Shown: positions 1 through 64,000 of the stretch, one piece after another
Numbering within the stretch: position 1 is the first letter of the stretch
How the letters are laid out: the number at the start of each line of letters is the position of its first letter
Assembly (NCBI GenBank): GCA_016235865.1
Contig: JACRIK010000027.1
Coordinates: 90,213-154,212, forward strand
Source: Planctomycetota bacterium
GTDB taxonomy: Bacteria; Planctomycetota; MHYJ01; JACQXL01
Length of the DNA stretch: 64,000 nt
Reading direction: 5' to 3'
Notes under the pieces: generated by a model
The model's input: only the letters and a program-made list of their open reading frames with translations
The model's database searches: none
Told to the model about the DNA's origin: nothing
Made by a program: the position numbers and the translations under genes

Positions 1-276
1 TATTTCGGAGGCGAGAGTCAGATAGTGAAGATTGCCGCCATCAGCCGCATCTTCTTCGGCGACACCATCAAGAATATCCAGGCCAACTGGTTCAGGGTCG
101 GGCTGGACAATGCGGTCAAGAGTCTGCACAGCGGCGCCAATGACCTGGGTGAGACCCATTTTGACAAGACGGCCATCAAGAATCTCAAGCCCAGGGAAGA
201 AATGAGCATCTCGCCGGCTAAGCTTAAGCGGGTGATAATCAAGATAGGCAAGACGCCCCGCCAGCGCAAGCATTAA
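1..276 (+). CDS. Radical SAM enzyme of the CofH/MqnC/MqnE family, C-terminal part
   Basis: The reading frame is open from the first base of the window to a TAA, so only the last 91 residues are present. They carry the C-terminal pattern of the CofH/MqnC/MqnE radical SAM family: an arginine and an aromatic pair before NIQANW, then GANDLG, and a closing KTPRQR motif. Family members build deazaflavin (F420) or futalosine-derived menaquinone intermediates from S-adenosylmethionine-generated radicals. The CxxxCxxC cluster motif lies outside the window, so the subfamily cannot be settled here. An 83-residue frame on the opposite strand is a shadow. Confidence 0.75.
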   Translation, partial: YFGGESQIVKIAAISRIFFGDTIKNIQANWFRVGLDNAVKSLHSGANDLGETHFDKTAIKNLKPREEMSISPAKLKRVIIKIGKTPRQRKH

Positions 277-383
277 AGCAGGCCGGGCGCGCCCGGTTAA
301 AAACAACAGTGTCAGTGATTTTATACCAATATTCCTTGTCTGCCATGCCGCGAATAGTTATTATTGATTAGGTGTTTTAATAT

Positions 384-455
384 GGCGCGGTACCCAAGTA
401 GCAAGGGAACGGTTTGCAAAACCGTGATGCGCGGGTGCAACTCCCGCCCGCGCCT
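384..455 (+). tRNA. tRNA-Cys (anticodon GCA)
   Basis: A cloverleaf folds by eye. The acceptor GGCGCGG (384-390) pairs with CCGCGCC (448-454). The anticodon stem ACGGT/ACCGT (409-413, 421-425) encloses the loop TTGCAAA with anticodon GCA at 416-418. The discriminator base is T (455), the usual identity base of tRNA-Cys. CCA is not encoded. A two-hairpin repeat element begins four bases downstream. Confidence 0.95.
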
Positions 456-458
456 TTC

Positions 459-518
459 TAGAGCCAGTTAGGAGCGTTAGCAACTTACTGGCTCTAATCC
501 CGCCTTAGCGGGATTAGA
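459..518 (-). repeat. Two-hairpin element, copy E1
   Basis: Hairpin A pairs TAGAGCCAGT (459-468) with ACTGGCTCTA (487-496). Hairpin B is an 11-bp stem, 493-503 with 508-518, around CTTA. The two stems share TCTA, so they are mutually exclusive at their edges. The sense strand is called minus by analogy with the copies that sit in front of ribosome binding sites. Here no gene starts next to it. A separate stem CCGCACC/GGTGCGG lies at 544-570. Confidence 0.7.
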
Positions 519-605
519 GCAGGGCAAGTTACAGGGATTTAAACCGCACCTATCCGAAAGATTGGTGCGGGATTAATACGGTATTCTTAAAGAAAGGACA
601 TTTAT

Positions 606-1472
606 ATGACAAAATCTAAAATCCTCATCCTTGTCTTTCTGGCGCTGGCAACCTCCGCGGCGTTTTCTATCCGGGCCGAAAACAAGCAGGACTCGGATAT
701 ATTTACCGGTTTGAGACGCGGCGAGAGAGTGACCGTTACCCTTAAGAACGATGTTTCCTACACCGGCGCTATTAAATCGATTATCAATGACCGGATAGAG
801 GTGGATATTTCTTTTGACGATCCGGTGCTCAAGGGCAGCTTCTCGTTCCGGGCGCGGGATATCAAATCCATCGTCACCCGTTCCAATCTTAGCAAGGTGG
901 AAAAGGATAAAATCGCCGCCGATAAGGAAAAGAAAGAATCAGAGCGGGCCCGCGAATTGCCGGGAAAAACTCCAAGCGGTGAAGAGCCGGTCGAGCCGGC
1001 CAATCCGACGGAAAAGAAGGAGCTAAAAGGCGACGAACTGCTTGGTTTGCTTGATAAATTCCCCCAGGGCGAAAAATGGAATGGCAAAGCCTACCAGGCG
1101 ATTGCGGACAAGAGCGCGTTCCTGAGAACGTCTGAAGAAACTGCTTTTATGGAAAACTATCAGGACTGGCTTAAGGCCATAGAACTCAAGGGAAAACAGG
1201 GCGATATGGAGTTTTTCAGGAAATACCTGCCGGAAAAAGGCTGGGGCGAGGAAAAATACACGGAACTCATTACCAAATATATCCGCCTGAAGGTCGGTCT
1301 GACCGCCGAGGAACAGGAATTCGTGGACAAATACGAGATATGGAAAAAGGCCCGGCCGATATACGAAGAGGAACAGAAGAAAAAGCAGGAAGAGGAGAAA
1401 AAGGAATCAAAGCCGGCGCCTGAATCCGCCCCGGAAGAAGAACCGCCTGCCGAAAATCCGGCCGGCGAATAA
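606..1472 (+). CDS. Secreted protein with Sm-like domain and charged C-terminus
   Basis: This is a 288-residue protein. Residues 1-24 form a signal peptide (KSK, a hydrophobic run, then an AxA-like RAEN end). Residues about 34-95 resemble an LSm/Hfq-type beta barrel: RGERVTVTLKND, then YTGAIKSI, then a strand ending in RARDIKSIV. The rest is helical and very rich in Lys and Glu, with a Pro/Glu-rich tail from about residue 255. GAAAGGA stands 8 bases before the ATG. An Sm-like fold in an exported protein suggests a scaffold rather than an RNA chaperone, but that is inference. It converges on purL with 4 bases between the stops. I do not recognise a named family. Confidence 0.75.
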   Translation: MTKSKILILVFLALATSAAFSIRAENKQDSDIFTGLRRGERVTVTLKNDVSYTGAIKSIINDRIEVDISFDDPVLKGSFSFRARDIKSIVTRSNLSKVEKDKIAADKEKKESERARELPGKTPSGEEPVEPANPTEKKELKGDELLGLLDKFPQGEKWNGKAYQAIADKSAFLRTSEETAFMENYQDWLKAIELKGKQGDMEFFRKYLPEKGWGEEKYTELITKYIRLKVGLTAEEQEFVDKYEIWKKARPIYEEEQKKKQEEEKKESKPAPESAPEEEPPAENPAGE

Positions 1473-1476
1473 CTGG

Positions 1477-4413
1477 TTACCACCTAAATGGTTTCTGCCA
1501 TGATTCCTTCAAATCCGCCAGGTCTTCATTTATAACGGCCTTGCCCGAAATGCCGTTGATGACAAGTTTCTTCGGCTTGACGGTCTGGCCGATTAATCCA
1601 TAAGCACAGCCAGCCAGCACGCTCTCAAACTCCGCCTTGTGTTCCGGCTTGACTTCCACCAAGAATCTGGAATTGGATTCGGAAAACAGTATAACCTCAT
1701 CCTGCATCCTGTATCCTGTATCCTGTATTTCATATGGCATTGTTTTGAGGTTTATCTCCATCCCGACCTCTCCGGCAAATGCCATCTCGGCCGCCGCCAC
1801 CGCCAGTCCGCCCTCGGATAAATCATGGCAGGCGCGCACCAGCCCGGTCTTTATGGCTTGGGATACGGCTAGCATAATCTGCCTGCCGGCTGTGGTATCC
1901 ACTTGGGGCACCCGGCCGCCCTTTACGCCCAGCAAATCGTAATAGTGTGAACCGCCTAATTCGTCCTTAGTCAGCCCGACGCTATAAATCAGGTTGCCCG
2001 CGCCCTTGAGGTCCATTGATACGACTTTACGCACATCTTCAATCACCGAGATGGCTGAAATCAGGAGCGAGTATGGAATGGAAATGGTCTTCTTAGCCGA
2101 GACCCGGTATTCATTATTGAGCGAATCCTTGCCCGAGATAAACGGCGTCTCATAAACCTTGGCGATATCATAACAGGCCTGCGATGCTCTGACAATGGCG
2201 CCTAATTGTTCCGGATTATTGATATTGCCCCAGCAGAAATTATCCAGGATGGCGGTCCGTTCCGGGTCGCCGCCTGAGGCCACGATATTGCGCAACGCCT
2301 CGTCTATGGCCGAGGCGGCCATGGCATAAGGGTCCAGGTCGCCGAATTTCGGGCTCATCCCGTTGGCAATGACGAACCCGCGGTATGAACCCAGCCCCTG
2401 CTCGCAGGAGCTGGGTGAATCCGGCATCGGCCTGGTGACGCACCCGTCGCCCGGTCCGTCGTTATTTACGCCCTGCATGGATTTCAGGGCGCTGGCGCCT
2501 TGCACCTCGTGGTCGTATTGCCGGATGACCCATTCCTTGGAACAGACATTGGGCATCCCCAGAATTTGTTTCAGGGCCTGGCCCAATTTCACCTTCTTTT
2601 TAACTGCTCCTGCCTTAGTTGGTTTGACTGTCCACTCGGCCTGCAGTTCTACCTTGGGCAATCCGTTATGCAGGAATTCCATCTCCAGGTTGGCTACGGT
2701 ATTGCCCTGGTATTTCAGGGTCAGCCGTTTGTCGCCGGTAAACCGCCCGATGATGGTGGCCTCTACGTTTTCCTTGGCGAATAATTCCAGGATGGCCTTC
2801 TCGTGTTTGGGCGGGACCGACATGACCATCCGTTCCTGGGCCTCGGAAATCCAGATTTCGGTGTATGACAGCCCCTGGTATTTAAGCGGTATCTTTTCCA
2901 GTTCCACCACGGCGCCGGTCTCCTCGGCCATCTCGCCCACGGCCGATGACAGCCCGCCGCCGCCGCAATCCGTAATGGCCGTGTAGTATTCCAAATCCCG
3001 GGCCTTGAGAATCACGTCCAGCATCTTCTTTTCTTCGATGGCGTTGCCGATCTGGACCGCGCCGGATGATATCATCTCGGACTTCTCGTCCAGTTCTATG
3101 GAGGCGAAGGTCACTCCGTGGATGCCGTCCCGTCCGGTCCGGCCGCCGGCCACCAGTATCAGGTCGCCTTCATTGACGTGCTTGAAACACCTGGTCCGGG
3201 GCATGATGCCGGCCGTGCCGCAATAGACCAGCGGATTGGCCAGATACCGGTCGTCGAAGAATAGTGCGCCGTTGGCGGTCGGGATGCCCATCCGGTTGCC
3301 ATAGTCGCGCACGCCGGCCACCACGCCTTTGAATATGCGCTTGGGATGAAGCACGCCCCTGGGCACCTTATCGGCCGGGAAATCAGGCGGCGCGAAACAA
3401 AAGACATCGGTATTCAAGATTGGCTTGGCGCCCAGGCCGCAGCCCATCACGTCCCGGATAACGCCGCCGATGCCGGTGCCGGCGCCGCCGTAGGGCTCTA
3501 TGGCTGAGGGATGGTTATGCGTCTCCACCTTGAAACAGAGCGCGTTGGCCTTGTCAAACTCAATGATGCCGGCGTTGTCCTTGAAGACCGAGATGCACCA
3601 GGGCTTGTCCAGTTCGTTGGTCGCCTTCATCACCGTCTGCTTCAGGAGATTATCTATCACCTGGGTTTTAACCGTGCCGTCCGGCTGGGTCTCGGAATAT
3701 TTAATCAGACCTTTGAGCGTCTTGTGTTTGCAATGCTCGCTCCAGGTCTGGGCAATGGTCTCCAGTTCTATATCGGTCGGGTTGCGTTTCTGCGACTTGA
3801 AATAATCGCTGACGGTCTTCATCTCATTGAGATTCAGGGACAGGCACCGCTCCTTGCTGATTTTCATCAGCGCCTCGTCCGGCGCATCGGTCAGGGTAAT
3901 GGTCTCCAGCTTGAACGAATAGGGCGGGGCCGAGGGAATGGAGGTCAGCGTTTTGTGTCCGATGAAGAAATTCTCTATGACCGGATTGGCGAAGATGCGG
4001 CCGGCCAGCCGCTTGAGGTTCGGCTCCTTGATTGAGCCCTTGAGATAGTATTTCCGGCCGGTGTGGACCGAATTGATTCTGTAACCCAGGTCAGTGATGG
4101 CCTTTAAAGCGCTGGCCTCGACCGGGTCCATTACCCCGGGTTTGAGGAATACCGTCACCACCGCGTGGAGCGAATTCTTAAATAACTCCATGGGTTTCTG
4201 GCAGGAAAACTGATGCACGGTTTGGTCGGCCAGGATTTGCTGGGCGATGGATTCCACCTCGTGGGGCGACAGCTCCGCATCCAGGACATAGACCGAGGCG
4301 AATCGGACGTCGGAAATGGTCTTGATGCCGAAATCACGGACATCGTGCAGGACGCCGTTCCCGACCGGGTCAGTCAGTTGCGGCTTCAAAGCGACTTCTA
4401 TCTGGTAGAGCAT
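1477..4413 (-). CDS. purL: Phosphoribosylformylglycinamidine synthase with fused PurS domains (PurSL)
   Basis: It catalyses the ATP- and ammonia-dependent step FGAR to FGAM in purine synthesis. At 978 residues it is longer than small PurL (about 740). The first ~150 residues contain two PurS-like segments (1-75 and 83-155), each beginning with a hydrophobic strand and KPG/KPQ..DP. The PurL core follows: WSEHCKHKT near 225, the ATP-binding ETHNHPSAIEPYGGAGTGIGG near 300, and a second AIRS-like half. No PurQ glutaminase gene is visible in the window. Near residue 900 the usual short linker before the VILFSESNSRF motif carries IQDTGYRMQD. It is encoded by a tandem of the intergenic unit ATACAGG (about 1699-1732), apparently an in-frame repeat insertion. 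Confidence 0.93.
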   Translation of the reverse strand: MLYQIEVALKPQLTDPVGNGVLHDVRDFGIKTISDVRFASVYVLDAELSPHEVESIAQQILADQTVHQFSCQKPMELFKNSLHAVVTVFLKPGVMDPVEASALKAITDLGYRINSVHTGRKYYLKGSIKEPNLKRLAGRIFANPVIENFFIGHKTLTSIPSAPPYSFKLETITLTDAPDEALMKISKERCLSLNLNEMKTVSDYFKSQKRNPTDIELETIAQTWSEHCKHKTLKGLIKYSETQPDGTVKTQVIDNLLKQTVMKATNELDKPWCISVFKDNAGIIEFDKANALCFKVETHNHPSAIEPYGGAGTGIGGVIRDVMGCGLGAKPILNTDVFCFAPPDFPADKVPRGVLHPKRIFKGVVAGVRDYGNRMGIPTANGALFFDDRYLANPLVYCGTAGIMPRTRCFKHVNEGDLILVAGGRTGRDGIHGVTFASIELDEKSEMISSGAVQIGNAIEEKKMLDVILKARDLEYYTAITDCGGGGLSSAVGEMAEETGAVVELEKIPLKYQGLSYTEIWISEAQERMVMSVPPKHEKAILELFAKENVEATIIGRFTGDKRLTLKYQGNTVANLEMEFLHNGLPKVELQAEWTVKPTKAGAVKKKVKLGQALKQILGMPNVCSKEWVIRQYDHEVQGASALKSMQGVNNDGPGDGCVTRPMPDSPSSCEQGLGSYRGFVIANGMSPKFGDLDPYAMAASAIDEALRNIVASGGDPERTAILDNFCWGNINNPEQLGAIVRASQACYDIAKVYETPFISGKDSLNNEYRVSAKKTISIPYSLLISAISVIEDVRKVVSMDLKGAGNLIYSVGLTKDELGGSHYYDLLGVKGGRVPQVDTTAGRQIMLAVSQAIKTGLVRACHDLSEGGLAVAAAEMAFAGEVGMEINLKTMPYEIQDTGYRMQDEVILFSESNSRFLVEVKPEHKAEFESVLAGCAYGLIGQTVKPKKLVINGISGKAVINEDLADLKESWQKPFRW

Positions 4414-4511
4414 AAGGAAAATCTATATTGCGACAGTAGAATTGGCAAGTAAAATGAGCAGAGAACTAAGCGAAGCGTGAAACGGAGTACGCCGAAGGCG
4501 GCGCACGGAAA

Positions 4512-4550
4512 ACTTACGGCGCATCGCCGTAAGTTATCCCTGGCGGGAGG
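4512..4550 (-). repeat. Two-hairpin element, divergent copy E11
   Basis: ACTTACGGCG pairs with CGCCGTAAGT (4512-4521 with 4525-4534) and is followed directly by TATCCC..CGGGA, the same junction (arm, TTATCCC, CGGGA) as the other copies. The loop lacks the conserved GTAAC/CTAAC bases. It lies about 100 bases upstream of the purL start and not at its ribosome binding site. Confidence 0.45.
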
Positions 4551-4731
4551 CGGTAGCTCTATGCCGGAGGCCGTCTGAGAATTTTATCCCGCCTGGCCCG
4601 CTTAGGCTGGCCTGAAGAGCGGGGAAATATCGTGTTTGTTGATACATTTGGGACTTATCATTATGATTTTTAGACGCACCGTAGTCATTTATAAACCGAT
4701 ATGGACTGGGTTGCCAACATTCGGCACTCCG

Positions 4732-4951
4732 TATATGCTTATTGTTTTAGTAAGCTCACAAGAAACGGCGCCTGTTCGTATTTCGGATGCCGTTCGTTCG
4801 GTAATCAAATGCCATTCCTTTGCCCAAGAGATGCCATCCCTTATATGCTTATTGTCTTAGTAAGCTTACAAGAAACGGCGCCTGTTCGTATGGCGGATGC
4901 CGTTCGTTCGGTAATCAAATGCCATTCCTTTACCCAACAGATGCCGTGCCT
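4732..4951. repeat. Tandem duplication, two copies of 110 bp
   Basis: Copy 1 is 4732-4841 and copy 2 is 4842-4951, starting at TATATGCTTATTGT. By eye they differ at about 8 of 110 positions. The period is not a multiple of three, so no single reading frame survives across both copies, which argues against coding. Each copy contains GAAACGGCGCCTGTTCGTAT and GATGCCGTTCGTTCGG. Confidence 0.9.
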
Positions 4952-5093
4952 AAGGAATTGAATGGGGATGTAACAGGCGGAGGGGGGTGGGGGGACTCCC
5001 CCTGGTGCTATTTTATAGTTGGAAGGGGGCAAAATGGATAGGCAAAACAGGGAAAATAGCAATTTGGGGACCGATACGCTCATTGGTTTAGGT

Positions 5094-6065
5094 CTATTCT
5101 GCTTCTTTTTTCGGCGGATATAAATACGCCATTTTGTTGAGCCGGTAGATGCGCTCGCGCATGGGCGGATGGGTGGCCATCAGGTTGGCCACAAAGCCCT
5201 CTTTGTTGGTGAATGAGTTGCCCAACGGGTCGGCAATGCACAGGTGCGCCACGCCCCGCTTGATGGACATGGTCGGGGCTGACGCCTCTTCTATCTTCTG
5301 CAGGGCATTGGCCAGGGCGCCCGGATTCCTGATAATTTCGGCCCCGGACGCGTCAGCCAGGTATTCCCGTTTCCTTGATATGGCCATAGCCATCATCTGG
5401 GCGATTATCGGCGCCAGGATGATAAATAACAGCCAGATGGCAAAGAGGATGGCCATGGCCGGACCGCCGGATTTGCGGGATGATGACGACGAGCGGCCTG
5501 AGCCGCGGCTGGACCATCTCATGGCCCGGCCGGACCAGTCGGACAAGAGCACAATCGCCCCGACCAGGGCGGCTACGCTGGTGACCAGCCGGATGTCATA
5601 GTTGCGGACGTGGCTCATCTCGTGCGCCACTACGCCCTGGAGTTCGTCCCGGCTGAGTTTGTTCAACAGGCCCTGGGTGATGGCAATGCTGGCGTGTTCC
5701 GGATTCCGGCCGGTGGCAAAGGCGTTCGGGTCCTGGTCCGGGATGATATAGACCTTGGGCATGGGCAGTCCGGAGGCAATCTTGACCTCTTCGACGATGT
5801 TCTGGAACTGGCGTTCTTTGAGTTCCAGCGGATTAATGGGCCGGGCGCCGGTGGAATAGAGCACCACCTGGTCGCCCTTGTAATAACTGCCGATGACCGA
5901 AATGATGCCGATGACCAGCGCAATGGCCGTGCCGATGGGCAAGCCCTGGTTATAGAAATAGTCAAATCCGATGCCGATAAAGGCGAAGAACAGGATAAAC
6001 AGGAACATTATCAGCCAGGTGGCCCGGCGGTTGTGTTTCTGCTGGTCGTAGATGTTAGCACTCAT
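5094..6065 (-). CDS. htpX: HtpX-like M48 zinc metalloprotease
   Basis: An integral-membrane protease of the HtpX/M48 family, 323 residues from the ATG at 6065. A TTG two codons upstream is possible but less likely. There are two N-terminal membrane helices (about 16-38 and 42-62), then the catalytic HEMSHVRNYD (HExxH) near residue 150, further membrane segments, and EYLADASGA, the third zinc-ligand region. Family members degrade damaged membrane proteins. It is the last gene of a cluster with two LemA genes, a pairing seen in many bacteria. No clear Shine-Dalgarno precedes it, and the intergenic gap contains a palindromic repeat (6081-6125). Confidence 0.9.
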   Translation of the reverse strand: MSANIYDQQKHNRRATWLIMFLFILFFAFIGIGFDYFYNQGLPIGTAIALVIGIISVIGSYYKGDQVVLYSTGARPINPLELKERQFQNIVEEVKIASGLPMPKVYIIPDQDPNAFATGRNPEHASIAITQGLLNKLSRDELQGVVAHEMSHVRNYDIRLVTSVAALVGAIVLLSDWSGRAMRWSSRGSGRSSSSSRKSGGPAMAILFAIWLLFIILAPIIAQMMAMAISRKREYLADASGAEIIRNPGALANALQKIEEASAPTMSIKRGVAHLCIADPLGNSFTNKEGFVANLMATHPPMRERIYRLNKMAYLYPPKKEAE

Positions 6066-6077
6066 ATACAATTATTT

Positions 6078-6127
6078 TACAACAGGATTCAACTGATTAA
6101 TCGGATAAATCCGCTAAATCACGTTGT
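6078..6127. repeat. Palindromic AACAGGATT-type repeat
   Basis: An imperfect inverted repeat runs from AACAGGATTCAACTGATT to ATCCGCTAAATCACGTTGTT. Similar sequence occurs at 9416-9470, 40567-40600, 48446-48510 and 60771-60832, always between genes. Confidence 0.6.
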
Positions 6128-6841
6128 TTAACCGGGATTACTAAGGCGGATGCCGTAGTCCTCGCTATTTAGTTTCTTGAATACGGAAACGATATTTAAT
6201 TCTATTGCCAGTGGGATTATCTGCGAATCCGCCAGCGGGCAATCTGACATAATACATTCGCCGCCCTGTTGTTGCAAATTATTCACGAACTTGCTGAGCC
6301 GGGACGCCATATCCTGATTGAGCCCGGCGTAAAGCCGGTAATAAGAGATGGCCTCTTTTAATTTACGCGGTCCACCCAGGGTGAGATTGCCGATAAGATT
6401 GGCAAAACGGCTGATTTGGCTGGCCCAGTTGGTTGGGTCGCTCATATTGGTCATATAGGGCATGCCGCCGAAGACGCCTTTGCCGAATCTGGTAGGATAG
6501 AGAATGGTATCAGATAAAGGAAATGTCTCGTGAACCACCGGGCCGGATTCCTTCTTGAATGCGCTGGCTAAGATAAATTTTACCTTGACCCAGTGTTCTT
6601 CGGGGTGTCTGACGGTATCAATAATAAGTATGGCGATGAATATACCGGCCCCGATATACCAGGACCGCCAACTAAAGATATTAAGGTTAATGTGGGGCAG
6701 GACGAATAGGCCCATGATAAAATAGAGGACATTAAAAACCATAAAGCCGAAGGCCAGAAACACCAATCCCAACAAGGTCAATAAAATACCCTGGGTGAGC
6801 GATTCCTTACGTTTCCGGGCAACCAGTTCAGTAATATCCAT
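6128..6841 (-). CDS. Membrane protein of LemA/HtpX cluster, unknown function
   Basis: This 237-residue protein has two or three hydrophobic helices near residues 17-50 and 60-80, a KVKFILASAF segment, and a soluble C-terminal half. I do not recognise the family. It lies 62 bases upstream of htpX and 15 bases downstream of the zinc-ribbon membrane protein, on the same strand. A role with the LemA/HtpX group is inferred from position only. Confidence 0.6.
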   Translation of the reverse strand: MDITELVARKRKESLTQGILLTLLGLVFLAFGFMVFNVLYFIMGLFVLPHINLNIFSWRSWYIGAGIFIAILIIDTVRHPEEHWVKVKFILASAFKKESGPVVHETFPLSDTILYPTRFGKGVFGGMPYMTNMSDPTNWASQISRFANLIGNLTLGGPRKLKEAISYYRLYAGLNQDMASRLSKFVNNLQQQGGECIMSDCPLADSQIIPLAIELNIVSVFKKLNSEDYGIRLSNPG

Positions 6842-6856
6842 AAATTAATTTGTTTA

Positions 6857-7483
6857 CTACGGACCTTCCCCTTCCATATCGTCAAAGATAAATACCTTCA
6901 GCCCCCAATAAGCGGTTTTGGCAAATCCGGCGCCCAGGAAGGCCAGTGCGGCATAGGCCATGGGCGGGCCTTCAGAGGGGATATTCAAGAGGCGGTCTTT
7001 GCTGACCAGGAACGAGGTCATGCCGCCGTAGATGAGGAATTCCAGGACCGCGCCCCGGCTGATAAAGGGTAGTTGCATGGTGTTGAATAAAACCCAGGTG
7101 ACGAAGTCAGCGGTCATGACGCCGCTGATGATCGGATACCATTCGTTCTGGGTATCCAGGTAAAGCAGCCCGGGCAGATAGACGGCCACCCGGGCGATGA
7201 TGGCGCTGACAAGCCCTGGCGTGATGGCGTTGAGTTGCTTGACCTTGTCTATGAATACCGCGCCTTCCCTGGCGATAATCTTGGCGATATTTTCCTGCTT
7301 GGTGGTATCAAGTTCGGCCATGGGAATCGACTCCGGCGGAGGCGGGTTGCTTTCGCTCAATTCCACCAGGTTCTGGCAGTCGTGGCAAATGGCGTGGTTA
7401 TTGACCCGGACCAGATGCACCGGCGAGAAGGACTGCAGGCAGATATGGCAGAGCTGATTCTTAAAACTTACTTTAGTTAACAT
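6857..7483 (-). CDS. Zinc-ribbon membrane protein, unknown function
   Basis: This 208-residue protein begins with a CHIC..CHDC zinc-ribbon (residues about 12-37). It is followed by a Ser/Pro-rich linker and at least three hydrophobic segments between residues 85 and 195. The stop of the upstream LemA gene is one base away, so the two are almost certainly cotranscribed. A metal-bound cytosolic head on a membrane domain suggests an accessory or sensory role, but no family assignment is possible by eye. Confidence 0.6.
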   Translation of the reverse strand: MLTKVSFKNQLCHICLQSFSPVHLVRVNNHAICHDCQNLVELSESNPPPPESIPMAELDTTKQENIAKIIAREGAVFIDKVKQLNAITPGLVSAIIARVAVYLPGLLYLDTQNEWYPIISGVMTADFVTWVLFNTMQLPFISRGAVLEFLIYGGMTSFLVSKDRLLNIPSEGPPMAYAALAFLGAGFAKTAYWGLKVFIFDDMEGEGP

Positions 7484-7484
7484 T

Positions 7485-8042
7485 TTATATGGATATTTTT
7501 ACGGCCTTGCGGACCGTATCGTCTTCCACCTCGAAGAAATCCTCGTTTTGGAAGCCGAAGATGCCGGCCACAATATTTGACGGGAACATCTGGACCTTAT
7601 TGTTATAATCGCGGACGTTGCCGTTAAAGAACCGGCGGGCAGCGGCAATTTTGTCTTCGGTGTCAACTAATTCCTGCTGGAGTTTGAGAAAATTCTGGTT
7701 GGCTTTTAATTCCGGATAGCGCTCGACTACGGCAAAAAGGGTCTTGAGGGCGCCGAGCATCTGATTCTCGTCCGCGGCTTGGCTGGCATATCTGCCGTTA
7801 TTATTGAAGGCCCGGTTACGCGCTTCTGTAATCTGCTCAAAGGTGACCTTTTCGTGCGCGGCGTAGCCTTTGACCGTAGTGACCAGGTTGGGTATCAGGT
7901 CGTAGCGCCGTTTGAGTTGGATATCGATATCAGCCCAGGATTCGTGGATGTGGTTCTTCAGCCCGACCAGGGCGTTATAAATGACGATAAAGATTATCAG
8001 GCAGACAACAATAATAACGGCGAATACGATTAATAATTCCAT
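7485..8042 (-). CDS. lemA: LemA family protein (second copy)
   Basis: This 185-residue protein has one N-terminal membrane helix (about 4-25) and a four-helix LemA domain. It shows the diagnostic runs [31 protein letters not shown] and ARRFFNGNVRDYNN, and ends in [13 protein letters not shown]. LemA proteins are outer-facing membrane-anchored helical bundles of uncertain function, often next to HtpX-like proteases. It shares the same core motifs as the LemA protein at 8781-9347, so the pair probably arose by duplication. GGAGGAAAAAC lies before the start codon. Confidence 0.93.
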   Translation of the reverse strand: MELLIVFAVIIVVCLIIFIVIYNALVGLKNHIHESWADIDIQLKRRYDLIPNLVTTVKGYAAHEKVTFEQITEARNRAFNNNGRYASQAADENQMLGALKTLFAVVERYPELKANQNFLKLQQELVDTEDKIAAARRFFNGNVRDYNNKVQMFPSNIVAGIFGFQNEDFFEVEDDTVRKAVKISI

Positions 8043-8052
8043 GTTTTTCCTC

Positions 8053-8706
8053 CTATGTTGCGCAATCCCTTATGACGTAATCAGGGATGTTCGCATAAAA
8101 TTCATTGGCAAACTTATAAAGATCCAAATAACCGTTCGGTTTTACTTTGCCGGTATAATAGCATCCGATATGGGTTCCGCCTATTTCTATTACGGGTGTT
8201 TTTCGGCTGGATAGCAGGAAGTTCATCATCTGCGGATGGACGATATCGTAGGCAAACTTCTTGTCGTTTGACTTCACGTAGAACCGGCTGCTGAATTCCC
8301 TGGATTCAAAGTCGATATCGTCGAACCCGATGGCGCCGGCGATTTTGTCTAGGAAGTTTTCCGGCCTAATAAAGAGAGGTTTAAAATGTTGGGGAACTCC
8401 GAGCACGCAAACCGAGTTGTTATGAACCTGCCGGCTTTTGCCGGAACCGGTGGTATAGGTATAATCAAACATGGCGATATGGCAGCCATTTTTGCTGCCG
8501 CTCATAGTATTGGATATTTTTTGTGAATGCCCCTTACTAAATAAAGGCAGGTCGTAATACGCCTCGCTTTTGCCCTCATAATAAGTAAGTCCCAATTGGG
8601 CGGCTATTTGGGCCATCTCAGCCCGCCGTTTACGTTCAAGGAAATAGTTCAGGGCTATAAACGCAACGACGGCAAGAGCCACTACGACAAAAAAGAAGGT
8701 ATTCAT
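8053..8706 (-). CDS. Membrane-anchored protein between two LemA genes
   Basis: This 217-residue protein has one N-terminal membrane helix (3-22), an ERKRR stop-transfer sequence, and then a soluble alpha/beta domain. The motifs LGLTYYEG, FDYTYTTGSGKSR and GVPQHFKPLFIRPE resemble soluble domains of hypothetical proteins that accompany LemA genes. No catalytic signature is visible. It sits 10 bases upstream of the second lemA gene and 74 bases downstream of the first, so it is probably cotranscribed with both. Confidence 0.65.
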   Translation of the reverse strand: MNTFFFVVVALAVVAFIALNYFLERKRRAEMAQIAAQLGLTYYEGKSEAYYDLPLFSKGHSQKISNTMSGSKNGCHIAMFDYTYTTGSGKSRQVHNNSVCVLGVPQHFKPLFIRPENFLDKIAGAIGFDDIDFESREFSSRFYVKSNDKKFAYDIVHPQMMNFLLSSRKTPVIEIGGTHIGCYYTGKVKPNGYLDLYKFANEFYANIPDYVIRDCAT

Positions 8707-8780
8707 TAGCGTATCAACGAACCAATACGCCTGCCGGTCCGGCCAGATAGATAAATAACCGGCGAACCGGCAGATCGCTG

Positions 8781-9347
8781 TTAGAACTGGACCTTGGGCG
8801 CCTGGCGTTCCTGAGGCGTGGCATCGATGTTAAAGAATTCCGACGACTTGAAGCCGAATACGCCGGCTACGATATTGGACGGGAACATCTGAATCTTGTT
8901 GTTGAATCCCATCACGTTATCGTTATAGAATTGCCGGGCAAATGAGATTTTATTCTCAGTGGTGGTCAGTTCCTCCTGCAGGGCCAGGAAATTCTGGTTG
9001 GCCTTGAGTTCCGGATAGGCCTCAGCCACGGCCAGCAAGCCTTTCAGCGCCTGGGTCAGGAATCCTTCGGCCTGGGCTAATTCGCCGACCTTGCCGGCGG
9101 CGGACGCCTGCATGCAGGCCGAACGCGCCTTGGCGATATTTTCAAACGTGGTGTTCTCGTGCTTGGCATAGCCCTTGACCGCTTCGACCAGGTTGGGTAT
9201 CAGGTCGTAGCGGCGTTTCAGTTGGACGTCAATCTGGGACCAGGCGTTCTTGACGATATTGCGCAGGGCCACCAGCCCATTATAGGTAACCACCAGCCAC
9301 AGTAACACAATGACAGCCAGAATACCAGCGCCTATCAGATACCACAT
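8781..9347 (-). CDS. lemA: LemA family protein (first copy)
   Basis: This 188-residue protein has an N-terminal helix (2-23) followed by the LemA bundle: [59 protein letters not shown]. It heads the six-gene cluster ending in htpX. AGGAGG is placed 6 bases before the ATG and directly follows the two-hairpin element at 9358-9411, so the leader is likely structured. Confidence 0.94.
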
Positions 9348-9357
9348 AAATTCCTCC

Positions 9358-9411
9358 TTTTAAGTCCCCGCCAACGGCGGGGAGTCTTATCCCGATAGTT
9401 TTTACCGGGAA
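9358..9411 (-). promoter_or_regulatory. Two-hairpin leader element E12 in front of lemA
   Basis: Read on the minus strand: a TCCCGG..CGGGA hairpin, then TAAG, then CCCCGCC/GGCGGGG with a three-base loop, then CTTAAAAGGAGG and the lemA ATG. The order (B hairpin, TAAG, A hairpin, CTTA, Shine-Dalgarno) matches the leaders of groEL and groES, although hairpin A has a different stem and no long loop. Confidence 0.55.
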
Positions 9412-9472
9412 TAATTCAGCGGATTTAAGATGTTATATGCAATCGGATTCATCCGCCAAATCCGGTCGCAGG

Positions 9473-9685
9473 TTATTTTTTCGTTTCCTCCGGTTGTTTA
9501 CGCTGGAACCAGAGCAGGTAGATAATCTCCAGAATACCAAGCGTATTGATAATAAGAATGGAAACAAACCAGCCCAGCTGGTTATTCCGGCCGCATTTCC
9601 ACAGGGCAATGCCCTTCCAAACCAGAGACCAGGCGACGACAGCCAGGAATACGACTAATATTATGCCGGTTAACGCGAATTCCAT
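9473..9685 (-). CDS. Small membrane protein, DUF5652-like
   Basis: This 70-residue protein has two membrane helices (about 5-25 and 37-59) separated by KGIALWKCGRNNQLGW and ending in NTLGILEIIYLLWF. That pattern matches the short DUF5652-type membrane proteins, whose function is unknown. AAAGGAGG stands a few bases before the ATG, which supports translation. It is separated from lemA by 125 bases including two repeats, so it may be its own unit. Confidence 0.75.
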   Translation of the reverse strand: MEFALTGIILVVFLAVVAWSLVWKGIALWKCGRNNQLGWFVSILIINTLGILEIIYLLWFQRKQPEETKK

Positions 9686-9898
9686 AGCATGCCTCCTTTG
9701 TTACAGGGTGTTTGATATACTTATAGCAAAAAGCGTGCCAAAGTGAAGAAATAAGGGGTATTTTCCCGATTAGATAAATAACCTATTTAGATACTGATGT
9801 TATAACAAGAAAATTACCTGCATAGATTGTAGGTCGGTGTTTCTGATTGCCTGCGAGGCGTTCATTTCTGTACATTGTGTAACAAAGTGCACTCTTGG

Positions 9899-10069
9899 CT
9901 ATTTCAGGGCCGGGTTGGCAGATTGTTTGGCTGAAATAATCATGCCGACAATCTTGCTGGTAATGGTCAGCCCAAGCTGGAGGACGCCCAGAATGATAAA
10001 CACGCCGACAAATCGGATGCCCAGGGTGGCAAAGACGTAAATCCAATCAATGGTTCCGTCAGGATTCAT
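9899..10069 (-). CDS. Sodium-pump decarboxylase gamma-like subunit (56 aa)
   Basis: A short gene starting MNPDGTIDWIYVFATLGIRF and ending in SANPALK. It has one membrane helix (about 10-35) and a basic end. It begins 16 bases after the stop of the beta subunit on the same strand. OadG/gamma subunits of oxaloacetate and methylmalonyl-CoA decarboxylases are small single-helix proteins encoded beside beta, so position and topology support this call. The sequence itself is too short for a firm assignment. GGCCGGGAAA precedes the ATG, a weak ribosome site. Confidence 0.6.
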   Translation of the reverse strand: MNPDGTIDWIYVFATLGIRFVGVFIILGVLQLGLTITSKIVGMIISAKQSANPALK

Positions 10070-10085
10070 TTTCCCGGCCTTTCTT

Positions 10086-11243
10086 TTATTTGAACATGGC
10101 GATAAACATACCGGCCGCGGCGGCCGTGCCGATGACGCCGGCTAGGTTCGGCCCCATGGCATGCATAATCAGGAAGTTCTTGGGGTTATATTGCTGGCCG
10201 ACCACCTGCGCGACCCGGGCTGACATGGGCACGGCCGAAACGCCGGCCGAGCCGATGAGCGGGTTCATCCGGTTCTCTGGTTTCAGGAACAGGTTCATTA
10301 CCTTGACGGTCAGGATGCCGCCGGCCGTGCAGACCGCGAAATCAATGATGCCCAAGCCGAATACTAGGAGCGGGGCCTTGGTCAGGAACTTTTCCGCCTG
10401 CATGGTGGCGCCGACCGAGATGCCCAGGAAGATGGTGACGATATTCATCAGGGCGTTCTGGGCCGTGTCGGTCAGCCGGCTGACCGCGCCGCTTTCCTTC
10501 ATCAGGTTGCCGAACATAAACATGCCCATCAGCGGCATGACTGCCGGCACCAGGATGGAAATCAGGGTAGTGGCCAAAAGCGGGAAGATAATTTTTTCCG
10601 TTTTGGAGACCGGGCGCATCTGGCGCATGACAATCAGCTTCTCTTTTTTGGTGGTCAGCAGTCGCATAATGGGCGGTTGGATCAGCGGCACCAGGGCCAT
10701 GTAGGAATAGGCGGCCAGGGCATTGGTGCCCAAGAGTTCCGGGGCCAGTTTCTGGGTCAGGTAGATGGTGGTCGGGCCGTCCGCGCCGCCGATGATGCCG
10801 ATAGATGCGGCCTGCTGCAGGGTGAATCCGCCCAGGACAATCGAGCCGATAAAGGTGACAAATACGCCCAACTGAGCCCCAGCCCCGACCAGCATGGTCT
10901 TGGGGTTGGAAATCAGCGGGCCGAAGTCGGTCATGGCGCCCAAGCCCAGGAATATCACGCAGGGAATGAGCTCGGACATCTCAATGCCGTAATGGTAAAA
11001 AACCTGCAGGAGCTCCCTTTGCCCGTTTTCCGAAACCCCCATCAGGGGCGTGAGCGGGAAATTGACCAGGAAGATGCCGAAGCCGATGGGCAGCAGTAGC
11101 AGCGGCTCGAACTTTTTGACAATAGCTAAATAGATGAATAGCAGTCCGATGCACCACATGACCGGATATTGCCAGTTCATATGCAGTATCCCGGTCTGCT
11201 GGATGATGTTGTTAATCATGTCGATAATGCTGTTGCTTTGCAT
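10086..11243 (-). CDS. Sodium ion-translocating decarboxylase beta subunit
   Basis: This 385-residue, multi-helix protein of the OadB/MmdB/GcdB family couples decarboxylation of a biotin-bound carboxyl group to Na+ export. Diagnostic stretches are GLGAMTDFGPLI near 105, the ion-pathway loop GIIGGADGPTTIYLT near 150, and GSAGVSAVPMSARV near 335. The family is usually 370-430 residues, so this copy is complete. No carboxyltransferase alpha subunit or biotin carrier is in the window, so they must be elsewhere and the substrate cannot be stated. Confidence 0.93.
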   Translation of the reverse strand: MQSNSIIDMINNIIQQTGILHMNWQYPVMWCIGLLFIYLAIVKKFEPLLLLPIGFGIFLVNFPLTPLMGVSENGQRELLQVFYHYGIEMSELIPCVIFLGLGAMTDFGPLISNPKTMLVGAGAQLGVFVTFIGSIVLGGFTLQQAASIGIIGGADGPTTIYLTQKLAPELLGTNALAAYSYMALVPLIQPPIMRLLTTKKEKLIVMRQMRPVSKTEKIIFPLLATTLISILVPAVMPLMGMFMFGNLMKESGAVSRLTDTAQNALMNIVTIFLGISVGATMQAEKFLTKAPLLVFGLGIIDFAVCTAGGILTVKVMNLFLKPENRMNPLIGSAGVSAVPMSARVAQVVGQQYNPKNFLIMHAMGPNLAGVIGTAAAAGMFIAMFK

Positions 11244-11332
11244 AATACGTTCTTTCTGTTTTCTTTCAGGGAAAAACCGTGCTATTTATAGTTTCGCCGG
11301 GAGATTTTGTCAAGGAATAACCATGGCAATAA

Positions 11333-12685
11333 TCATCCTGTAATATCGGCATTAAGTTCTTTAGCCTTAAGCTTGAGGGCTTCGAATTCATTGAATCGCC
11401 GGCCGTGGTCGTGGCAGTAGTAAACGGATTTGTTATGCAGCAGCGGCTCGGCAAGAAGTTCCGGGTATTGAGTGAGTAATTTGACGAAGTCGGCGCTGCC
11501 CGGCACCGGAGAATACTGGGCCATTCTGACCTGCGCGCCGCAGCGATGAACAAATTCTATGGACCGGTCTATCTTGTCCAAGCCTTGGCCGGGCAGACCC
11601 ATCAGGACATAGACCCCGATATTCTCTGAGGTGAACCAGGCTTCTTTTAGATAGGCAATCACGGTGGCGAGTTGTTCGGGCGAGGCCTTAGGCTCGTCCA
11701 TACCCTCAAAACCCAGGCGGATGGTTTTGAAGTTTGCCTGATAGAGTTTTTGGGCCAGCGGTTTGTCAATATACCTGATATGCAGCCCGTTGGGCGTATG
11801 GAATCTCAGTTTCTTATTCAGCCCGCGCCGGATGATGCCGTCAAGGATAGGATGGATATGGGATTCGGTATTGACCAGCAGGGCGTCATCATAAAAGGCG
11901 ATGTCGGTTACACCCAGGTGGTTTAGGTAATGTTCTATCTCGTCAACCACTTCATCTGGCGGTCGCTGGGTGAAGTTGGCGTTAAGTGACGAAGATGCGC
12001 CCCGATTAAGTCGGGACTCCGCTCCGGCTGCGCAGTAAGAGCAGTTGAATGGGCACCCACGCGAGGTGAGCATGGCGATGCTCTGGGGATTGCTATATAA
12101 ATGGTAGGCGGGGTAATCAGTTGACTGGTGAGCTGTTAGATTGGGATGCGTAAGTTTGCGGGCGATATCGAGCATTGCCTCCTCGCCTAGCCCGGCAATG
12201 ACATAATCAGCGCCGGAATTCTTGAGCGCGTGTTCATAGCAAAGCGTGGCATAGACGCCACCCAGAACTACGGGCGTATCGGCAAAGACCTGCTTGATAT
12301 ATTTAATGGTTTCGGAAGCGCCCTGATGCCAGTAGGTCATCATAGAGGTCACGCCGATAAGAGTCGGCGGGTCATCGGGCGAGGTGTCGTCTATCGCCAT
12401 AAGCAGTTGCGTGAAGACCTCGGGCGGCATGCCGTATCTTTTATATTTACGCGGGATGTTTTGAAAATGGCAGGGCTTGGCGATTTCTTCGCTATGGAAT
12501 TTACTGCAGCCGTATGGCCTGGGTATGTTGTTGTAATTAAGGCAGTCAATCAATTGCACCTTGAAGCCGTGATTTTTCAGATGCGAGGCGATATAAAGCA
12601 GCCCCAAAGGCTTGAGCCATAAATCATAAGCCGAAAAATCGTGTATCCAGGGATTGACCAGGATTATTTTCTTAGGGTTTTCCAT
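11333..12685 (-). CDS. B12-binding-domain radical SAM protein
   Basis: This 450-residue protein has an N-terminal cobalamin-binding-type Rossmann domain (IILVNPW..PLGLLYIASHLK..G..V..ID, residues 1-170). It then has the radical SAM barrel with Cys211, Cys215 and Cys218 in the motif GCPFNCSYC, followed by VVDEIEHYL and IAFYDDALL. Enzymes of this class methylate or rearrange lipids, cofactors and natural products. The loop after the cluster is lengthened by AGAESRLNRG. It is encoded by the repeat GGAGTCCCGAC..ATCGGG (about 11996-12036), which also occurs between genes. It overlaps the next gene upstream by 22 bases. Confidence 0.88.
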   Translation of the reverse strand: MENPKKIILVNPWIHDFSAYDLWLKPLGLLYIASHLKNHGFKVQLIDCLNYNNIPRPYGCSKFHSEEIAKPCHFQNIPRKYKRYGMPPEVFTQLLMAIDDTSPDDPPTLIGVTSMMTYWHQGASETIKYIKQVFADTPVVLGGVYATLCYEHALKNSGADYVIAGLGEEAMLDIARKLTHPNLTAHQSTDYPAYHLYSNPQSIAMLTSRGCPFNCSYCAAGAESRLNRGASSSLNANFTQRPPDEVVDEIEHYLNHLGVTDIAFYDDALLVNTESHIHPILDGIIRRGLNKKLRFHTPNGLHIRYIDKPLAQKLYQANFKTIRLGFEGMDEPKASPEQLATVIAYLKEAWFTSENIGVYVLMGLPGQGLDKIDRSIEFVHRCGAQVRMAQYSPVPGSADFVKLLTQYPELLAEPLLHNKSVYYCHDHGRRFNEFEALKLKAKELNADITG

Positions 12686-13338
12686 ATCGGCTTAAGAATG
12701 AATTCATAAATCGGCGGGGCAGCCAGGACGAATAAAAGGATAATGGTAAAAGGCAGGTTAGGATATTTTATCAGGGCGTCAATGGTGTCTGGTATCCTTG
12801 AGATGTTAAGCGGGGCGATGGTTCGGAGATAGAAGAATACAATCAGGCCGAAGATACGCAATAAACGCCACTGCTCGCGGTATTTCAATATCAGGTTCCA
12901 ATCAAACCGGCCGAACGGCTCGGCCAGCCGGGCCGGCCATAAGCGCGGTATGATGCGCGGGACCAGCCGGCAGTATTCGTCGTATCTGGCGCCGAATTGG
13001 GTTCTCAGGAAACCCTCTTCTTTTCCTACCCGCCAGTTAATGACTATCAGGTAAAATATCGGTAGGTAAACGGCCGCCACGTAGATGTTGCGCGTGACCA
13101 AGCACAGCCCGACATCGACCAGGAAACTGCCCACATAAAACGGGTTGCGGACAAAACGATACGGTCCGGCCGTGATGAGCTTTTCCTGTTTGACCAGGTA
13201 GCCGGCCGATATGAAATGAATAATCTGGCCGATGATGATGGGAATGCTGCCGATGAGAATGGAATTAATATCCGGATAGGCCCAGACCAGAAGAATGATG
13301 ATGAATATGGCGCGCAACCGGGTTCGTATTTTTAGCAT
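12664..13338 (-). CDS. Isoprenylcysteine methyltransferase-like membrane protein
   Basis: This 224-residue multi-helix protein has the ICMT/PEMT hallmark GPYRFVRNPFYVGSFLVDVG (residues about 66-85) and KEEGFLRTQFGARYDEYCRLVPRIIP (112-137), the SAM-binding and catalytic parts of this family. Such enzymes methylate carboxylates or amines of membrane-embedded substrates. It lies in one operon with a radical SAM enzyme (22-base overlap), a small kinase and a second family member. The C-terminal third has extra helices not needed for the methyltransferase fold. Confidence 0.82.
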   Translation of the reverse strand: MLKIRTRLRAIFIIILLVWAYPDINSILIGSIPIIIGQIIHFISAGYLVKQEKLITAGPYRFVRNPFYVGSFLVDVGLCLVTRNIYVAAVYLPIFYLIVINWRVGKEEGFLRTQFGARYDEYCRLVPRIIPRLWPARLAEPFGRFDWNLILKYREQWRLLRIFGLIVFFYLRTIAPLNISRIPDTIDALIKYPNLPFTIILLFVLAAPPIYEFILKPIWKTLRK

Positions 13339-13347
13339 AATAAATAA

Positions 13348-13992
13348 TTACACCTTGTCTCTGGCCCTGAAGGTCTTGGGGCTGAAAAACCACCATTTCC
13401 TGATGGCCCAGAACCGCTTGAGATACTTCTTTTCCTCGGCCGTCATTTTGTCCGGGAAATAGCGGTTCTTGAACTTCAATAAACTGCCCTTGTCAATCAG
13501 GCGGAGATAATCAAAGAATACACGTGAAAGTGAGACCGCGGGCCTGAGATACAGGGCGTTGGCAAAGTCAATGATATAGGGTGTAAAATCAGCCGTAATC
13601 AGAATGTTTTTCCGCTGGGCCAAATCAAGATGCACCACGCAGCGCTTATGGATTTCCGCAATCAGGACTTCTAATTTTCTGATTATCGCATAAGGCAATT
13701 CACCTTCTTTAAACTTATTAAGGAATTTGCCTTCAATATATTCGATTAATAAACCGTTATGGGTCTTGCGAATGGCGTCGGGAATGCCTCTGATGCCCTG
13801 AAGCCGGCCCAGGATGGCAAACTCATTATTAACCATCACGTCTCCCCAGGTTTTTCTCACCCAGACCGGCCGGTCTGAATAATCCTTCCAGATGACCTTT
13901 TTGCCTTTATGCAGGATTAATTTTACAGCCGGGGTCAGGATGGATTTATCCTTGATGACTTCAAGAATTTGCGGTTTCAGTATGGCATCCAT
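13348..13992 (-). CDS. Small RIO/Kdo-kinase-like protein
   Basis: This 214-residue kinase-fold protein has the catalytic loop VHLDLAQRKNIL (HxDxxxxN, around residue 120) and a metal-binding IDFANA in place of DFG. The upstream LLIEYIEGK resembles a hinge. It is shorter than Ser/Thr kinases and matches the RIO1/lipopolysaccharide-kinase style. The substrate is unknown. It overlaps the upstream methyltransferase gene by 16 bases and lies 9 bases from the downstream one, which implies a shared pathway, perhaps phosphorylation of a lipid or saccharide that is also methylated. Confidence 0.75.
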   Translation of the reverse strand: MDAILKPQILEVIKDKSILTPAVKLILHKGKKVIWKDYSDRPVWVRKTWGDVMVNNEFAILGRLQGIRGIPDAIRKTHNGLLIEYIEGKFLNKFKEGELPYAIIRKLEVLIAEIHKRCVVHLDLAQRKNILITADFTPYIIDFANALYLRPAVSLSRVFFDYLRLIDKGSLLKFKNRYFPDKMTAEEKKYLKRFWAIRKWWFFSPKTFRARDKV

Positions 13993-14573
13993 AATTTAAT
14001 TATAATCGCGACCGTGCCGACCAGGACGGCAAATCCGACCTGGACCTCCTGATTTTCCCAGAATACCCGCCAGGTCCACGATTTTGGCGCGCCGGACTTG
14101 TAGGATGTTAACCGGCGCGGGATATAATCCGGAACATTCTTGTCGTAATCCGCGTAGGCCGGACCGAACTTTTCTATCAGCCGGGTGCTTTCTATCCGGC
14201 GCTTGGTCGGGATATACACCAGCATAAAGGCCACCAGTTCCACTAATATGATATAGAGGATATACGGGTTTATGGCCAGCATATTGAATCCCATCAGGAT
14301 AACAAAAGAGCCGGCATACATCGGATTCTTGATATAGCCGTACGGACCGCTGGTGGTCAGGTTCTTGTTCTTCTCCAGATGCCCGGTGGCCCAGATGCGC
14401 AGAATTTCACCAAATGTTATCAGAGCCAGCCCGCTGATAAGATAGGGCAGGTAAGATACCCCGCTCTTGGTGGCCGGCAGGGACGGTTCGGACAAATATA
14501 TCAACACCCCGGCGGTCAGGAGCACGAACAGGAATCGCTGATTGACCTTCTGGAGTCGCTTCTTAAGATTCAT
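13977..14573 (-). CDS. Isoprenylcysteine methyltransferase-like membrane protein
   Basis: This 198-residue protein has about five membrane helices. GPYGYIKNPMYAGSFVILMG (residues about 79-98) and STRLIEKFGPAYADYDKNVPDYIPR (134-158) form the SAM-binding core of the ICMT/PEMT family. It is the first gene of the four-gene operon with a kinase, a second methyltransferase-like protein and a radical SAM enzyme. Having two paralogues side by side suggests two sequential methylations or a heteromeric enzyme (inference). Confidence 0.82.
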   Translation of the reverse strand: MNLKKRLQKVNQRFLFVLLTAGVLIYLSEPSLPATKSGVSYLPYLISGLALITFGEILRIWATGHLEKNKNLTTSGPYGYIKNPMYAGSFVILMGFNMLAINPYILYIILVELVAFMLVYIPTKRRIESTRLIEKFGPAYADYDKNVPDYIPRRLTSYKSGAPKSWTWRVFWENQEVQVGFAVLVGTVAIIIKLWMPY

Positions 14574-14862
14574 AAATACGGTCTAAAATATTTCACTAAT
14601 ACTGGCCACCCCGGTTTTCCTCTATTATCCTACTAACTGACAGGATGAACCGCAAACTTTTCAGATGGTTATTTTATCCGGTCTTTTCTGTAATATGTTT
14701 ACCTGACTTATATAGCATAAAACAACAGTAAGACAAGAAATGATTGGTTGCCTGAAGTAAACGGGATGGTATATTTGGTTGCGCAAACGCAAAACAGTTA
14801 CGCTCTGTTAAAGGCGGTATTAATTGCCGGCCCGGGTAATGAAAATGGCTCGTATAAAATTG
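14574..14862. other. 289-bp intergenic region, no gene seen
   Basis: AT-rich stretches and no open frame with a ribosome site. It should hold the promoter of the methyltransferase operon, but no convincing -35/-10 pair stood out. Confidence 0.5.
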
Positions 14863-17800
14863 TTATTTAGGTAATTGTTTCTTCCATTCTTCAATTAGCC
14901 TTTGTATTTCAGGATAGTTTGGGTTTATCTTAAGGGCTGTCTCGCCATCCTTGATGGCCTCGGTATATCTGCCCAAATTCGCATAGGCATTGGCCCGGTT
15001 GTGATATGGCGTGGCATCATTCGGGGATAATAATATCGCCTTGCTGAAATCGCCGACGGCCCGGTCAAATTGTCTGTCGCTCATATAAACGATCCCCCGT
15101 TGATTATATACCTCGAGGTCATTGGGACTTGATTTTATTGCCGCGCTCAGGTCGTTAATGGCCAGCGCTTTTTCACCCCTGTCATAATATAGGCGGCCGC
15201 GTTGTTTATGGACGCTGTCATAACCCGGCCTCAGTTCTAGGGCTTTATTAAAGTCAGTCAGGGCCGATTTATGATTTCCGCTTTGATAATAAGCCCCGCC
15301 CCGGTTGCAGTATAAAACGGCGTCGGTCGGATACAATGATATGGCTGTGGTAAAGTCGCTGATGGCCAGGTCGAAGGATTTCTTGTTCAGATAGATAACT
15401 CCTCTCATATTGTACGAATCTATGTCGTTGGGGACTAATTTTATTGCCATGCTGAAATCACTTAGGGCCGGGTCTTTCTCGCCCTTATCGTAATAGAGAT
15501 GCCCGCGCTTTTTATAGGCGATAACAAAATCCGGGTTGAGTTCTATCGCCCTGTCAAAATCAGCCATGGCCCTGGTGAAATCTTTTTTCCGGTAATAAAC
15601 CTCTCCGCGATTGAAATAGGCTTCTGCGCAATCCGGTTTTAATTCCGTGGCTTTGTTAAAGTCCGCTATTGCCCGGCCATAATTGTTTTTATAAAAATAA
15701 ATGTTGCCGCGCCCCAAATAGGCTCTCTCATAATCCGGCTTGAGATCGATTGTTTTATTATAGTCGGCATCGGCGCGGTCCAGGTTGCCGTTGCTGTAAT
15801 AGGCGTTAGCCCGGTTATAATAGAGGTTGGCGTCTTCCGGGGCCAATGAGATGGCCTTGGTGAAATCAGTAATCGCCCGGTCAAAATTACCTTGAGTTAC
15901 ATATATCAACCCACGCCGGCAATAGACGTAGGTATCATTCGGGTTTAATTCAATGGCCCGGCCGGAATCGCTCAGGCACTGCTCTGTCTTGCCCTGGTCA
16001 TAATAAATCAGAGACCGGGCGCTGTAAGCGTCCGGATAATTAGGCTTGAGTTCTATGGCCCTGGTGTAATCGGCCAGCGCCCGGGCGTTATCGCCCGTAT
16101 AATAATATGCGTCGCCCAGCCATTTGTAGGCCTCTGCAAAGTCTGGTTTTATCTTTATCGCCGTGGTCATATCGGCAATCGCCCTAGCAAACTCTTTTTT
16201 ATGGGCAAAGATATTGCCGCGTTCCACATAAGCGTCCGCACAATCAGGTTTGAGTTCTATGACCTTGGTATAATCGGCAATCGCCTGTTCAGGGTCGCCC
16301 TTTCTGGTATAAGTTCCAGCCCGTTCATAGTATGACTCCTGCGTATTAAAGCCCAGTTCTATTGATCGGGTGTAATCGGTAATCGCTTGTTCCAGTTTGC
16401 CTTTGCTGGTGTATAACCCGGCGCGGTAATAATATGCGTCCTTTGAATCCTTGTTGATTTCTATGGCCTTGGTGTAGTCATTGATGGCATTGTCAAAATC
16501 ATTCATCTTGATGAAAACAAACCCGCGTTCAATATAAAGCCCGGCGTTGTTTGGCTTGAGTTCTATAATCCTGGTCCAGTCGGCAATTGACCGCTTAAAA
16601 TTACCGGTTACATAATAAATATTTGCCCGATATTTATAAAATGAAGCGTCGGCCGGGCTTAACTTTATCGCTTCATTCCAGTCAGCCAGGGCCAGCGTGT
16701 AATTGCCCCTTTCAAAATAAACGCCGGCCCGGCCGGCGTAGGCTTCTTCTTCTGGCTCGAATTCTATGGCCTTGGTGTAATCTGCAATCGCCTTGTCAAA
16801 AAGTCCCTGCTGGCGGTAATAACTCGCCCGGTCTTTATAAACCGGCGTATAATCAGGCTTGAGTTCTAGCGCCCTGTCAAAATCAGCCATGGCCCGGTTA
16901 AATTCGCCCATATGCAGATAGACCAGGCCTCGTTCATAATACGACAGGACGTCGTTAACCCTGAGTTCTATTGCCCTGGTATAATCGGCGATGGACTTGC
17001 CTGTTTCCCCCTGCTTGAAAAATGTAAAGGCGCGGTGGTAATAACCGTCCGCCAAATCAGGGTAGAGTTCAATGGATTTATTAAAGTCAACCAGCGCTGC
17101 CGGGAAATTACCGGTGTTCATTTCAATCAGCCCCCGGGCGTAATATCCGTAATAACTCTCGGGCGCTAGTTCCACCACCTTTTTGAAATCCGGGATAGCG
17201 CCGGGTTTGTTACCGCGGATGTCGGAGGTGATATAGCCTCGTTCATAATAGGGCGGCACCAGCAGCGGATTAACCTCGATGGCCCGGCTGAACGACTCAA
17301 ACGCCTGGTCATAATCCTTCTTGTCATATTTATAGATGTACCCCTTTTCCTGCCAGGCCTCGGCGAACGACGGGTCTGTCTCCAGGGCTTTCTGGCATAT
17401 CCTTATCTTCTCGTCCGGGTTAAGGGTACCGATTCTCAGCGCACCCATCAGTTTTACTGCCGCGTTTCGTTTCTCTTTGTATTGCTCGCAGGTTTTTAGT
17501 AAATCATTGATTTCTTTATCGCCGTTTGAAAGGGCTAATATTTTATTGCACGATGCCATGGTCGTCTCGTAATCCTTAGTGGCAAACGCATTGCGGGCAT
17601 CCCGGCGGTAGTTTTCTATCTGGTGCCTAGTATGGGCCGAGGAAATCAGGAACCAGGTTGACACGGTCAGCAACATCACCGTTGCCCCGATAATTGCTAA
17701 ACTGGCGGCCTTGTTCCGCTTGGCCTTTCGGATAAGCTTGGTCAATCGGCCGATCGGCCGGGCATTGATGGCCTCGCCTTCAAAGAACCGCTTCAAATCA

Positions 17801-18798
17801 TTGACTAATTCCTGCGCTGTCTGGTAGCGCCGGTCCGGCTCTTTCTCCAGGCATTTCAGGCAAATCGTTTCCAGGTCGCGGTGCAGGTTGCGCACTATGC
17901 TGGTCGGCGTCACCGGGTCTTTGGTTACCACCCGGTTCAACACCTGGTAAAGGTCTGTGTCCTTAAACGGCGAGGCGCCGGTCAGCCCATGATACAGCGT
18001 GGCGCCTAGCGAGAAGATATCGCTCCGGACGCCGATTTTGTCCTTCTCGCCCCGGGCCTGTTCCGGCGACATATAATCCGGCGTGCCCAGGATGCTGCCG
18101 CTTAAGGTCAGCGAACGTTCCAGTCCGGACTGTTCCTTGGCTAATCCGAAATCTGTCAGAAAGGCCCGGTTGTTTTTGTCTATCAGGATATTGGACGGTT
18201 TGATATCGCGATGGATGACGCCTTCGGAATTGGCGTAATGGAGGGCCGAGGCGATATTGCAGATTATTTCAGCCGCGCCCCGGGGCGTTAGTTTCTTATC
18301 TGCTATCAAATCATCCATCGAGCCGCCATCCACGTATTCCATGGTGAAAAAGTGGTATTTGCCCTGGGTACCGACCTCGTAGATTTGCACGATATTAGGA
18401 TGCTTCAGCTTGGCCGAGGTCCTGACCTCGCGGATGAACCGGCTGGTGGCCTCGATGCCTTCCAGGGTCATAATCTTCAAGGCCACCTTGCGGTTCAGCA
18501 CAGGGTCATTGGCCAGGTACACGATGCCCATCCCACCTTGGCCCAGTTTTTTCTCCAACTGGTATCTGCCGAAAATCTCGCCGATATCGCTGGGCGTAAT
18601 TGTCTCGGCCGGCGTCTCGGACAAGAGAACCGTTCGGTCCAGATGGCTTGCCCAGGGTTTGAGATAAGGGTGGTCTTTTAATTGAGCCGCTTGTTCCGGA
18701 TTCTGCTCCCGGAATTGGATTGTCTCCGGGCTGTTCCACCAGGCGCGGAAATCATCCGCGTTTTGGAATTCCCTTATGTTTAGGTTCTCTATGCCCAT
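14863..18798 (-). CDS. Membrane Ser/Thr protein kinase with about 24 TPR repeats
   Basis: A 1311-residue protein. The start is taken at MGIENLNIREF (18798), because the 43 codons upstream consist of the dispersed ACCACAGATT-type intergenic repeat. The kinase domain spans residues ~75-335: GQGGMGIVYLA glycine loop, VALKI lysine, H196RD198IKPSN catalytic loop, DFGLAKE. One membrane helix at about 362-386 puts the following repeats outside the cytoplasm if the kinase is inside. From about residue 480 to the end there are 34-residue TPR units of the type A.AYY.RG..Y...G....AI.D..KAIEL.P. PknB-like kinases of this layout are typical of Planctomycetota and related phyla. The repeat stretch probably binds protein partners. 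Confidence 0.9.
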   Translation of the reverse strand: MGIENLNIREFQNADDFRAWWNSPETIQFREQNPEQAAQLKDHPYLKPWASHLDRTVLLSETPAETITPSDIGEIFGRYQLEKKLGQGGMGIVYLANDPVLNRKVALKIMTLEGIEATSRFIREVRTSAKLKHPNIVQIYEVGTQGKYHFFTMEYVDGGSMDDLIADKKLTPRGAAEIICNIASALHYANSEGVIHRDIKPSNILIDKNNRAFLTDFGLAKEQSGLERSLTLSGSILGTPDYMSPEQARGEKDKIGVRSDIFSLGATLYHGLTGASPFKDTDLYQVLNRVVTKDPVTPTSIVRNLHRDLETICLKCLEKEPDRRYQTAQELVNDLKRFFEGEAINARPIGRLTKLIRKAKRNKAASLAIIGATVMLLTVSTWFLISSAHTRHQIENYRRDARNAFATKDYETTMASCNKILALSNGDKEINDLLKTCEQYKEKRNAAVKLMGALRIGTLNPDEKIRICQKALETDPSFAEAWQEKGYIYKYDKKDYDQAFESFSRAIEVNPLLVPPYYERGYITSDIRGNKPGAIPDFKKVVELAPESYYGYYARGLIEMNTGNFPAALVDFNKSIELYPDLADGYYHRAFTFFKQGETGKSIADYTRAIELRVNDVLSYYERGLVYLHMGEFNRAMADFDRALELKPDYTPVYKDRASYYRQQGLFDKAIADYTKAIEFEPEEEAYAGRAGVYFERGNYTLALADWNEAIKLSPADASFYKYRANIYYVTGNFKRSIADWTRIIELKPNNAGLYIERGFVFIKMNDFDNAINDYTKAIEINKDSKDAYYYRAGLYTSKGKLEQAITDYTRSIELGFNTQESYYERAGTYTRKGDPEQAIADYTKVIELKPDCADAYVERGNIFAHKKEFARAIADMTTAIKIKPDFAEAYKWLGDAYYYTGDNARALADYTRAIELKPNYPDAYSARSLIYYDQGKTEQCLSDSGRAIELNPNDTYVYCRRGLIYVTQGNFDRAITDFTKAISLAPEDANLYYNRANAYYSNGNLDRADADYNKTIDLKPDYERAYLGRGNIYFYKNNYGRAIADFNKATELKPDCAEAYFNRGEVYYRKKDFTRAMADFDRAIELNPDFVIAYKKRGHLYYDKGEKDPALSDFSMAIKLVPNDIDSYNMRGVIYLNKKSFDLAISDFTTAISLYPTDAVLYCNRGGAYYQSGNHKSALTDFNKALELRPGYDSVHKQRGRLYYDRGEKALAINDLSAAIKSSPNDLEVYNQRGIVYMSDRQFDRAVGDFSKAILLSPNDATPYHNRANAYANLGRYTEAIKDGETALKINPNYPEIQRLIEEWKKQLPK

Positions 18799-18987
18799 AT
18801 AAAATATATAACATAGAAATGTTACTGATACAAGAAACTTAGTAACCACAGATTTCGCTAACGCGGTTACTGCGGTGTTCACAGATAGGCACAGATTTTT
18901 CATACAAACTGTAATTGGTGTAATCAACGAAACCTATGGTTTAATCTTTCTTCTGCAGCGAAAAATGGTTGACTGCCCGGCAACAGG
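18799..18987. repeat. Intergenic ACCACAGATT-type repeat upstream of kinase
   Basis: Contains AACCACAGATTTCGCTAACG, then GCGGTGTTCACAGATAGGCACAGAT. The same words appear at 33211-33240 and 34782-34803, and inside two coding genes (29264-29298, 21884-21914). Confidence 0.6.
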
Positions 18988-19002
18988 ATGTATATTTGGG
19001 AT

Positions 19003-19929
19003 ATGCAGTTGATACAAAACAGTTACGCGCCGTTAAAGAGGGTGTTGATGCATCGGCCGGGTGATGAAATCAAACTGGTCACCAAACAAAGCGCCGGATA
19101 TTTCTCCTTTACCTCGCCGGTCAACCTGGATAAATTCCAATATCAATACGATTGTTTCCTTAAAGCCTTGCGGGATTACCGGGTCGAGCCAGTTCTTATT
19201 GGCGAAGTTCTCAAGGATGACAAGGATGCGCAGGCCTACATCGCTCGGCGGCCCAATGTGTTATATACCCGTGATTTAGCCGTGACCATCGGTAGGGGTA
19301 TTGTTTTGATGAGTATGGGTATGAAGTGCCGTAAGTGGGATACCCATCTGGTGCGAAAAGTGGCTGAGAAACTCCGTATCCCAATCATGAGCGAAATGGT
19401 GCCGGACGGTATATTAGAAGGCGGCGGCGTTGAATTCATCACGAACCGGATCCTGGCGGCCGGCCTGTGCGACCGGGCCAACGAAATCGCCCTGGTCAAA
19501 CTTAAAGACCTGATTCTTGGCACCGGGGCGGACGAGATTGTTTTTATCATGATGCCTGAAGGCGTGGTGCATATTGACGGCTATTTCCTGCCGGTGGATG
19601 AGGATATTGTTATTGCCAATCCTGAATACCTCAATCGTTATCCCTGCGTGGTCTATCGCTCAGGTCGGAAGCCCAGATATACCTATTTCATGGACTATCT
19701 TAAATCAAAGAAGATGGACATTATTGAAATAACCCATGAAGAGGGCTGTAACTGCGCGGCTAACTATATCCAGGTCGGGCCCCGCAAACTGGTCGGCTAC
19801 GAAGGCAACAAGCGAGTGGAAAAAGAGATCAGAAAACGGGGCGGTCAGGTTATTACCTTCCCGGGTAGCGAGTTGATTAAAGGCAAGGGCGGCCCGCATT
19901 GCATGACCTGCCCGTTGGAGCGCTTATGA
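19003..19929 (+). CDS. Amidinotransferase/arginine deiminase-superfamily enzyme
   Basis: About 308 residues from MQLIQNSYAPLKRVLMHRPGDE. An ATG five codons earlier (18988) is an alternative. Motifs of the guanidino-group-modifying superfamily are present: a first strand with LMHRPG, TRDLAVTIG, the acidic loop ILEGGGVEF, the histidine HIDGYF, and the C-terminal nucleophile in GGPHCMTC. Family members hydrolyse or transfer amidino groups from arginine derivatives (ADI, DDAH). The exact substrate cannot be read off. Its stop overlaps the start of the LEA2 lipoprotein (ATGA), so they are cotranscribed. Confidence 0.85.
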   Translation: MQLIQNSYAPLKRVLMHRPGDEIKLVTKQSAGYFSFTSPVNLDKFQYQYDCFLKALRDYRVEPVLIGEVLKDDKDAQAYIARRPNVLYTRDLAVTIGRGIVLMSMGMKCRKWDTHLVRKVAEKLRIPIMSEMVPDGILEGGGVEFITNRILAAGLCDRANEIALVKLKDLILGTGADEIVFIMMPEGVVHIDGYFLPVDEDIVIANPEYLNRYPCVVYRSGRKPRYTYFMDYLKSKKMDIIEITHEEGCNCAANYIQVGPRKLVGYEGNKRVEKEIRKRGGQVITFPGSELIKGKGGPHCMTCPLERL

Positions 19930-20378
19930 AAACGCGGATGTTTCTTCTGTTATTCTCTGTGATATTTGTTTTCTCCACGGCCTGTAGCGGATTCGTGGAC
20001 CGGCGCAAGGAACTCAAGAACTGCGACTTTGCTATCAAGAACGCCCGGATAGAAAACATCGGCCTGACCTCCCTGACCCTGAAACTGACCGTGGATATCT
20101 ATAACCCCAACCGGATAGACGTAATTCTGGACAAGCTGGATGTGGATATCTGGATTAATGACAACTATGTCGGCAAGAGCGTCAACGAGCAGAAGCGGGA
20201 GATAAAGATCGGAACATCCGAGAACGTGGAACTGATATTTCACATTGACTATACCGGCGCGTATAAGATCTACAAGGACATCAAGAAAGGCGAAAAACCG
20301 CAGTATCGGTTCAAAGGCAACGTTTATTTCAGCACAATTTTCGGCGACATTGCATTCCCGTTCGAGAAGAAGAGTTAG
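19926..20378 (+). CDS. LEA type 2 (WHy) domain lipoprotein
   Basis: 150 residues starting MKTRMFLLLFSVIFVFSTAC. The start overlaps the preceding stop as ATGA. The N-terminus is a signal sequence ending in STAC, a probable lipidation cysteine (not a perfect lipobox). The body matches the LEA2/WHy pattern: CDFAIKNARIENIGLTSLTLKL, VDIYNPNRIDVILDKL..D, VG, a basic strand, and a final beta strand. These domains are small immunoglobulin-like beta sandwiches linked with desiccation and envelope stress. Why it is coupled to an amidinotransferase-like enzyme is unknown. Confidence 0.8.
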   Translation: MKTRMFLLLFSVIFVFSTACSGFVDRRKELKNCDFAIKNARIENIGLTSLTLKLTVDIYNPNRIDVILDKLDVDIWINDNYVGKSVNEQKREIKIGTSENVELIFHIDYTGAYKIYKDIKKGEKPQYRFKGNVYFSTIFGDIAFPFEKKS

Positions 20379-20407
20379 GATTTCTATACTAAAGCATTCT
20401 TGTTACT

Positions 20408-21865
20408 TTATTCTGGGCTCTTTTCCAATTTAATCTCATTAACCGTGCCGAATTCGCTCAACGGCTTATCAAACTTCTTGCTGTCGCCGACTACCAGCAG
20501 GATGTAATCCTCCGGATTGAGATATTTCTTGGCCGCCTCGCGGATGTCTTCCCGGGTGACCTTCATGATATTATCTCGATAGGTGGGCAGATAGTTGTCC
20601 GGCAGGCCGATATGTTCTATATACATATATTGCTCCACCACCCGAACCGGGTTCTCAAACCTGAAGACAAATCCGTTCAGGGTGCCTTCCTTGGTGTTCT
20701 TCAATTCCTCTTCGCCCACCAGGTTGGTCTGTATATTCTTTATCTCGGCCAGGATGATGGAGATGACCTGGGCCACGGATTCGTTCTTGGTCGGGGTGTA
20801 GGCAACGAACATCCCGGTATCTCTGGACAGGGTGAAATAGGAGCCTACGTCATAGGCCAGTCCGCGCTGTTCCCGAATCTGGTCGTAGAGCCGGGAGACC
20901 GACGAGCCGCCCAGGATGGCATTCATCATGATTATCTTGAAATAGTCCGGGTTCAGCCGCTCGATGCCCAGATGCCCGATTTCAATCACGGACTGATTGA
21001 CCTCTTTGTTAATCAGGTTGACGGATTTGGAGAAGGTGCGCGATAAGGGCTTGTTCGGGAACCAGTGTTTCGGTGTTTGTAAACGGACTTCCTTAAAGGC
21101 ATCAGTCAATCGCGCTATCATATCATTTTTTTTCATATTGCCAACTACGCCAATCAGCATCTTGGAAATATCGAAGTATTCTCTATGGAATTTCATGAGG
21201 TCGGAAACATTGATATTGGCCAGGGTCTCGGTAGTGCCCTGTATCTCATTACCGAAGGGATGGTTTGGATAGACGAGTTTCCGGAATTCCCGGCCGGCAA
21301 TGGCGCTGGGTTCGTCGTTCTGACGGCGGATGGATTCCAGAATCCGGGCCTTTTCCTTTTCTAACTTGTCCTCTGGGAATGCTGGATTGAACAGGATTTC
21401 ATTGAGGATGTCCAGACATTCAGACAAATCACGGTTCAGAAACGAGAATTTCAAATCCACCTCCTCGTAATAGGCTGAGACGGATAATTCGGCGGACATA
21501 AATTCCAGTTTCTCGTCCAGCGTCTCGGCTGGGTATTTGGCGGTGCCACCGGTGCGCATCAGCCGGGCCACCAGATTGGCTGTGCCGGACTTGCCGGGCT
21601 CGTCCTGGACCGCGCCATTGCGAATCAATACTTTAATGGTAATCAGGGGCAGTTCATTGTCCTCCAGCAGATAGGTAATTAATCCGTTGGACAGCACGGT
21701 CCGGTCCGGCTTGGGGATTTTCACCTCCAGGGCCGGGAAGGTGAGTTGGTCCGGATGCGCCACCTTGGATGATTTTGGCGTTGGTTTGTGGATGTCCAAG
21801 TTAGGACTGTTAGAGCAACCGATCATAAGCAAGAATAATCCTAATAGTAATACGCGCTTTAACAT
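20408..21865 (-). CDS. M16 peptidase-like lipoprotein lacking zinc motif
   Basis: This 485-residue protein has a lipoprotein signal ending in LLMIGCSNS. The two M16 (pitrilysin/insulinase) half-domains are recognisable (LSNGLITYLLEDNELPLITIKVLIRNGAVQD, LGGSSVSRLYDQIREQRGLAYDVGS). Where active enzymes have HxxEH this protein reads NLVAR, so it cannot bind catalytic zinc. It lies 15 bases downstream of an active M16 gene, a classic arrangement of an active and an inactive subunit that form a heterodimer, as in the mitochondrial processing peptidase. Confidence 0.9.
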   Translation of the reverse strand: MLKRVLLLGLFLLMIGCSNSPNLDIHKPTPKSSKVAHPDQLTFPALEVKIPKPDRTVLSNGLITYLLEDNELPLITIKVLIRNGAVQDEPGKSGTANLVARLMRTGGTAKYPAETLDEKLEFMSAELSVSAYYEEVDLKFSFLNRDLSECLDILNEILFNPAFPEDKLEKEKARILESIRRQNDEPSAIAGREFRKLVYPNHPFGNEIQGTTETLANINVSDLMKFHREYFDISKMLIGVVGNMKKNDMIARLTDAFKEVRLQTPKHWFPNKPLSRTFSKSVNLINKEVNQSVIEIGHLGIERLNPDYFKIIMMNAILGGSSVSRLYDQIREQRGLAYDVGSYFTLSRDTGMFVAYTPTKNESVAQVISIILAEIKNIQTNLVGEEELKNTKEGTLNGFVFRFENPVRVVEQYMYIEHIGLPDNYLPTYRDNIMKVTREDIREAAKKYLNPEDYILLVVGDSKKFDKPLSEFGTVNEIKLEKSPE

Positions 21866-21880
21866 AGATTTCCTTTCATC

Positions 21881-23428
21881 TTATCTGTGCCCATCTGCGT
21901 TTATCTGCGGTTCTGTTTTCTTCTTCGTTACCATGGTTCCCACGGTCCGCTTGGTCGGCACGAAGTATTTATTGGCCGCAGCCATGATATCCTGGGCCGT
22001 GACCTTCTGGCAGTTGGGCAGCCAGTCCAGCAGGTAGCGCCAAGAGGAGGAGATTTCGTTGCCGCCGATGCGCTCGGCCATTCCGTCATTGGAATTCAGG
22101 CCGCGCAGGAAGCCGACCTCGCAATTATTCTTGGCCCGCTGGAGTTCCAGGTCAGTGACCGGCTCTTTCTTCAAGAGTTCCAGCTCTTCATAGACCGCCT
22201 GCTCGACTTCGGTCGCGGTAAAAGGCGCCTGGGGCATGGCGTAGATGCCGAAGAATCCGATGTCCTTCTGGGCGCTATTAAAGGCGTCGATATTCAAGCA
22301 CATCTTTTTATCCAGGACCAGTTTTCGGTAGAAACGCGAGGTCCGGCCGTCGCTTAATATATTGCTGATGATGTCAAAGACATAGTCGTCTTTCTGGCCG
22401 ACGGTTACGCCTTTATAACCGATGACCAGCCGGGGCTGGGATTCAACCTCCACAACAACCCGGCGTTCGCCGAACTGTTCCGGCTCCACGGTAGTGACCG
22501 GGGCCACCGGCGTGCCGGCCGGGATATTCTCAAAATAGCGTTTCATCAGCCGGATGACCTCATCGGACTTGACATCGCCGACGATGACGGCAATAGCGTT
22601 ATTGGGCGCGTAGAAGCGCTTAAAATAATCCTCCACCTGGCTCCGTTTGAGCGATTCTATGTCCGAGCGCCAGCCGATAATCGGCCGGTAATAAGGGTGA
22701 GCCTTGAACATGGTGCAGATGAATTCCTCCCAGAACAGGCCGCCCGGATTATCCTCGGAACGAGTCCGGCGCTCTTCCAATACCGTGTCGCGTTCTTCGT
22801 AGAATCCCCGCAGGACCGGATTGGTCAGATGGTCTGATTCCAGCCAGGCCCAGAGTTCCAGTTTGTTGGCCGGCAGCTGGCAGTAATAATTGGTGGTGTA
22901 TTGTGAGGTCGAGGCGTTCAGGTCCTGGGCGCCGTTTTTCTCGTAGAGCAGGGTGTATTCCTTGGCAATCATATATGATTGGAGCGCCTGGGAGACTTGC
23001 TTTAGCTCCTCTTCCAGTGTTTTTATTTCCATATCCTCGGCGCTGGGCTTGTCCACCGGGCGCGATTGCTTCAGCTTAGCCAGCGTTTCCAGCCGTTCCA
23101 TTATTTCATCCTGGCGTTTGGTCAGTTCCAGTTCCTTCCGATAGTTGGTGGTGCCGATGGTGTGAGTGCCTTTGAAGAGCAGGTGCTCGAGCAGATGGGC
23201 GATGCCGCTCTGGCCGGTCGGTTCGTGGACTGAGCCGACCCGGAAATAGACGTAACAGGCCACGGTCGGGGCGTTGTGGCGCTCCAGTATCAGCACCTTC
23301 ATCCCGTTTTTGAGCACGTGCTCTTTGACGTCAATCTTGACGCTGGTATTTTCTTCAGCGGCGATATTAAATCCGAAACATAACAGGAATATACCCAGCG
23401 CCAGAAATGTTAATAGCTTAATTTTCAT
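21881..23428 (-). CDS. M16 zinc peptidase, active subunit
   Basis: This 515-residue protein has a signal peptide (1-24). The zinc motif HLLEH (in SGIAHLLEHLLFKGT, near residue 81) is intact, with the family glutamate downstream in the YEERDTVLEERRTR region. Between them lies a charged insertion (about 95-150, KQDEIMERLETLAKLK), which is common in this subfamily. The last residues, EPQINADGHR, derive from the intergenic repeat ACCGCAGAT..CACAGAT reading in frame into the stop. It is paired with the inactive homologue downstream. Confidence 0.92.
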   Translation of the reverse strand: MKIKLLTFLALGIFLLCFGFNIAAEENTSVKIDVKEHVLKNGMKVLILERHNAPTVACYVYFRVGSVHEPTGQSGIAHLLEHLLFKGTHTIGTTNYRKELELTKRQDEIMERLETLAKLKQSRPVDKPSAEDMEIKTLEEELKQVSQALQSYMIAKEYTLLYEKNGAQDLNASTSQYTTNYYCQLPANKLELWAWLESDHLTNPVLRGFYEERDTVLEERRTRSEDNPGGLFWEEFICTMFKAHPYYRPIIGWRSDIESLKRSQVEDYFKRFYAPNNAIAVIVGDVKSDEVIRLMKRYFENIPAGTPVAPVTTVEPEQFGERRVVVEVESQPRLVIGYKGVTVGQKDDYVFDIISNILSDGRTSRFYRKLVLDKKMCLNIDAFNSAQKDIGFFGIYAMPQAPFTATEVEQAVYEELELLKKEPVTDLELQRAKNNCEVGFLRGLNSNDGMAERIGGNEISSSWRYLLDWLPNCQKVTAQDIMAAANKYFVPTKRTVGTMVTKKKTEPQINADGHR

Positions 23429-23502
23429 GTCAATCGTCTTTCTTTTCTTACTGCCAGTTTAAGTTCTTCTGGGATAAATTCCACGAATTACCGGCAGTTG
23501 GA

Positions 23503-23532
23503 CCCGCCAAAGCTTTAGCGTAGGCGGGAATT
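23503..23532 (-). terminator. Hairpin downstream of DUF502 gene
   Basis: CCCGCC pairs with GGCGGG around AAAGCTTTAGCGTA, just after the DUF502 stop and ahead of the M16 pair. There is no T-run, so termination is uncertain. It may be another copy of the CCCG-type repeat. Confidence 0.35.
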
Positions 23533-23539
23533 CCGTTAT

Positions 23540-24223
23540 CTATTTTGCTTCGTTTTCCTTTTCTTTATCAGGTTGTTGATGGGGCGGGGTCAAAACGCCG
23601 CCGGACATGATTATCCTGATGGCTTCATCAATTGTCATGTTTAAGTAAATAATTTTATCTTCCGGGACGAACAGGGTGAATCCGGTAAACGGGGCCGGCG
23701 AGGTCGGTACGAATACGGTGATGATTTTCTGTCCGGTTTTCTCGCGCAGGTCCTTTAGGCCGTCTGCCGTGATAAATCCGGTGGCATAAATCCCGGCATG
23801 CGGGAATTCTACGGCCACCACGGACTTGAATTCGGTCTTTTTCTCGATGGAAATAAAGGTGTCGATGAATTGTCGGGCATAAGGATAGACCTCTTTGATA
23901 ATCGGGAAACGGGTCATAATCCAGATTTCTATGCCCTTAAATAGCTTCTTGCCTAAGAACGAGGCGGTAAAATATCCGACCAGATAGATAATGATAATAA
24001 CAATCGGGAATCCGAAGATGGCATTCCAGACAGGCGTCTTGTCGATTCCCAAGCTGGCCATGTCTATTATGGAATCGATTATGGATAGAATGGTATAACC
24101 CAATGGCTGGGCGATATTATTATTGACAAACCTAAAGGCAATCAGTAATAGGAAAAGAGTTATCATGGTGGGCAGCAGGATTATTAGTCCCCTGACAAAC
24201 AGACCTCTTTTTTTATCAGACAT
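23540..24223 (-). CDS. DUF502 family membrane protein
   Basis: This 227-residue protein has two strong membrane helices (about 9-30 and 65-88) and a soluble C-terminal domain with VYPYARQFIDTF, VAVEFPHAGIYATGFIT, VFVPTSPAPFTGFTLFVPE and DEAIRIIMSGG. This is the conserved signature of DUF502, a widespread inner-membrane family related to plant LCV-like proteins, with no established biochemical role. It stands alone between rtcB and the M16 genes, on the same strand. Confidence 0.9.
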   Translation of the reverse strand: MSDKKRGLFVRGLIILLPTMITLFLLLIAFRFVNNNIAQPLGYTILSIIDSIIDMASLGIDKTPVWNAIFGFPIVIIIIYLVGYFTASFLGKKLFKGIEIWIMTRFPIIKEVYPYARQFIDTFISIEKKTEFKSVVAVEFPHAGIYATGFITADGLKDLREKTGQKIITVFVPTSPAPFTGFTLFVPEDKIIYLNMTIDEAIRIIMSGGVLTPPHQQPDKEKENEAK

Positions 24224-24270
24224 ATTTTATCTCCAATCCCCTCTATTAAGACAAGAGGAGCCGGGGTGTG

Positions 24271-25710
24271 TTACCCCTTAATTACTCCCAGTGGCTTGAA
24301 TCTTGCCACCTTTTTACTAATCCCGGCTATTTCCATCACCTCGACCACATCATTCACGTCCTTATAAGCCGCGGGCATTTCCTCGGCCAGCGCCTCGCGG
24401 CTCTTGGTCATGACCATCACGCCCAGTGATTCCATTTCCTTGAACAGATTTCGGCCCTGGCTTTTCCTGAGCATAGCCGAACGGCTGGCCACCCGGCCGG
24501 CGCCGTGGCAGGTGCTGCCGAAGGTATTCTTCATCGCCTCGTCAGTGCCCACGCACAGGAAGGAATTGCGTCCCATATCGCCCGGCACCAGGACCGGTTG
24601 TCCGATGGCCTGGTAATCCTTAGGCACGTCCGGATGATGGGGCGCAAAGGCCCGGGTGGCGCCCTTGCGGTGCACGCATAATTTCTTCTTTACTCCTCCT
24701 ACGTCATGCTCCTCTATCTTGGCGATATTGTGGCAGACGTCATAAATCAATTCTGCTCCGAGTTCCTTCGGGCCCATGTTGAGCGACTTCATCAGTGATT
24801 CCCTGACCAGGTGCATCATCACCTGGCGGTTGACCCAGGCGTAATTGGCCGCGCAGGCCATGGCTGCCAGATATTCCCGTCCTTCATCCGAATCCACTGG
24901 CGCGCAAGCCAGTTGCCGGTCGGGTAGATTAATCCCATATTTCTGCGCCGCCTTCAACAATTTACGCACATAATCGTCGCAGACCTGGTAGCCCAGGCCG
25001 CGCGAGCCGGAATGAATCTGAATTACAATCATATCCGGTTCCAGGCCGAAGACCCGAGCCATTTCCGGCCGGTATATCTCTACGACTTTATCTATTTCCA
25101 GGAAATGGTTGCCGGAGCCGAGCGTACCGACCTGGGGCAGTCCGCGTTTGATGGCCGTTTCGCTGACCATAGCCGGGTCAGCGTCCGGGATGACGCCATT
25201 GTCCTCGATATGGGTCAGGTCTTCCTTGTAACCGTAACCTTGGGTGATTGCCCATTTGGCGCCTTGAGTCAGGAGCCGGTGTTCCTTTTCGGGATTCAAT
25301 TTCGGGATGGCGCCGGCTGAACCTATGCCGGACGGAACCGCATAAAAGAGCGCTGAAAGAATTTCCTTAAGCCGTGGTTGGATATCCTTGACGAAGAGAT
25401 TGGTGCGCATCAGGCGCACGCCGCAGTTGATGTCATAGCCTACCCCGCCCGGGGAGATCACGCCGCCCTTGTCAATATCAAATGCCGCCACGCCGCCGAT
25501 AGGGAATCCGTAGCCCCAGTGGATGTCCGGCATGGCCAACGAATAATTGACAATCCCGGGCAGGCAGGCCACATTGGCTACCTGTTCCGGGCTCTTATCC
25601 TCGCCGACCGTTTCCATGAGTTTGCCTGATGCGTAGATCCGGCCCGGCACGTTCATGTTCCCGGATTGCGGTATCTCCCAGAGATAATCAGTAATTTTGT
25701 TGAGTTTCAT
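24271..25710 (-). CDS. rtcB: RNA 3'-phosphate/2',3'-cyclic phosphate ligase RtcB
   Basis: 479 residues from MKLNKITDYLW (25710). The 14 in-frame codons upstream are not part of the family. RtcB joins 2',3'-cyclic-phosphate or 3'-phosphate RNA ends to 5'-OH ends using GTP and Mn2+. Visible motifs are GFPIGGVAAFD, the metal cysteine in YDINCGVRL, GSGNHFLEID, IHSGSRGLGYQV, and HGAGRVASRSAM near the C-terminus, which holds the guanylylation region. The archease gene, its activating partner, lies about 2.1 kb away on the same strand, separated by an oppositely oriented lipoprotein gene. Confidence 0.96.
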   Translation of the reverse strand: MKLNKITDYLWEIPQSGNMNVPGRIYASGKLMETVGEDKSPEQVANVACLPGIVNYSLAMPDIHWGYGFPIGGVAAFDIDKGGVISPGGVGYDINCGVRLMRTNLFVKDIQPRLKEILSALFYAVPSGIGSAGAIPKLNPEKEHRLLTQGAKWAITQGYGYKEDLTHIEDNGVIPDADPAMVSETAIKRGLPQVGTLGSGNHFLEIDKVVEIYRPEMARVFGLEPDMIVIQIHSGSRGLGYQVCDDYVRKLLKAAQKYGINLPDRQLACAPVDSDEGREYLAAMACAANYAWVNRQVMMHLVRESLMKSLNMGPKELGAELIYDVCHNIAKIEEHDVGGVKKKLCVHRKGATRAFAPHHPDVPKDYQAIGQPVLVPGDMGRNSFLCVGTDEAMKNTFGSTCHGAGRVASRSAMLRKSQGRNLFKEMESLGVMVMTKSREALAEEMPAAYKDVNDVVEVMEIAGISKKVARFKPLGVIKG

Positions 25711-25758
25711 AGTGTTATTTATTATAATCGCTGTTATTAGAAAGTCAATCATATAATA

Positions 25759-27792
25759 ATGAAGAGGGTATTATCGATTTTAGGCATCATTGTTCTGATG
25801 AGCGGATGCCAGTCAGCGCCTGAAGAAAATCTGGTGACTGTTCCGCAGGAAACGCCCCTGGTTGAGCCGGCGCCGGTTATCCCAAAGAAGGTGTCAGTGT
25901 CCAAGTCGCCGTTGAAGCCGCAGTTTATCAGCCTGGAAGAGCGCGAGAAGAAACATATCAGCGAGGCGCTGGAGATGATGGGAAATTCCAATCCGGGATT
26001 TAAAAAAGACCTGGTGGATGATGATTACCGGCTGGAGATGGTTCAGGATTCGCTGCACCAGCCGATAGAACTGGTTTCTGAATGCGATATGCTGGATGAA
26101 AAATGGCGCCGGGTCGAAACCATGGCCGCCGCCCTGCAAATCCAGATAGATCAATTGGGCAAGTGGTGGGTTGTAAGTCAGACTGAAAACGCGCCATTGA
26201 AGGCGTCTGGCCAAAAGGGTATAAATGTGGCGTCTGTTGTCAGCCAATGCCCGCAGGAATTACGTCCGATTCTGGAACGACTTCTGCCGGCCATTGAGGA
26301 ATCGCGCCTGCTTCTGGACAAGGCATTCAACGACCTGACGCCTGAGCACCGGAAACACCTGATAAAGAATATTATTCCCCAGATGCTTTTGGATAGCGAC
26401 AAGACCAAGGAGGGTTTTCAGATAGAGGCCGAGAAGGTTAAGCTACAGTTAGCCCTGCCCGGCGCCCAGACCGTCACCCAGGGACGCGATGTCATCAGCC
26501 CTGAAGACGTGGCTATGCTCAGATTGGCGTTTGACGTAAACTTCGGATATCTCCATCAGGCCGGCACGTCTTTGGCCTCGGCCGTGGATGACGCAATCGA
26601 GATGCTCAAAGCAATTCCGCCGGAACGCCTTAAACAGATGACCGGTAGATTGCTCTACGCAAACACGCCTTACGGGCCGGTGATAATCAACGGCGCGCAG
26701 AATGATGTCTGTAATGAGGATGCACTGTTGATAATCGACCTGGGCGGCAATGACCGCTATCTTAACCACGCCGGCGGCAGTGTCAACGGTATCTCGGTCC
26801 TTATTGATTTATCCGGCGATGATGACTACGTGTCAGTCCAGAAATTTTCCCAGGGCGCGGGCCTGTTCGGCATCGGTATCCTGGCTGACTTATCAGGCAG
26901 CGATACCTATCAGGCCGGGAGTTTCAGCCAGGGCGCGGGATTATTCGGCATCGGCATCCTGGCTGATTCCGGCCCGGGTGCGGATACGTTTTCAGCCGAC
27001 ACCTTCTGTCAAGGGGCCGGCGGTTGGGGCATCGGCATTCTGGCTGACAAACTCGGCGATACCAGATACTGCTCGCGCACCTTTTCCCAGGGTCTGGGCT
27101 GCACCTTGGGTACCGGCGCGCTGATTGACTACGCCGGAGACGATTATTATATTTCCACCGGCACCATCCAGAACGACCGGCCTTACAGCATGAGTCAGGG
27201 ATTCGGCCAGGGTAATCGGCCTATTGCCTCAGGCGGGGTCGGCACGCTCATCGATTACCAGGGCAACGACCATTACAGCGCTTGTTTCTACGCCCAGGGC
27301 TGCGCTTATTGGTACGGCCTGGGCATCCTGATTGACAACAACGGCAATGACCGCTATGACGCCCAGGTCTATGCCCAGGGCTGCGGGATTCATCTGTCCA
27401 CCGGTGTGCTGATTGACCGCAACGGCGCTGATTTCTACAACTGCACCTATGGCGGCAATGCCCAGGGCGCGGCCCACGACCTGGCCGTCGGCATCCTGGT
27501 GGATAAAAACGGGACCGATACCTATGTCGGCAAAGGCAACAACCAGGGCTCGGCCATTACCAATTCATTCGCTCTCTTTATTGATGACAGCGGTGACGAT
27601 GTCTATTACACCACGCCCAAAGGCGGGCAGGGCTTTGGCGGCAGCGCCCGGAGTTATGGCAGCATGGGCATTTTTCTTGATTTGTCCGGCAACGATTTCT
27701 ATTCCGAGCAATACCTGAACGAAGACGGCAAGACCGGCAACAACAAGAAATGGCTCCGGGGCGACAAGGGCGTGGGCATAGATACGGAATAA
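25759..27792 (+). CDS. Lipoprotein with 12 Asp/Gly/Tyr solenoid repeats
   Basis: This 677-residue protein has the lipobox LMSGC at residue 17. Residues 20-300 are mostly helical. From about residue 325 to 660 a repeat of roughly 24-36 residues recurs 12 times. It is built from D-x-x-G-x-D-x-Y (for example DLSGDDDY, DNNGNDRY, DRNGADFY), then a small-residue run with QG, and a hydrophobic G-x-G-I-L-x-D strand. The Asp/Gly turns suggest calcium binding in a beta solenoid, in the spirit of RTX repeats but with a different consensus. I do not recognise the family. It is transcribed divergently from rtcB, with 48 bases between the starts, and convergently with archease. Confidence 0.85.
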   Translation: MKRVLSILGIIVLMSGCQSAPEENLVTVPQETPLVEPAPVIPKKVSVSKSPLKPQFISLEEREKKHISEALEMMGNSNPGFKKDLVDDDYRLEMVQDSLHQPIELVSECDMLDEKWRRVETMAAALQIQIDQLGKWWVVSQTENAPLKASGQKGINVASVVSQCPQELRPILERLLPAIEESRLLLDKAFNDLTPEHRKHLIKNIIPQMLLDSDKTKEGFQIEAEKVKLQLALPGAQTVTQGRDVISPEDVAMLRLAFDVNFGYLHQAGTSLASAVDDAIEMLKAIPPERLKQMTGRLLYANTPYGPVIINGAQNDVCNEDALLIIDLGGNDRYLNHAGGSVNGISVLIDLSGDDDYVSVQKFSQGAGLFGIGILADLSGSDTYQAGSFSQGAGLFGIGILADSGPGADTFSADTFCQGAGGWGIGILADKLGDTRYCSRTFSQGLGCTLGTGALIDYAGDDYYISTGTIQNDRPYSMSQGFGQGNRPIASGGVGTLIDYQGNDHYSACFYAQGCAYWYGLGILIDNNGNDRYDAQVYAQGCGIHLSTGVLIDRNGADFYNCTYGGNAQGAAHDLAVGILVDKNGTDTYVGKGNNQGSAITNSFALFIDDSGDDVYYTTPKGGQGFGGSARSYGSMGIFLDLSGNDFYSEQYLNEDGKTGNNKKWLRGDKGVGIDTE

Positions 27793-27795
27793 GAC

Positions 27796-28266
27796 CTACA
27801 CGTCAAACACCACTTCGGCAGTATAACCCGCTGTGGTTTTCTTTATGGCCAGATTGTGGAATGTCACGGCCTTAATCTCGGTCTTGATAACGTGGCGCTT
27901 GGGGTCGTAGGGCTGACCGGCGATTATTGCGGATAGAATTACGCGTTGAGCGTCATGTCCCGCTTTCAGCGGGATAAACTCCGAACGTTCTGCGTTACCG
28001 ACTTGGATATCCTGAATCTTTACCTTCGCCAGAAGATTATTCTCTATGGTGAATTCCCTTAAGAGCCTGCTCAGGAATTCATTGAGCAACTCCTCATTAT
28101 TAATTGCTTCGACGGAAATGGTCCGCTCAAAGTCCGGCTGCACCTTTTTAATGTCGCAGAGCAGGTCAAACAGGGCAAAGGCACCGTCCTCAAATATGCC
28201 TTTCAGTGTCTTGTTGCTCAGCCGGATGCCGATGTCAGCCGTGTGGTCGGTTAATTGGTAGCGCAT
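27796..28266 (-). CDS. Archease
   Basis: 156 residues starting MRYQLTDHTADIGIRL, the archease signature (DHTADIG). The family also shows GEPYDPxRH..KTEIKAVTFHNL, here GQPYDPKRHVIKTEIKAVTFHNL, and ends in a hydrophobic strand. Archease restores multiple turnover to RtcB. It is longer than usual (about 140) because of the segment GNAERSEFIPLKAGHDAQ. The DNA of that segment contains the palindrome TCCCGCTTTCAGCGGGA (27957-27975), the same kind of hairpin as the B arm of the dispersed two-hairpin elements. Upstream, 28275-28310 carries ATACAGGATACAG-type repeats, so the start is set at 28266. Confidence 0.93.
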   Translation of the reverse strand: MRYQLTDHTADIGIRLSNKTLKGIFEDGAFALFDLLCDIKKVQPDFERTISVEAINNEELLNEFLSRLLREFTIENNLLAKVKIQDIQVGNAERSEFIPLKAGHDAQRVILSAIIAGQPYDPKRHVIKTEIKAVTFHNLAIKKTTAGYTAEVVFDV

Positions 28267-28368
28267 ATTATAAGTATGCAGTATACAGGATACAGTATAC
28301 AGGTCAACAGAAAGAAAAACAATGGTTTTGGTTGACTTGCCGGATTTATAATTCATAATTAAATCAAT

Positions 28369-28974
28369 ATGAAGAATATTACAGCGATGGTACTTGTCGG
28401 CGCGGCGCTTATGGGTTGTTCGCTTATCGCGGTCACTTCGTGTTCGTCCGTTGAGATATCAGACATTGCCTCGCCTAATCCCGATTCCCGGCGCCAGGCC
28501 CTGGATTTGATGGCCTCGGAAAAAGACCCGTCCAAATACTTCGGGCTGTTCATGGAGGTGCTGGAAAAGGACGGCGACGCCATGGCGCGCGCCCAGGCCG
28601 CCTACTACCTGGGTAAGTTCCAGCATAAGCCGGCCATTGCGCTCCTGATAAAAGCCACCGAAGACAGCAGTATCTTTGTCAAGCAGGAGGCGGTCTGGGC
28701 CCTGGGCGAGATAAAGGATGCCGCGGCCCTGCCCACGCTGCTGGTCTTGCTGGAAAAGAACAGTAATATTGAAGTCCGCAAACGCGCCGCCGACGGACTG
28801 AAGAAGCTCAACGACCCCAAGGCCGTGGACGGACTGATTGAACAGCTGGATGACATCAACCAGACTGTGGCTTACGCATCGCTCCAGGCGCTTAAGGCCA
28901 TTACCAAGCAGGACTTCGGCAAGGATATCAAGCAGTGGGAAAAATGGCGGGAAAGCCAACCCAAAAACAAATAA
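28369..28974 (+). CDS. HEAT-repeat lipoprotein
   Basis: This 201-residue protein has a signal sequence with possible lipidation cysteines at MGCS (17) and TSCSS. Then come five HEAT/PBS-like helix pairs from about residue 37: ARAQAAYYLGKF..KPAIALLIKATED, VKQEAVWALGEIKDAAALPTLLVLLEK, VRKRAADGLKKLNDPKAVDGLIEQL. Such proteins serve as protein-binding scaffolds. It is followed after 4 bases by DUF366 and then a CPBP protease on the same strand, so they are probably one operon. It resembles in layout the HEAT protein at 60850-61791. Confidence 0.82.
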   Translation: MKNITAMVLVGAALMGCSLIAVTSCSSVEISDIASPNPDSRRQALDLMASEKDPSKYFGLFMEVLEKDGDAMARAQAAYYLGKFQHKPAIALLIKATEDSSIFVKQEAVWALGEIKDAAALPTLLVLLEKNSNIEVRKRAADGLKKLNDPKAVDGLIEQLDDINQTVAYASLQALKAITKQDFGKDIKQWEKWRESQPKNK

Positions 28975-28978
28975 CACA

Positions 28979-29536
28979 ATGATATCAGCATTCCTGCCTA
29001 AGAAAATCAAATACACCGGCCGGCAGCTGACCTCGCTCTGGGCCTACCGGAATTTCGGCCTGCAGGGCGACAGCATTGTAGCTTTTGTCGGACCGTGTAA
29101 TATCCCTTTTAAGCTGATGGCCGATGTCGAGGACGTTCGCGGCCGGCATAAAATCTATTCCTCGCTGATGCTTCATTTCATTATTGAGCACTTTGACTGC
29201 GACCTGGAAAAAGCCGTTTTAAGGCAGAGGCTGCTGGCCGGTATCGTCAAGGAGACGCTGGAAGGCAACCACAGATTGCACAGATTACGCAGAAGAGGCG
29301 ATGATTTATACGATGGCGCCGCCAAACTTTCCATCTCCGTTGCCACGGCCTCGCCGGTCTCAACCATGATTCATTTCGCAATTAATATCGAGACCAAACA
29401 CACCCCGGTCAAGACCGCCGGGCTGAACGATTATAAAGTAAATCCCAGGCAATTCGCCCTCAAAATAATGCAGGCCTACACCGAAGAGATGCAGGGCGTC
29501 AAACAGGCGCGCTGCAAGGTTAACTGGGTTAAATAA
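28979..29536 (+). CDS. DUF366 family protein
   Basis: 185 residues from ATG 28979. The conserved segments ISAFLPKKIKYTGRQL, AYRNFGLQGDSIVAFVGPC, RRRGDDLYDGAAKLSISVATASPVSTMIHFAINI and ARCKVNW fit DUF366, a small archaeal and bacterial family of unknown activity. Between about residues 96 and 107 the usual short turn is replaced by GNHRLHRLRRRG. It is encoded by ACCACAGATTGCACAGATTA, the same word that fills intergenic spacers here. The stop overlaps the next start by one base (TAATG). Confidence 0.85.
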   Translation: MISAFLPKKIKYTGRQLTSLWAYRNFGLQGDSIVAFVGPCNIPFKLMADVEDVRGRHKIYSSLMLHFIIEHFDCDLEKAVLRQRLLAGIVKETLEGNHRLHRLRRRGDDLYDGAAKLSISVATASPVSTMIHFAINIETKHTPVKTAGLNDYKVNPRQFALKIMQAYTEEMQGVKQARCKVNWVK

Positions 29537-30288
29537 TGAATCCTGACAAATCACCCGCCGCCATAGACGCTCCGATGCCTGCGGATGCGGAGCGCCCCGT
29601 ATCGTCCGTGACGCATCGGGACGCCCTGAAGATATTCGCCCTGTTCCTGGTTTTCTGGTTCGCCATGAGTTATCTGAGCCACGTCTTCATAAAGGCGCCG
29701 CCCAAAACACCGCTCGGGCTGCTCTATACGCTCTGCTTCAGCCATATCCTGGGAATCGGCGTGCCGGTCGCGGCCTATATTTATTCCAAAGGTTATAACT
29801 TCAAGGAAACGCTTAGCCTGCGCCCGGTGGCTATAACGACCCTGTTCCTCGTCTCTTTTATCAGCATTATCTTTTTCGTGGCGCTTAATGTATTCCAGGG
29901 ATTGATTGAACCATTCTTCAAGCCCTATGCCGACGATATGATTGTTTACCAGGAGTTTTTCATTGGCCTGGCCTCGGCCAGCCGCTCGCCAATTAATGTT
30001 TTCCTGCTCGTATTGGGCGTTGGTATCATCCCGGCCGTGGCTGAGGAGATGCTCTTCCGCGGCATAATCCTGAGCGGATTGAAGAACTCTTCCACCGCCA
30101 CCAAAGCCATAGTCCTTTCCGGTCTGCTGTTCGGAATCATCCATCTCTTCCCGCCCCAGGTGGTGGTGGTCAGCCTGCTGGGAATATTCTTCGGGATCCT
30201 GACCGTCCGGACCAATTCGATTGTTACCAGCGTCTGGTGCCATTTCCTGAACAACACCATGATAATCGGCATTATACTGGTTACATAA
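29536..30288 (+). CDS. CPBP family intramembrane metalloprotease
   Basis: This 250-residue multi-helix protein has the CAAX-protease/Abi motifs EEMLFRG (residue about 173) and FGIIHLF (about 198), followed by a third helix with a conserved SVWCHFLNN. The family cleaves prenylated or small membrane substrates and is also linked with bacteriocin immunity. The hydrophilic first 25 residues are not typical of the family. Translation is coupled to DUF366 by TAATG. Confidence 0.9.
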   Translation: MNPDKSPAAIDAPMPADAERPVSSVTHRDALKIFALFLVFWFAMSYLSHVFIKAPPKTPLGLLYTLCFSHILGIGVPVAAYIYSKGYNFKETLSLRPVAITTLFLVSFISIIFFVALNVFQGLIEPFFKPYADDMIVYQEFFIGLASASRSPINVFLLVLGVGIIPAVAEEMLFRGIILSGLKNSSTATKAIVLSGLLFGIIHLFPPQVVVVSLLGIFFGILTVRTNSIVTSVWCHFLNNTMIIGIILVT

Positions 30289-30364
30289 CGAAAGAACGGG
30301 GGATTGGAATTTAATTGATAGGGGTTCTTCCGTTTATTAGTTCTTTGGTTCTTTAGTCGGATGC

Positions 30365-30910
30365 TTACGGCAGGAAGACTGCGGCAGCTACGACCGAGGT
30401 CCAGCGGTTCTTTTCCCCGATAGCCGATTGGGTATTGTGTGTGGTCTTGACGATCCGGTTGCTTAGTTTCCAGATTTCCTTCTTCTTGTCCCAGGCCGCG
30501 TCCGCGTCGAACTCAATGCCTAATGTGGTGGCCAGCATCGAGGCGGCCAGGTCTTCGGCATAATCGCCGGCCAGGTCTTCGGTCTCGCCGAAACTGGAAT
30601 GCTCTGACAGGTATCCGAACTGGTTATGGTCCGAGGGAATAGCCAGTCCGACCGAGGCCGAGATCAGCCGGCGGTGTTCGTTGGTGGCGTTGCGTGACAG
30701 GACGCAGAAGATAATCTGGCCGTCGCGCATCTTCTTCAGTCCCTTCTCGCGCGGAATCAGGATACAGTGGGGCGGGAAGATGCTGGAAACGTGCACCAGG
30801 TTCAGCCGGGCAATCTGGGCGTCGCGCAGCGCTTCCTCGAACGAGGCCAGTTCTTCCTTGTGCCGGCCCACGCCTTTGGTCAGAAACACTTCTCGGGGTG
30901 TAAAAGACAT
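30365..30910 (-). CDS. Pyruvoyl-dependent arginine decarboxylase
   Basis: This 181-residue protein is made as a proenzyme that cleaves itself at the Ser-Ser of VSSIFPP (S42/S43), giving a pyruvoyl group that decarboxylates arginine to agmatine, the first step to polyamines. Family motifs are FLTKGVGRHKEELASFEEALRDA, N/LVHVSSIFPP, IIFCVLSRNATNE, SVGLAIP and GYLSEHSSFGE. The length is the family norm. The enzyme converges with the CPBP gene and lies upstream of nothing obviously related. An arginine-related enzyme of the deiminase superfamily sits 11 kb away. Confidence 0.95.
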   Translation of the reverse strand: MSFTPREVFLTKGVGRHKEELASFEEALRDAQIARLNLVHVSSIFPPHCILIPREKGLKKMRDGQIIFCVLSRNATNEHRRLISASVGLAIPSDHNQFGYLSEHSSFGETEDLAGDYAEDLAASMLATTLGIEFDADAAWDKKKEIWKLSNRIVKTTHNTQSAIGEKNRWTSVVAAAVFLP

Positions 30911-30997
30911 ATCAGTTATCCAGTCATTTGGTCAACCAGTCCACCAGTCAATCCTGTTTTGACAGGACGAACCGGCAGACCGGCTGACCATTAGACG

Positions 30998-32635
30998 TTA
31001 ATACATATCCTCGCCGCCGTATCCGCCGCCCTGCGGCATGCCCGGCATCTTGTCCTTCTTCTCGGGAATCTCGCCGATGACTGCTTCGGTGGTCAGGAGC
31101 AACGCGGCCACGCTCGAGGCGTTTTCCAAAGCCGAACGGACCACCTTGGTCGGGTCAATGATGCCGGCCTTGAACATATCCACATATTCCAGCTTATCGG
31201 CGTCAAATCCGGTATTCTGCTTTTCTTCAATCACCCGCTGGACCACGACCGCGCCGTTGGAGCCGGCGTTGTCGGCAATCTGTTTCAGGGGCGCTTCCAA
31301 TGCCCGGCGCACGATATCCACTCCGGTCATCATATCGCCGGTGACCCTGACCTTATCCAGCGCCTTGAGAGCGCGCAGCAGGGCCACGCCGCCGCCCGGC
31401 AGGATGCCTTCCTCGACCGCGGCCTTGGTGGCGTGCAGCGCGTCGTCGATGCGCATTTTCTTTTCCTTCATCTCCACTTCGGTGGCCGCGCCGACGTTAA
31501 TCTTGGCTACGCCGCCGGTCAGCTTGGCCAGCCGTTCCTGGAGCTTTTCCTTGTCATAATCTGAGGTGGTGGTTTCCATCTCCTTGCGGATCTGGCCTAT
31601 TCTGCCCTGGATGTCGGCCGTCTTGCCCGCGCCTTCGATAATCGTGGTGTTCTCCTTGTCAATCACCACCTTCTTGGCCTTGCCCAGATAATCTAAGTCA
31701 ATCTTTTCCAGGTCAATGCCCAAATCCTCGAAGATGGCCTTGCCGCCGGTCATAATGGCCACGTCTTCCATCATCGCCTTCCGGCGGTCGCCGTAACCCG
31801 GTGATTTCACGGCCGCGATTTTGAGCGTGCCTCTCAGGCGGTTGACGACCAGGGTCGCCAGGGCCTCGCCCTCGACGTCTTCGGCCAGGATTAACAGCGG
31901 CTTGCCGGTCCGGGCCGTCTTTTCCAGCAGCGGCAGCATATCCTTGATGGCTGAAATCTTTTTCTCATATATCAGGATGTAACAATCCTCCAGGATGGTC
32001 TGCATATTATTCGGGTCGGTGATGAAGTAGGGCGAGATGTAACCCTTGTCGAACTGCATGCCCTCGACCCATTCCACGTCGGTCTTTAAGGACTTGCCTT
32101 CCTCGACTGTGATAACGCCGTCCTTGCCGACCTTTTCCATGGCCTCGGCAATCATATTGCCGATTTCCTTGTCGTTATTGGCCGCGATGGTGCCGACCTG
32201 GGCGATTTCTTCCTTGCCCTTGACCTTGACGGACATCTTTTTCAGTTCCTCAACCACGGCCTCGACCGCCTTCTCGATGCCTTGCTTGAGAGCCATGGGA
32301 TTGGCGCCGGCCACCACGTTCTTGAGCCCTTCGGTAAAGATGGCTTCAGCCAGCACGGTCGCGGTGGTGGTGCCGTCTCCGGCCACGTCACTGGTTTTGG
32401 AAGCCACTTCCTTGACCATCTGGGCGCCCATATTCTCAAAGGTATCCTTGAGTTCGATTTCCTTGGCCACGGTCACGCCGTCCTTGGTAATGGTCGGCGC
32501 GCCGAACTTCTTTTCCAGGATGACGTTGCGCCCGCGCGGTCCGAGCGTGACCTTAACGGCCTTGGCCAGGGCGCTCACGCCCCGCTTGATCGCCTCTCTT
32601 GATTCCTGGTCGTATATGATTCTCTTAGCTCCCAT
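30998..32635 (-). CDS. groEL: Chaperonin GroEL
   Basis: This 545-residue protein has the expected motifs: [58 protein letters not shown], and the Gly/Met-type tail reduced to [14 protein letters not shown]. It folds proteins with GroES in the cytosol. GAGGAGA lies 8 bases before the ATG and follows directly on hairpin A of the two-hairpin element at 32651-32735, an uncommon structured spacer inside a groESL operon. Confidence 0.98.
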
Positions 32636-32650
32636 GTTATTTGTCTCCTC

Positions 32651-32735
32651 TTAGTCGCTGTTAGCCCGTACGGGCGTTATCAGCGACTTATCCCGCCTGT
32701 CCCGAATTTATTTCGGGAGCAGTATTTGTCGGGAC
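32651..32735 (-). promoter_or_regulatory. Two-hairpin leader element E7 between groES and groEL
   Basis: On the minus strand: a TCCCG..CGGGA hairpin with nested CCCGAA/TTCGGG, then TAAG, then AGTCGCTG/CAGCGACT enclosing ATAACGCCCGTACGGGCTAA (nested GCCCGTACGGGC), then TAAGAGGAGA, the groEL ribosome site. The groEL start is 16 bases from the hairpin edge. It could modulate the groES:groEL ratio or mRNA processing. Confidence 0.75.
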
Positions 32736-32745
32736 AATTATGTTA

Positions 32746-33033
32746 TTAATCTACCACGGCCAGAATATCCTCTTCGTTCATAATGAGGTATTCTTTATTG
32801 TCGATTTTTACTTCACTGCCGGCAAAAGAGGTGAAAATCACTCTCTCGCCTACTTTAACGGACGGGGTGGCCCGGTCGCCGTTGTCCAGCAGCTTGCCCT
32901 GTCCGATGGCGATGATTTTGCCTTCCTTGGGCTTTTCCTTGGCGTTGTCCGGCAGGACGATGCCGCCCTTGGTCTTGTTTTCCGGTTCGATCCGCTCCAC
33001 GATGATCTTGTCGCCGATTGGTTTCAGTTTCAT
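32746..33033 (-). CDS. groES: Co-chaperonin GroES
   Basis: This 95-residue protein shows the standard fold motifs KLKPIGDKIIVERIEPENKTKGGIVLPD, the mobile loop, and EYLIMNEEDILAVVD at the end. It caps the GroEL ring. GAAGGAGA is 8 bases before the ATG, immediately after the two-hairpin element 33050-33114. No CIRCE inverted repeat (TTAGCACTC-N9-GAGTGCTAA) was found upstream. Confidence 0.97.
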   Translation of the reverse strand: MKLKPIGDKIIVERIEPENKTKGGIVLPDNAKEKPKEGKIIAIGQGKLLDNGDRATPSVKVGERVIFTSFAGSEVKIDNKEYLIMNEEDILAVVD

Positions 33034-33049
33034 TTTTGCTATCTCCTTC

Positions 33050-33114
33050 GTTAGAGATTGTTCGAGTCCCGCAGGGACGAGTTACAAACTCTTACGTCCC
33101 GCAAAATTGCGGGA
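33050..33114 (-). promoter_or_regulatory. Two-hairpin leader element E8 in front of groES
   Basis: Minus strand: TCCCGCAATTTTGCGGGA hairpin, CGTAAG, AGAGTTTGT/ACAATCTCT (one mismatch) enclosing AACTCGTCCCTGCGGGACTC, then CTAACGAAGGAGA. The loop keeps the GTAAC and CCTGCGG bases seen in the copies at 48370 and 37616. Confidence 0.75.
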
Positions 33115-33503
33115 TACTCGTTTACTTTCCGCGCACAAACGCGGATTGGTCATTATAAAGATATTTACGGAATTGTCAAGGATTTTTTTCAGATTGGCGT
33201 AAAAAAATGCAACCACAGATTTCATTGATTACACAGATAAGGGTAGTTTAATTCTTTGTGACCTTAGTGTTCTTTGTGGTTAATTAATCGGTGGGATCTG
33301 CGGAATCTGCTTGCACTGAGCGTCAGCGAATGTGCTCTACGCTAAAGCACCGCGCCCCTTGCCCCGTTAGAGATAGTGGCGTTATGGACGCCACGTCTAA
33401 TAGGAACTCATAATATAAGTGAAAGGGTAATTTTTATTGCGGCAAAAATACTCAGGGTTTTGTTATAGGTATCTCTAACGGGGTTGGATATTTCCTTGAT
33501 AGT
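33115..33503. other. Intergenic region between groES leader and glgC
   Basis: No gene. It contains a CCGCG/CGCGG stem (33128-33145), an ACCACAGATTTCATTGATTA repeat (33211-33240), and AT-rich sequence with a palindromic GTTAGAGATAG..CTCTAACG long-range pair (33364 and 33470). Confidence 0.55.
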
Positions 33504-34739
33504 TTATAAGACCGCTCCCTTTGATATAACCACAATCCCGCCCGGGCTGACGGTGAACCGCTGTTTATCGTCTTCTATATTATACCCGATTTGGGCGTGT
33601 TCCGGAATGACCACGTCTTTGTCGATGATGGCGTTCCTGATTTTGGCGTAGCGGCCGACCGTCACGTTCTCGAACAGGATGGAATTGGTTATCTTGGAAA
33701 AACTATGTATCCGGACATTAGGCGACAGGATGGAGTTGCTGACCTGTCCGCCGCTGACGATGCAGCCCGGCGAGACCATGGAATCCAGGGCCGTGCCGAT
33801 GCGCTCCGGCTGTTCGCCGCCGGCAAACACGAACTTGGGCGGCGGCAGGGGCGGCCGGGCCGTATGAATCGGCCAGTCGCTGTCATAGAGATTCAGCAGC
33901 GGAGTCACGCTGACCAGGTCCATATTGGCCTGGTAATAGGCGTCGATGGTGCCGACGTCGCGCCAGTATTTGGCCTGCTTTTTGTTCTCGTCCACGAAAT
34001 TGAATGCCAGGGTCTTGTATCTGCCCAGTGACTTGGGGATGATATCCCGGCCGAAATCGTGCGAACTGTTCTTGTCCTGCTCATCCTCATTGAGCAGTTT
34101 ATAGAGCACCTCGGTCTTGAAGACATAGATGCCCATGGAAGCCAGGCAGGAGTTGGGATTGGTAGGCAGGGTCCGGGCGTCCGGGCAGGCCGGCTTTTCC
34201 GCGAAACTGACGATGTTGTTGGCGCCGTCTATCTGCATGATGCCGTAGAGATTCGCGGTCTCGCGCGGCACCTCGATGGCCGAGACCGTAATATCGGCAT
34301 TGCTGTCCCGGTGGGCCCGCAGGATATAACTGTAATCCATTTTGTAGACATGGTCGCCGGCCAGGATGAGCACGTATTCCGGATTCTCCTTCTCGATGGA
34401 ATAGAGATTCTGGTGCACCGCGTCGGCCGTGCCCAGGTACCAGCGGTCCGAGACGCGCTGCTGGGGCGAGATGGGCTCGATGTATTCGCCCAGCGACTGG
34501 GACAGGAAATTCCAGCCCTCGCGGATATGCCGGTTCAGGGACACGCACTTATACTGGACCAGGACCAGGATCTTGCGCAGGTTGGAATTGATGGCGTTGG
34601 ACAGCGAGAAATCAATGATCCGGTAGATACCGCCGAATGGGACGGCCGGCTTGGTCCGGTCGCGGGTTAACGGCTCCAGCCGTTCGCCTTTTCCCCCGGC
34701 CAGGACCACCACCATCACCTTCTTAAGCAGTTTTACCAT
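33504..34739 (-). CDS. glgC: Glucose-1-phosphate adenylyltransferase
   Basis: This 411-residue enzyme makes ADP-glucose from glucose-1-phosphate and ATP for glycogen synthesis. Motifs are VVVLAGGKGERLEPLTRDRTKPAVPFGG (nucleotide binding), IIDFSLSNAINSNL, WYLGTADAVHQNL, the substrate loop IVSFAEKP, and a C-terminal left-handed beta-helix with hexapeptide-like repeats (SPGCIVSGGQVSNSILSPNVRI). The length matches the family. No other glycogen genes lie next to it. Confidence 0.96.
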   Translation of the reverse strand: MVKLLKKVMVVVLAGGKGERLEPLTRDRTKPAVPFGGIYRIIDFSLSNAINSNLRKILVLVQYKCVSLNRHIREGWNFLSQSLGEYIEPISPQQRVSDRWYLGTADAVHQNLYSIEKENPEYVLILAGDHVYKMDYSYILRAHRDSNADITVSAIEVPRETANLYGIMQIDGANNIVSFAEKPACPDARTLPTNPNSCLASMGIYVFKTEVLYKLLNEDEQDKNSSHDFGRDIIPKSLGRYKTLAFNFVDENKKQAKYWRDVGTIDAYYQANMDLVSVTPLLNLYDSDWPIHTARPPLPPPKFVFAGGEQPERIGTALDSMVSPGCIVSGGQVSNSILSPNVRIHSFSKITNSILFENVTVGRYAKIRNAIIDKDVVIPEHAQIGYNIEDDKQRFTVSPGGIVVISKGAVL

Positions 34740-34982
34740 GGGAATATATTATTATATAGTAGCCGGGGAGTCAAGGAAAATAAACCACAGATAATCGCTA
34801 ACGCGCCTGTCCCGGCAGTATTTGCCCGTTCCGGGTTCTCGCCCTGAGAACCCGTCAGGGTTCGTAGGGTCGGGAGTCTCTGCGGTGTTCCGATAACTTC
34901 GGGGCTACGCCAAGAATCTGTTATTTTAAGGTTGACAGAAACTGAAAAAGTGCTATAATCTTTTGGCACGAAAGGATATTCT

Positions 34983-35207
34983 ATGACACAGATTAAAATC
35001 GTGGTTGAAAAGCACCCTGATGGTTATGTCGCATATCCGTTAGGCCTGAAGGGCGTGGTGGTCGGCCAGGGCAATACCTACGAACAGGCGCTGGCTGATG
35101 TAAAATCGGCCATTCTTTTCCATATCAAGACCTTTGGCAAGGCGGTCCTGAAGGTAGAACCGCGGATTCTTGATGCCTTTGTGGCCGAAGCAGGAGTAAA
35201 GGTTTAA
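34983..35207 (+). CDS. HicB-like antitoxin
   Basis: This 74-residue protein shows the HicB partial RNase H-like fold: IKIVVEKHPDGYVAYPLGLKGVVVGQGNTYEQALADVKSAILFHI. The second domain is short, with no clear DNA-binding helix. GAAAGGA is 6 bases before ATG. Its last base is the first base of hicA's ATG. The order antitoxin-then-toxin is the less classic one. It marks the left edge of the accessory island. Confidence 0.85.
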   Translation: MTQIKIVVEKHPDGYVAYPLGLKGVVVGQGNTYEQALADVKSAILFHIKTFGKAVLKVEPRILDAFVAEAGVKV

Positions 35208-35446
35208 TGAGCAAGTTTCCGGTTGATGCCCATAAGCGAAAGGTGGTCAAGGCATTAGAAACACTGGGGTTCCAACTGGTCAGGGAAAAAGAGCACATCG
35301 CCATGCTCCGTAAAAACCCGGATGGAACATCCACGCCGCTAACCATGCCCAATCATCCCAGGATAAAGGCGTCCACCCTCAGGACCATCTGCACCCAATC
35401 AGGCATCGACCGGGACGAATTCCTGGATGCTTACCAGAAAGCATAA
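35207..35446 (+). CDS. HicA-like mRNA interferase toxin
   Basis: This 79-residue protein has the double-stranded-RNA-binding-like HicA fold: KRKVVKALETLGFQLVREKEHIAMLRKNPDGTSTPLTMPNHPRIKASTLRTICTQSGI. In HicA the catalytic histidine sits in a G-x-H context; here the matching position is KEHIAM. The downstream NHPRIKASTLRTI segment is fully kept. HicA cleaves mRNA and is neutralised by HicB. Overlap with hicB ensures coupling. Confidence 0.88.
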   Translation: MSKFPVDAHKRKVVKALETLGFQLVREKEHIAMLRKNPDGTSTPLTMPNHPRIKASTLRTICTQSGIDRDEFLDAYQKA

Positions 35447-35624
35447 GGATGTCACCAAAAGACACAAAGAATTCTCAGTGTCCTCTGTGCCGGAGTTTAC
35501 ACTGAGCAGATTCGATTCTCTCACTGTAAACTTAGCGAATGTGTGGCTAATCTGCGTAATCGGTGGCCCTGTGCGTAGCACTGGTCGGGAGTACCTACTG
35601 GAATGCACCGGGTACATCTGTGGT

Positions 35625-35690
35625 TTACACCACATACCCTAAAATGTAGATTACCAATTCCGTCGAATTTACTCCGGCTACATAGGCTTG
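35625..35690 (-). pseudogene. Duplicated 3' end of the fibre-like gene (22 codons)
   Basis: The minus strand reads QAYVAGVNSTELVIYILGYVV and a TAA stop, identical in protein to the end of the gene at 35767. 47 bases (35644-35690) repeat 35786-35832 with one difference. The last codons differ only synonymously (TTA/CTC, GGG/GGT, GTG/GTT, GTG/GTA, TAA/TGA). Element E2 abuts its upstream edge. It is probably the remnant of a second allele or paralogue. Confidence 0.85.
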
Positions 35691-35692
35691 TC

Positions 35693-35761
35693 TTAGAGCC
35701 AGTTAGGAGTCTGCAAGGACGACCTTTACTGGCTCTTAGATCCCGGCAGTCTTTGCCGGGG
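35693..35761 (-). repeat. Two-hairpin element, copy E2
   Basis: AGAGCCAGT (35695-35703) pairs with ACTGGCTCT (35728-35736). CCCGGCA pairs with TGCCGGG (35742-35748, 35754-35760). The loop on the minus strand starts AAAGG and ends CTCCTAA. It separates the true end of the fibre gene from the duplicated fragment. Confidence 0.75.
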
Positions 35762-35766
35762 CTACC

Positions 35767-36677
35767 TCATACAACATAACCGAGTATGTAGATTACCAAT
35801 TCCGTCGAATTTACTCCGGCTACATAGGCCTGCCACAACAGAGTTCTATCGGCCGCCACCGGCATCAGGACTGACCCGCCGTTGCTAATCCCCCCAAAAT
35901 TAACTGGCGGAGCCATGACCTGCAAGGCATACTCCGCTCCCACCTGGCGAAAGATGTAGGCCATCATCCCTCCATCGGTATAACTCTGGGTGATACAGGC
36001 GATGGAGACAATCACGCCCTTGGTGCCAGTCGGAATAATCGCCGAGAGGTCAACAGTTGCAGGTTGCGTTGTTGCAGTAATCCCGCCCAGGTCAAGGGCC
36101 GTAGCCGGCGCCGGAAGCATCGTCAACGTATTCCCGCCGCCCACGCCCGGGGCCAGCTTGGCCGCTGTAACTGATGCGTTCACGAGTTCGCTGGTCCCGA
36201 CAGAATTCGCCGCCATCTTGGCCTTGGTTACTGAACTCGTTGCCAATTTAGCTGTGGTGATACCGGCATCCGGTATCTTGGAGCCGATAACCGCATTATC
36301 CTGTATCTTACTCGTCCCCACACTCGCATCTTGTATCCGGTAACTGCATTATCCCTTATCTTCTCCGTTGTCACTGCCTGATTCGCCAGTTCATCCGTAT
36401 CAACCGCCGCCGTCTTGATATGCCGTTTCTCCACGCAATTATCAGCCAGCTTGGCCGCGCTGATGGAATTATCCGGTATGCCCACGGCCGGAACATCATC
36501 CCCCAGCTTAGCCAGCGTCACGGCCTTATCCGCAATATCCTCAGACCGGATAGTGGCGTTCTTAATCTTAGGCGAGGTCACCGCGTCATTGGCGATTTTA
36601 TCCTCAGTCACGGCTGACTCCGTAATCTGCGGCGTAGTCACCTGGGTGTTTGTAAAATATGTTTGTCTGTATGTCAT
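35767..36677 (-). pseudogene. Phage-fibre-like repeat protein, frameshifted
   Basis: Two frames together encode about 303 residues. The upstream frame (36677 to about 36340) has a repeat of about 10-14 residues of the type AVTxxKIxDNAV / SISAAKLAD, as in phage tail-fibre and collagen-like adhesins. The downstream frame (from about 36335) continues with KIQDNAVIGSKIPDAG and a non-repetitive C-terminal domain with ATALDLGGITATTQPATVDLS. The repeat register is kept across the junction if one base is added near ACCGG (36338-36342), so this is a single gene with a one-base deletion or an assembly error. AAAAGGA precedes the start, right after element E3. Confidence 0.75.
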
Positions 36678-36693
36678 AAATCAAATCCTTTTC

Positions 36694-36753
36694 TTAGAGG
36701 CTGTTAATCCGTCAGGATGTCACAGCCTCTTAGACCCCCGCGTTTCGCGGGGG
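36694..36753 (-). promoter_or_regulatory. Two-hairpin leader element E3 in front of fibre-like gene
   Basis: Minus strand: CCCCCGCG/CGCGGGGG hairpin, TCTAAG, AGAGGCTGT/ACAGCCTCT enclosing GACATCCTGACGGATTA, then CTAAGAAAAGGA. It ends 16 bases before the start codon at 36677. Confidence 0.75.
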
Positions 36754-36818
36754 ACACATTAATGTAGCGTGGTCGGGCCCCGCCCCCGTATGGGAGCGGG
36801 ACCACTCACGCTGTTGTT

Positions 36819-37613
36819 TTACACCAGCACTATCCTCGCATGTAACTTAAATTCCGGGTCAGCAAATTCATACTGTAACAAAGAGTCTACAGCCAGTCCT
36901 CCGACCACAAATGGTTTTACCCCTGTAGCCGAAAACCGGTTAGCCAGGTCCACCAGCCGGTCGTTCTGGTCCGCGATTTCCGTTGCCTCCATATCCGCCT
37001 TGAGAATGGTTATGCCGGTCGAAACCAGCAAACTGCTCAGGGCCGAACGGAACTGCTGCCTCAGGCCCGAGGCCGTAAAATCATACGGTTGTCCGGCCAG
37101 CACCTCCATATGCTTGGTCATCTTACTGGCCTTGGCGTCCCCGGTCATCCAATAAAGAACCTGGGGCGCAATCCGGCCCCGGATTTTATCACCCGTTATT
37201 CTCAGGATACCCTGGCCGGCCTTTTCAGCCCAGCGGTCCTTGGCATTATTGACCCGGTCCTTAAAGCGCTTGGCCTCAACGCCATCAACAGTGGCGAATG
37301 CCGCCTCGTAGTTCTGCATGAACTTGTTATACCCGTTGGCTAATCCCTTATAATGGGCCCGCTGGATATTCTTCTGGGTCTTGCCCGCCTCGGACACAAA
37401 GCCCGGGGCAATCATGGGATTCCATTTCTGGTTAGCCGGCTGGGCCACCTTGGACTGGTATTCGCCGTCAAAGGGCAGGACCTCGAGCATCCGGTCATGC
37501 ATGCGCATGGCGTTATTACTCAGTCCTTCGGCCCAACGTTCCGGCATATCCCCGGCCGGTTCCACGTTTAATGGTATAGTCACCAGCAAATCCAATTTAA
37601 TTTCGTCTGCCAT
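36819..37613 (-). CDS. Unknown 264-residue protein, possibly virion-like
   Basis: The protein is soluble, with no signal peptide or membrane helix: MADEIKLDLLVTIPLNVEP at the start, a long helical middle (KTQKNIQRAHYKGLANGYNKFMQNYEAAF), and a beta-rich end. I recognise no domain. It lies upstream of a fibre-like gene and is preceded by a two-hairpin element overlapping its leader (E4), a seven-codon ORF and another element (E5). A structural role in a phage-derived particle is a guess from the neighbourhood. Confidence 0.6.
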   Translation of the reverse strand: MADEIKLDLLVTIPLNVEPAGDMPERWAEGLSNNAMRMHDRMLEVLPFDGEYQSKVAQPANQKWNPMIAPGFVSEAGKTQKNIQRAHYKGLANGYNKFMQNYEAAFATVDGVEAKRFKDRVNNAKDRWAEKAGQGILRITGDKIRGRIAPQVLYWMTGDAKASKMTKHMEVLAGQPYDFTASGLRQQFRSALSSLLVSTGITILKADMEATEIADQNDRLVDLANRFSATGVKPFVVGGLAVDSLLQYEFADPEFKLHARIVLV

Positions 37614-37615
37614 TT

Positions 37616-37671
37616 TACTTACTGTTAGACCGCAGGGAGTTACAGTAAGTTATCCCGATGCATATCGGGGA
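37616..37671 (-). promoter_or_regulatory. Two-hairpin leader element E4
   Basis: Minus strand: CCCGATATGCATCGGG hairpin, ATA, ACTTACTGT/ACAGTAAGT enclosing AACTCCCTGCGGTCTA, then AAA and the ATG at 37613. The ribosome site would lie inside the hairpin arm (CAGTAAG), so folding could hide it. Confidence 0.65.
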
Positions 37672-37674
37672 AAA

Positions 37675-37698
37675 CTATTCTGCATCCCATACAGCCAT
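37675..37698 (-). CDS. Seven-codon ORF with strong Shine-Dalgarno
   Basis: AAAAGGAGG with 5-base spacing precedes ATG, then MAVWDAE and TAG. It sits between elements E5 and E4, 62 bases ahead of the 264-residue gene. It may be a leader peptide that controls folding of E4, or a remnant start of a deleted gene. Confidence 0.3.
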   Translation of the reverse strand: MAVWDAE

Positions 37699-37710
37699 CA
37701 CAGCCTCCTT

Positions 37711-37769
37711 TTAGAGCCAGTAGAAGCATAGCGACGTACTGGCTCTTATCCCGATAGTTTTTATCGGGG
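37711..37769 (-). promoter_or_regulatory. Two-hairpin leader element E5
   Basis: Minus strand: CCCGATA/TATCGGG hairpin, ATAAG, AGAGCCAGTA/TACTGGCTCT enclosing CGTCGCTATGCTTC, then AAAAGGAGG of the seven-codon ORF. Arms are 37713-37722 and 37737-37746. Confidence 0.75.
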
Positions 37770-37881
37770 TTATTGTAACAGCCGGGCGGCTGGCTGCGTC
37801 TTGCCGGCCCTATTCAAGCCCCGTACCCGTACGGGTGCGGGGAAGCCTGACGCCTATAGCCAGCCACACCGAACTGCAAAT

Positions 37882-37974
37882 TTATTTATTTATCCTCTTC
37901 TGGATTATGGTCAGCACGATATCAATTACCGTCCGAATAACCCGCTTCCAAAAATCAGATATTAACTTAGGCAT
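37882..37974 (-). CDS. 30-residue cationic amphipathic peptide
   Basis: GGAGG stands 5 bases before the ATG. The peptide begins MPKLISDFWKRVIRTVID and ends in QKRINK. It has nine Lys/Arg residues around one hydrophobic stretch (VIDIVLTII), which looks like an amphipathic helix that could touch membranes. The same frame is open upstream to 38187, but that part runs through element E6 and lacks a ribosome site. It could be a holin-like or toxin-like peptide of the island. No homologue is known to me. Confidence 0.5.
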   Translation of the reverse strand: MPKLISDFWKRVIRTVIDIVLTIIQKRINK

Positions 37975-38140
37975 ATCTGCCTCCGTTTCATTAAAGGGCT
38001 TAATTGCCCCTCTATAGATACAGGCCATCGGAAAGGTTTTGCCGATGTTGGCCTGTTTTGGATGAGGGCGTTTTGGCTTAACTCGTGAAATGGCCGGGGG
38101 ATAAAATTTCTGCTTAATTTTCAGGGTCGGAAAGGTTTTG

Positions 38141-38205
38141 CTAGAGCCAGTAGGAATGAAATGACATACTGGCTCTTGTGCCAGCATGCATTAGCATGCA
38201 CTGGT
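38141..38205 (-). repeat. Two-hairpin element, copy E6
   Basis: AGAGCCAGTA (38143-38152) pairs with TACTGGCTCT (38167-38176). The neighbouring second hairpin has different bases (GCATGC..GCATGC within CCAG/CTGG) instead of CCCG/CGGG. No ribosome site follows. Confidence 0.65.
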
Positions 38206-38514
38206 ACCGGAGTTGTAAGATATACCCAGCGCCGTATTTATCTTTGCGATAATCTTGTTCTTCCGGTTCAAAAGAGTCCGGTCACTGATCCGCAGCGCTT
38301 CAGTTAACAGCTTATTATCAATGACCATGTTGTTCCGTATGGCCGTCAGATACGCCATCTTGATTAGTTCCGTGTCCTCGGCATCCAGGCTGATGAGCAA
38401 TGGAGCGAACCGGAATATCAGCACGTCAAAAGAAACCGGCCGGCCGGCCTCAGGAACAGCCTGGTCTAAATCTTTTTCAAACGAGTTGTCAGCATTTTTA
38501 TCATAGGCACCCAT
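38191..38514 (-). CDS. Small regulator-like protein
   Basis: 107 residues. GGGGGAGG stands 4-5 bases before the ATG. The C-terminal half (DAEDTELIKMAYLTAI, NKLLTEALRISDRTLLNRKNKIIAKINTALG) looks like a helix-turn-helix of the sigma/response-regulator kind. The N-terminus is acidic. It is the first gene of the minus-strand run in the phage-like part of the island and lies just downstream of the 22-bp repeat array, so an autoregulatory or replication role is possible. No family is recognised. Confidence 0.6.
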   Translation of the reverse strand: MGAYDKNADNSFEKDLDQAVPEAGRPVSFDVLIFRFAPLLISLDAEDTELIKMAYLTAIRNNMVIDNKLLTEALRISDRTLLNRKNKIIAKINTALGISYNSGTSAC

Positions 38515-38749
38515 ACCGCCTCCCCCATAATCAGGCCCCTTGTCAAGTTTTTATCAAAAACGCCTGATTTCTTCGGCTATCCTCTTATTTTCAGGAAGGT
38601 TAAAAAATTTTGGCCTATCCTCTTAACCGGCAGAAATTTAAGGCAAAAAACCGCTCTTTTCCGGTGAAACCCACCCAAAATCGCCATACCCAAATATTTT
38701 GTAAAAAATTTTTCGCCGGGGGTGTAGGAACCTGTGGCGGACAGGCTTA
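38515..38749. other. AT-rich spacer between regulator-like gene and 22-bp array
   Basis: A/T tracts (AAAAAATTTT, CCAAATATTTTGTAAAAAATT) and no gene. An AT-rich stretch beside direct repeats is the usual plan of an iteron-type origin, but no initiator gene is recognised here. Confidence 0.45.
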
Positions 38750-39057
38750 TTTTCGAATAGCTTGATGCCCCTTTTCGAATAGATTGATACCCCTTTTCGA
38801 ATGGACCGATACCCGTTTCCGAATAGCCCGATACCGGTTTTCGAATGGAGACGCTCTCCTTTTCGCGCAGGGATATCCCCGTTTTCGAATAGAGATACCA
38901 TCCTTTTCGCGTGGAGGTATACCCGTTTTCGAATGGAGATATCCTCCTTTTCGCGCAGGGGTATCCCCGTTTTCGAATGGCGATATCCTCCTTTTCGAAT
39001 GGCCATACCCCCCTTTTCGAATGGCTCTATCCCCGTTTCCGAATGGCGACATCCTTT
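38750..39057. repeat. Tandem array, 14 units of exactly 22 bp
   Basis: Units start at 38750 and then every 22 bases to 39036. The consensus is TTTTCGAATGGNGATATCCCCS. Positions 1-5 are nearly invariant (TTTTC, TTTCC in units 4 and 14). Positions 7-11 vary between AATGG, AATAG, GCAGG-like and GTGG-like. The centre GGNGATATCC is close to palindromic. There are no spacers, so this is not CRISPR. 22 is not divisible by three, so open frames through the array shift register each unit. Confidence 0.95.
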
Positions 39058-39335
39058 ATGTGGCTGGAGGGGGTAGGGGTGTAGGTAACCCCCCCCTGTA
39101 AAAGTGACAATTTTTGTCGCTTTGAGCATCCCTGTGCGAAGCACTGGTCGGCTCAGCATGGCGTCAAGCCAGCGCACCGGGCCCTTTGCAAAGCAATGGT
39201 CGGGAGCACGCCAAAGGCGGCGCACCGGGAGGCACTCTCTACGTCCCCTGTATTCCGTATATTTACTTATATCTTATCACTTATAACTTATAACTTTCAA
39301 GGGGGATGGCTACTATATATGAAGACCGGATGGCC
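39058..39335. other. Spacer with two CCCTGTGC-type repeats
   Basis: G-rich stretch (39064-39097), the inverted repeat AGTGACAA/TTGTCGCT (39103-39121), then two adjacent copies of the CCCTKTGCRAAGCA..GCGCACCGGG repeat (39130-39181 and 39182-39230). No gene. Confidence 0.6.
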
Positions 39336-39986
39336 TCAAGCCAGGGCGGATTTGATAATCTTGAAATTCTCGGCGCTGTAATAACCCCGGTCTGCCGGCT
39401 CCAGAAGCGAGCCGAGCTTGACCGTATAATCTTTTTTGGTAAAGGACTCTATCACCCGCAGGATTTTTTCCGCCTCAGCCGGTGCCGCGTCCGGCTTAAT
39501 CCCTTTTTTAATCAGGAATTCGATATCAAAGGCGTCGCGGATTTCCTTCCGGCTGAGCAAGGCGGCTATCTTGGCGCGCATCATCTCTTCCGGCGCCGCG
39601 GTCCGGACATAAACCTGCCGGTCCGCATACGGGCTGTAGGCAATCGATTGCGCGGTCTTTATCAGCTTCGGCTCTTTCCTGATTTCTATCTTCAAACTGC
39701 GCGGATAATCAGGCGATTTTATTTCAAAAAGCATGGTCTGGAATTTATCGGCCGAATCCCGGAGCTGGTAAAATCCGGCCAGTTCGGCCCGGATTTTGCG
39801 GTAAAGCTTCTTCTGGTCGGTATCGCCGGTCAGCCAGAAATCCAGGTCAACCGAAAACCGGTTCAGCCCGTAACACAGCCTGAGCATCGTCCCGCCGATA
39901 AAGATAAGCCGGTTTAGGACCCTGATGCTGTTGAGTTTTTCCAGCGCCTCTAATTCAAACCGCTCGTGTTTCTTTAAATCTTGCAT
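39336..39986 (-). CDS. AbiEii-type nucleotidyltransferase toxin
   Basis: 216 residues. The nucleotidyltransferase motif GGTMLRLCYGLNRFSVDLDFWL (residues about 31-52) carries the GG(T/S)..R.S.DLDF signature of AbiEii/AbiGii toxins. DAFDIEFLIKKG lies in the C-terminal half. The family adds nucleotides to tRNA or blocks growth upon phage attack and is held in check by an AbiEi-type antitoxin. It overlaps the antitoxin gene by 13 bases. Confidence 0.88.
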   Translation of the reverse strand: MQDLKKHERFELEALEKLNSIRVLNRLIFIGGTMLRLCYGLNRFSVDLDFWLTGDTDQKKLYRKIRAELAGFYQLRDSADKFQTMLFEIKSPDYPRSLKIEIRKEPKLIKTAQSIAYSPYADRQVYVRTAAPEEMMRAKIAALLSRKEIRDAFDIEFLIKKGIKPDAAPAEAEKILRVIESFTKKDYTVKLGSLLEPADRGYYSAENFKIIKSALA

Positions 39987-40561
39987 AACTCCCTCGCAAT
40001 CCGCCCGGTCCGGGCCGGGAATGGTTTCAGGATGGTTTTAAGCCTCTTTTTATCCAGTCCGCCCAAATCAAGCGAACTGAAATCAATCTTATATTTACCG
40101 GCCGAATAAAGATAGACCGCGTCCAGAAATGCCTTTTCCGGGGTGGCGATGAAAAACCCGTCTTGCTTGACGAACCCGGAATAATAATCTGGTTTGATTT
40201 TATAGAAATTAAAAGCCGTGTCCCGGACCTGATACCGGACCGAGCGTTTTATTGAAACGCTCTCGAAGAAATTACGCTGGACCTGGGTGGTCACCCCGTA
40301 AAAAGCCAGGGCGGTCATGAAAGAGATATAAGACGGCACCTGGATCAGGTTGGCCAGGCGGAAGAACTCCGGGGTTTCCAGCGACGGCCATTTCTGGCCG
40401 GCCACATACATATTATTCTTCAGGCGGACAAAAGCGCCGGCCTGGGCATAGCGGGTAGCCAGGACCCGGGCCGAGGCCGGCTGTATCCCGGCCGTCCGGG
40501 CCAGTTCCTCCACCGTGAAAAAAAGCGTGCCCTGCAATTTCTGTAACAACTGGTAATTCAT
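39974..40561 (-). CDS. AbiEi-type antitoxin / transcriptional repressor
   Basis: 195 residues. The N-terminal winged-helix (LLQKLQGTLFFTVEELARTAGIQPASARVLATRYAQAGAFVRLKNNMYV) is followed by the AbiEi core with LANLIQVPSYISFMTALAFYG and ATPEKAFLDAVYL. The protein should bind its own promoter and counter the toxin. It is encoded first, as in AbiE systems. GCTGATTTAACCGATT upstream belongs to the AACAGGATT-type repeat. Confidence 0.87.
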   Translation of the reverse strand: MNYQLLQKLQGTLFFTVEELARTAGIQPASARVLATRYAQAGAFVRLKNNMYVAGQKWPSLETPEFFRLANLIQVPSYISFMTALAFYGVTTQVQRNFFESVSIKRSVRYQVRDTAFNFYKIKPDYYSGFVKQDGFFIATPEKAFLDAVYLYSAGKYKIDFSSLDLGGLDKKRLKTILKPFPARTGRIARELCKI

Positions 40562-40903
40562 ATAATCGGTTAAATCAGCTCAATCCGCTTACCTTCCAGG
40601 GATAGATAATTAACAATAATGATAACTATATATATTTACTGCAAATGTCAAGAAAAATCATAGGGAGATTAAAAATTGTCACTTTGCGCATGAAACGGGC
40701 TGTTTTACAAAAACGGTGCCTTAAAAGTCAGATATTTAGAGGATTACCGGGCGTGGTGTGTGTCACCGGACCGGCGCTCCTCAGCTCCTTTCTCCTGGGA
40801 CACCCTCCTTCGCCCTTTGGGTTTTTTCCGGTGACACCCTTTCGCTGCGTATTTACTTTTCCGTGCGTTCCGGAATTTGGGGGACACCTTACTTAATTAT
40901 CTT
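40562..40903. other. Repeat-filled spacer upstream of AbiE pair
   Basis: Contains AT-rich sequence that may be the AbiE promoter region, AAAATTGTCACTTTGCGCAT (40673-40691, similar to 39111-39128), the inverted GTTTTACAAAAAC, and a GTGTGTCACCGG..GGTGACACCC repeat (40757-40840). No gene seen. Confidence 0.5.
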
Positions 40904-41020
40904 TTATTTTTTTACCTTTGTTTTGCGTTTGGCTGCTTTGACCTTCTTTGCCCGGATAATCTTTATCTTGACCGGCCCGATAAGTACTTTACCCTGGATT
41001 TGATGTTCATCGTGGTGCAT
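40904..41020 (-). CDS. Small basic protein (38 aa), hypothetical
   Basis: Begins MHHDEHQIQGKVLIGPVKIK and ends in RKTKVKK. It is highly basic and Lys-rich, with no membrane segment. AGGATA stands about 10 bases before the ATG. The composition resembles small nucleic-acid-binding proteins, but it is too short to identify. Confidence 0.4.
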   Translation of the reverse strand: MHHDEHQIQGKVLIGPVKIKIIRAKKVKAAKRKTKVKK

Positions 41021-41275
41021 ATGCTTTTATCCTATCATTTTGCTTGGATTTGAGCAAGGAAAAGGGAATAAGGATGCAGTATATAGAAGGTAATATGTAG
41101 GGTAAAATCCGCTCTGCGGCCTGTCTACTGCTTAGGGGCGCCTCGTGGGGCAGACCACTAATTTTAAAGCACTTGCTTCATAAGGGTTCTAAGGCACAGT
41201 TTCGCTTACCTAACAAAAGTAATATCAAAAGTAATATAATAAGAGCGTTTGTTTGGTAGTCGCGTCCGGACTTGG

Positions 41276-41292
41276 AGTCACAATTTGTGACT
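41276..41292. terminator. Inverted repeat downstream of hemopexin gene
   Basis: AGTCACAA-T-TTGTGACT is a perfect 8-bp inverted repeat 20 bases past the stop of the hemopexin-like gene. No T-run follows. It could also be an operator. Confidence 0.3.
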
Positions 41293-41311
41293 TCAAATCG
41301 TTAATTTTGGA

Positions 41312-41620
41312 CTAGGCGAAGATATCGGCCCAGTTGGCCGGAATGGGCTTGGGGAACCCGGGCTCAGCCGCGTCCGCGCCTTCCAAATCAAAGCGGATGT
41401 ATTCCGGACCGGAGAACAGGAAGACCTTGCCGTTGTCCGAGCGCTGGAAAGCAACGTCAATGCGTTTGAAGTTAACGCCGGGCCAGTTGCCTGCGATGGG
41501 TTTGGGATAGCCGGGTTCAATCAGGCCCGGGACCTTTGGGTTCAGCCGGTAGTAGTTCTCGCCGGAGAAGACGAAGATGTGCCCGGTTTTTGCTCTCTGG
41601 AATACGGCGTCGATTTTCAT
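41312..41620 (-). CDS. Two-blade hemopexin-repeat protein
   Basis: 102 residues with two hemopexin-like repeats of about 47 residues: DAVFQRAKTGHIFVFSGENYYRLNPKVPG..GYPKPIAGNW and DVAFQRSDNGKVFLFSGPEYIRFDLEGAD..GFPKPIPANW. The F.F.G..Y.R and GYPK.I...W signatures are clear. There is no signal peptide. Hemopexin propellers have four blades, so this protein would need to dimerise or be a repeat module. AAAGGAGG is 6 bases before the ATG, a strong start. The function in bacteria is unknown. It lies alone among mobile-island genes. Confidence 0.85.
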   Translation of the reverse strand: MKIDAVFQRAKTGHIFVFSGENYYRLNPKVPGLIEPGYPKPIAGNWPGVNFKRIDVAFQRSDNGKVFLFSGPEYIRFDLEGADAAEPGFPKPIPANWADIFA

Positions 41621-42065
41621 AACTGCCTCCTTTGGTTATTATCTCACATCTCCGATGACACACACCAGCCGGCCAACCCTTTAGCTGCGCGCCTTTTATA
41701 ACGCGGTTTTAGTAAAACGCCCCTGTTTACTGCTGATGCTTCAGATTTTTGTACCCAGTGCGCTCCCCGAAATCTTTCGGGGTGCTCCTGACCATTGCCT
41801 ACGGCAAAGGGCCATTGGCCTTTTTCACGGTTATGGCTGATTTAAGAGGTATCATAATAAATCTGTCAGTTACACCGGCGGACAATTTGTCCGATTATTC
41901 TTGTCGGGGGTAAACCGGGGACACCGCGTCCGGCGCTTGTCAATAATTTACTCAATTGATTGAGTAAATTGTTAATTCCGGAGACAACCGCCTTCGCCCT
42001 TTGGGCGAAGTTTATCCCCCGCTTCGGCGGGGGAGGCGGGCAAGCATTTGTTCAGCGCAATCCCT
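41621..42065. other. 445-bp spacer with dispersed repeats
   Basis: Holds a GATGACACACACC..GCGGTTTTAGTAAAACGC repeat (41651-41733), a reverse copy of the CCCTGTGC-type repeat with CCCCGAAA/TTTCGGGG (41752-41822), and TTTACTCAATTGATTGAGTAAA (41947-41968), a perfect palindrome. No gene. Confidence 0.6.
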
Positions 42066-43115
42066 TTATCTTTTCAATAGCTTTTTGACTTCCTTTTCAA
42101 AGTCGGACTCAATCGGCTGGGTTTTATTGTATTGGGTGTACTCGGCCAGCGCTTTTTTATCCGCCGCTTCCTTGGATATTGTTCCCTTTCCGCCCAGTAT
42201 CTTATACTCGTTAAAGCTCAAAAACCGGTTGACGCCATCCACAAACTCGGCCATGGTAAATGCCCGCCTGTTTTCAATAAGGTTTTCGATGTAGTCAAAG
42301 AATCCCGATATGGTCCGCTCCAGTTTCCTGATTTCCTTGGCCGGCAGATAATTCTTGGCTATGACCACGTCAGCCGGCAGGATTCTGCCTTTAGGGGAAT
42401 TTTTCCAGGTGGTCAGCCCCATAAACGGCAGTTTCTTATCCGCCTTGGCGCCGATAATCTCGGCCGCGGTCCGGCCGGTAATGGCATAGTGGAATTTGTT
42501 CTGCACCGTAGCGAAGAAGTCCCTGGTCGTCTGGGAATTGGGGTCGTAGTCAATACTGCATTCGGCGAAGATATCGGTGATTTGCAGATAAATCCGCCGC
42601 TCGCTGGCTCTGATGGAGCGGACCCGCTCCAGCAATTCCCGAAAGTAATCCTTGCCAAAGACCCGCTGGCCCTGCTTAAGCCGTTCATCGTTCAGGACAA
42701 ATCCCTTGGTGATGTATTCTTTCAGGACTTTGGTAGCCCAAATGCGAAACTGAGTCGCGCGTTTGGAATTAACCCGGTATCCCACGGCGATAATGACGTC
42801 AAGATTATAGAGTTTCAGCGTTCTTTTGATACTCCGCCCGCCTTCTTCTTGAACTACCGAGGAATCCTCGGATGTTGAACGGGCATCCAATTCGCCTTCG
42901 GCAAATATGTTTCGTAAGTGCAGGGCGATATTATCCACACTGCAATCGAACAGCAGAGCCATCATCTTTTGGCTCAGCCAAACGGTTTCATCCCGCAGAA
43001 AGACATCCAGCTTGACATCGCCATCCGGCGCGGTATAAAGAATCAGCTGATTCTTGTTTACACCCTGGGATAGCGACAATTTCTTGGAGTCGGGATGTGA
43101 CTTCTTCTTTTTCAT
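42066..43115 (-). CDS. RhuM family protein
   Basis: This 349-residue protein is typical of RhuM: LILYTAPDGDVKLDVFLRDETVWLSQKMMALLFD, NIALHLRNIFAEGEL, NLDVIIAVGYRVNSKRATQFRIWATKVLKEYI, and a RhuM/Fic-like C-terminal helical region (ERTISGFFDYIENLIENR). The family is found in pathogenicity islands and beside restriction-modification or defence genes. Its biochemical role is unsettled. A variable N-terminal HTH-like region contacts DNA in related KilA/Bro proteins. It stands alone here. Confidence 0.92.
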   Translation of the reverse strand: MKKKKSHPDSKKLSLSQGVNKNQLILYTAPDGDVKLDVFLRDETVWLSQKMMALLFDCSVDNIALHLRNIFAEGELDARSTSEDSSVVQEEGGRSIKRTLKLYNLDVIIAVGYRVNSKRATQFRIWATKVLKEYITKGFVLNDERLKQGQRVFGKDYFRELLERVRSIRASERRIYLQITDIFAECSIDYDPNSQTTRDFFATVQNKFHYAITGRTAAEIIGAKADKKLPFMGLTTWKNSPKGRILPADVVIAKNYLPAKEIRKLERTISGFFDYIENLIENRRAFTMAEFVDGVNRFLSFNEYKILGGKGTISKEAADKKALAEYTQYNKTQPIESDFEKEVKKLLKR

Positions 43116-43673
43116 AGCTTCTTAATCCTACCATTTCCTTTAGATTTGAGCAAGTATTATTTCCGGTTGGGCGGGAGGGTTACTTATTCTCCTGGGACAC
43201 CCTTCGGCTTCGCTCCCCGCTGGGGCGGGACTCCGCTGTCACTACGCAGGGCAGGCACACCTAACCCTACATCCCTTTATCTATGCGCCTGTACCCTCCT
43301 CGTGGGACACACACCTCGCCAGGAAACCCTTTATCTGCGCGGACTTGAGGGCACAGTTTGTTGACCTGCGTGCCCCGAATGCTTTCGGGGTACTCGGAGT
43401 CACGCTAACGCTTAGAGCCCGGGTACGCTTTAGCCACTGGCTAAATGCTGACCGATGGCGCCGAAGCGCCATGGCGCCCTTATGGCGCTCACCAGTGCTT
43501 TGCACAGGGCGCGGACGCTGTTTTATAGATTCGCTAAGTTTACCCTGTCCGATGGACTCTCCGATGCTGCCGGATACGGAGTCCGATTCACATCGGACCG
43601 AAGAGTCATACGGACTCCTTCGGAGAGTATTCCGAAGGGGTTGACTACAAGCTCAAACGCCCGTTTCTTGATG
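43116..43673. other. 558-bp repeat-rich spacer, no gene
   Basis: Holds GCGGGACTCCGCTGTCACTA (43225-43244), the same repeat as in frame in two genes (12 kb and 51 kb), a GGGACACACACC..CTTTATCTGCGCGG copy (43300-43340), a reverse CCCTGTGC copy with GGCGC stems (43450-43513), and a palindromic ATCGGACC..GGAGTCCG block (43560-43630). Open frames across it are low-complexity shadows. Confidence 0.6.
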
Positions 43674-44900
43674 TTATAACAACAAGATTTCCTGCCAGTT
43701 ATAGTTGTTTACATTTTTTTGAATGTGCCGACCGGAAGATTGCGATATTATATTGAGCGGTAACTTGACGCCCGGTAAATCCCTCTTAGCCCTGATTAAT
43801 GATGCGGCGTGCTTCGGGAAAATCGTCGCGCCGCTTTTGATTTCAAATAAATGCAATTTCTGGTTTAGTTCTATGACCAGGTCTATTTCCAGGCCGTCCC
43901 GGGTCCGCAAATAATATAATGAAGTCAGGCCGCCATGGTTCAAATACCGTTTCCAGAAATCGGTAATTACCATGGTCTCGAAAAGATGCGGGAAATAGGG
44001 GCTGTTAAGCAGCGACCGGCTGTCTCTGATGCCTAATAAATAGCAAGCCAAGGCGGTGTCGTTGAAATATATCTTCGGGCTCTTGACTAAGCGCTTGCCG
44101 ATGTTTTTGTAATACGGATAAAGCAGCAATACCTGATAACCGGTTTCCAGCATGGAAATCCAGCGCTTGCCGGTGGGCACGGAAATGCCGATTTCCCGGG
44201 CTAATTCGGAGATGTTCAGAATTTGCCCGGTCCGGGTGGCGCACAGGCGCAGGAATCTTTCAAACTGGTTTAAATCGCCGACCTGCGAAAGGTTGCGGAT
44301 GTCGCGTTCCAGATAGGTCGAGATGTATGACCCGCACCAGAGTTCCCGGTTGACCGATGGCCGGCTGGCTATTTCAGGGTAATTGCCCCTTAATATCAAA
44401 TCGGCGATAGAAAGATTTTTATCAACCCGATCAGGTCGAGCCGGCAGATTATTCAAGAGTCCGCGCATATCCAGGGATGGCTGACCCCGGCCGGTTCTTT
44501 CAGCCAGGGAAAACGGCAAAAGCGTCAACACGGCTACCCGGCCGGCTAATGATTCGCTGACCCCGTGCATCAGGGAAAAATTCTGAGAGCCGGTTAATAT
44601 CCAGAACCCGGGTTTGCGTTTGGCGTCTATCCGGGTTTTAATATATGACAGGAGCTCCGGGACGTATTGTATTTCATCGAATAGCACCGGCCCGGCGCAT
44701 TGGTCGATAAAACTGCGCGGGTCGGCCTTGGCCCGGGTCCGGGTGTCCGGGTCTTCCAGATTTAAATAATCATGGGAGTCTTTTAACAGATTCTTAAGCA
44801 AAGTGGTTTTCCCGGATTGGCGCGGTCCGGTCAAGACCAATGCCGGGAATGATTTAATCGCCTTTTTAACGGTTTTAGCCAGAATCCGATATCTCATCAT
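43674..44900 (-). CDS. AAA ATPase with DUF4143 domain
   Basis: 408 residues. Walker A GPRQSGKTTLLKNLL (residues about 24-38), Walker B VLFDEIQYVPELLSYIK, sensor-like WILTGSQNFSLMHGVSESLAGRV, then the C-terminal DUF4143 domain with YISTYLERDIRNLSQVGDLNQF and a Lys/Glu restriction-endonuclease-like fold near IDLVIELNQKLHLFEIKSG. Such ATPases are common in mobile and environmental gene pools. Whether they act in defence or DNA handling is unproven. It is the last gene of the island before lon. Confidence 0.92.
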   Translation of the reverse strand: MMRYRILAKTVKKAIKSFPALVLTGPRQSGKTTLLKNLLKDSHDYLNLEDPDTRTRAKADPRSFIDQCAGPVLFDEIQYVPELLSYIKTRIDAKRKPGFWILTGSQNFSLMHGVSESLAGRVAVLTLLPFSLAERTGRGQPSLDMRGLLNNLPARPDRVDKNLSIADLILRGNYPEIASRPSVNRELWCGSYISTYLERDIRNLSQVGDLNQFERFLRLCATRTGQILNISELAREIGISVPTGKRWISMLETGYQVLLLYPYYKNIGKRLVKSPKIYFNDTALACYLLGIRDSRSLLNSPYFPHLFETMVITDFWKRYLNHGGLTSLYYLRTRDGLEIDLVIELNQKLHLFEIKSGATIFPKHAASLIRAKRDLPGVKLPLNIISQSSGRHIQKNVNNYNWQEILLL

Positions 44901-45106
44901 GGCATTAATATACCCTTAATATTTAATATGTCAAGTTAAATATTAAGGATAAATAAATTATTCCAAACACCTGCCGCCAACCGGACGCTGGGTTTAGTGA
45001 CACACACCTTGCCGGTCATGCCAGCGGCAGATCCGCTTCAGGCGGACAATTCCTTTATTTCCGCGCCTTTCAGAACCCGGTTTTCCTGAAACGCATCTCG
45101 CCGGTC
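44901..45106. repeat. Spacer with GTGACACACACC-type repeat
   Basis: GTGACACACACCTTGCCGG (44997) and a downstream block with GCGCCTTTCAGAACCCGGTTTT (45059) match the repeat at 41651. The first 60 bases are AT-rich and mirror TAATATTTAATATGTC..GACATATTAA-like sequence, a possible promoter for the ATPase. Confidence 0.5.
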
Positions 45107-47635
45107 CTATTTTATCAGCGCGATTTTCAAGGCGTCTTCGAGATTGTCTATCAACCTAAAGTTTAACCCTTTGAGGATGTGCTCGGGGATTTCCTTGAGG
45201 TCTTTTTCGTTTTCCCTCGGCAGGATGATGGTCTTGATTCCGGCCCGGCGCGCGCCAATCACCTTTTCCTTAATACCCCCGACCGGCAGGATCTTGCCCC
45301 TCAGGGTTATCTCGCCGGTCATGGAGACATCGTTGCGGATGGGTTTGTTGGTGAAGAGCGATGTGAGGGCCACGCCGATGGTCACGCCGGCAGACGGCCC
45401 ATCCTTGGGTATGGCCCCGGCCGGGACGTGGATATGGATATCATAGCCGTTGAAGGCGCTGTCCGGGACCTTGAGCGATTTGGAGTGGCTCCGGATGTAA
45501 CTTAAGGCGGCCCGGGCTGATTCCTTCATCACGTCGCCCAGATGCCCGGTCAGGATCAGGCCGCTATTGCCCTTCATCCGGGTGGTTTCGATAAACATAA
45601 TCTCGCCGCCGATGGGAGTCCAGGCCATGCCGGTAGCCACGCCGATATCCGGCTTGCGGCCGGCAATCTCGGCAAAGAATTTAATCGGCCCCAGGAATTC
45701 CTCGATGTTCTGGGCCGTGGGCCTGGGTGCCGGCTTGGCCGGGGTTTTTTGCCCCATCAGGGACGCCTTATCCTTGGCGACCTTGCGGCAAACGGTGGCG
45801 ATTTCGCGCTCCAGGTTGCGCACCCCGGCCTCGCGGGTATAGTCCGTGATAATCTTGAAGAGCAGGTCGGGCTTGAATTCGATGTCCTTGGTATCCAGGC
45901 CGTGTTCGGCCAGTTGCTTGGGCACCAGATGCTCCTGGGCGATTTTGACCTTTTCCTCGGCAATATAGCCGGGCAGTTCCAGGACCTCCATCCGGTCGCG
46001 CAGGGCCGAGGGAATGGTGTCCAGGATATTGGCCGTGGTGATGAACATGACCGATGACAGGTCAAAGTCCACTTCCAGATAGTGGTCTGAGAATGAGTTG
46101 TTCTGTTCCGGGTCCAGGACTTCGAGCAGGGCCGAGGCCGGGTCGCCCCGGAAATCCATGCCGATTTTGTCCACCTCGTCCAGCATAAAGACCGGGTTCC
46201 TGGAGCCGGCCTTGCGAATCCACTGGATGATGCGGCCCGGGAGCGCGCCGATATAGGTCCGGCGATGCCCGCGGATTTCGGCCTCGTCACGCACGCCGCC
46301 TAATGAAAAGCGGACGAACTTTCTCCCTAAGGCCCGGGCAATGGATTTGCCCAATGACGTCTTGCCTACGCCCGGCGGCCCGGCAAAGCACAGGATCGGG
46401 CCTTTCATATCTGTTTTTAGCTTGCGCACGGCTAGGTATTCCAGGATGCGGGTCTTGACTTTTTCCAGGCCGTAGTGGTCTTCGTCCAGGATTTTTTCAG
46501 CTCGGTTGATGTCGAGATTATCCTCGGTCGCCACGGCCCAGGGCAGGTTAATCAGCCAATCCAGATAGGTCCGGGCCACGGTGTATTCGGCCGAGGAGGG
46601 ATGAATCCGGCTCAAGCGGTTGAGTTCCTCATCGGCAATCTTATGGGCCTCGGCCGGCAGTTTGGCCTTGTCCAGCTGTTCCTTTAACTTGGGGATTTCG
46701 GTATTCTTGCCCTCGCCTTCGCCCAGTTCGCGCTGGATGATGCGCATCTGCTCGCGCAGGATTTGCTCGCGCTGGGCCTTGGTGATTTCGTCCTTGATTT
46801 CGGTCTGGATGCGGTTGCCCAGGCGCATCACCTCGGCTTCGCGGTTTAACAGCCGGATTAAGCGCTCGAGTTTTTCCTTGACCGAGTTCAATTCCAGGAC
46901 GCGCTGTTTTTCCTCCATCGGGAAATTCATATTGGAGGCGATGAAATAGCACATGGTCAGGGGCGAGGAGATGTTCATGGCGGCTAATTTAAGTTCGTCC
47001 ATGGGCAGGTAGGGAATCTGCTTGACGATTTCCATGAAGAGATTGATGGCGGTGCGGGACAGGGCCTCGATTTCGGCGCTCCGGTCCACGGTTTCCTTGG
47101 CAATCAGCACCCGGGCCTTGAGATAGGGCTTGCGCTCGACGATGCCTTCCAGCTTGATGCGCTCGATGCCCTGGACCAGCAGCCGGGTGGTGCCGTCCGG
47201 ATATTTGAACATCTTGGCCACCTCGACCCGGCAGCCGTATTCGTATAAATCGGTCGGCTTGATGTCCATCTCCACCGGAATGACCGGCGGTTCCTTGGGC
47301 ACGGGCGGCACAGTCAGGCCTTCCGCGGGCGGTTCGGTAATTTCTTCTTCGGCTGAGAAGTCCTCCATCTCGTCTTCGTTGGTTATGCCGGCAATATCGC
47401 GTTCCTGCAGGGCGGACGGTTTGATGGCGATGAATCCGAAGGTCTTGGTGGTGGCGACCACGTCGTCCACCAGTTGGACCGCCTCTTTCTGGGAGATAAT
47501 CAGGGGCAGGACCGTGCCCGGATAGACAATCAGGTCCCGGATGGTCATGATGGGCAGTTCCATGGTCACCTTGTTGGGCAGTGCCGCGGCCGGCTTGTCG
47601 CCGCCGCTGGGAATCAGAATATTGCTATCACTCAT
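45107..47635 (-). CDS. lon: ATP-dependent protease Lon (LonA)
   Basis: 842 residues from MSDSNILIPSGG (47635), chosen because AGGAGG stands 6 bases before this ATG. An upstream in-frame extension has none. The substrate-binding LON domain (about 25-250) contains an extra acidic/Pro-rich loop (EEEITEPPAEG..PVPKEPPV). The AAA+ module has GPPGVGKTSLGKS and VFMLDEVDKIG. The protease domain has the catalytic Ser in KDGPSAGVTIG and the Lys in GGIKEKVIGARRAG. Lon degrades misfolded and regulatory proteins in the cytosol. It overlaps hsp20 by 8 bases, coupling two heat-stress genes. Confidence 0.97.
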   Translation of the reverse strand: MSDSNILIPSGGDKPAAALPNKVTMELPIMTIRDLIVYPGTVLPLIISQKEAVQLVDDVVATTKTFGFIAIKPSALQERDIAGITNEDEMEDFSAEEEITEPPAEGLTVPPVPKEPPVIPVEMDIKPTDLYEYGCRVEVAKMFKYPDGTTRLLVQGIERIKLEGIVERKPYLKARVLIAKETVDRSAEIEALSRTAINLFMEIVKQIPYLPMDELKLAAMNISSPLTMCYFIASNMNFPMEEKQRVLELNSVKEKLERLIRLLNREAEVMRLGNRIQTEIKDEITKAQREQILREQMRIIQRELGEGEGKNTEIPKLKEQLDKAKLPAEAHKIADEELNRLSRIHPSSAEYTVARTYLDWLINLPWAVATEDNLDINRAEKILDEDHYGLEKVKTRILEYLAVRKLKTDMKGPILCFAGPPGVGKTSLGKSIARALGRKFVRFSLGGVRDEAEIRGHRRTYIGALPGRIIQWIRKAGSRNPVFMLDEVDKIGMDFRGDPASALLEVLDPEQNNSFSDHYLEVDFDLSSVMFITTANILDTIPSALRDRMEVLELPGYIAEEKVKIAQEHLVPKQLAEHGLDTKDIEFKPDLLFKIITDYTREAGVRNLEREIATVCRKVAKDKASLMGQKTPAKPAPRPTAQNIEEFLGPIKFFAEIAGRKPDIGVATGMAWTPIGGEIMFIETTRMKGNSGLILTGHLGDVMKESARAALSYIRSHSKSLKVPDSAFNGYDIHIHVPAGAIPKDGPSAGVTIGVALTSLFTNKPIRNDVSMTGEITLRGKILPVGGIKEKVIGARRAGIKTIILPRENEKDLKEIPEHILKGLNFRLIDNLEDALKIALIK

Positions 47636-48170
47636 CTTCGCCCTCCTGGCAGGTAATCGGGCCGGAGATGATTTCAATATGCCGGATGGTCAGGTGGCCG
47701 TCCGAAGCCGGGGCGGTATGATGTCCGGCCGACTTTTTGGTCTTGGGGATGACCAGTTCGAGGAATCCGTCTTTATATGAAGCCGATGCTTTTTCCGGCT
47801 CGATGCCGCAGTAAATATCAACGGCTTTCTCGAACTTGCCGTAATTGATTTCCATCTGTCGGAAATTTCGTTTGGTCCGCGCGTCGCGCTCGTCCCGGCA
47901 GCCGGAGATAAGCAGGTGGTTGGAGTTGACATCAAACGAGATGCTGATTTCTTCCGGCTTCATGCCGGCTAACTCGCACCGGATAACGATGTCTTTGTCG
48001 GTCTCGTAGATATCGGTGGGCGGAGACCAGGCCTTTTCGGTATAGACCGAGATGAGCTTGCTGGACGAGATGAACAGTTCGGTGAATCTCATCGGGCCCT
48101 GCGGGACCTTGTCGTCTCCGAAATGATGGCCGGTATCGGATGTCTTGGAATGAGAATGTTTGGTGGTCAT
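47628..48170 (-). CDS. Small heat-shock protein (Hsp20/alpha-crystallin)
   Basis: 180 residues from MTTKHSHSK (48170). The open frame upstream runs through tRNA-Pro and is rejected. The alpha-crystallin domain covers about 55-145: PPTDIYETDKDIVIRCELAGMKPEEISISFDVNSNHLLISG, with FRQMEINYGKFEKAVDI and the closing YKDGFLELVIPK. Holdase chaperone, cytosolic. GGGAGG lies 13 bases before the start, rather far. It is upstream of lon and overlaps it, so both belong to one stress unit. Confidence 0.94.
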   Translation of the reverse strand: MTTKHSHSKTSDTGHHFGDDKVPQGPMRFTELFISSSKLISVYTEKAWSPPTDIYETDKDIVIRCELAGMKPEEISISFDVNSNHLLISGCRDERDARTKRNFRQMEINYGKFEKAVDIYCGIEPEKASASYKDGFLELVIPKTKKSAGHHTAPASDGHLTIRHIEIISGPITCQEGEDE

Positions 48171-48208
48171 AATTGATATTTTACCTCCCGTAAATTTCCA
48201 GATGGATA

Positions 48209-48284
48209 TCGGGGCGAGTGGATTTGAACCACCGACCTCTTGGTCCCGAACCAAGCGCGCTAAGCCAGACTGCGCTACGCCCCG
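48209..48284 (-). tRNA. tRNA-Pro (anticodon CGG)
   Basis: Minus strand: acceptor CGGGGCG pairs with CGCCCCG. The anticodon arm CTTGG-TTCGGGA-CCAAG has anticodon CGG, the T arm is GGTGG-TTCAAAT-CCACT, and the discriminator is A. CCA is not encoded. It ends 38 bases before the hsp20 start and may share its transcript. Confidence 0.95.
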
Positions 48285-48591
48285 ACTGTTACATACCTTT
48301 AATGAATCGCTTAACGCCTCTTTTCTTTATCTTGTTTTCCATCCTAACTGCCTCAGACCTTAGCGCTACTCCCGACTAATACTGCCGGGATAAGAAACTG
48401 TAACGCCTTGCGGGCTAACAGTTTCTAATGCGCTACGCCCCGTTAGAAAACTTCGTAAACGGATTAAACAGAAATCGGTTAAATCCGCCGAGTCAGTTTA
48501 ATCCGTTTACCGATTCACTAATATTTTCTCATGATATAAAATCAGACGGGTTAAGTCAATTAATTTGTAATACTGTTTGCTGACTACGGAC
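48285..48591. other. Spacer upstream of tRNA-Pro, with repeats
   Basis: Contains element E9 (48370-48428) and an inverted repeat CGTAAACGGATTAAAC / GTTTAATCCGTTTACCG (48446-48510) of the AACAGGATT-type family. The tRNA-Pro promoter should be here but is not evident. Confidence 0.55.
48370..48428 (+). repeat. Two-hairpin element, copy E9
   Basis: Plus strand: CCCGACTAATACTGCCGGG, ATAAG, AGAAACTGT (48393-48401) pairs with ACAGTTTCT (48418-48426), loop AACGCCTTGCGGGCTA. The loop is nearly identical to those of E4 and E7 while the arms differ. No gene follows. Confidence 0.72.
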
Positions 48592-50643
48592 TTACTTATT
48601 AAATGAATAACTATAATATGCCTGGAGTGAGAGGATGGAGAATGCCGTAGAGTAAACCCGTCCGCCGATAGTAGCCCAGGGGCCTTCCGGGTCCCAGGAG
48701 CCGTCCAGCAGGCCGCCGGTGCGCTGGTGCTTCAATAAGACATCTTTGTGTGACTTGTTCCATTCATACCAGTAACTCCCGCCCAGTTGCCTGAATGCCA
48801 GGGTCTGGTAATACCAGTGCCATTCGTTCATGACGTTTTCCTCCAGGAATAACAGGCTGGGATAATAATCGGTATGCCGGTAGAACGGTTCCCATTGGGG
48901 CAGGAATTGTTTGAGCCAGTCCGCGCCTTTGGCGATGACGGCTTTATCGTTCTTCATTAATATATGGCCGAACAGGCCCGAGGCGGTGGAGTCCATGCCG
49001 CCGAAGCATATCGGGATGGCGCAGATGTGGACAATCCGGCCGGATGATTTGTCGGTCAGCCGGTCCAGGTAGACCTTGGTCCGGTCTATTTCCTTGTCCG
49101 AGATTGCCAGGTCGGTGGCTTGGGCGATTCTTAGGGCCAGGATATAAAAGATGCTCGGGCCCATGTCGGTCGGCTCCAGGTAGAAAGACCACGGGAATCC
49201 CGGCTCCGGAGTATTTTTGGAATGTTCCAGGGCCCGCTGGGCCATATCCTTGATTTGGGCATCGTTGGTCATGGCGTAGAGTTCCACCAGGAACAGGGTG
49301 GAGATGTTGTGATTATAGCGGCGGGCCAGTTGGCCGTGGTCCTCGCCCTGCTCCAGGCATTGCTTGTTGTGCACGTGGCCTTTGGGGATATTGACGCATC
49401 CGGTTTTATCCTGCGCGGTCTTGATGAACTCCAGGCCTTTTCGGACATTCTCCTGATAGAGCCCGGATTGATGGGTCGAGCCGTCGCCCAGGAAGCACAG
49501 GAGCGAGAGGCCAGAGACGCTGACATCAACCAGTTCGTCTTCATTAGTGAATGACGGGATCACGACGTTATTATGCCAGGGGTTATTTCGGGCGCAGTTC
49601 CAGGAGCCGTTTGCTTCCTGGTTCCGGGCCAGCCAGTCCAGTCCGAGCCGGGCGGCGTTTTCGGTCCGGTCATCGCCGTGGTATTTTGCCAGCAGCTCCG
49701 TCCGTCCCGGCGCAAAGCGGTTGGCCAGTGACGCGATAGGCATCCGGGCCGGTGGCTTGATATCAATCTTAACCGGTCCGGGTCCCAGTCGGTTAAGCTG
49801 TTTTAAGGCCCAGTCCCGCGAGGCAATGACATCGGTTGGGCTGTCAGCCGGCAATGCGTTCAAGGCCTTGATGTATGTTTCCTTATTATTCAGGGCGGTT
49901 GATTTTCCGATGACCCGGCAGATGAGGGCGCGGATGGCCGGCGAATCCGAGTCCAGATAATTGAGCAGGATATCGGCCCTGGCGGACCGGTTGATGAGCG
50001 AGACGATGGCGTCCTCCATGTCAAACTGCAGGGTCATCGAGGATTCGGCCGGGTAGCGGCTGATGATTATTTCCGCGGTCCGGGGCGTGTAGTGGTATTT
50101 GGCCAGCGCCTCCAGGGCGGTTTTCCGGACCGGGTAATAACCGTCGGTCAGCGTGACATCAAGGCGCGGGATTAACTCTTCGTAAATCCAACTGCCGCAT
50201 ATCAGGGGCAGGCCTTTGAGCACCCGGATATTCTCCAGCCGGATGGCCTTATCCGGGTCGTAGAGGAATATCGGGGAAAACTCGACGTTGAAACGGGAAG
50301 CGAAATTAACGCTGACGGTCCGCAGGGTCAGCAGCCGGATATCCCGATTGGGCGACCGGGCGGCATCGCTTTTGAGCCAGTCGATAATCTCATCGGTCAT
50401 GTGCAGGCGCGGGATGGATTTTTCCACGGCCGCCCGGACGGCCGGTGAGCCGGCGGTGTATGCGGAAAACACCAGTTTGATGTTGTCCAGGGTCGGGGTA
50501 GCGGATTGGGATTCTATTAATTTGTCCAGCTCTTGGAGCTGTTTGGTTTGGTCCGGCGCAGACAGGTCCTGGCTGAAAGAGATATTTGCCATGGTGCCAT
50601 AAACTCCGGCACAAAGGAAGAAGACCAGCAGTATTTTTTTCAT
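48592..50643 (-). CDS. Secreted terpene-cyclase/prenyltransferase-like protein
   Basis: 683 residues. The signal peptide is residues 1-25. Residues about 30-290 form HEAT-like helix pairs. From about 330 the alpha/alpha-toroid repeats of the squalene-cyclase/prenyltransferase superfamily appear: ARLGLDWLARNQEANGSWN, VRKGLEFIKTAQDKTGCVN, KGADWLKQFL, LLDGSWDPEGPW (QxxxGxW-like). The Asp-rich cyclase motif is not evident, so it may be a carbohydrate-binding or scaffold protein rather than a cyclase. Such proteins are abundant in Planctomycetota. It follows the metal exporter gene by 3 bases. Confidence 0.8.
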   Translation of the reverse strand: MKKILLVFFLCAGVYGTMANISFSQDLSAPDQTKQLQELDKLIESQSATPTLDNIKLVFSAYTAGSPAVRAAVEKSIPRLHMTDEIIDWLKSDAARSPNRDIRLLTLRTVSVNFASRFNVEFSPIFLYDPDKAIRLENIRVLKGLPLICGSWIYEELIPRLDVTLTDGYYPVRKTALEALAKYHYTPRTAEIIISRYPAESSMTLQFDMEDAIVSLINRSARADILLNYLDSDSPAIRALICRVIGKSTALNNKETYIKALNALPADSPTDVIASRDWALKQLNRLGPGPVKIDIKPPARMPIASLANRFAPGRTELLAKYHGDDRTENAARLGLDWLARNQEANGSWNCARNNPWHNNVVIPSFTNEDELVDVSVSGLSLLCFLGDGSTHQSGLYQENVRKGLEFIKTAQDKTGCVNIPKGHVHNKQCLEQGEDHGQLARRYNHNISTLFLVELYAMTNDAQIKDMAQRALEHSKNTPEPGFPWSFYLEPTDMGPSIFYILALRIAQATDLAISDKEIDRTKVYLDRLTDKSSGRIVHICAIPICFGGMDSTASGLFGHILMKNDKAVIAKGADWLKQFLPQWEPFYRHTDYYPSLLFLEENVMNEWHWYYQTLAFRQLGGSYWYEWNKSHKDVLLKHQRTGGLLDGSWDPEGPWATIGGRVYSTAFSILSLQAYYSYSFNK

Positions 50644-50646
50644 TTG

Positions 50647-52230
50647 CTATGGCAGCGCGGCCGGGTTTAATATAATCACCCCGCTGTTAATCAGGTTGCT
50701 GATGATAATGGCAATGCCGATAAGGGTAATCAGGACCGGGCTTAAGACGGAAAGGATTCGGATGACCCGGGTAAGGTCAATATGTTTGGATGAACTCAGG
50801 AACGAAACCCCGGTGACCATCAGGATTCCGATAGTAATAAGAACCGATGCCAGGCCGAGCGAGAAGGCCAGTATCAGGAATAAGCCCCAGAGCGTTTTCT
50901 TGATGGTAATGGCCATGAGCAGGATGACGATGGCGGTCGGGCAGGGCACCAGCCCGCCGCTGATGCCTAAGGCGAGTATCTGTTTGAGCGAGACCGTTTC
51001 CAGGGATGATGTGGCAACGGAATGAGAGTGGCCATGCGCGTGACCCTCGTCGCCCGGATGATGGCTGTGGCTATGCGCGTGACCCTCGTCATCCGAATGG
51101 TTGTGCGCTTCACCGAGGTGATGAGTATGTCCATGGTTGCCAAGAGGATTGGTCCCCGATTGGGTCGGGACTCCGCTGTCGCTTCGCAGTCGTCTGGAGA
51201 AAATCCAGACGCCCATAATAATCATTATCAGTCCGGAGACCATGCCCAGATAAACCGCCAGGGCGGTCTGGTTGACATAGTACGAGGCGGTCAAGGCTAG
51301 GACGCCGGCGATAATGACGGTGGACAAATGTGTGGTGGTTACAATCAATCCCAGCAGGATGGCCTGGGAAATTGTTCCGCGGCTGCCGATCAGGTATGCG
51401 CCGACCAAGGTCTTGCCGTGCCCGGGCGCCAAGGCGTGAACCGCGCCGTAGATAAAGGCAAATCCCAGGCCGGCCAGGATTATCCAGAATGACAATGATT
51501 CGCTGTTGAGCGAATCCAGCATTTTCTCTTTGCCGGTATTCGAGCCGACGATAGTTGCCGGCCGGTCAAACCTGGCCGGGCCGGTTCCGGTATTTTCGTA
51601 ATTTAACCGCATGTAATTATATTCCCGCGGCTTTAACCAGAATCCGGATTTGAACATGAGCGACCGGCTGCGCTGTTCGGGCGTATAAGGGATATTTATT
51701 CCTTCGCCCTGGGCAAAGAACGCCTTGATCAGGACCGGCTTGGGCAGGGTATTGGTCATCCAGAAATCCAACGTATGTTTCTGCCCGGCCTGGAACCGGA
51801 GCGTATCGGACAGCCCCAGGCGTTCCAGGTCGAGCAGGAACTCGAAATTTATCTTGATCGGCACCGGCGCATTTTTGGTATTGGTCACCAGCATCCGGGA
51901 GCTGTATAAAGCGAAAGACAGGTCGGCCCGGTCGTCGATGACTATCCTTAATCCGCCGGAGCTGATATCCTTCTGGAGTTTATCCAGGAACAGTTCGTTT
52001 TCCTCGTCTGAAATCTCGCCGTTCTTGTCCGTATCAATCAAGGGCCGGAAATCAGGAGCTTCCAGATCGCCCACGGCAATCCAGTAATCCAGATAAATCA
52101 AGTCCGGCCAGATGCCCAGTTCCATGGAGGTGTTGATGGATTCCACCTGGCGGTCCGTCAGGTCGTGGGCATAGATGGGCGATGCGATTATGGCAAACAG
52201 CAGGATGAGCGGCAGTAAAGAGCGTTTCAT
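50647..52230 (-). CDS. NicO-type nickel/cobalt exporter with EF-hand and His-rich loop
   Basis: About 527 residues from MKRSLLPLILLF (52230). There is a signal peptide. A periplasmic domain includes an EF-hand DTDKNGEISDEE (near residue 70). Then come six or more helices of the NicO/UreH/RcnA family: VHALAPGHGKTLVGAYLIG and ISGGLVPCPTAIVILLMAI, with metal-site His residues. Between helices is a His-rich loop (about 370-415) full of GHAHSHSH. The lead-in to this loop, RRLRSDSGVPTQSG, is encoded by the repeat GACAGCGGAGTCCCGAC..TCGGGG (about 51155-51195), also present between genes. It probably exports divalent cations. Confidence 0.88.
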   Translation of the reverse strand: MKRSLLPLILLFAIIASPIYAHDLTDRQVESINTSMELGIWPDLIYLDYWIAVGDLEAPDFRPLIDTDKNGEISDEENELFLDKLQKDISSGGLRIVIDDRADLSFALYSSRMLVTNTKNAPVPIKINFEFLLDLERLGLSDTLRFQAGQKHTLDFWMTNTLPKPVLIKAFFAQGEGINIPYTPEQRSRSLMFKSGFWLKPREYNYMRLNYENTGTGPARFDRPATIVGSNTGKEKMLDSLNSESLSFWIILAGLGFAFIYGAVHALAPGHGKTLVGAYLIGSRGTISQAILLGLIVTTTHLSTVIIAGVLALTASYYVNQTALAVYLGMVSGLIMIIMGVWIFSRRLRSDSGVPTQSGTNPLGNHGHTHHLGEAHNHSDDEGHAHSHSHHPGDEGHAHGHSHSVATSSLETVSLKQILALGISGGLVPCPTAIVILLMAITIKKTLWGLFLILAFSLGLASVLITIGILMVTGVSFLSSSKHIDLTRVIRILSVLSPVLITLIGIAIIISNLINSGVIILNPAALP

Positions 52231-52488
52231 ATATATAATATAGAATGTTTGAGACCCAGTAAAAACTGCAAGGACCTGGAAGTCAACCAAAATCTGAATA
52301 ATTGCGCCTTGATAATCCTTGATTCAGCCGGCGGAACACCGCAGTGACCGCGATAGCGAACACCGCAGTGACCGCGAATAAAATGATAATATTGTTAACA
52401 GGATTAAGTCTTCAATTATGCGTAGAGATAAAATAGTTGCTTTTACTGAGCGAAATGGTAATTTATCGGGAAAGGAAGGGAATGGATT
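52231..52488. repeat. Intergenic region with two 24-bp direct repeats
   Basis: GAACACCGCAGTGACCGCGA occurs at 52334-52353 and 52358-52377, period 24. The same word appears, slightly changed, in frame in the kinase gene at 59306-59342. Otherwise AT-rich, with a likely promoter for the next gene. Confidence 0.6.
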
Positions 52489-53556
52489 ATGAAATCAAAT
52501 TGCACGGTCCGATTCGGCCGGAACGATTTCCAGGGTTCGAGATTAAAGAGCCATAAATGCCCGATAAAGAATTGCGATTCCGCTTTGGTGCCGGTGGCCT
52601 ACCAGAAAATCCAGGGTAAGATGACCTACCTGCCGGTCTGCCGGGCGCACGGGCTGCGCATCCATTCCAACACCTTTGAGTATTTTAACGGGCCGTCCAG
52701 GTCGGAAATCAACGCGGCCCTGAGGAGAAATATCTGGGTCAATCCTGATTATTATATCAACCGGGTGGTAAAGAGCGGCGCCCAGCCCGAGCCCTGGCTG
52801 GCCTGCTACGAGAACAGCACAGACGCCCTGAGCTGGAACGTCTGCGCCGGAATCTCCGGGGACAAGCGGGCCTTATCAGACCTGCTGACCTTGCTGACCG
52901 GGAAACACTATCCGGAAAAACCGGATTTATATCTCTGGGGCCGGAAGGTCGACCTGGCCGGCAACACCTATGTGCCTTACCAGCCGCTGGACCGGGCCAG
53001 GCAGCAACTGGAGCGCGACATCAGGCGTTTCCCGACCCGGCCGGATATCATGCTGGTTATCCCCAAAAAACTGGTGGTGTGCATCGAGGCCAAGTTCGGC
53101 GGCGCAAACCCGATGGCGGATAACGCCAGGTCCGGGCCGGGTGAAAAACCCCGAAAGGTATCCGAGCTCATTAAAAGATATTACCTCAATAACGTCTATC
53201 TGGAATCGGATCCGATATTCGAGGTGACCAAGCCGCCCGAGCCGTTTTACGAGCAGTTGTTCCGGAACATCGTCTTTGCCGCCTCAATGGCCAAGATTGA
53301 AGGCCCGGCCGAGTGGTGCGCGGTCAACCTGCGCAGCGGGCATGTCATGAATATCAAACGGGGCCGGCCCGCCAGCCTGCCGGTGACCAAGAACGTCCGC
53401 TCGTTTCTGATGCCTAAATACAAAAAGCAATTCGTCCATATCACCTGGGAGGACATCTTCAGTCGGGTGATAAAGGGTAACACAAAACTGGCTGACCTGG
53501 CTTGGTACCTGAAGAACAAGAGTTTTGAGTGCATCCGGGCGTTTAATATAATGTAG
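52489..53556 (+). CDS. PD-(D/E)XK nuclease-like protein with zinc-finger-like N-terminus
   Basis: 355 residues. An N-terminal Cys cluster (CPIKNC..PVCRAHG, residues about 23-56) resembles a zinc site. The core contains RPDIMLVIPKKLVVCIEAKFGGAN near residue 200: an Asp on a strand, then E-x-K, the PD-(D/E)XK signature of restriction-like nucleases, Holliday-junction resolvases and defence effectors. FYEQLFRNIVFAASMA follows as a helix. I do not recognise a specific family. It stands alone with AAGGAAGG about 12 bases before the start, and a terminator-like hairpin at its end. A solitary nuclease invites a defence or mobile-element origin, but that is inference. Confidence 0.7.
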   Translation: MKSNCTVRFGRNDFQGSRLKSHKCPIKNCDSALVPVAYQKIQGKMTYLPVCRAHGLRIHSNTFEYFNGPSRSEINAALRRNIWVNPDYYINRVVKSGAQPEPWLACYENSTDALSWNVCAGISGDKRALSDLLTLLTGKHYPEKPDLYLWGRKVDLAGNTYVPYQPLDRARQQLERDIRRFPTRPDIMLVIPKKLVVCIEAKFGGANPMADNARSGPGEKPRKVSELIKRYYLNNVYLESDPIFEVTKPPEPFYEQLFRNIVFAASMAKIEGPAEWCAVNLRSGHVMNIKRGRPASLPVTKNVRSFLMPKYKKQFVHITWEDIFSRVIKGNTKLADLAWYLKNKSFECIRAFNIM

Positions 53557-53581
53557 GCGGCAAAACCGAGCGATTTTCCAG

Positions 53582-53612
53582 ATTATCCTTGAAATTCCAG
53601 GGATAATTTTGT
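53582..53612 (+). terminator. Probable terminator of PD-(D/E)XK-like gene
   Basis: ATTATCC (53582-53588) pairs with GGATAAT (53601-53607), followed by TTTTGT. Confidence 0.5.
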
Positions 53613-53717
53613 ATCATAACAGGCGCATCAGGGGTGTCCCTACGGGATTTTCGTTTATAGAATACCGTGAGGTGCTAGCAAAACCATTGACCTTTTGTGC
53701 AGACGGGCATATACCAC

Positions 53718-56700
53718 ATGATTGAGCATCTTGAGAGTCCCGGCGATAAATTAGTTGATTACGAGAACTGGAAAGCAATCATGCTCAACACATTAAAATA
53801 CCAGATTTATATCGTCTCTCCGGAATATGATTTCATCTGGGTCAATAAAGCATTTGAAGAGGAAATCGGTCTGTCTTTAAGCGAACTCAAAGGCAAGAAA
53901 TGCTATGAAGTCATCCATCGGGCCAACAAGCCGTCGGAAATTTGTTTGTTATATAATATGCTGAAAGATAATAAGTTCCGTTTGATGGAGACAGAGGTGG
54001 AATTGAACGGTAAGACGTCGCACATTTCAGCTACGCCGGTCCTGGATGGTAAGGGCAACCTGGAAAAGGTTATTCACATCCTTACGGATATAAGCGAGCA
54101 TAAGCGGGCTGAAGAATCGTTACTCTTGTCCCGGAATCAAATGGAGGCCGTGGCGAAGATCGGAATCACGGTTAACTCCACTCTGAATATCAGCGAGGTA
54201 TTGAACTACATCCTGACAGGTGCTCTTGAAGTTACGGGTGCATCGGTCGGCATGATATTCCTCAAGGATCAGGAGACGGGTTGCCTGAAATGGGGCGCTG
54301 CACATGGCTTGTCCGAGGCGTTTATTCAGTCCTATCGAGACCAGGTTATTAAACCCGGCGAGGGTTTAAGCGGCCGCATCGCCCAGACCGGTCAACCAAT
54401 TTATATCGCGGAAAACTCCTCGCTTGACCCGAGGATTGCCCGGTCTATAATCAAGACCGCAGGATTTAACAGCTTCATCGGCGTGCCGGTTTATGCCGAG
54501 GATAAAATCGTCGCCGTGATGAATGTCCTGACCAAACCGCCGGATGTTTTGGGGGAAGATAAAACCGCCCTGATTAAGGCCGTGGCCACGCAGGTGGGCT
54601 TCGCTATTCGCAATGCCCGGCTTTTCAATGAACGCCAAAAGGCCGAAGAGGCCCTCCAACGGAGTGAGCGTAACCTGGTCGAGGCGCAGCACATCGCGCA
54701 CATCGGAAGTTATGAATATGACGTGGTGAATAAACGGCTGTATTGGTCGGATGAGATTTTACACATCTTGGGTATTTCACGCCGGGATTTCAAGGGCAAT
54801 ATCGATGATTTCTTAAGCCGCAACCATCCAGACGATAACGAACTGGTTAAAAAAGCCGTCAAGGAAGCCATGGAACAGAGAAAGGCGGGAGATTTTATAC
54901 ATCGCGTCATAAGGGCTGATGGCGCTGTCCGGACGGTTCATGAACGTATCAGTCCATTTTTTGACGAAAAAGGACAGGTAATACGCTACATCGGTGCGGT
55001 CCATGATATTACTGAGCGCAAGCAGGCCGAAGAGGCCCTAAAGAAGAGCGAGGAAAAATTCAGGATGCTTGCCGAAAAAGCAATTGTGGGTATCTATATT
55101 ATCCAGGACATGAAGATGGTTTACATCAATCCCAGTTGCGTCAGGGCCCTTGGGTATGAATCCGGAGAAGCCGCCGATCGACTCGGCCTGCAAGACATAA
55201 TTCATCCTGATGATTTCCGGCTCGCAAGGCAACGGGTTCAGGAAAGATTGGAAGGCAAAGAGGGGAAAGCCAATGCGATCTACAGGGCAGTAAGAAAAGA
55301 CGGTTCGACTATTGATATCGAGGTTTACAGTATGCTTACGGAATATCAGGGCCGGCCGGCTGTGATGGGGACCGTGATGGACATTACCGAGCGCAAACGG
55401 GCCGAAGAGATGCTGAAGGAGAGTGAAAATCGTTTTAGGCAGATAGCCGAAAGCTCCGAAGAGTGGATTTGGGAGGTCGATAATAAAGGTTTATATACCT
55501 ATGCCAGCCCGGTCGTAGAAAAAATTCTCGGCTATACGCCGGAGGAAATCGTCGGGAAAAAGCATTTTTACGACCTCTTTATCCCGGATATGCGGGAAAA
55601 ACTTAAGAAGGCCGCCTTTGAAGGCTTTGATAAAAAAATGCCTTTTAAAGAATTTGTCAACCCAAATGAGCATAAAGATGGGCGCATCATTATACTGGAA
55701 ACAAATGGAATGCCGATTTTAGATAGTATGGGGAACTTGTTGGGTTATCGCGGTGCAGACATTAATATCACCGAGCGCAGGAAGATGCAGGAGATGCTGG
55801 TGGAATCCGAGGAAAAGTATCGGACGATGGTAGAGAATTCCAATGACTTAATATGGGCGCTTGATGTTGAAGGGCGCCTGATTTTCGTTAATAAGCGGGC
55901 GCTGGAAATCGGCGGCTATCTGATGGCGGAACTGGATAAAAAGCATTTCAGCCTGGGGGTTCACCCTGATGATTTGGACAGAGTAAAAATGCACGTTGGC
56001 AGAACGCTTAAGGGAGAATCCCAGACCTACGAGGCGCGGGTCATCGACCGCCATGACCGGATATTGGTACTTCAAATTAATGCTGCGCCCCTGTACCGGA
56101 ATAAGCAGGTGATAGGGACGGTCAGTTTTGCGCGCGACATCACCGAAAGCAAGAAAGCCGAGGAGGCGCTGCGGGAGAGCGAGGAGAAGTTCAGGGGGCT
56201 GGCCGACCAGTCGCCCAACATGATTTTCATTAATAGTCGAGGGCGCGTTATTTATGTCAACAAAAAATGCGAGGAGATAATGGGCTATTCAAGAAAAGAG
56301 TTTTACTCCGAGAAATTCGATTTCATGGATATAATCGCGCCGGATTCAAGGAAGTTGATTAAAGATAATCTTAAGAAGCATTTAAAGGGCAAGGAGATAC
56401 CGCCCTATGAATATAAACTCCGGACCAAGGATGGAAAAGAAATAGTCGGCATACATACCACTAAGTTAATTGATATTAAAGGGGAAAGGGCTGTTTTGGG
56501 CATAATAACCGATATCACCGAGCAGGTCCAATCACGGGAGCAAATCCGGGCCCAGGCCGTGTCCCTGGAGCAGAAAAACGCCGCCTTAAAGGAACTTCTG
56601 GAGCAGATTACCAGGGAGAAAAAGGACATTACCGACAAGATGCATACCAACCTGGAAAAACTGGTCATACCCAAGATAAAGAGGATGAAAAGCAAATCCG

Positions 56701-56975
56701 AAGAAGGTCTCAAAGACCAACTCGGAATTATCGAAAGGCATATCAAGAATATCGCGTCCTCGTTCGGCAAAAAGATATCCTCCGGCCAGCGGGCCCTGTC
56801 AACCCGCGAAATAGAAATCTGCGACATGATACGGGACGGGCTCAAGAATAAGGCCATTGCCCGGGAACTGCGCCTCTCCTTGGAGACGGTCGAAACCATG
56901 CGCAAGAATATCCGGCGCAAGCTGAAAATCCAGAATAAAGAGGTAAACCTCAAAACCTACCTCCAGACCCTGTAA
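53718..56975 (+). CDS. PAS/GAF multisensor with LuxR-type DNA-binding domain
   Basis: About 1085 residues from ATG 53718. GTG seven codons earlier is an alternative, and neither has a strong ribosome site. Domains: PAS1 (about 10-125), GAF (150-300, AVATQVGFAIRNARLF), then five further PAS/PAC units, each closing with a D-ITE/DITERK-type motif (GTVMDITERKRAEE, GADINITERRKMQE, and so on). After a coiled coil comes a LuxR helix-turn-helix (TREIEICDMIRDGLKNKAIARELRLSLETVETM..NIRRKL). There is no histidine kinase or GGDEF domain, so it is a one-component sensor-regulator. The nearest downstream gene is an RsbW-like ATPase. Confidence 0.9.
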   Translation: MIEHLESPGDKLVDYENWKAIMLNTLKYQIYIVSPEYDFIWVNKAFEEEIGLSLSELKGKKCYEVIHRANKPSEICLLYNMLKDNKFRLMETEVELNGKTSHISATPVLDGKGNLEKVIHILTDISEHKRAEESLLLSRNQMEAVAKIGITVNSTLNISEVLNYILTGALEVTGASVGMIFLKDQETGCLKWGAAHGLSEAFIQSYRDQVIKPGEGLSGRIAQTGQPIYIAENSSLDPRIARSIIKTAGFNSFIGVPVYAEDKIVAVMNVLTKPPDVLGEDKTALIKAVATQVGFAIRNARLFNERQKAEEALQRSERNLVEAQHIAHIGSYEYDVVNKRLYWSDEILHILGISRRDFKGNIDDFLSRNHPDDNELVKKAVKEAMEQRKAGDFIHRVIRADGAVRTVHERISPFFDEKGQVIRYIGAVHDITERKQAEEALKKSEEKFRMLAEKAIVGIYIIQDMKMVYINPSCVRALGYESGEAADRLGLQDIIHPDDFRLARQRVQERLEGKEGKANAIYRAVRKDGSTIDIEVYSMLTEYQGRPAVMGTVMDITERKRAEEMLKESENRFRQIAESSEEWIWEVDNKGLYTYASPVVEKILGYTPEEIVGKKHFYDLFIPDMREKLKKAAFEGFDKKMPFKEFVNPNEHKDGRIIILETNGMPILDSMGNLLGYRGADINITERRKMQEMLVESEEKYRTMVENSNDLIWALDVEGRLIFVNKRALEIGGYLMAELDKKHFSLGVHPDDLDRVKMHVGRTLKGESQTYEARVIDRHDRILVLQINAAPLYRNKQVIGTVSFARDITESKKAEEALRESEEKFRGLADQSPNMIFINSRGRVIYVNKKCEEIMGYSRKEFYSEKFDFMDIIAPDSRKLIKDNLKKHLKGKEIPPYEYKLRTKDGKEIVGIHTTKLIDIKGERAVLGIITDITEQVQSREQIRAQAVSLEQKNAALKELLEQITREKKDITDKMHTNLEKLVIPKIKRMKSKSEEGLKDQLGIIERHIKNIASSFGKKISSGQRALSTREIEICDMIRDGLKNKAIARELRLSLETVETMRKNIRRKLKIQNKEVNLKTYLQTL

Positions 56976-57014
56976 CCGGATAATCAGCCTTTAACGCCCC
57001 CGGCCAGGCCAAAG

Positions 57015-57038
57015 TGGGTATGCTGCATACCCATTTCT
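57015..57038 (+). terminator. Inverted repeat after PAS/GAF gene
   Basis: TGGGTATGC-T-GCATACCCA followed by TTTCT, 40 bases past the stop. The near-zero loop makes it a modest terminator. Confidence 0.4.
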
Positions 57039-57055
57039 ACCCTAAATTTCCTACC

Positions 57056-57085
57056 TTGACGTTTCGCTGATATCAGCTATATTAT
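57056..57085 (+). promoter_or_regulatory. Sigma-70-like promoter before structured leader
   Basis: TTGACG (57056-57061) with TATATT (57078-57083, 16-base spacing) or TATTAT (57080-57085, 18-base spacing). The start would fall near 57090, just ahead of the paired G/C-rich segments. Confidence 0.5.
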
Positions 57086-57089
57086 AGGC

Positions 57090-57300
57090 AGACCAATGAT
57101 GAACTCCCTCAGACGGGTAAAACAAAAGGGGGAGAGAAGCTGGCTTCTCCAGAGTTTTCTACTTAAGTGTATGCATCAGCGAGGGGTCATGTCTATCTCC
57201 CCCTTTAAGATAAAATAGAAGAGGGGATGCGGCTCCTGGGGTTTGCTGCCAAGAGATATGCATCAGAGTGGGGCCAAATCTCCCCTTTTTCTGGTATCAG
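57090..57300 (+). promoter_or_regulatory. Tandem structured leader, two related domains
   Basis: Domain 1: AAAGGGGGAGA (57127-57137) can pair over 11 bp with TCTCCCCCTTT (57197-57207), enclosing a GAGAAGC/GCTTCTC hairpin. Domain 2: AGGGGA (57223) pairs with TCCCCTTTTT (57282). Both contain TATGCATCAG followed by a GGGG run and end in a C-run then T-run. Neither matches a riboswitch class known to me. The following gene is an RsbW-like ATPase. Confidence 0.5.
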
Positions 57301-57304
57301 GCCT

Positions 57305-57736
57305 ATGAACAGATTAGAGTTGAAATTCTCCACCTCGGCTGAGATGACCCGGGCCGTATTCCAGATGTTCAGCCGGATACTCAACTCGGTCGGGATGGAC
57401 GAGGAAACCCGGACCAGGTTTATGCTGGCGGTCGGCGAGGCCATAGACAATGCCGTGATTCACGGCAATAAATTCTCGGCCGATAAATTCATAGAAGTGG
57501 AGTGCTTCTGCAATTTAAATAAAATAACTTTTATGGTGGCGGACCAGGGCGACGGTTTTGATTATCGCAAGCATCTGGATACCCCGATTGCTGAATTCCA
57601 GGCGCCTAAACTTATAGAAAAGACAATGAAGTTCGGTTCTCCGGGCGGGCTGGGCCTGGCCCTGATCCGAAAGTGTGCTGATGAAGTTATCTTCACCCCT
57701 CCGGGCAATCGGGTGAGTTTTGTTAAATATATCTAA
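57305..57736 (+). CDS. RsbW-like anti-sigma serine kinase (HATPase)
   Basis: 143 residues from MNRLELKFSTSAEM. The open frame extends upstream to 57227, but that lies inside the second structured leader domain and lacks a ribosome site. Bergerat ATP-binding motifs are visible: LAVGEAIDNAVIHGNK (N box), VADQGDGFDYRK (G1), SPGGLGLALIRKCADE (G2). Family members phosphorylate anti-anti-sigma factors and bind sigma factors. No partner sigma or STAS gene is next door. Confidence 0.87.
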   Translation: MNRLELKFSTSAEMTRAVFQMFSRILNSVGMDEETRTRFMLAVGEAIDNAVIHGNKFSADKFIEVECFCNLNKITFMVADQGDGFDYRKHLDTPIAEFQAPKLIEKTMKFGSPGGLGLALIRKCADEVIFTPPGNRVSFVKYI

Positions 57737-57752
57737 GGATAGGAATGGCAAT

Positions 57753-57977
57753 ATGGCATATCTGACTGCAAGCCGGGAAGGCAAACGATTCCTGGGCAAT
57801 CGGGACAAAAAAGAGGTCCACGACCTGAAGTGTGAAGACGTAAGCCAAAACGGCTGCGGGGTTAACGAGTTCATCCGTTCCGACAATGCGGTCGGCTTTA
57901 TCGTCGATACTCTGGACCAGGCGCACCAGGAAAGATACACCGCCTGCCCTAAATGCATCGGTAAAACGGAGCAATAA
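57753..57977 (+). CDS. Small Cys-containing protein, unknown
   Basis: 74 residues from MAYLTASREGK, 16 bases after the ATPase stop. Four cysteines in CEDVSQNGC and CPKC suggest a metal site. FIVDTLDQAHQERYTACPKCIG resembles the short helix-CxxC endings of Ada-like metal-binding repair proteins, but that likeness is weak. AGGAATGG precedes the start. Confidence 0.6.
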   Translation: MAYLTASREGKRFLGNRDKKEVHDLKCEDVSQNGCGVNEFIRSDNAVGFIVDTLDQAHQERYTACPKCIGKTEQ

Positions 57978-58119
57978 GGCGTCCCGGTTCCGGCCCGGCG
58001 CTTATCAATAGATGCATTCTTATTTCCCCAAACGCCATTCACGCAAATATATTCCTGAATTTTTTATTGACAGTTCTATGTCAATTTGATTGGTTAACGG
58101 ATAAGAGGGAAGATATTTT

Positions 58120-60762
58120 ATGACCGACGAACCCAAAGGGACCGCGTCCAGCGAACCGCAAGTGCCGCAGACTGCCGCCAGCCAGACCGAGAAGATAGGC
58201 GATTTCGAGATATTCAAGGACCAGCTCCTGGGCAAGGGCGCCTGGGGCGAGGTCTACCGCGGACGCCAGGTCTCCCTGGAACGGCCGGTGGCCGTCAAGA
58301 TCCTCAAGAAGGAATTGTCCTCGGACGAGGAATTCGTCCGCCGGTTCATGCGCGAGGCCAAGTGTATCGCCCAGCTCATCGACGAAAACATCATCCAGGT
58401 CTACGGCGCCGGGGTGCACGAAGGCGCCTACTACTTCGCCATGGAATTCGTCCAGGGTCTGCCGCTCCAGAAATTCCTGGACCGGGGCCGGAAATTCTCC
58501 ACTGACGACATCATCTACATCGCCATGGCTGTGGCCAAGGCCTTGAAGGCCGCCTGGGAAAGTCCGGAACAGGTGGTCCACCGCGATATCAAACCGTCCA
58601 ATGTAATGATATCATTTTCCAGCTCGCTTATCGCCTCCAGCCGCAAGCCCGAGACCAGCGACAGCATTGCCTTTGTGGACGTCAATATCAACGAAGCCAA
58701 GGTCAAGGTCATGGACTTCGGACTGGCCAAGGTGGCCTCGTCATCGGCCGGCAAGGACGCGACCATGGTCGGCACCATCATCGGCACGCCCAAGTATATC
58801 TCGCCCGAACAGGGACTGGGCAACCCGGCCGATATCCGCTCCGACATCTATTCGCTCGGCATCGTGATGTATGAACTGGCCACCGGCCGGATTCCCTTCA
58901 CCAGCGACAGCGCGGTCAGCCTGGTGCGCCATCATATCTATGACACGGCTATTCCGCCCAGACAGATTAATCCCGATATGTCCGAGGATTTGGAAACCGT
59001 CATCATGAAATGCATCCAGAAGGACCCGAATCACCGCTACGGCAATCCCGGTGAGATGCTGGAGGATTTAGAAGCGTTGCGTCGGGCCACCAAGCCCCTG
59101 TACGCCACCCAGACCATGGCCAATATCGGCGCCACCATGCTGGCCCGGCCCCAGGGCGCCAAGGGCAGCAAAACCGGCCTGATTATCGGCGGTGTGGTGG
59201 TTGCGGCGGTTGCGGCCGTGGCCGGCATATACTTCGCCACCCGGCCGGCCAAGGAAAACAAGCCCGATATGCCCACTATTATCCAGCCGCCGGCCAACAA
59301 CACGGTGGAACTCCGCAGAGACCGCGATAGCGAACAGCCGGCCAGCGGCACCGATACCTCGATGCCGATTATCAGCCAGCCGATTACCCCGACCGAAGAC
59401 CCGGCCCAGAAACTCAACCAGCTCTGCTCGATGATAGAGCAGTATATCAATTACGGCACCATCCCGAGCCTGGACGAGGCCGGCCAGCTCCTGGCCAAGG
59501 CCAAGGCCATCGACAGCGCCAATGAAAAGGTCAAGCAGCTCGACCTGCTCTGGCAGCAGAAAAAGGACGAGGTCCTTAAAGAGGAAGACCGCAAGAAGCG
59601 CGAGGAGAATTACCAGAAATATATGTCCATGGGCAATGAGGCCAAGGCCAAGAAGGACTGGAAATCAGCCCTGCAATCATTCTCGGACGCCCAGGCCATC
59701 AACTCCACCGTCTCGGTCACCGAGGAGATAGAATCCGTCCGGGCCAACGTCAGGAAGATAGAAGACTACGACGCCCTGCTGGAAAAGGCCCATCAATACG
59801 AGGACAGCGAGAAGTATGACGAGGCCGTAACCGAATACAAGAAACTGATGGAACTTTTTCCCAAAGTTAAGGACCTGTACCAGAAAGAACCGACCCCGCC
59901 CCGGGAATACATCCAGAAATGCGAAGAGCGGCTGAAGAACCGGGACTTTACTAAACTGATTAACGAAGGCGAGGAGCTGCTCAGGCAGAAGAAATACACC
60001 TCGGCCGAAAAGATGTTAAAGCTGGCCCGTGAGGTCAGGCCCTCGGATCAGGGCATTGCCGACAAACTGGCCGAGGTAAGAAAAGCCATTCCGGCCAATA
60101 TGGCCTTTGTGGAAGAGGGCGCCTTTATGATGGGCGAAAAAGGCAAGACCGAAAAAGAGGTCATGGTCCAGTCCTTCTTCGTGGATATATACGAGGTCAC
60201 CAACAAGGAATACAAGGAATTCTACGACGCGGTCAAGTCCGGCAACCATGACAAATGCCACCGGGACGAGGAGCCGAAGAAGAAGAAAACACCCGAGATA
60301 CGCAAGCACCAGCCGGAATTCTGGAAAGACGGCAACTACGGCAAATCTGAGGGCGACCTGCCGGTAGTGGGCATAGACTGGTATGACGCCTATGCCTATG
60401 CCTCCTGGTCCGGCAAGCGTCTGCTGACTTCAATCGAATGGGAAAAAGCCGCCCGCGGCCTGGACGGCAGAATCTATCCGGGCGGCTGGAAAGAGAAGAG
60501 CGAAATCAAGGCCAATGTCAAGGGATTAGGACCCAGCGGCCTGACCGCCATCGGGTTCTTCGTGCCGGACGCCAGCCCGTTCGGATGCTATGACATGACC
60601 GGCAACGCCGGAGAATGGACGGCCGACGCCGGCAAGATTGGATTCATCGTCCGGGGCGGCAACTGGGCGTCGTCGCCGGTGCAGGTTTACAAAACCGACG
60701 ACTCGCTCTGGCATACCCGGGTCAATTACCTCGGGTTAAGATGCGCCAAAACAGTAAAATAA
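58120..60762 (+). CDS. Ser/Thr kinase fused to formylglycine-generating-enzyme-like domain
   Basis: 880 residues. The kinase domain (about 30-330) has GKGAWGEVY, Lys60, H154RD156IKPSN and D199FG. The segment between HRD-N and DFG is about 25 residues longer than usual (FSSSLIASSRKPETSDSIAF). One membrane helix lies at 352-375. Then come Pro/Ser linkers, TPR-like helical repeats (about 450-650), and a SUMF1/FGE-sulfatase C-terminal domain (658-878: AFMMGEKGKTEKE, VTNKEYKEFYD, DLPVVGIDWYDAYAYASWSGKRL, CYDMTGNAGEWT, VRGGNWAS). In this family layout the FGE domain is often catalytically silent. The linker VELRRDRDSEQPASG is encoded by the CGCAGAGACCGCGATAGCGAA repeat. Confidence 0.92.
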   Translation: MTDEPKGTASSEPQVPQTAASQTEKIGDFEIFKDQLLGKGAWGEVYRGRQVSLERPVAVKILKKELSSDEEFVRRFMREAKCIAQLIDENIIQVYGAGVHEGAYYFAMEFVQGLPLQKFLDRGRKFSTDDIIYIAMAVAKALKAAWESPEQVVHRDIKPSNVMISFSSSLIASSRKPETSDSIAFVDVNINEAKVKVMDFGLAKVASSSAGKDATMVGTIIGTPKYISPEQGLGNPADIRSDIYSLGIVMYELATGRIPFTSDSAVSLVRHHIYDTAIPPRQINPDMSEDLETVIMKCIQKDPNHRYGNPGEMLEDLEALRRATKPLYATQTMANIGATMLARPQGAKGSKTGLIIGGVVVAAVAAVAGIYFATRPAKENKPDMPTIIQPPANNTVELRRDRDSEQPASGTDTSMPIISQPITPTEDPAQKLNQLCSMIEQYINYGTIPSLDEAGQLLAKAKAIDSANEKVKQLDLLWQQKKDEVLKEEDRKKREENYQKYMSMGNEAKAKKDWKSALQSFSDAQAINSTVSVTEEIESVRANVRKIEDYDALLEKAHQYEDSEKYDEAVTEYKKLMELFPKVKDLYQKEPTPPREYIQKCEERLKNRDFTKLINEGEELLRQKKYTSAEKMLKLAREVRPSDQGIADKLAEVRKAIPANMAFVEEGAFMMGEKGKTEKEVMVQSFFVDIYEVTNKEYKEFYDAVKSGNHDKCHRDEEPKKKKTPEIRKHQPEFWKDGNYGKSEGDLPVVGIDWYDAYAYASWSGKRLLTSIEWEKAARGLDGRIYPGGWKEKSEIKANVKGLGPSGLTAIGFFVPDASPFGCYDMTGNAGEWTADAGKIGFIVRGGNWASSPVQVYKTDDSLWHTRVNYLGLRCAKTVK

Positions 60763-60770
60763 GCTGGACA

Positions 60771-60832
60771 ACAGGATTTAACGGATTTATCAGATTAGAA
60801 TTATCAGTTTAATCAGCTAAATCCCGTTGTTA
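60771..60832. repeat. Palindromic AACAGGATT-type repeat
   Basis: CAACAGGATTTAACGGATTT pairs imperfectly with AATCAGCTAAATCCCGTTGTT across 62 bases. It lies between the kinase stop and the next gene and may act as a terminator. Confidence 0.6.
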
Positions 60833-60849
60833 AGAAAGGTATTTGAATT

Positions 60850-61791
60850 ATGAAAAAGAACGTGATTATCTGGTCCGCAGCTTTATTATTCGTGGTCTCG
60901 GTTGGTATGGTCATGGCCCAGCCGGCGCCCAATCCGGCCCCGACCCCGCCCGCGCCGCCGGCTCCGGTAACTCCAACTCCGCCAGCTCCGGTTACCCCGA
61001 CTCCGGAGCCTGTGGCGCCAACCCCGCCGGCGCCGCCCAAGGTGGAAACGTCCGAGGAAAAACCGCTCCCGCCCAACGGCATCACCGAAAAGGAAATCAC
61101 CGACCTGATCGCCAAACTTTCTTCTAACGACCTGCTGGTGATGAACGGGGCGCGGGACGAGCTCAAGGAAATCGGCCGTCCGGCCGCGGCGCTTCTGATT
61201 AAGGAACTGGCCAAAGCCAAATCGGACGTCCGCTACCTGATCTGCGAGATACTGGGCGAAATCAGGGACAGCGGCTCGGTCGAGACCCTGGTCAAACTCC
61301 TGAACGACAAGGAAGAGCACACGGCCAGCATCGCCTCAGCCGCGGCCAGGGCATTGCGCAAGTGCGCCGACCTGGCGGTTATCCCGCACCTGATGAAGGC
61401 CGTCACCTCGACCGACGTGGACCTGCGCTATGAAGCCGTCAAGACCCTCGGGGTCCTCAGGGCCTACCAGGCATTGCCGGTGATTCGCCCGATGATAACC
61501 GACACAGCCAAGACCTCGCTGGATTATTATGTTAAGGCCGCGGCGGTCCAGGCGCTCGGCAAGCTCAAAGACGCCCGTTCGGTCAAGCAGCTCGTTACGC
61601 TGCTGGACAGCCCGGACATCGAGGCGGCCACAGACGAACCCTTCGTCAAGTATGTTACCAGGGCATTAGAGCAAATCACCGGCTTCCAGGCCGGTAGTTT
61701 CTCCCGGTCCGACGACAAGAAAAAAGACGCCGTGGTCAAGAAATGGAAAGAATGGTGGGAGAAAAACAAGAACAACAAGGACTACGAATAG
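60850..61791 (+). CDS. Secreted HEAT-repeat protein with Pro-rich linker
   Basis: 313 residues. Signal peptide (1-24, ending MVMAQPAP), then a 45-residue Pro/Ala/Thr stretch (PTPPAP repeats), then HEAT/PBS-lyase repeats from about residue 80: ARDELKEIGRPAAALLIKELAKA, VRYLICEILGEIRDSGSVETLVKLL, ALRKCADLAVIPHLMKAV, VRAYEAVKTLGVLR-like units. It is the partner gene downstream of the kinase-FGE fusion, in the same direction, separated by a repeat. Probably a protein-binding scaffold in the envelope. Confidence 0.85.
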   Translation: MKKNVIIWSAALLFVVSVGMVMAQPAPNPAPTPPAPPAPVTPTPPAPVTPTPEPVAPTPPAPPKVETSEEKPLPPNGITEKEITDLIAKLSSNDLLVMNGARDELKEIGRPAAALLIKELAKAKSDVRYLICEILGEIRDSGSVETLVKLLNDKEEHTASIASAAARALRKCADLAVIPHLMKAVTSTDVDLRYEAVKTLGVLRAYQALPVIRPMITDTAKTSLDYYVKAAAVQALGKLKDARSVKQLVTLLDSPDIEAATDEPFVKYVTRALEQITGFQAGSFSRSDDKKKDAVVKKWKEWWEKNKNNKDYE

Positions 61792-61959
61792 CAATAAACT
61801 CAGCAGAGACCGCGCAGCGTTCTAAGTGTTAGCGTAAATTCGTACGTGTCACCAGATTGCCTTAATAATTCCGGGAACGCCCACACCTAATTAGCCATCC
61901 GAACCGATAAACCTTGCCCGGAAAATGGGAAAATGGTAGTGTAGTGCCTTAACTTTTAT

Positions 61960-63279
61960 ATGGCTATGTTCAGTTTACCGGCTAATTTCCGGCACACCTT
62001 CCGCTCTTTGGGGCACCGGAATTACCGGCTTTATTTCATCGGTCAGGGGGTTTCGCTCATCGGCACCTGGATGCAGCATATTGCCATGTCCTGGCTGGTT
62101 TACCGGCTGACCGGCTCGGTTTTCCTGCTGAGTTTTGTCGGGTTTGCCAGCCTGGTTCCGTCTTTTATCCTGACCCCGATTGCCGGCGTCATGCTGGACC
62201 GCTGGAACTGCCATCGGGTCCTGCTGGTCACCCAAATCCTGGCCATGCTCCAGGCCTTTATGCTGGCGGCCTTGTTCTTCACCGGCGCCATCCAAATCTG
62301 GCATATCATCGCCCTGGGTGTTTTCCTGGGCTGTATCAACGCCTTTGATATGCCCACCCGGCAATCGTTCATCGTTGATTTGGTGGAAAATAAAAATGAT
62401 TTGGGCAATGTCATCGCCCTGAACTCATCCATGTTCAACAGCGCCCGGATGATTGGTCCGGCTATCGCGGGAATCATCATCGCCGTCACCGGCGAAGGCG
62501 TTTGCTTCCTGGTTAACGGCCTGAGTTTTCTGTGCATCATCGTTACCCTGCTGCTGATGAAAATCCCGCACCGGGAGGCAAAACCGCATGCCGGCCATAT
62601 CGAGGATTTTAAGTCCGGCCTCAAATACACCTTCGGGTTCCCGCCTATCAGGACCGTAATTCTCCTGCTGGCCCTGCTTAGTTTAGTGGGCATGCCCTAT
62701 GCGGTGCTGATGCCGGAGATTGTCAAGAAGGTGCTCCATGGCGGCCCGAACACCTACGGATTCCTGATGGCCGCGTCCGGCATCGGCGCGCTGACCGGCG
62801 CGCTTTACCTGGCTTCCCGGAAGACCGTGGCCGGGCTGCTTAAAATCATTCCGATTTCCACCGCGGTTTTCGGCTCCGGGCTGGTGCTGTTCTCCTTGTC
62901 GCATTATTTCTGGCTTTCGGCCGGGCTGATGTATTTCTCCGGCCTGGGCATGATGATGCAGATGGCGGCCAGCAGCACCATTGTCCAGACCATCGTAGAT
63001 GACGACAAACGCGGCCGGGTCATGAGCCTGTTCACCCTGGCCTTTATGGGTATCATGCCGCTGGGCATCCTGTTGGCCGGCAGCGTGGCCAGCGTCATCG
63101 GCGCTCCGGCCATACTGGCTATCGGGGGCTGGATCTGCATTCTGGGCGCGGTTCTTTTCGCCTTCCAGCTCCACGCCATAAGAAAACACATTCATCCGAT
63201 TTACGTCCGACTGGGTATCCTGCCGGCGGTCTCAGCCGGCGTCCCAACCGCCGCCCGGCTGGCGACGCCCAGGGAATGA
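61960..63279 (+). CDS. MFS transporter, EntS-like
   Basis: 439 residues with about 12 helices. The N-terminal FRSLGHRNYRLYFIGQGVSLIGTWMQHIAMSWLVYRLTGS is the hallmark of the MFS_3/EntS family, and LDRWNCHRVLLVTQILAMLQA follows. Members export siderophores or drugs. FDMPTRQSFIVDLVENKNDLGNVIALNS and VDDDKRGRVMSLFTLAFMG are also typical. It stands alone after a repeat-rich gap. Confidence 0.93.
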   Translation: MAMFSLPANFRHTFRSLGHRNYRLYFIGQGVSLIGTWMQHIAMSWLVYRLTGSVFLLSFVGFASLVPSFILTPIAGVMLDRWNCHRVLLVTQILAMLQAFMLAALFFTGAIQIWHIIALGVFLGCINAFDMPTRQSFIVDLVENKNDLGNVIALNSSMFNSARMIGPAIAGIIIAVTGEGVCFLVNGLSFLCIIVTLLLMKIPHREAKPHAGHIEDFKSGLKYTFGFPPIRTVILLLALLSLVGMPYAVLMPEIVKKVLHGGPNTYGFLMAASGIGALTGALYLASRKTVAGLLKIIPISTAVFGSGLVLFSLSHYFWLSAGLMYFSGLGMMMQMAASSTIVQTIVDDDKRGRVMSLFTLAFMGIMPLGILLAGSVASVIGAPAILAIGGWICILGAVLFAFQLHAIRKHIHPIYVRLGILPAVSAGVPTAARLATPRE

Positions 63280-63544
63280 AACGTGCCGGTAAATAACGGA
63301 AATCCGGGGCTAGCAGCCCAGATTATTCGCTGGCGCTGTCGCTTCGCGGTCACTGCTATGCTCATCCGCGTCTATCTGCGTGTCCAATCCATCATCGGGT
63401 AAGATACAGTGGAATCAGGAATCGTGTCCTTACAAAACACAGGAAACAGAATAGTAAAATACAGGCTGGAAATCGCGGGCAGTATTACAGTTACAATATG
63501 GATAACCTCGTGGGATATATCCTGTAGATATAAGATGCGAGATA
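63280..63544. other. Intergenic sequence with degraded repeats
   Basis: Contains GCTGTCGCTTCGCGGTCACTGCTA (the GACAGCGGAG-type repeat, partial) and a TCTATCTGCGTGTCC copy of the CGCAGAT-type repeat. No gene seen. Confidence 0.5.
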
Positions 63545-63600
63545 TCCCGCTAAAGCAGGATCTAAGAGTCAGTAAGTCACTTTGTTCCAACTGACTCTAA
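63545..63600 (+). repeat. Two-hairpin element, copy E10
   Basis: TCCCGC..GCAGGA (imperfect), TCTAAG, then AGAGTCAGT (63565-63573) pairs with ACTGACTCT (63590-63598). Compared with AGAGCCAGT/ACTGGCTCT elsewhere, one C:G pair is replaced by T:A on both arms, a compensatory change. No ribosome site follows; downstream GGGATGCAGGATATGGG is an ATACAGG-type word. Confidence 0.7.
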
Positions 63601-63664
63601 GAGATGCAAATGGGATGCAGGATATGGGACTCGGCTTAGCGGGGTTTGCTCCGCGTCCTGTTTC

Positions 63665-64000
63665 CTATTCCTTTTTCTTGCCGGACAGGTCAATGGACTT
63701 GTTGTCCTTATCCCTGGCCGAGGTGATTTCAATGGTGACATTGCCCATCATTTTAGATATTTTTAAGCCGGTGGTATTGTTTTCTTTTTCGCCTTCTTCG
63801 GCTTCCCCGAGCTTGATATAGCCGGCCGGAATGCCGACTCTGTTGAGAGTGGCATCGACCGGTATCCACCGGCCCAGATAGACCTCAGTCCAGGCATGGT
63901 ATCCAAAACGCGAGCCGTCAAAGACCAATCCGCTTATCTGGCGGATCGGCAGGCCCGAGGCCCGGCCCAGGGCGCATAACAATATGGCGTGCTCGGTGCA
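63665..64000 (-). CDS. Transglutaminase-like cysteine protease domain protein (partial)
   Basis: Only the last 111 residues are inside the window. The frame is open to base 64000. CTEHAILLCALGR carries the catalytic Cys, YHAWTEVYL the His and WIPVDATLN the Asp of the transglutaminase-like triad. The tail after GYIKLGE is charged. Substrate unknown. Confidence 0.88.
   Translation of the reverse strand, partial: CTEHAILLCALGRASGLPIRQISGLVFDGSRFGYHAWTEVYLGRWIPVDATLNRVGIPAGYIKLGEAEEGEKENNTTGLKISKMMGNVTIEITSARDKDNKSIDLSGKKKE

Follow-up and report, generated by a model that had tools for sequence, protein, structure and literature searches.

A probable in-frame insertion of a dispersed palindromic repeat in the archease gene of a Planctomycetota bacterium

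Results

The archease gene and its RtcB partner

The window, a stretch of 64,000 nucleotides from a Planctomycetota bacterium (contig JACRIK010000027.1, positions 90,213 to 154,212), carries an archease gene on the minus strand at 27796–28266, which starts with ATG at 28266, encodes 156 residues and lies in the frame of the open reading frame 27796–28356. Archease is a helper that activates the RNA ligase RtcB. The gene for this partner enzyme (24271–25752, minus strand; PF01139, E=8.9e-172) is located 2 kb from the archease gene on the same strand, the PF01139 match extending over contig positions 114486–115796, which correspond to window positions 24274–25584. The window protein is an archease by profile, by its conserved metal and phosphate ligands and by fold. 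Its 156 residues match the 136 positions of the Pfam profile PF01951 with E=3.4e-34, the predicted structure is matched by Foldseek to the archease 4n2p (E=3e-12) and also to 8odo, and the invariant archease residues H8, T9, D11, H125, K132, V134, T135, H137 and D155 are all kept. Human archease displays D51, K156 and D178 at its conserved tip (PMC10944509), and the alignment suggests that D11, K132 and D155 are their counterparts.

An extra segment relative to other archeases

The window archease is longer than its homologues by 15–18 residues at a single place. The comparison included 28 archeases from other genomes of the phylum, 27 of which span the site, L033 ending before it. The phylum is probably Planctomycetota, as suggested by a planctomycete-type family (PF07596) with 36 copies in one of its genomes and none in 14 control genomes. 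The insert is absent in 26 of the 27 proteins that span the site, which have no more than about six additional residues at this point, and the solved archeases of Pyrococcus, Methanothermobacter and human are also without it. The exception, G002, belongs to the same family as the window's genome and displays a different extension of about 18 residues in the same loop, while G001 and G004 have a few extra residues. The G002 extension was considered as a decayed copy of the repeat described below and rejected, since the repeat profile finds no match there, although a 5-bp stem (ATCCC-TCAC-GGGAT) is present. Thus, the loop can lengthen in other ways too, as the unrelated extension of G002 indicates. 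The archease site is tolerant of insertions, and the repeat was taken up there in the window's genome. The empty site is seen at 40–61% protein identity in the nearest relatives searched, none of which is of the same genus, a distance at which the exact ends of the insert and any target duplication cannot be fixed.

The AlphaFold model of the archease, built from an alignment of 29 archeases, has a mean pLDDT of 93.8, with low confidence just at residues 91–107. These residues form an unstructured loop that caps a β-hairpin made of strands 77–90 and 108–119. The topology of the model, rather than its coordinates, suggests that the insert is positioned at the end of strand 108–119 far from the conserved tip with KRH..TEIKAV. 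An earlier sequence-only reading had described the segment as extra relative to the family norm and had proposed, as a check, that it should sit on a surface loop and be missing in close relatives and, as grounds for abandoning the idea, that its residues might prove ancestral by recurring in distant phyla. Both expectations agree with the model and with the alignment, and no archease compared shares the residues of the insert.

The inserted DNA resembles copies elsewhere in the genome

The DNA of the insert (27944–27997, minus strand) encodes residues 90–108 (GNAERSEFIPLKAGHDAQR) in frame, which fits the size of the 15–18-residue insertion, and contains a 54-nt repeat, termed B, of approximate sequence ACGYTCGGAGTTTATCCCGCnnnnGCGGGACnnnACGCT. 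The core of the repeat is a hairpin (TCCCGCTGAAAGCGGGA, 27958–27974, minus strand) with a 7-bp stem and a 3-nt loop. The palindrome TCCCGCTTTCAGCGGGA noticed by the sequence-only reading at this place, inside a minus-strand reading frame and preceded in sense by GTTTA, is borne out, but the length assigned to it was too short, as homology spans the full 54 nt.

The first evidence for B came from two distant matches to the archease copy in the same genome, in aroB and speB. As these and the other initial matches had been selected for their resemblance to the archease copy, a profile that omits archease was built from aroB and from L228 and L229, which have the closest flanks. The two latter loci are among four further copies retrieved with no criterion other than the core pattern GGAGTTTATCCCG-N3-8-CGGG; some bias remains in this profile, its seeds having been picked by flank. 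Over 844 kb of the genome, taken in stretches for both the profile and the simulation described below, the archease-free profile recovers the archease copy over model positions 2–55 with E=9.9e-10, followed by speB with E=1.5e-8. The strength of this match leaves little doubt that the archease DNA is a repeat copy. The flanks of the archease copy are common to the intergenic copies L228 and L229.

The core pattern GGAGTTTATCCCG-N3-8-CGGG occurs ten times in the genome and never when read backwards, and a looser form of the core was observed five times in the 844 kb, where 20 simulated genomes gave 0.1 on average. The core also occurs in other members of the order, in five or six of the eight genomes, again with no reversed occurrence. 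Most B copies are intergenic. Copies at unrelated places match over their full length, and B is a dispersed repeat family. When the insert peptide was recoded with synonymous codons at the usage of the genome, a comparable hairpin arose in 13 of 2000 sequences (0.65%), and the palindrome is therefore unlikely to result from codon choice. On the leave-one-out match and the recoding test, codon coincidence was rejected as its source. No RNA family was matched at the archease locus, two tRNAs being the only matches within the window.

A sister repeat, A, in the window, the genome and the order

A search for relatives of B led to a second and stronger family, A, with the 37-nt consensus TGCGnAGyCGCArCGGAGTCCCGAtwAttTCGGGG, which forms two hairpins. 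A and B have in common the layout of a CGGAGT(TTAT)-CCCG hairpin. The archease copy was considered as a member of A and rejected, the A model missing it even at E=10, and for this reason B is kept apart from A. The window contains three A copies on the minus strand. The first (11999–12035; model R1, 48.6 bits, E=2e-13) is an in-frame part of the gene for a B12-binding/radical SAM protein, directly after the CxxxCxxC motif, with coding sequence on both sides and a host protein that matches radical SAM families. The second (51153–51189; R1, 45.9 bits, E=1.4e-12) lies inside the open reading frame 50647–52230, whose product is a membrane protein with a His-rich loop and probably a metal transporter. 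The third (43214–43249; R1, 34.8 bits, E=4.5e-9) lies between genes. In addition, a third repeat family is represented by a copy (GGAACTCCGCAGAGACCGCGATAGCGAACA, 59303–59336, plus strand) inside the open reading frame 58120–60762. Seven in-frame cases had been counted in the window by the sequence-only reading; support was obtained for four, namely the archease copy, the A copies at 11999–12035 and 51153–51189 and the third-family copy at 59308–59334.

A covariance model finds 67 A copies in the genome. Among the genomes searched, each of the eight others from the order also contains A (5, 16, 134, 10, 33, 6, 21 and 48 copies), and 21 genomes beyond the order give none or one weak match each. 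No match was found between the A repeat and viral, plasmid or phage sequences. Of 62 copies with flanking DNA, 18 lie inside genes, in an open frame flanked on either side by coding signal. The true number is probably higher, as the protease and transporter copies did not reach the coding threshold. Thirteen of the intragenic copies are in sense orientation, distributed over the three phases as 5/4/4, and five are antisense. The A consensus is free of stop codons in every sense frame and, depending on the variant, in two or three of the antisense frames as well. The share of A copies in genes, about 29% or somewhat more, compares with a coding share of about 83–85% of the sequence read, which fits the removal of harmful insertions. 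The genome with 134 copies (G003, L184–L203) displays a variant of A whose hairpin loop is longer (CCCGACCGNAGCGTCGGG), and many of its copies are apparently in genes, for example in a CinA-like gene. At about position 1500 of locus L226 in G008, a gene contains several B/A-like units in a row and in frame (RSDSPAGSGINSVPTQSGRSDKPAPPSRDGINSVPPQSG), which indicates that a single site can accumulate several insertions.

Inserts in other conserved genes

PyrD (C3:290260–291201) carries 21 extra residues right after NISCPN(V/I), at a site that is empty in eight relatives. The insert includes 13-bp outer arms (ATCCAGCCCCTGC/GCAGGGGCTGGAT), which are like the CCCAGC...GCTGGG sequences around copies in DacB, beside the start of thymidylate kinase and elsewhere. 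Similarly, SpeB has 24 extra residues composed of a B copy and another module, and none of eight relatives compared has a comparable insert. Further hosts, identified by motif and unaligned, include NadC-like, MtaB-like and YgiQ-like proteins and, in G003, the CinA-like protein. AroB also contains a B element, but its loop varies and the net gain is 6–8 residues, so that AroB was set aside as a clean second B insertion. The archease gene adjoins aroB in G002 (C251), and in the window's genome the two genes, both with a B repeat, are about 62 kb apart.

Transposase genes and unrelated repeats

No transposase linked to A or B was found. Two related Y1 (RAYT-like) genes, at G000:C27:246341 and C33:268 (L075 and L076), lie in similar units flanked by GGGGACAGACC, and at the C33 locus several copies of the 3′ end follow one another in a row. 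The Y1 transposases were rejected as the mover of A and B, their flanks being these other repeats (GGGGACAGACC). Outside the called genes, a 22-nt unit (CCTTTTCGAATGG...) forms a tandem array at window positions 38728–39072, with at least 12 copies in overlapping register. An inverted pair, TAGAGCCAGT...ACTGGCTCTTA, occurs at window positions 459–497, 35691–35738, 37711–37751 and 38142–38182, often beside a CCCG hairpin; ACTGGCTCTTA has 11 copies in the 844 kb, none of them in genes, which sets it apart from the A, B and C repeats.

Discussion

Insertions of palindromes in frame are known above all from Rickettsia and are often attributed to weak selection in intracellular parasites. The observations at the archease locus are very probably explained by a short dispersed palindromic repeat, apparently non-autonomous, that was inserted in the gene after its lineage had split from the nearest sequenced relatives, presumably by transposition. 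The repeat is predicted to be translated, because the insertion is a multiple of three and free of stop codons in the frame used, and would form a hydrophilic loop of 18 residues at the tip of the β-hairpin. As the strand would keep this loop at a distance from the residues that extend into RtcB, archease should still work, and the copy would thus be tolerated or nearly neutral. More generally, the repeats may land anywhere, across the genome and the order, selection leaving intergenic copies and those in-frame copies that fall in tolerant loops.

It is unlikely that the repeats are retained for a host function, for instance as hairpins that protect mRNA or cause pausing, with the intragenic copies being by-products or useful peptide tags. 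Order-wide retention, copy numbers of up to 134 (G003), the hairpins themselves and the many intergenic copies would fit such a role, but none of the archease, PyrD and SpeB sites was found to be shared between genera, and the inserts would have no peptide-level function in common because their peptides differ by frame. There is far less to be said for the archease loop as a variable β-hairpin grown by ordinary insertions and deletions, its palindrome being a coincidence of codons. The differing loop lengths of relatives, with about 18 unrelated residues in G002 and a few in G001 and G004, speak in its favour, whereas the whole-length match of the 54-nt stretch to copies outside the archease gene (E=9.9e-10 with archease omitted) and the hairpin frequency of 0.65% among synonymous recodings speak against it. 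Very improbable as well is that the insert is spliced from the mRNA or skipped in translation, the palindrome acting as a signal and a normal archease resulting: the host gene encodes an RNA ligase cofactor and the element folds as a hairpin, but every frame used is open and a multiple of three, the elements lie in three frames and on both strands of many genes, as expected of tolerated translated inserts rather than of excised ones, and no known self-splicing RNA family is found at the locus.

The insertion of a dispersed repeat in archease has close parallels. Rickettsia palindromic elements (RPE) are short palindromes that are found between genes and also in frame in conserved genes, in which case they are translated (PMC3733652). 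Intragenic GTAG/CGTC REPs are stem-loops of 20–40 nt with many copies, some lying wholly within reading frames of known proteins (PMC3733652), and are found in several phyla, including the PVC bacterium Opitutus terrae (Di Nocera et al. 2013, PMC3733652). The archease insert resembles RPE insertions in being absent from homologues, in frame and at a tolerant surface site. Like RPE-1, RPE-4 and RPE-6, the A and B repeats are short, palindromic and present in spacers as well as in frame within conserved genes; in contrast to RPE, they have different sequences, an A core of two hairpins and a host that belongs to an uncultured, probably planctomycete order. The likeness to Rickettsia palindromic elements proposed by the sequence-only reading thus stands as an analogy but not as membership of that family, given that the CGTC tag of RPE-4, RPE-6 and the CGTC REPs was not recognised at the ends of the A consensus or of the B copies. 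In the A core, GNAG is located inside the loop of hairpin 1, with T at the variable position in only two of 18 copies, and A is therefore not a GTAG REP. With both tags missing, A and B are filed neither under RPE nor under GTAG/CGTC REPs.

A and B copies lie partly inside reading frames, as intragenic REPs do, but the Y1 genes of this genome are not flanked by them, nor do A or B flank a RAYT gene in the way that defines RAYT-associated repeats. Similarly to prokaryotic MITEs such as NEMIS, RUP and ERIC, they are non-coding, palindromic and presumably moved in trans; in contrast to MITEs, they are shorter than 70 nt, and neither constant terminal inverted repeats nor target duplications were established for them. 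No earlier description of the A or B repeats was found in the open-licence papers searched. By analogy, their mode of action would be that of Rickettsia palindromic elements and intragenic REPs, in a different family of repeats.

It is conceivable, if still somewhat doubtful, that at least two palindromic families with all sense frames open are a continuing source of new loops in an order of uncultured bacteria, in archease, PyrD, SpeB, the NadC-, MtaB- and CinA-like proteins and others, on a scale comparable to or greater than that in Rickettsia. The repeats described here would represent a new, order-wide example of a known process, with different repeats in conserved enzymes such as PyrD, archease and SpeB, in a host lineage that is separate from Rickettsia and, with a genome of 2.7 Mb, is not an obvious reduced parasite. 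The many natural insertion sites may show which protein loops tolerate new peptides, and a set of genomes with 5 to 134 A copies each could allow the spread of the repeats and their mover to be traced.

Follow-up and report, generated by a model that had tools for sequence, protein, structure and literature searches.

We describe here a structured, non-coding 5' leader in front of a gene for an RsbW-like ATPase, in a 64,000-nucleotide stretch of a Planctomycetota genome (the whole of which we call the window). The leader holds two homologous domains, D1 and D2, the second of which has preserved the pairing of the first, and it follows a promoter-like site and precedes the gene. The explanation that we tentatively prefer is that an old tandem duplication gave rise to both hairpin domains and that their stems and core were kept thereafter. 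The leader is a well-defined orphan motif, probably a lineage-restricted one with a cis-regulatory role.

The leader and its surroundings

The features of the locus are as follows.

53697-56975, gene for a PAS/GAF/LuxR-type regulator (1092 aa), the upstream neighbour of the leader
57015-57033, no strand, perfect palindrome TGGGTATGCTGCATACCCA, upstream of the -35 box and beside the LuxR-type regulator gene
57056-57085, plus strand, predicted sigma-70-like promoter (consensus match only, with two overlapping choices of -10 box)
57125-57206, plus strand, domain D1 (P1 57125-57135/57196-57206, P2 57142-57147/57183-57188)
57134-57149, plus strand, alternative hairpin GAGAAG-CTGG-CTTCTC in D1, from prefix folding, partly exclusive with P1 and P2
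57153-57155/57161-57163, plus strand, predicted P3 of D1
57170-57179, plus strand, core of D1, TATGCATCAG
57219-57289, plus strand, domain D2 (P1 57219-57226/57282-57289, P2 57231-57236/57270-57275)
57240-57242/57248-57250, plus strand, predicted P3 of D2
57257-57266, plus strand, core of D2, with a U-run after the domain
57305-57736, plus strand, RsbW-like HATPase_c_2 gene (143 aa; E 6e-21, ORF scanned from 57227)

The initial annotation, made from the letters of this DNA, had proposed a sigma-70-like promoter, two related domains of which the first is closed by an 11-bp stem, a core common to both, a C-run followed by T's at each domain end, and an RsbW-like ATPase downstream, and each of these was borne out. 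The start of the ATPase gene probably lies at the ATG at 57305, as judged from the N-terminal ends of its paralogues. The promoter can be written as TTGACG-16-TATATT (57056-57083) or TTGACG-18-TATTAT (57056-57085), with 10/12 consensus matches, and it is one of three promoter-like sites, of which one lies on the minus strand, in a 451-base stretch, against 0.5 +/- 0.7 in shuffles. D1 begins about 40 bases downstream of it, and the promoter and both domains lie in the intergenic space from the regulator gene to the RsbW-like gene. Beyond the latter, an ORF of 74 aa (57753-57977) has gene-like codon use (0.101 per codon) and matches no Pfam family.

Two homologous domains

D1 and D2 fold alike, a P1 of G-run and C-run and a P2 of GGCUYC and GGGGYC enclosing the core UAUGCAUCAG-N-G-N-GGGG, and they have GGCUYCU, GUUUKCURCY and UAUGCAUCAGNGNGGGGYCA in common. 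The closing stem has 11 bp in D1 (57125-57135 with 57196-57206) and 8-10 bp in D2; the domains end in CCCCCTTT and CCCCTTTTT, respectively, the U-run after D1 being of three only. Exact copies of the core TATGCATCAGNGNGGGG occur genome-wide at 57170 and 57257 only, with copies at two mismatches in four more places. The global alignment of D1 with D2 scores 19, against 3.9 +/- 1.9 and a maximum of 16 in 1000 shuffles, and the local alignment scores 25, against 8.6 +/- 1.6 and a maximum of 17, none of 5000 dinucleotide-preserving shuffled pairs being as good. When a covariance model is built on D1 only and run over the window, its best hit besides D1 itself is D2 (31.8 bits, E 2e-5); the third match, at 23.4 bits, is the reverse complement of D1, which is found because the closing stem is palindromic. 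That stem also folds on both strands, and a minus-strand reading was rejected, the minus fold being the weaker (z -1.55 and -0.60). On these comparisons, D1 and D2 are best read as homologues derived from an old tandem duplication.

The two domains differ in how well they fold. D1 has a folding z of -3.7 to -3.8 against shuffles, and the values for D2 (-0.6 to -1.1) and for the whole leader (-0.96) are such that the stability of D2 is by itself unremarkable. As MAFFT alignments of D1 and D2 misplaced the 5' arms, we used a covariance-fitted alignment (A7), which leans towards the fold; in it D2 retains each stem pair that has letters on both sides, and 31/31 countable pair cells are standard, as compared to 50-77% when partners are slid by 1-3 columns. 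Three P1 pairs of D1 that D2 does not have were left out of these counts. The alignment contains one two-sided, compensatory change in P1 and three one-sided changes, and RNAalifold adds the small P3, which carries a second two-sided change; this covariation rests on two sequences, D1 and D2. For the same reason, a two-row shuffle control for pairing was uninformative (250/500). When the five stem differences are placed at random, all 14 alignable pairs are retained with a probability of 0.002, 0.006 or 0.018, the value varying with the assumed share of transitions.

An alternative, rather doubtful but the most serious of those considered, is that an intergenic hairpin without function underwent a local tandem duplication and now drifts, the common core being the part that has yet to diverge. 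The same window contains further tandem duplications, for example at 4732-4945 and 38750-39054, no relatives of the element were found, and D2 folds like its own shuffles. Against this, D1 and D2 differ less in the stems (5/28) than at unpaired positions (15/42), and pairing is intact at all five stem differences. In total, the tandem relations scoring at least 20 in the window form 12 clusters, D1/D2 included, so that tandem duplication as such is unremarkable. The duplication at 4732-4945 has a 110-base unit in 1.9 copies with 94% matches, and 38750-39054 is an array of tandem units (22/44 bases) built around TTTTCGAATGGA(G/C)ATAYCCC.

The sequence upstream of the promoter could also enter the picture. 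The palindrome at 57015-57033 is a possible operator, or possibly a weak terminator for the upstream gene, and one could suppose that it acts together with the TATGCAT of D1 and D2 as DNA sites bound by a protein, be it the LuxR-type regulator encoded upstream or some other. TATGC/GCATA half-sites are present in all three, and the adjoining gene encodes a protein with a LuxR-type HTH. We consider this very unlikely: no other place in the genome matches the palindrome exactly, allowing 3 mismatches yields only a few places (12, as compared to 5 for the control), and the stems and the long shared stretch would be left unexplained.

A repeat origin is harder still to credit. Palindromic repeats with a G-run (CCCCCTTANNAAAGGGGGATWAAGGGGG, in many cases enclosed by ACAACC...GGTTGT) are found at 22 places in the genome when up to 3 mismatches are allowed, one being at 23916-23943 of contig 19, and the reversed control gives none. 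A copy precedes the rsbW paralogue on contig 19, which would be in line with D1 and D2 being decayed copies. However, in a comparison with 23 rows of the repeat (one copy being counted twice), none of D1, D2 and the whole leader aligned better than its shuffles (45, 46 and 131 of 200 as good), and membership was rejected.

Coding potential

The leader does not resemble coding sequence. The per-codon coding score is -0.187 for a 40-codon ORF over D1, -0.247 for the D2 frame and -0.167 for the in-frame extension of rsbW; at 40 codons, genes have a mean of 0.257 (5% limit 0.036) and off-frame readings a mean of -0.317 (95% limit -0.091). A leader-peptide attenuator is disfavoured, coding character having been looked for in the leader ORF and not found. 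We nevertheless kept a translated leader as a rival, since the core ATGs open short ORFs in the same frame (MHQRGVMSISPFKIK and MHQSGAKSPLFLVSGL, each closed by a stop) and the second of these overlaps the rsbW start in an ATGA at 57305-57308. Here, the ATG in each core, or the one at 57096, would open a short ORF that controls rsbW by coupling. The ribosome-site match before the second core ATG (-5.9) is in keeping with this proposal, whereas the match before the first is weak (-2.4), the scores of all leader frames (-0.19 to -0.25 per codon) are non-coding ones, below the gene 5% limit, and the similarity of D1 and D2 continues upstream of the ATGs; we regard it as unlikely.

Searches for relatives

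No Rfam 15 family reaches its gathering cut-off over the leader, and a known RNA family was thus rejected: the window yields two tRNAs only, and the three matches in 56950-57400 (E 2-5.1) lie far below the cut-off. This agrees with the initial annotation, which had seen a tandem, structured leader with a core of no class known to it. The D1 model found the element in its own genome only among 59 relatives (1/59), and so did the D1+D2 model in a first draw from the phylum (1/392); a second draw gave 0/391, the two draws having many genomes in common. With laxer filters, the D1+D2 model matched 2/23 genomes of the class, namely its own and one other at chance level. The latter match (20.1 bits; E 0.58 for the genome concerned) falls in a 255-aa ORF and does not have the core. 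The genomes searched include three others of the same family and none of the same genus. As a two-sequence model reaches fairly close relatives only, these negative results limit the spread of the element and do not prove it unique.

The exact pattern TATGCATCAGNGNGGGGYC occurs in 6 stretches of GTDB contigs and in 8 of IMG/VR. At the eight viral loci the covariance model found only short G-run/C-run hairpins, the six GTDB loci gave no hit at E <= 10, and by eye the rest of the domain is present at 0/14. One stretch, unrelated to the leader, is near-identical in all eight viral contigs; it ends in TATGCATCAGAGGGGGGTCC and is followed by a CCCCCCTCT arm. The phage and plasmid collections gave no match to the element.

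We also looked in front of related genes. The same genome has two rsbW paralogues, whose proteins are 72% and 60% identical and whose upstream sequences are different; the element is absent upstream of both. When the 23 class genomes were searched at the protein level for rsbW relatives, 12 matches reached E <= 1e-20, spread over 8 genomes. At the 11 loci besides the window's own, with filters off, the best model score was 18.9 bits, for a short G/C-run hairpin close to the paralogue on contig 19.

The initial annotation had likened the layout to that of cooperative riboswitches. In a tandem riboswitch, both domains would bind the same small molecule, cooperatively or successively. The layout itself invites this idea, with its two similar domains, a shared core of unpaired type and an output-like stem before the gene. 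However, an aptamer conserved in several genomes was sought and the element was found at a single locus in one genome, Rfam gave no match, neither a metabolic gene nor a transport gene is linked to it, no hint of a ligand was seen, the U-run after D1 is short, and the window has other old tandem duplications. We judge a cooperative riboswitch unlikely because a second locus is lacking, and the riboswitch label is not yet justified as no relative was found elsewhere. Less likely again is a rare, lineage-restricted class of tandem aptamers with terminator-like stems and possible AUGCAU loop-loop pairing, through which a small molecule would control how much of an RsbW-type partner-switching kinase is present. 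The annotation had staked its reading on a second occurrence in some genome and on pairing support from homologues: outside the tandem pair, no second occurrence was found in the collections searched, and pairing support did appear in part, because D2, as a homologue of D1, keeps each alignable pair.

A possible mechanism

In favor of a cis-acting leader are the homology of the domains, the retention of pairs, the non-coding score, the promoter-like site and the prefix folding; against it are the lack of a homologue in the collections searched, the shuffle-like folding of D2 and of the whole leader, and the paralogues without the element. If the leader is regulatory, control of an RsbW-type signalling gene at the RNA level would follow, and a non-exhaustive survey of titles in the literature returned none describing such control. 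CsrA was set aside as a regulator, since csrA (PF02599) was not detected in this 96.2% complete genome, by a search that detects it in 3/14 control genomes.

The likeliest mechanism for the leader is a two-state switch, the steps of which we infer beyond its being structured, homologous, non-coding and in front of rsbW. The 5' G-run of each domain would first pair elsewhere during transcription and, once the C-run is made, would rearrange into P1 and P2. Folding of successive prefixes, which gives equilibrium folds and not kinetics, is consistent with this, as 5' pairings and the hairpin at 57134-57149 yield to P1+P2 when the C-run is present. The output stem would be the P1 of D2, which ends in CCCCUUUUU, with UUUUU after the stem, 15 bases before the rsbW start codon; it could end transcription early or mask the start region. 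The trigger would act in the interiors of the domains and might be a small molecule at the UAUGCAUCAG core, a protein, an RNA or translation. In the predicted ensemble, the two cores are unpaired only in part (0.54 and 0.40).

Known systems offer partial parallels. D1 and D2 are about four times as large as the hairpins of guanidine-II (mini-ykkC). The latter resemble the leader in being two similar hairpins (PMC9481103), and a loop-loop pairing of the two cores of the leader, which is conceivable, would add to the likeness; the leader differs in having no Rfam match. Tandem cooperative and pseudo-cooperative riboswitches, such as the glycine type, likewise place two homologous structured domains before a gene (PMC9481103). 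Unlike them, the leader is a single locus with no Rfam match, no pointer to a ligand and no clear single expression platform, and the gene behind it is one for an RsbW-type kinase. The HMP-PP (thiS motif) riboswitch, whose aptamer is embedded in a terminator, is similar in having a conserved loop within a stem that ends in a U-run, and mutually exclusive folds are possible in both; that class numbers hundreds of representatives and is linked to a metabolic gene (PMC6478431), as compared to a single locus here, whose domains are larger and whose core differs. Finally, the self-complementary AUGCAU in the D1 and D2 cores would allow a loop-loop contact of six pairs, at -6.7 kcal/mol as calculated for isolated strands.
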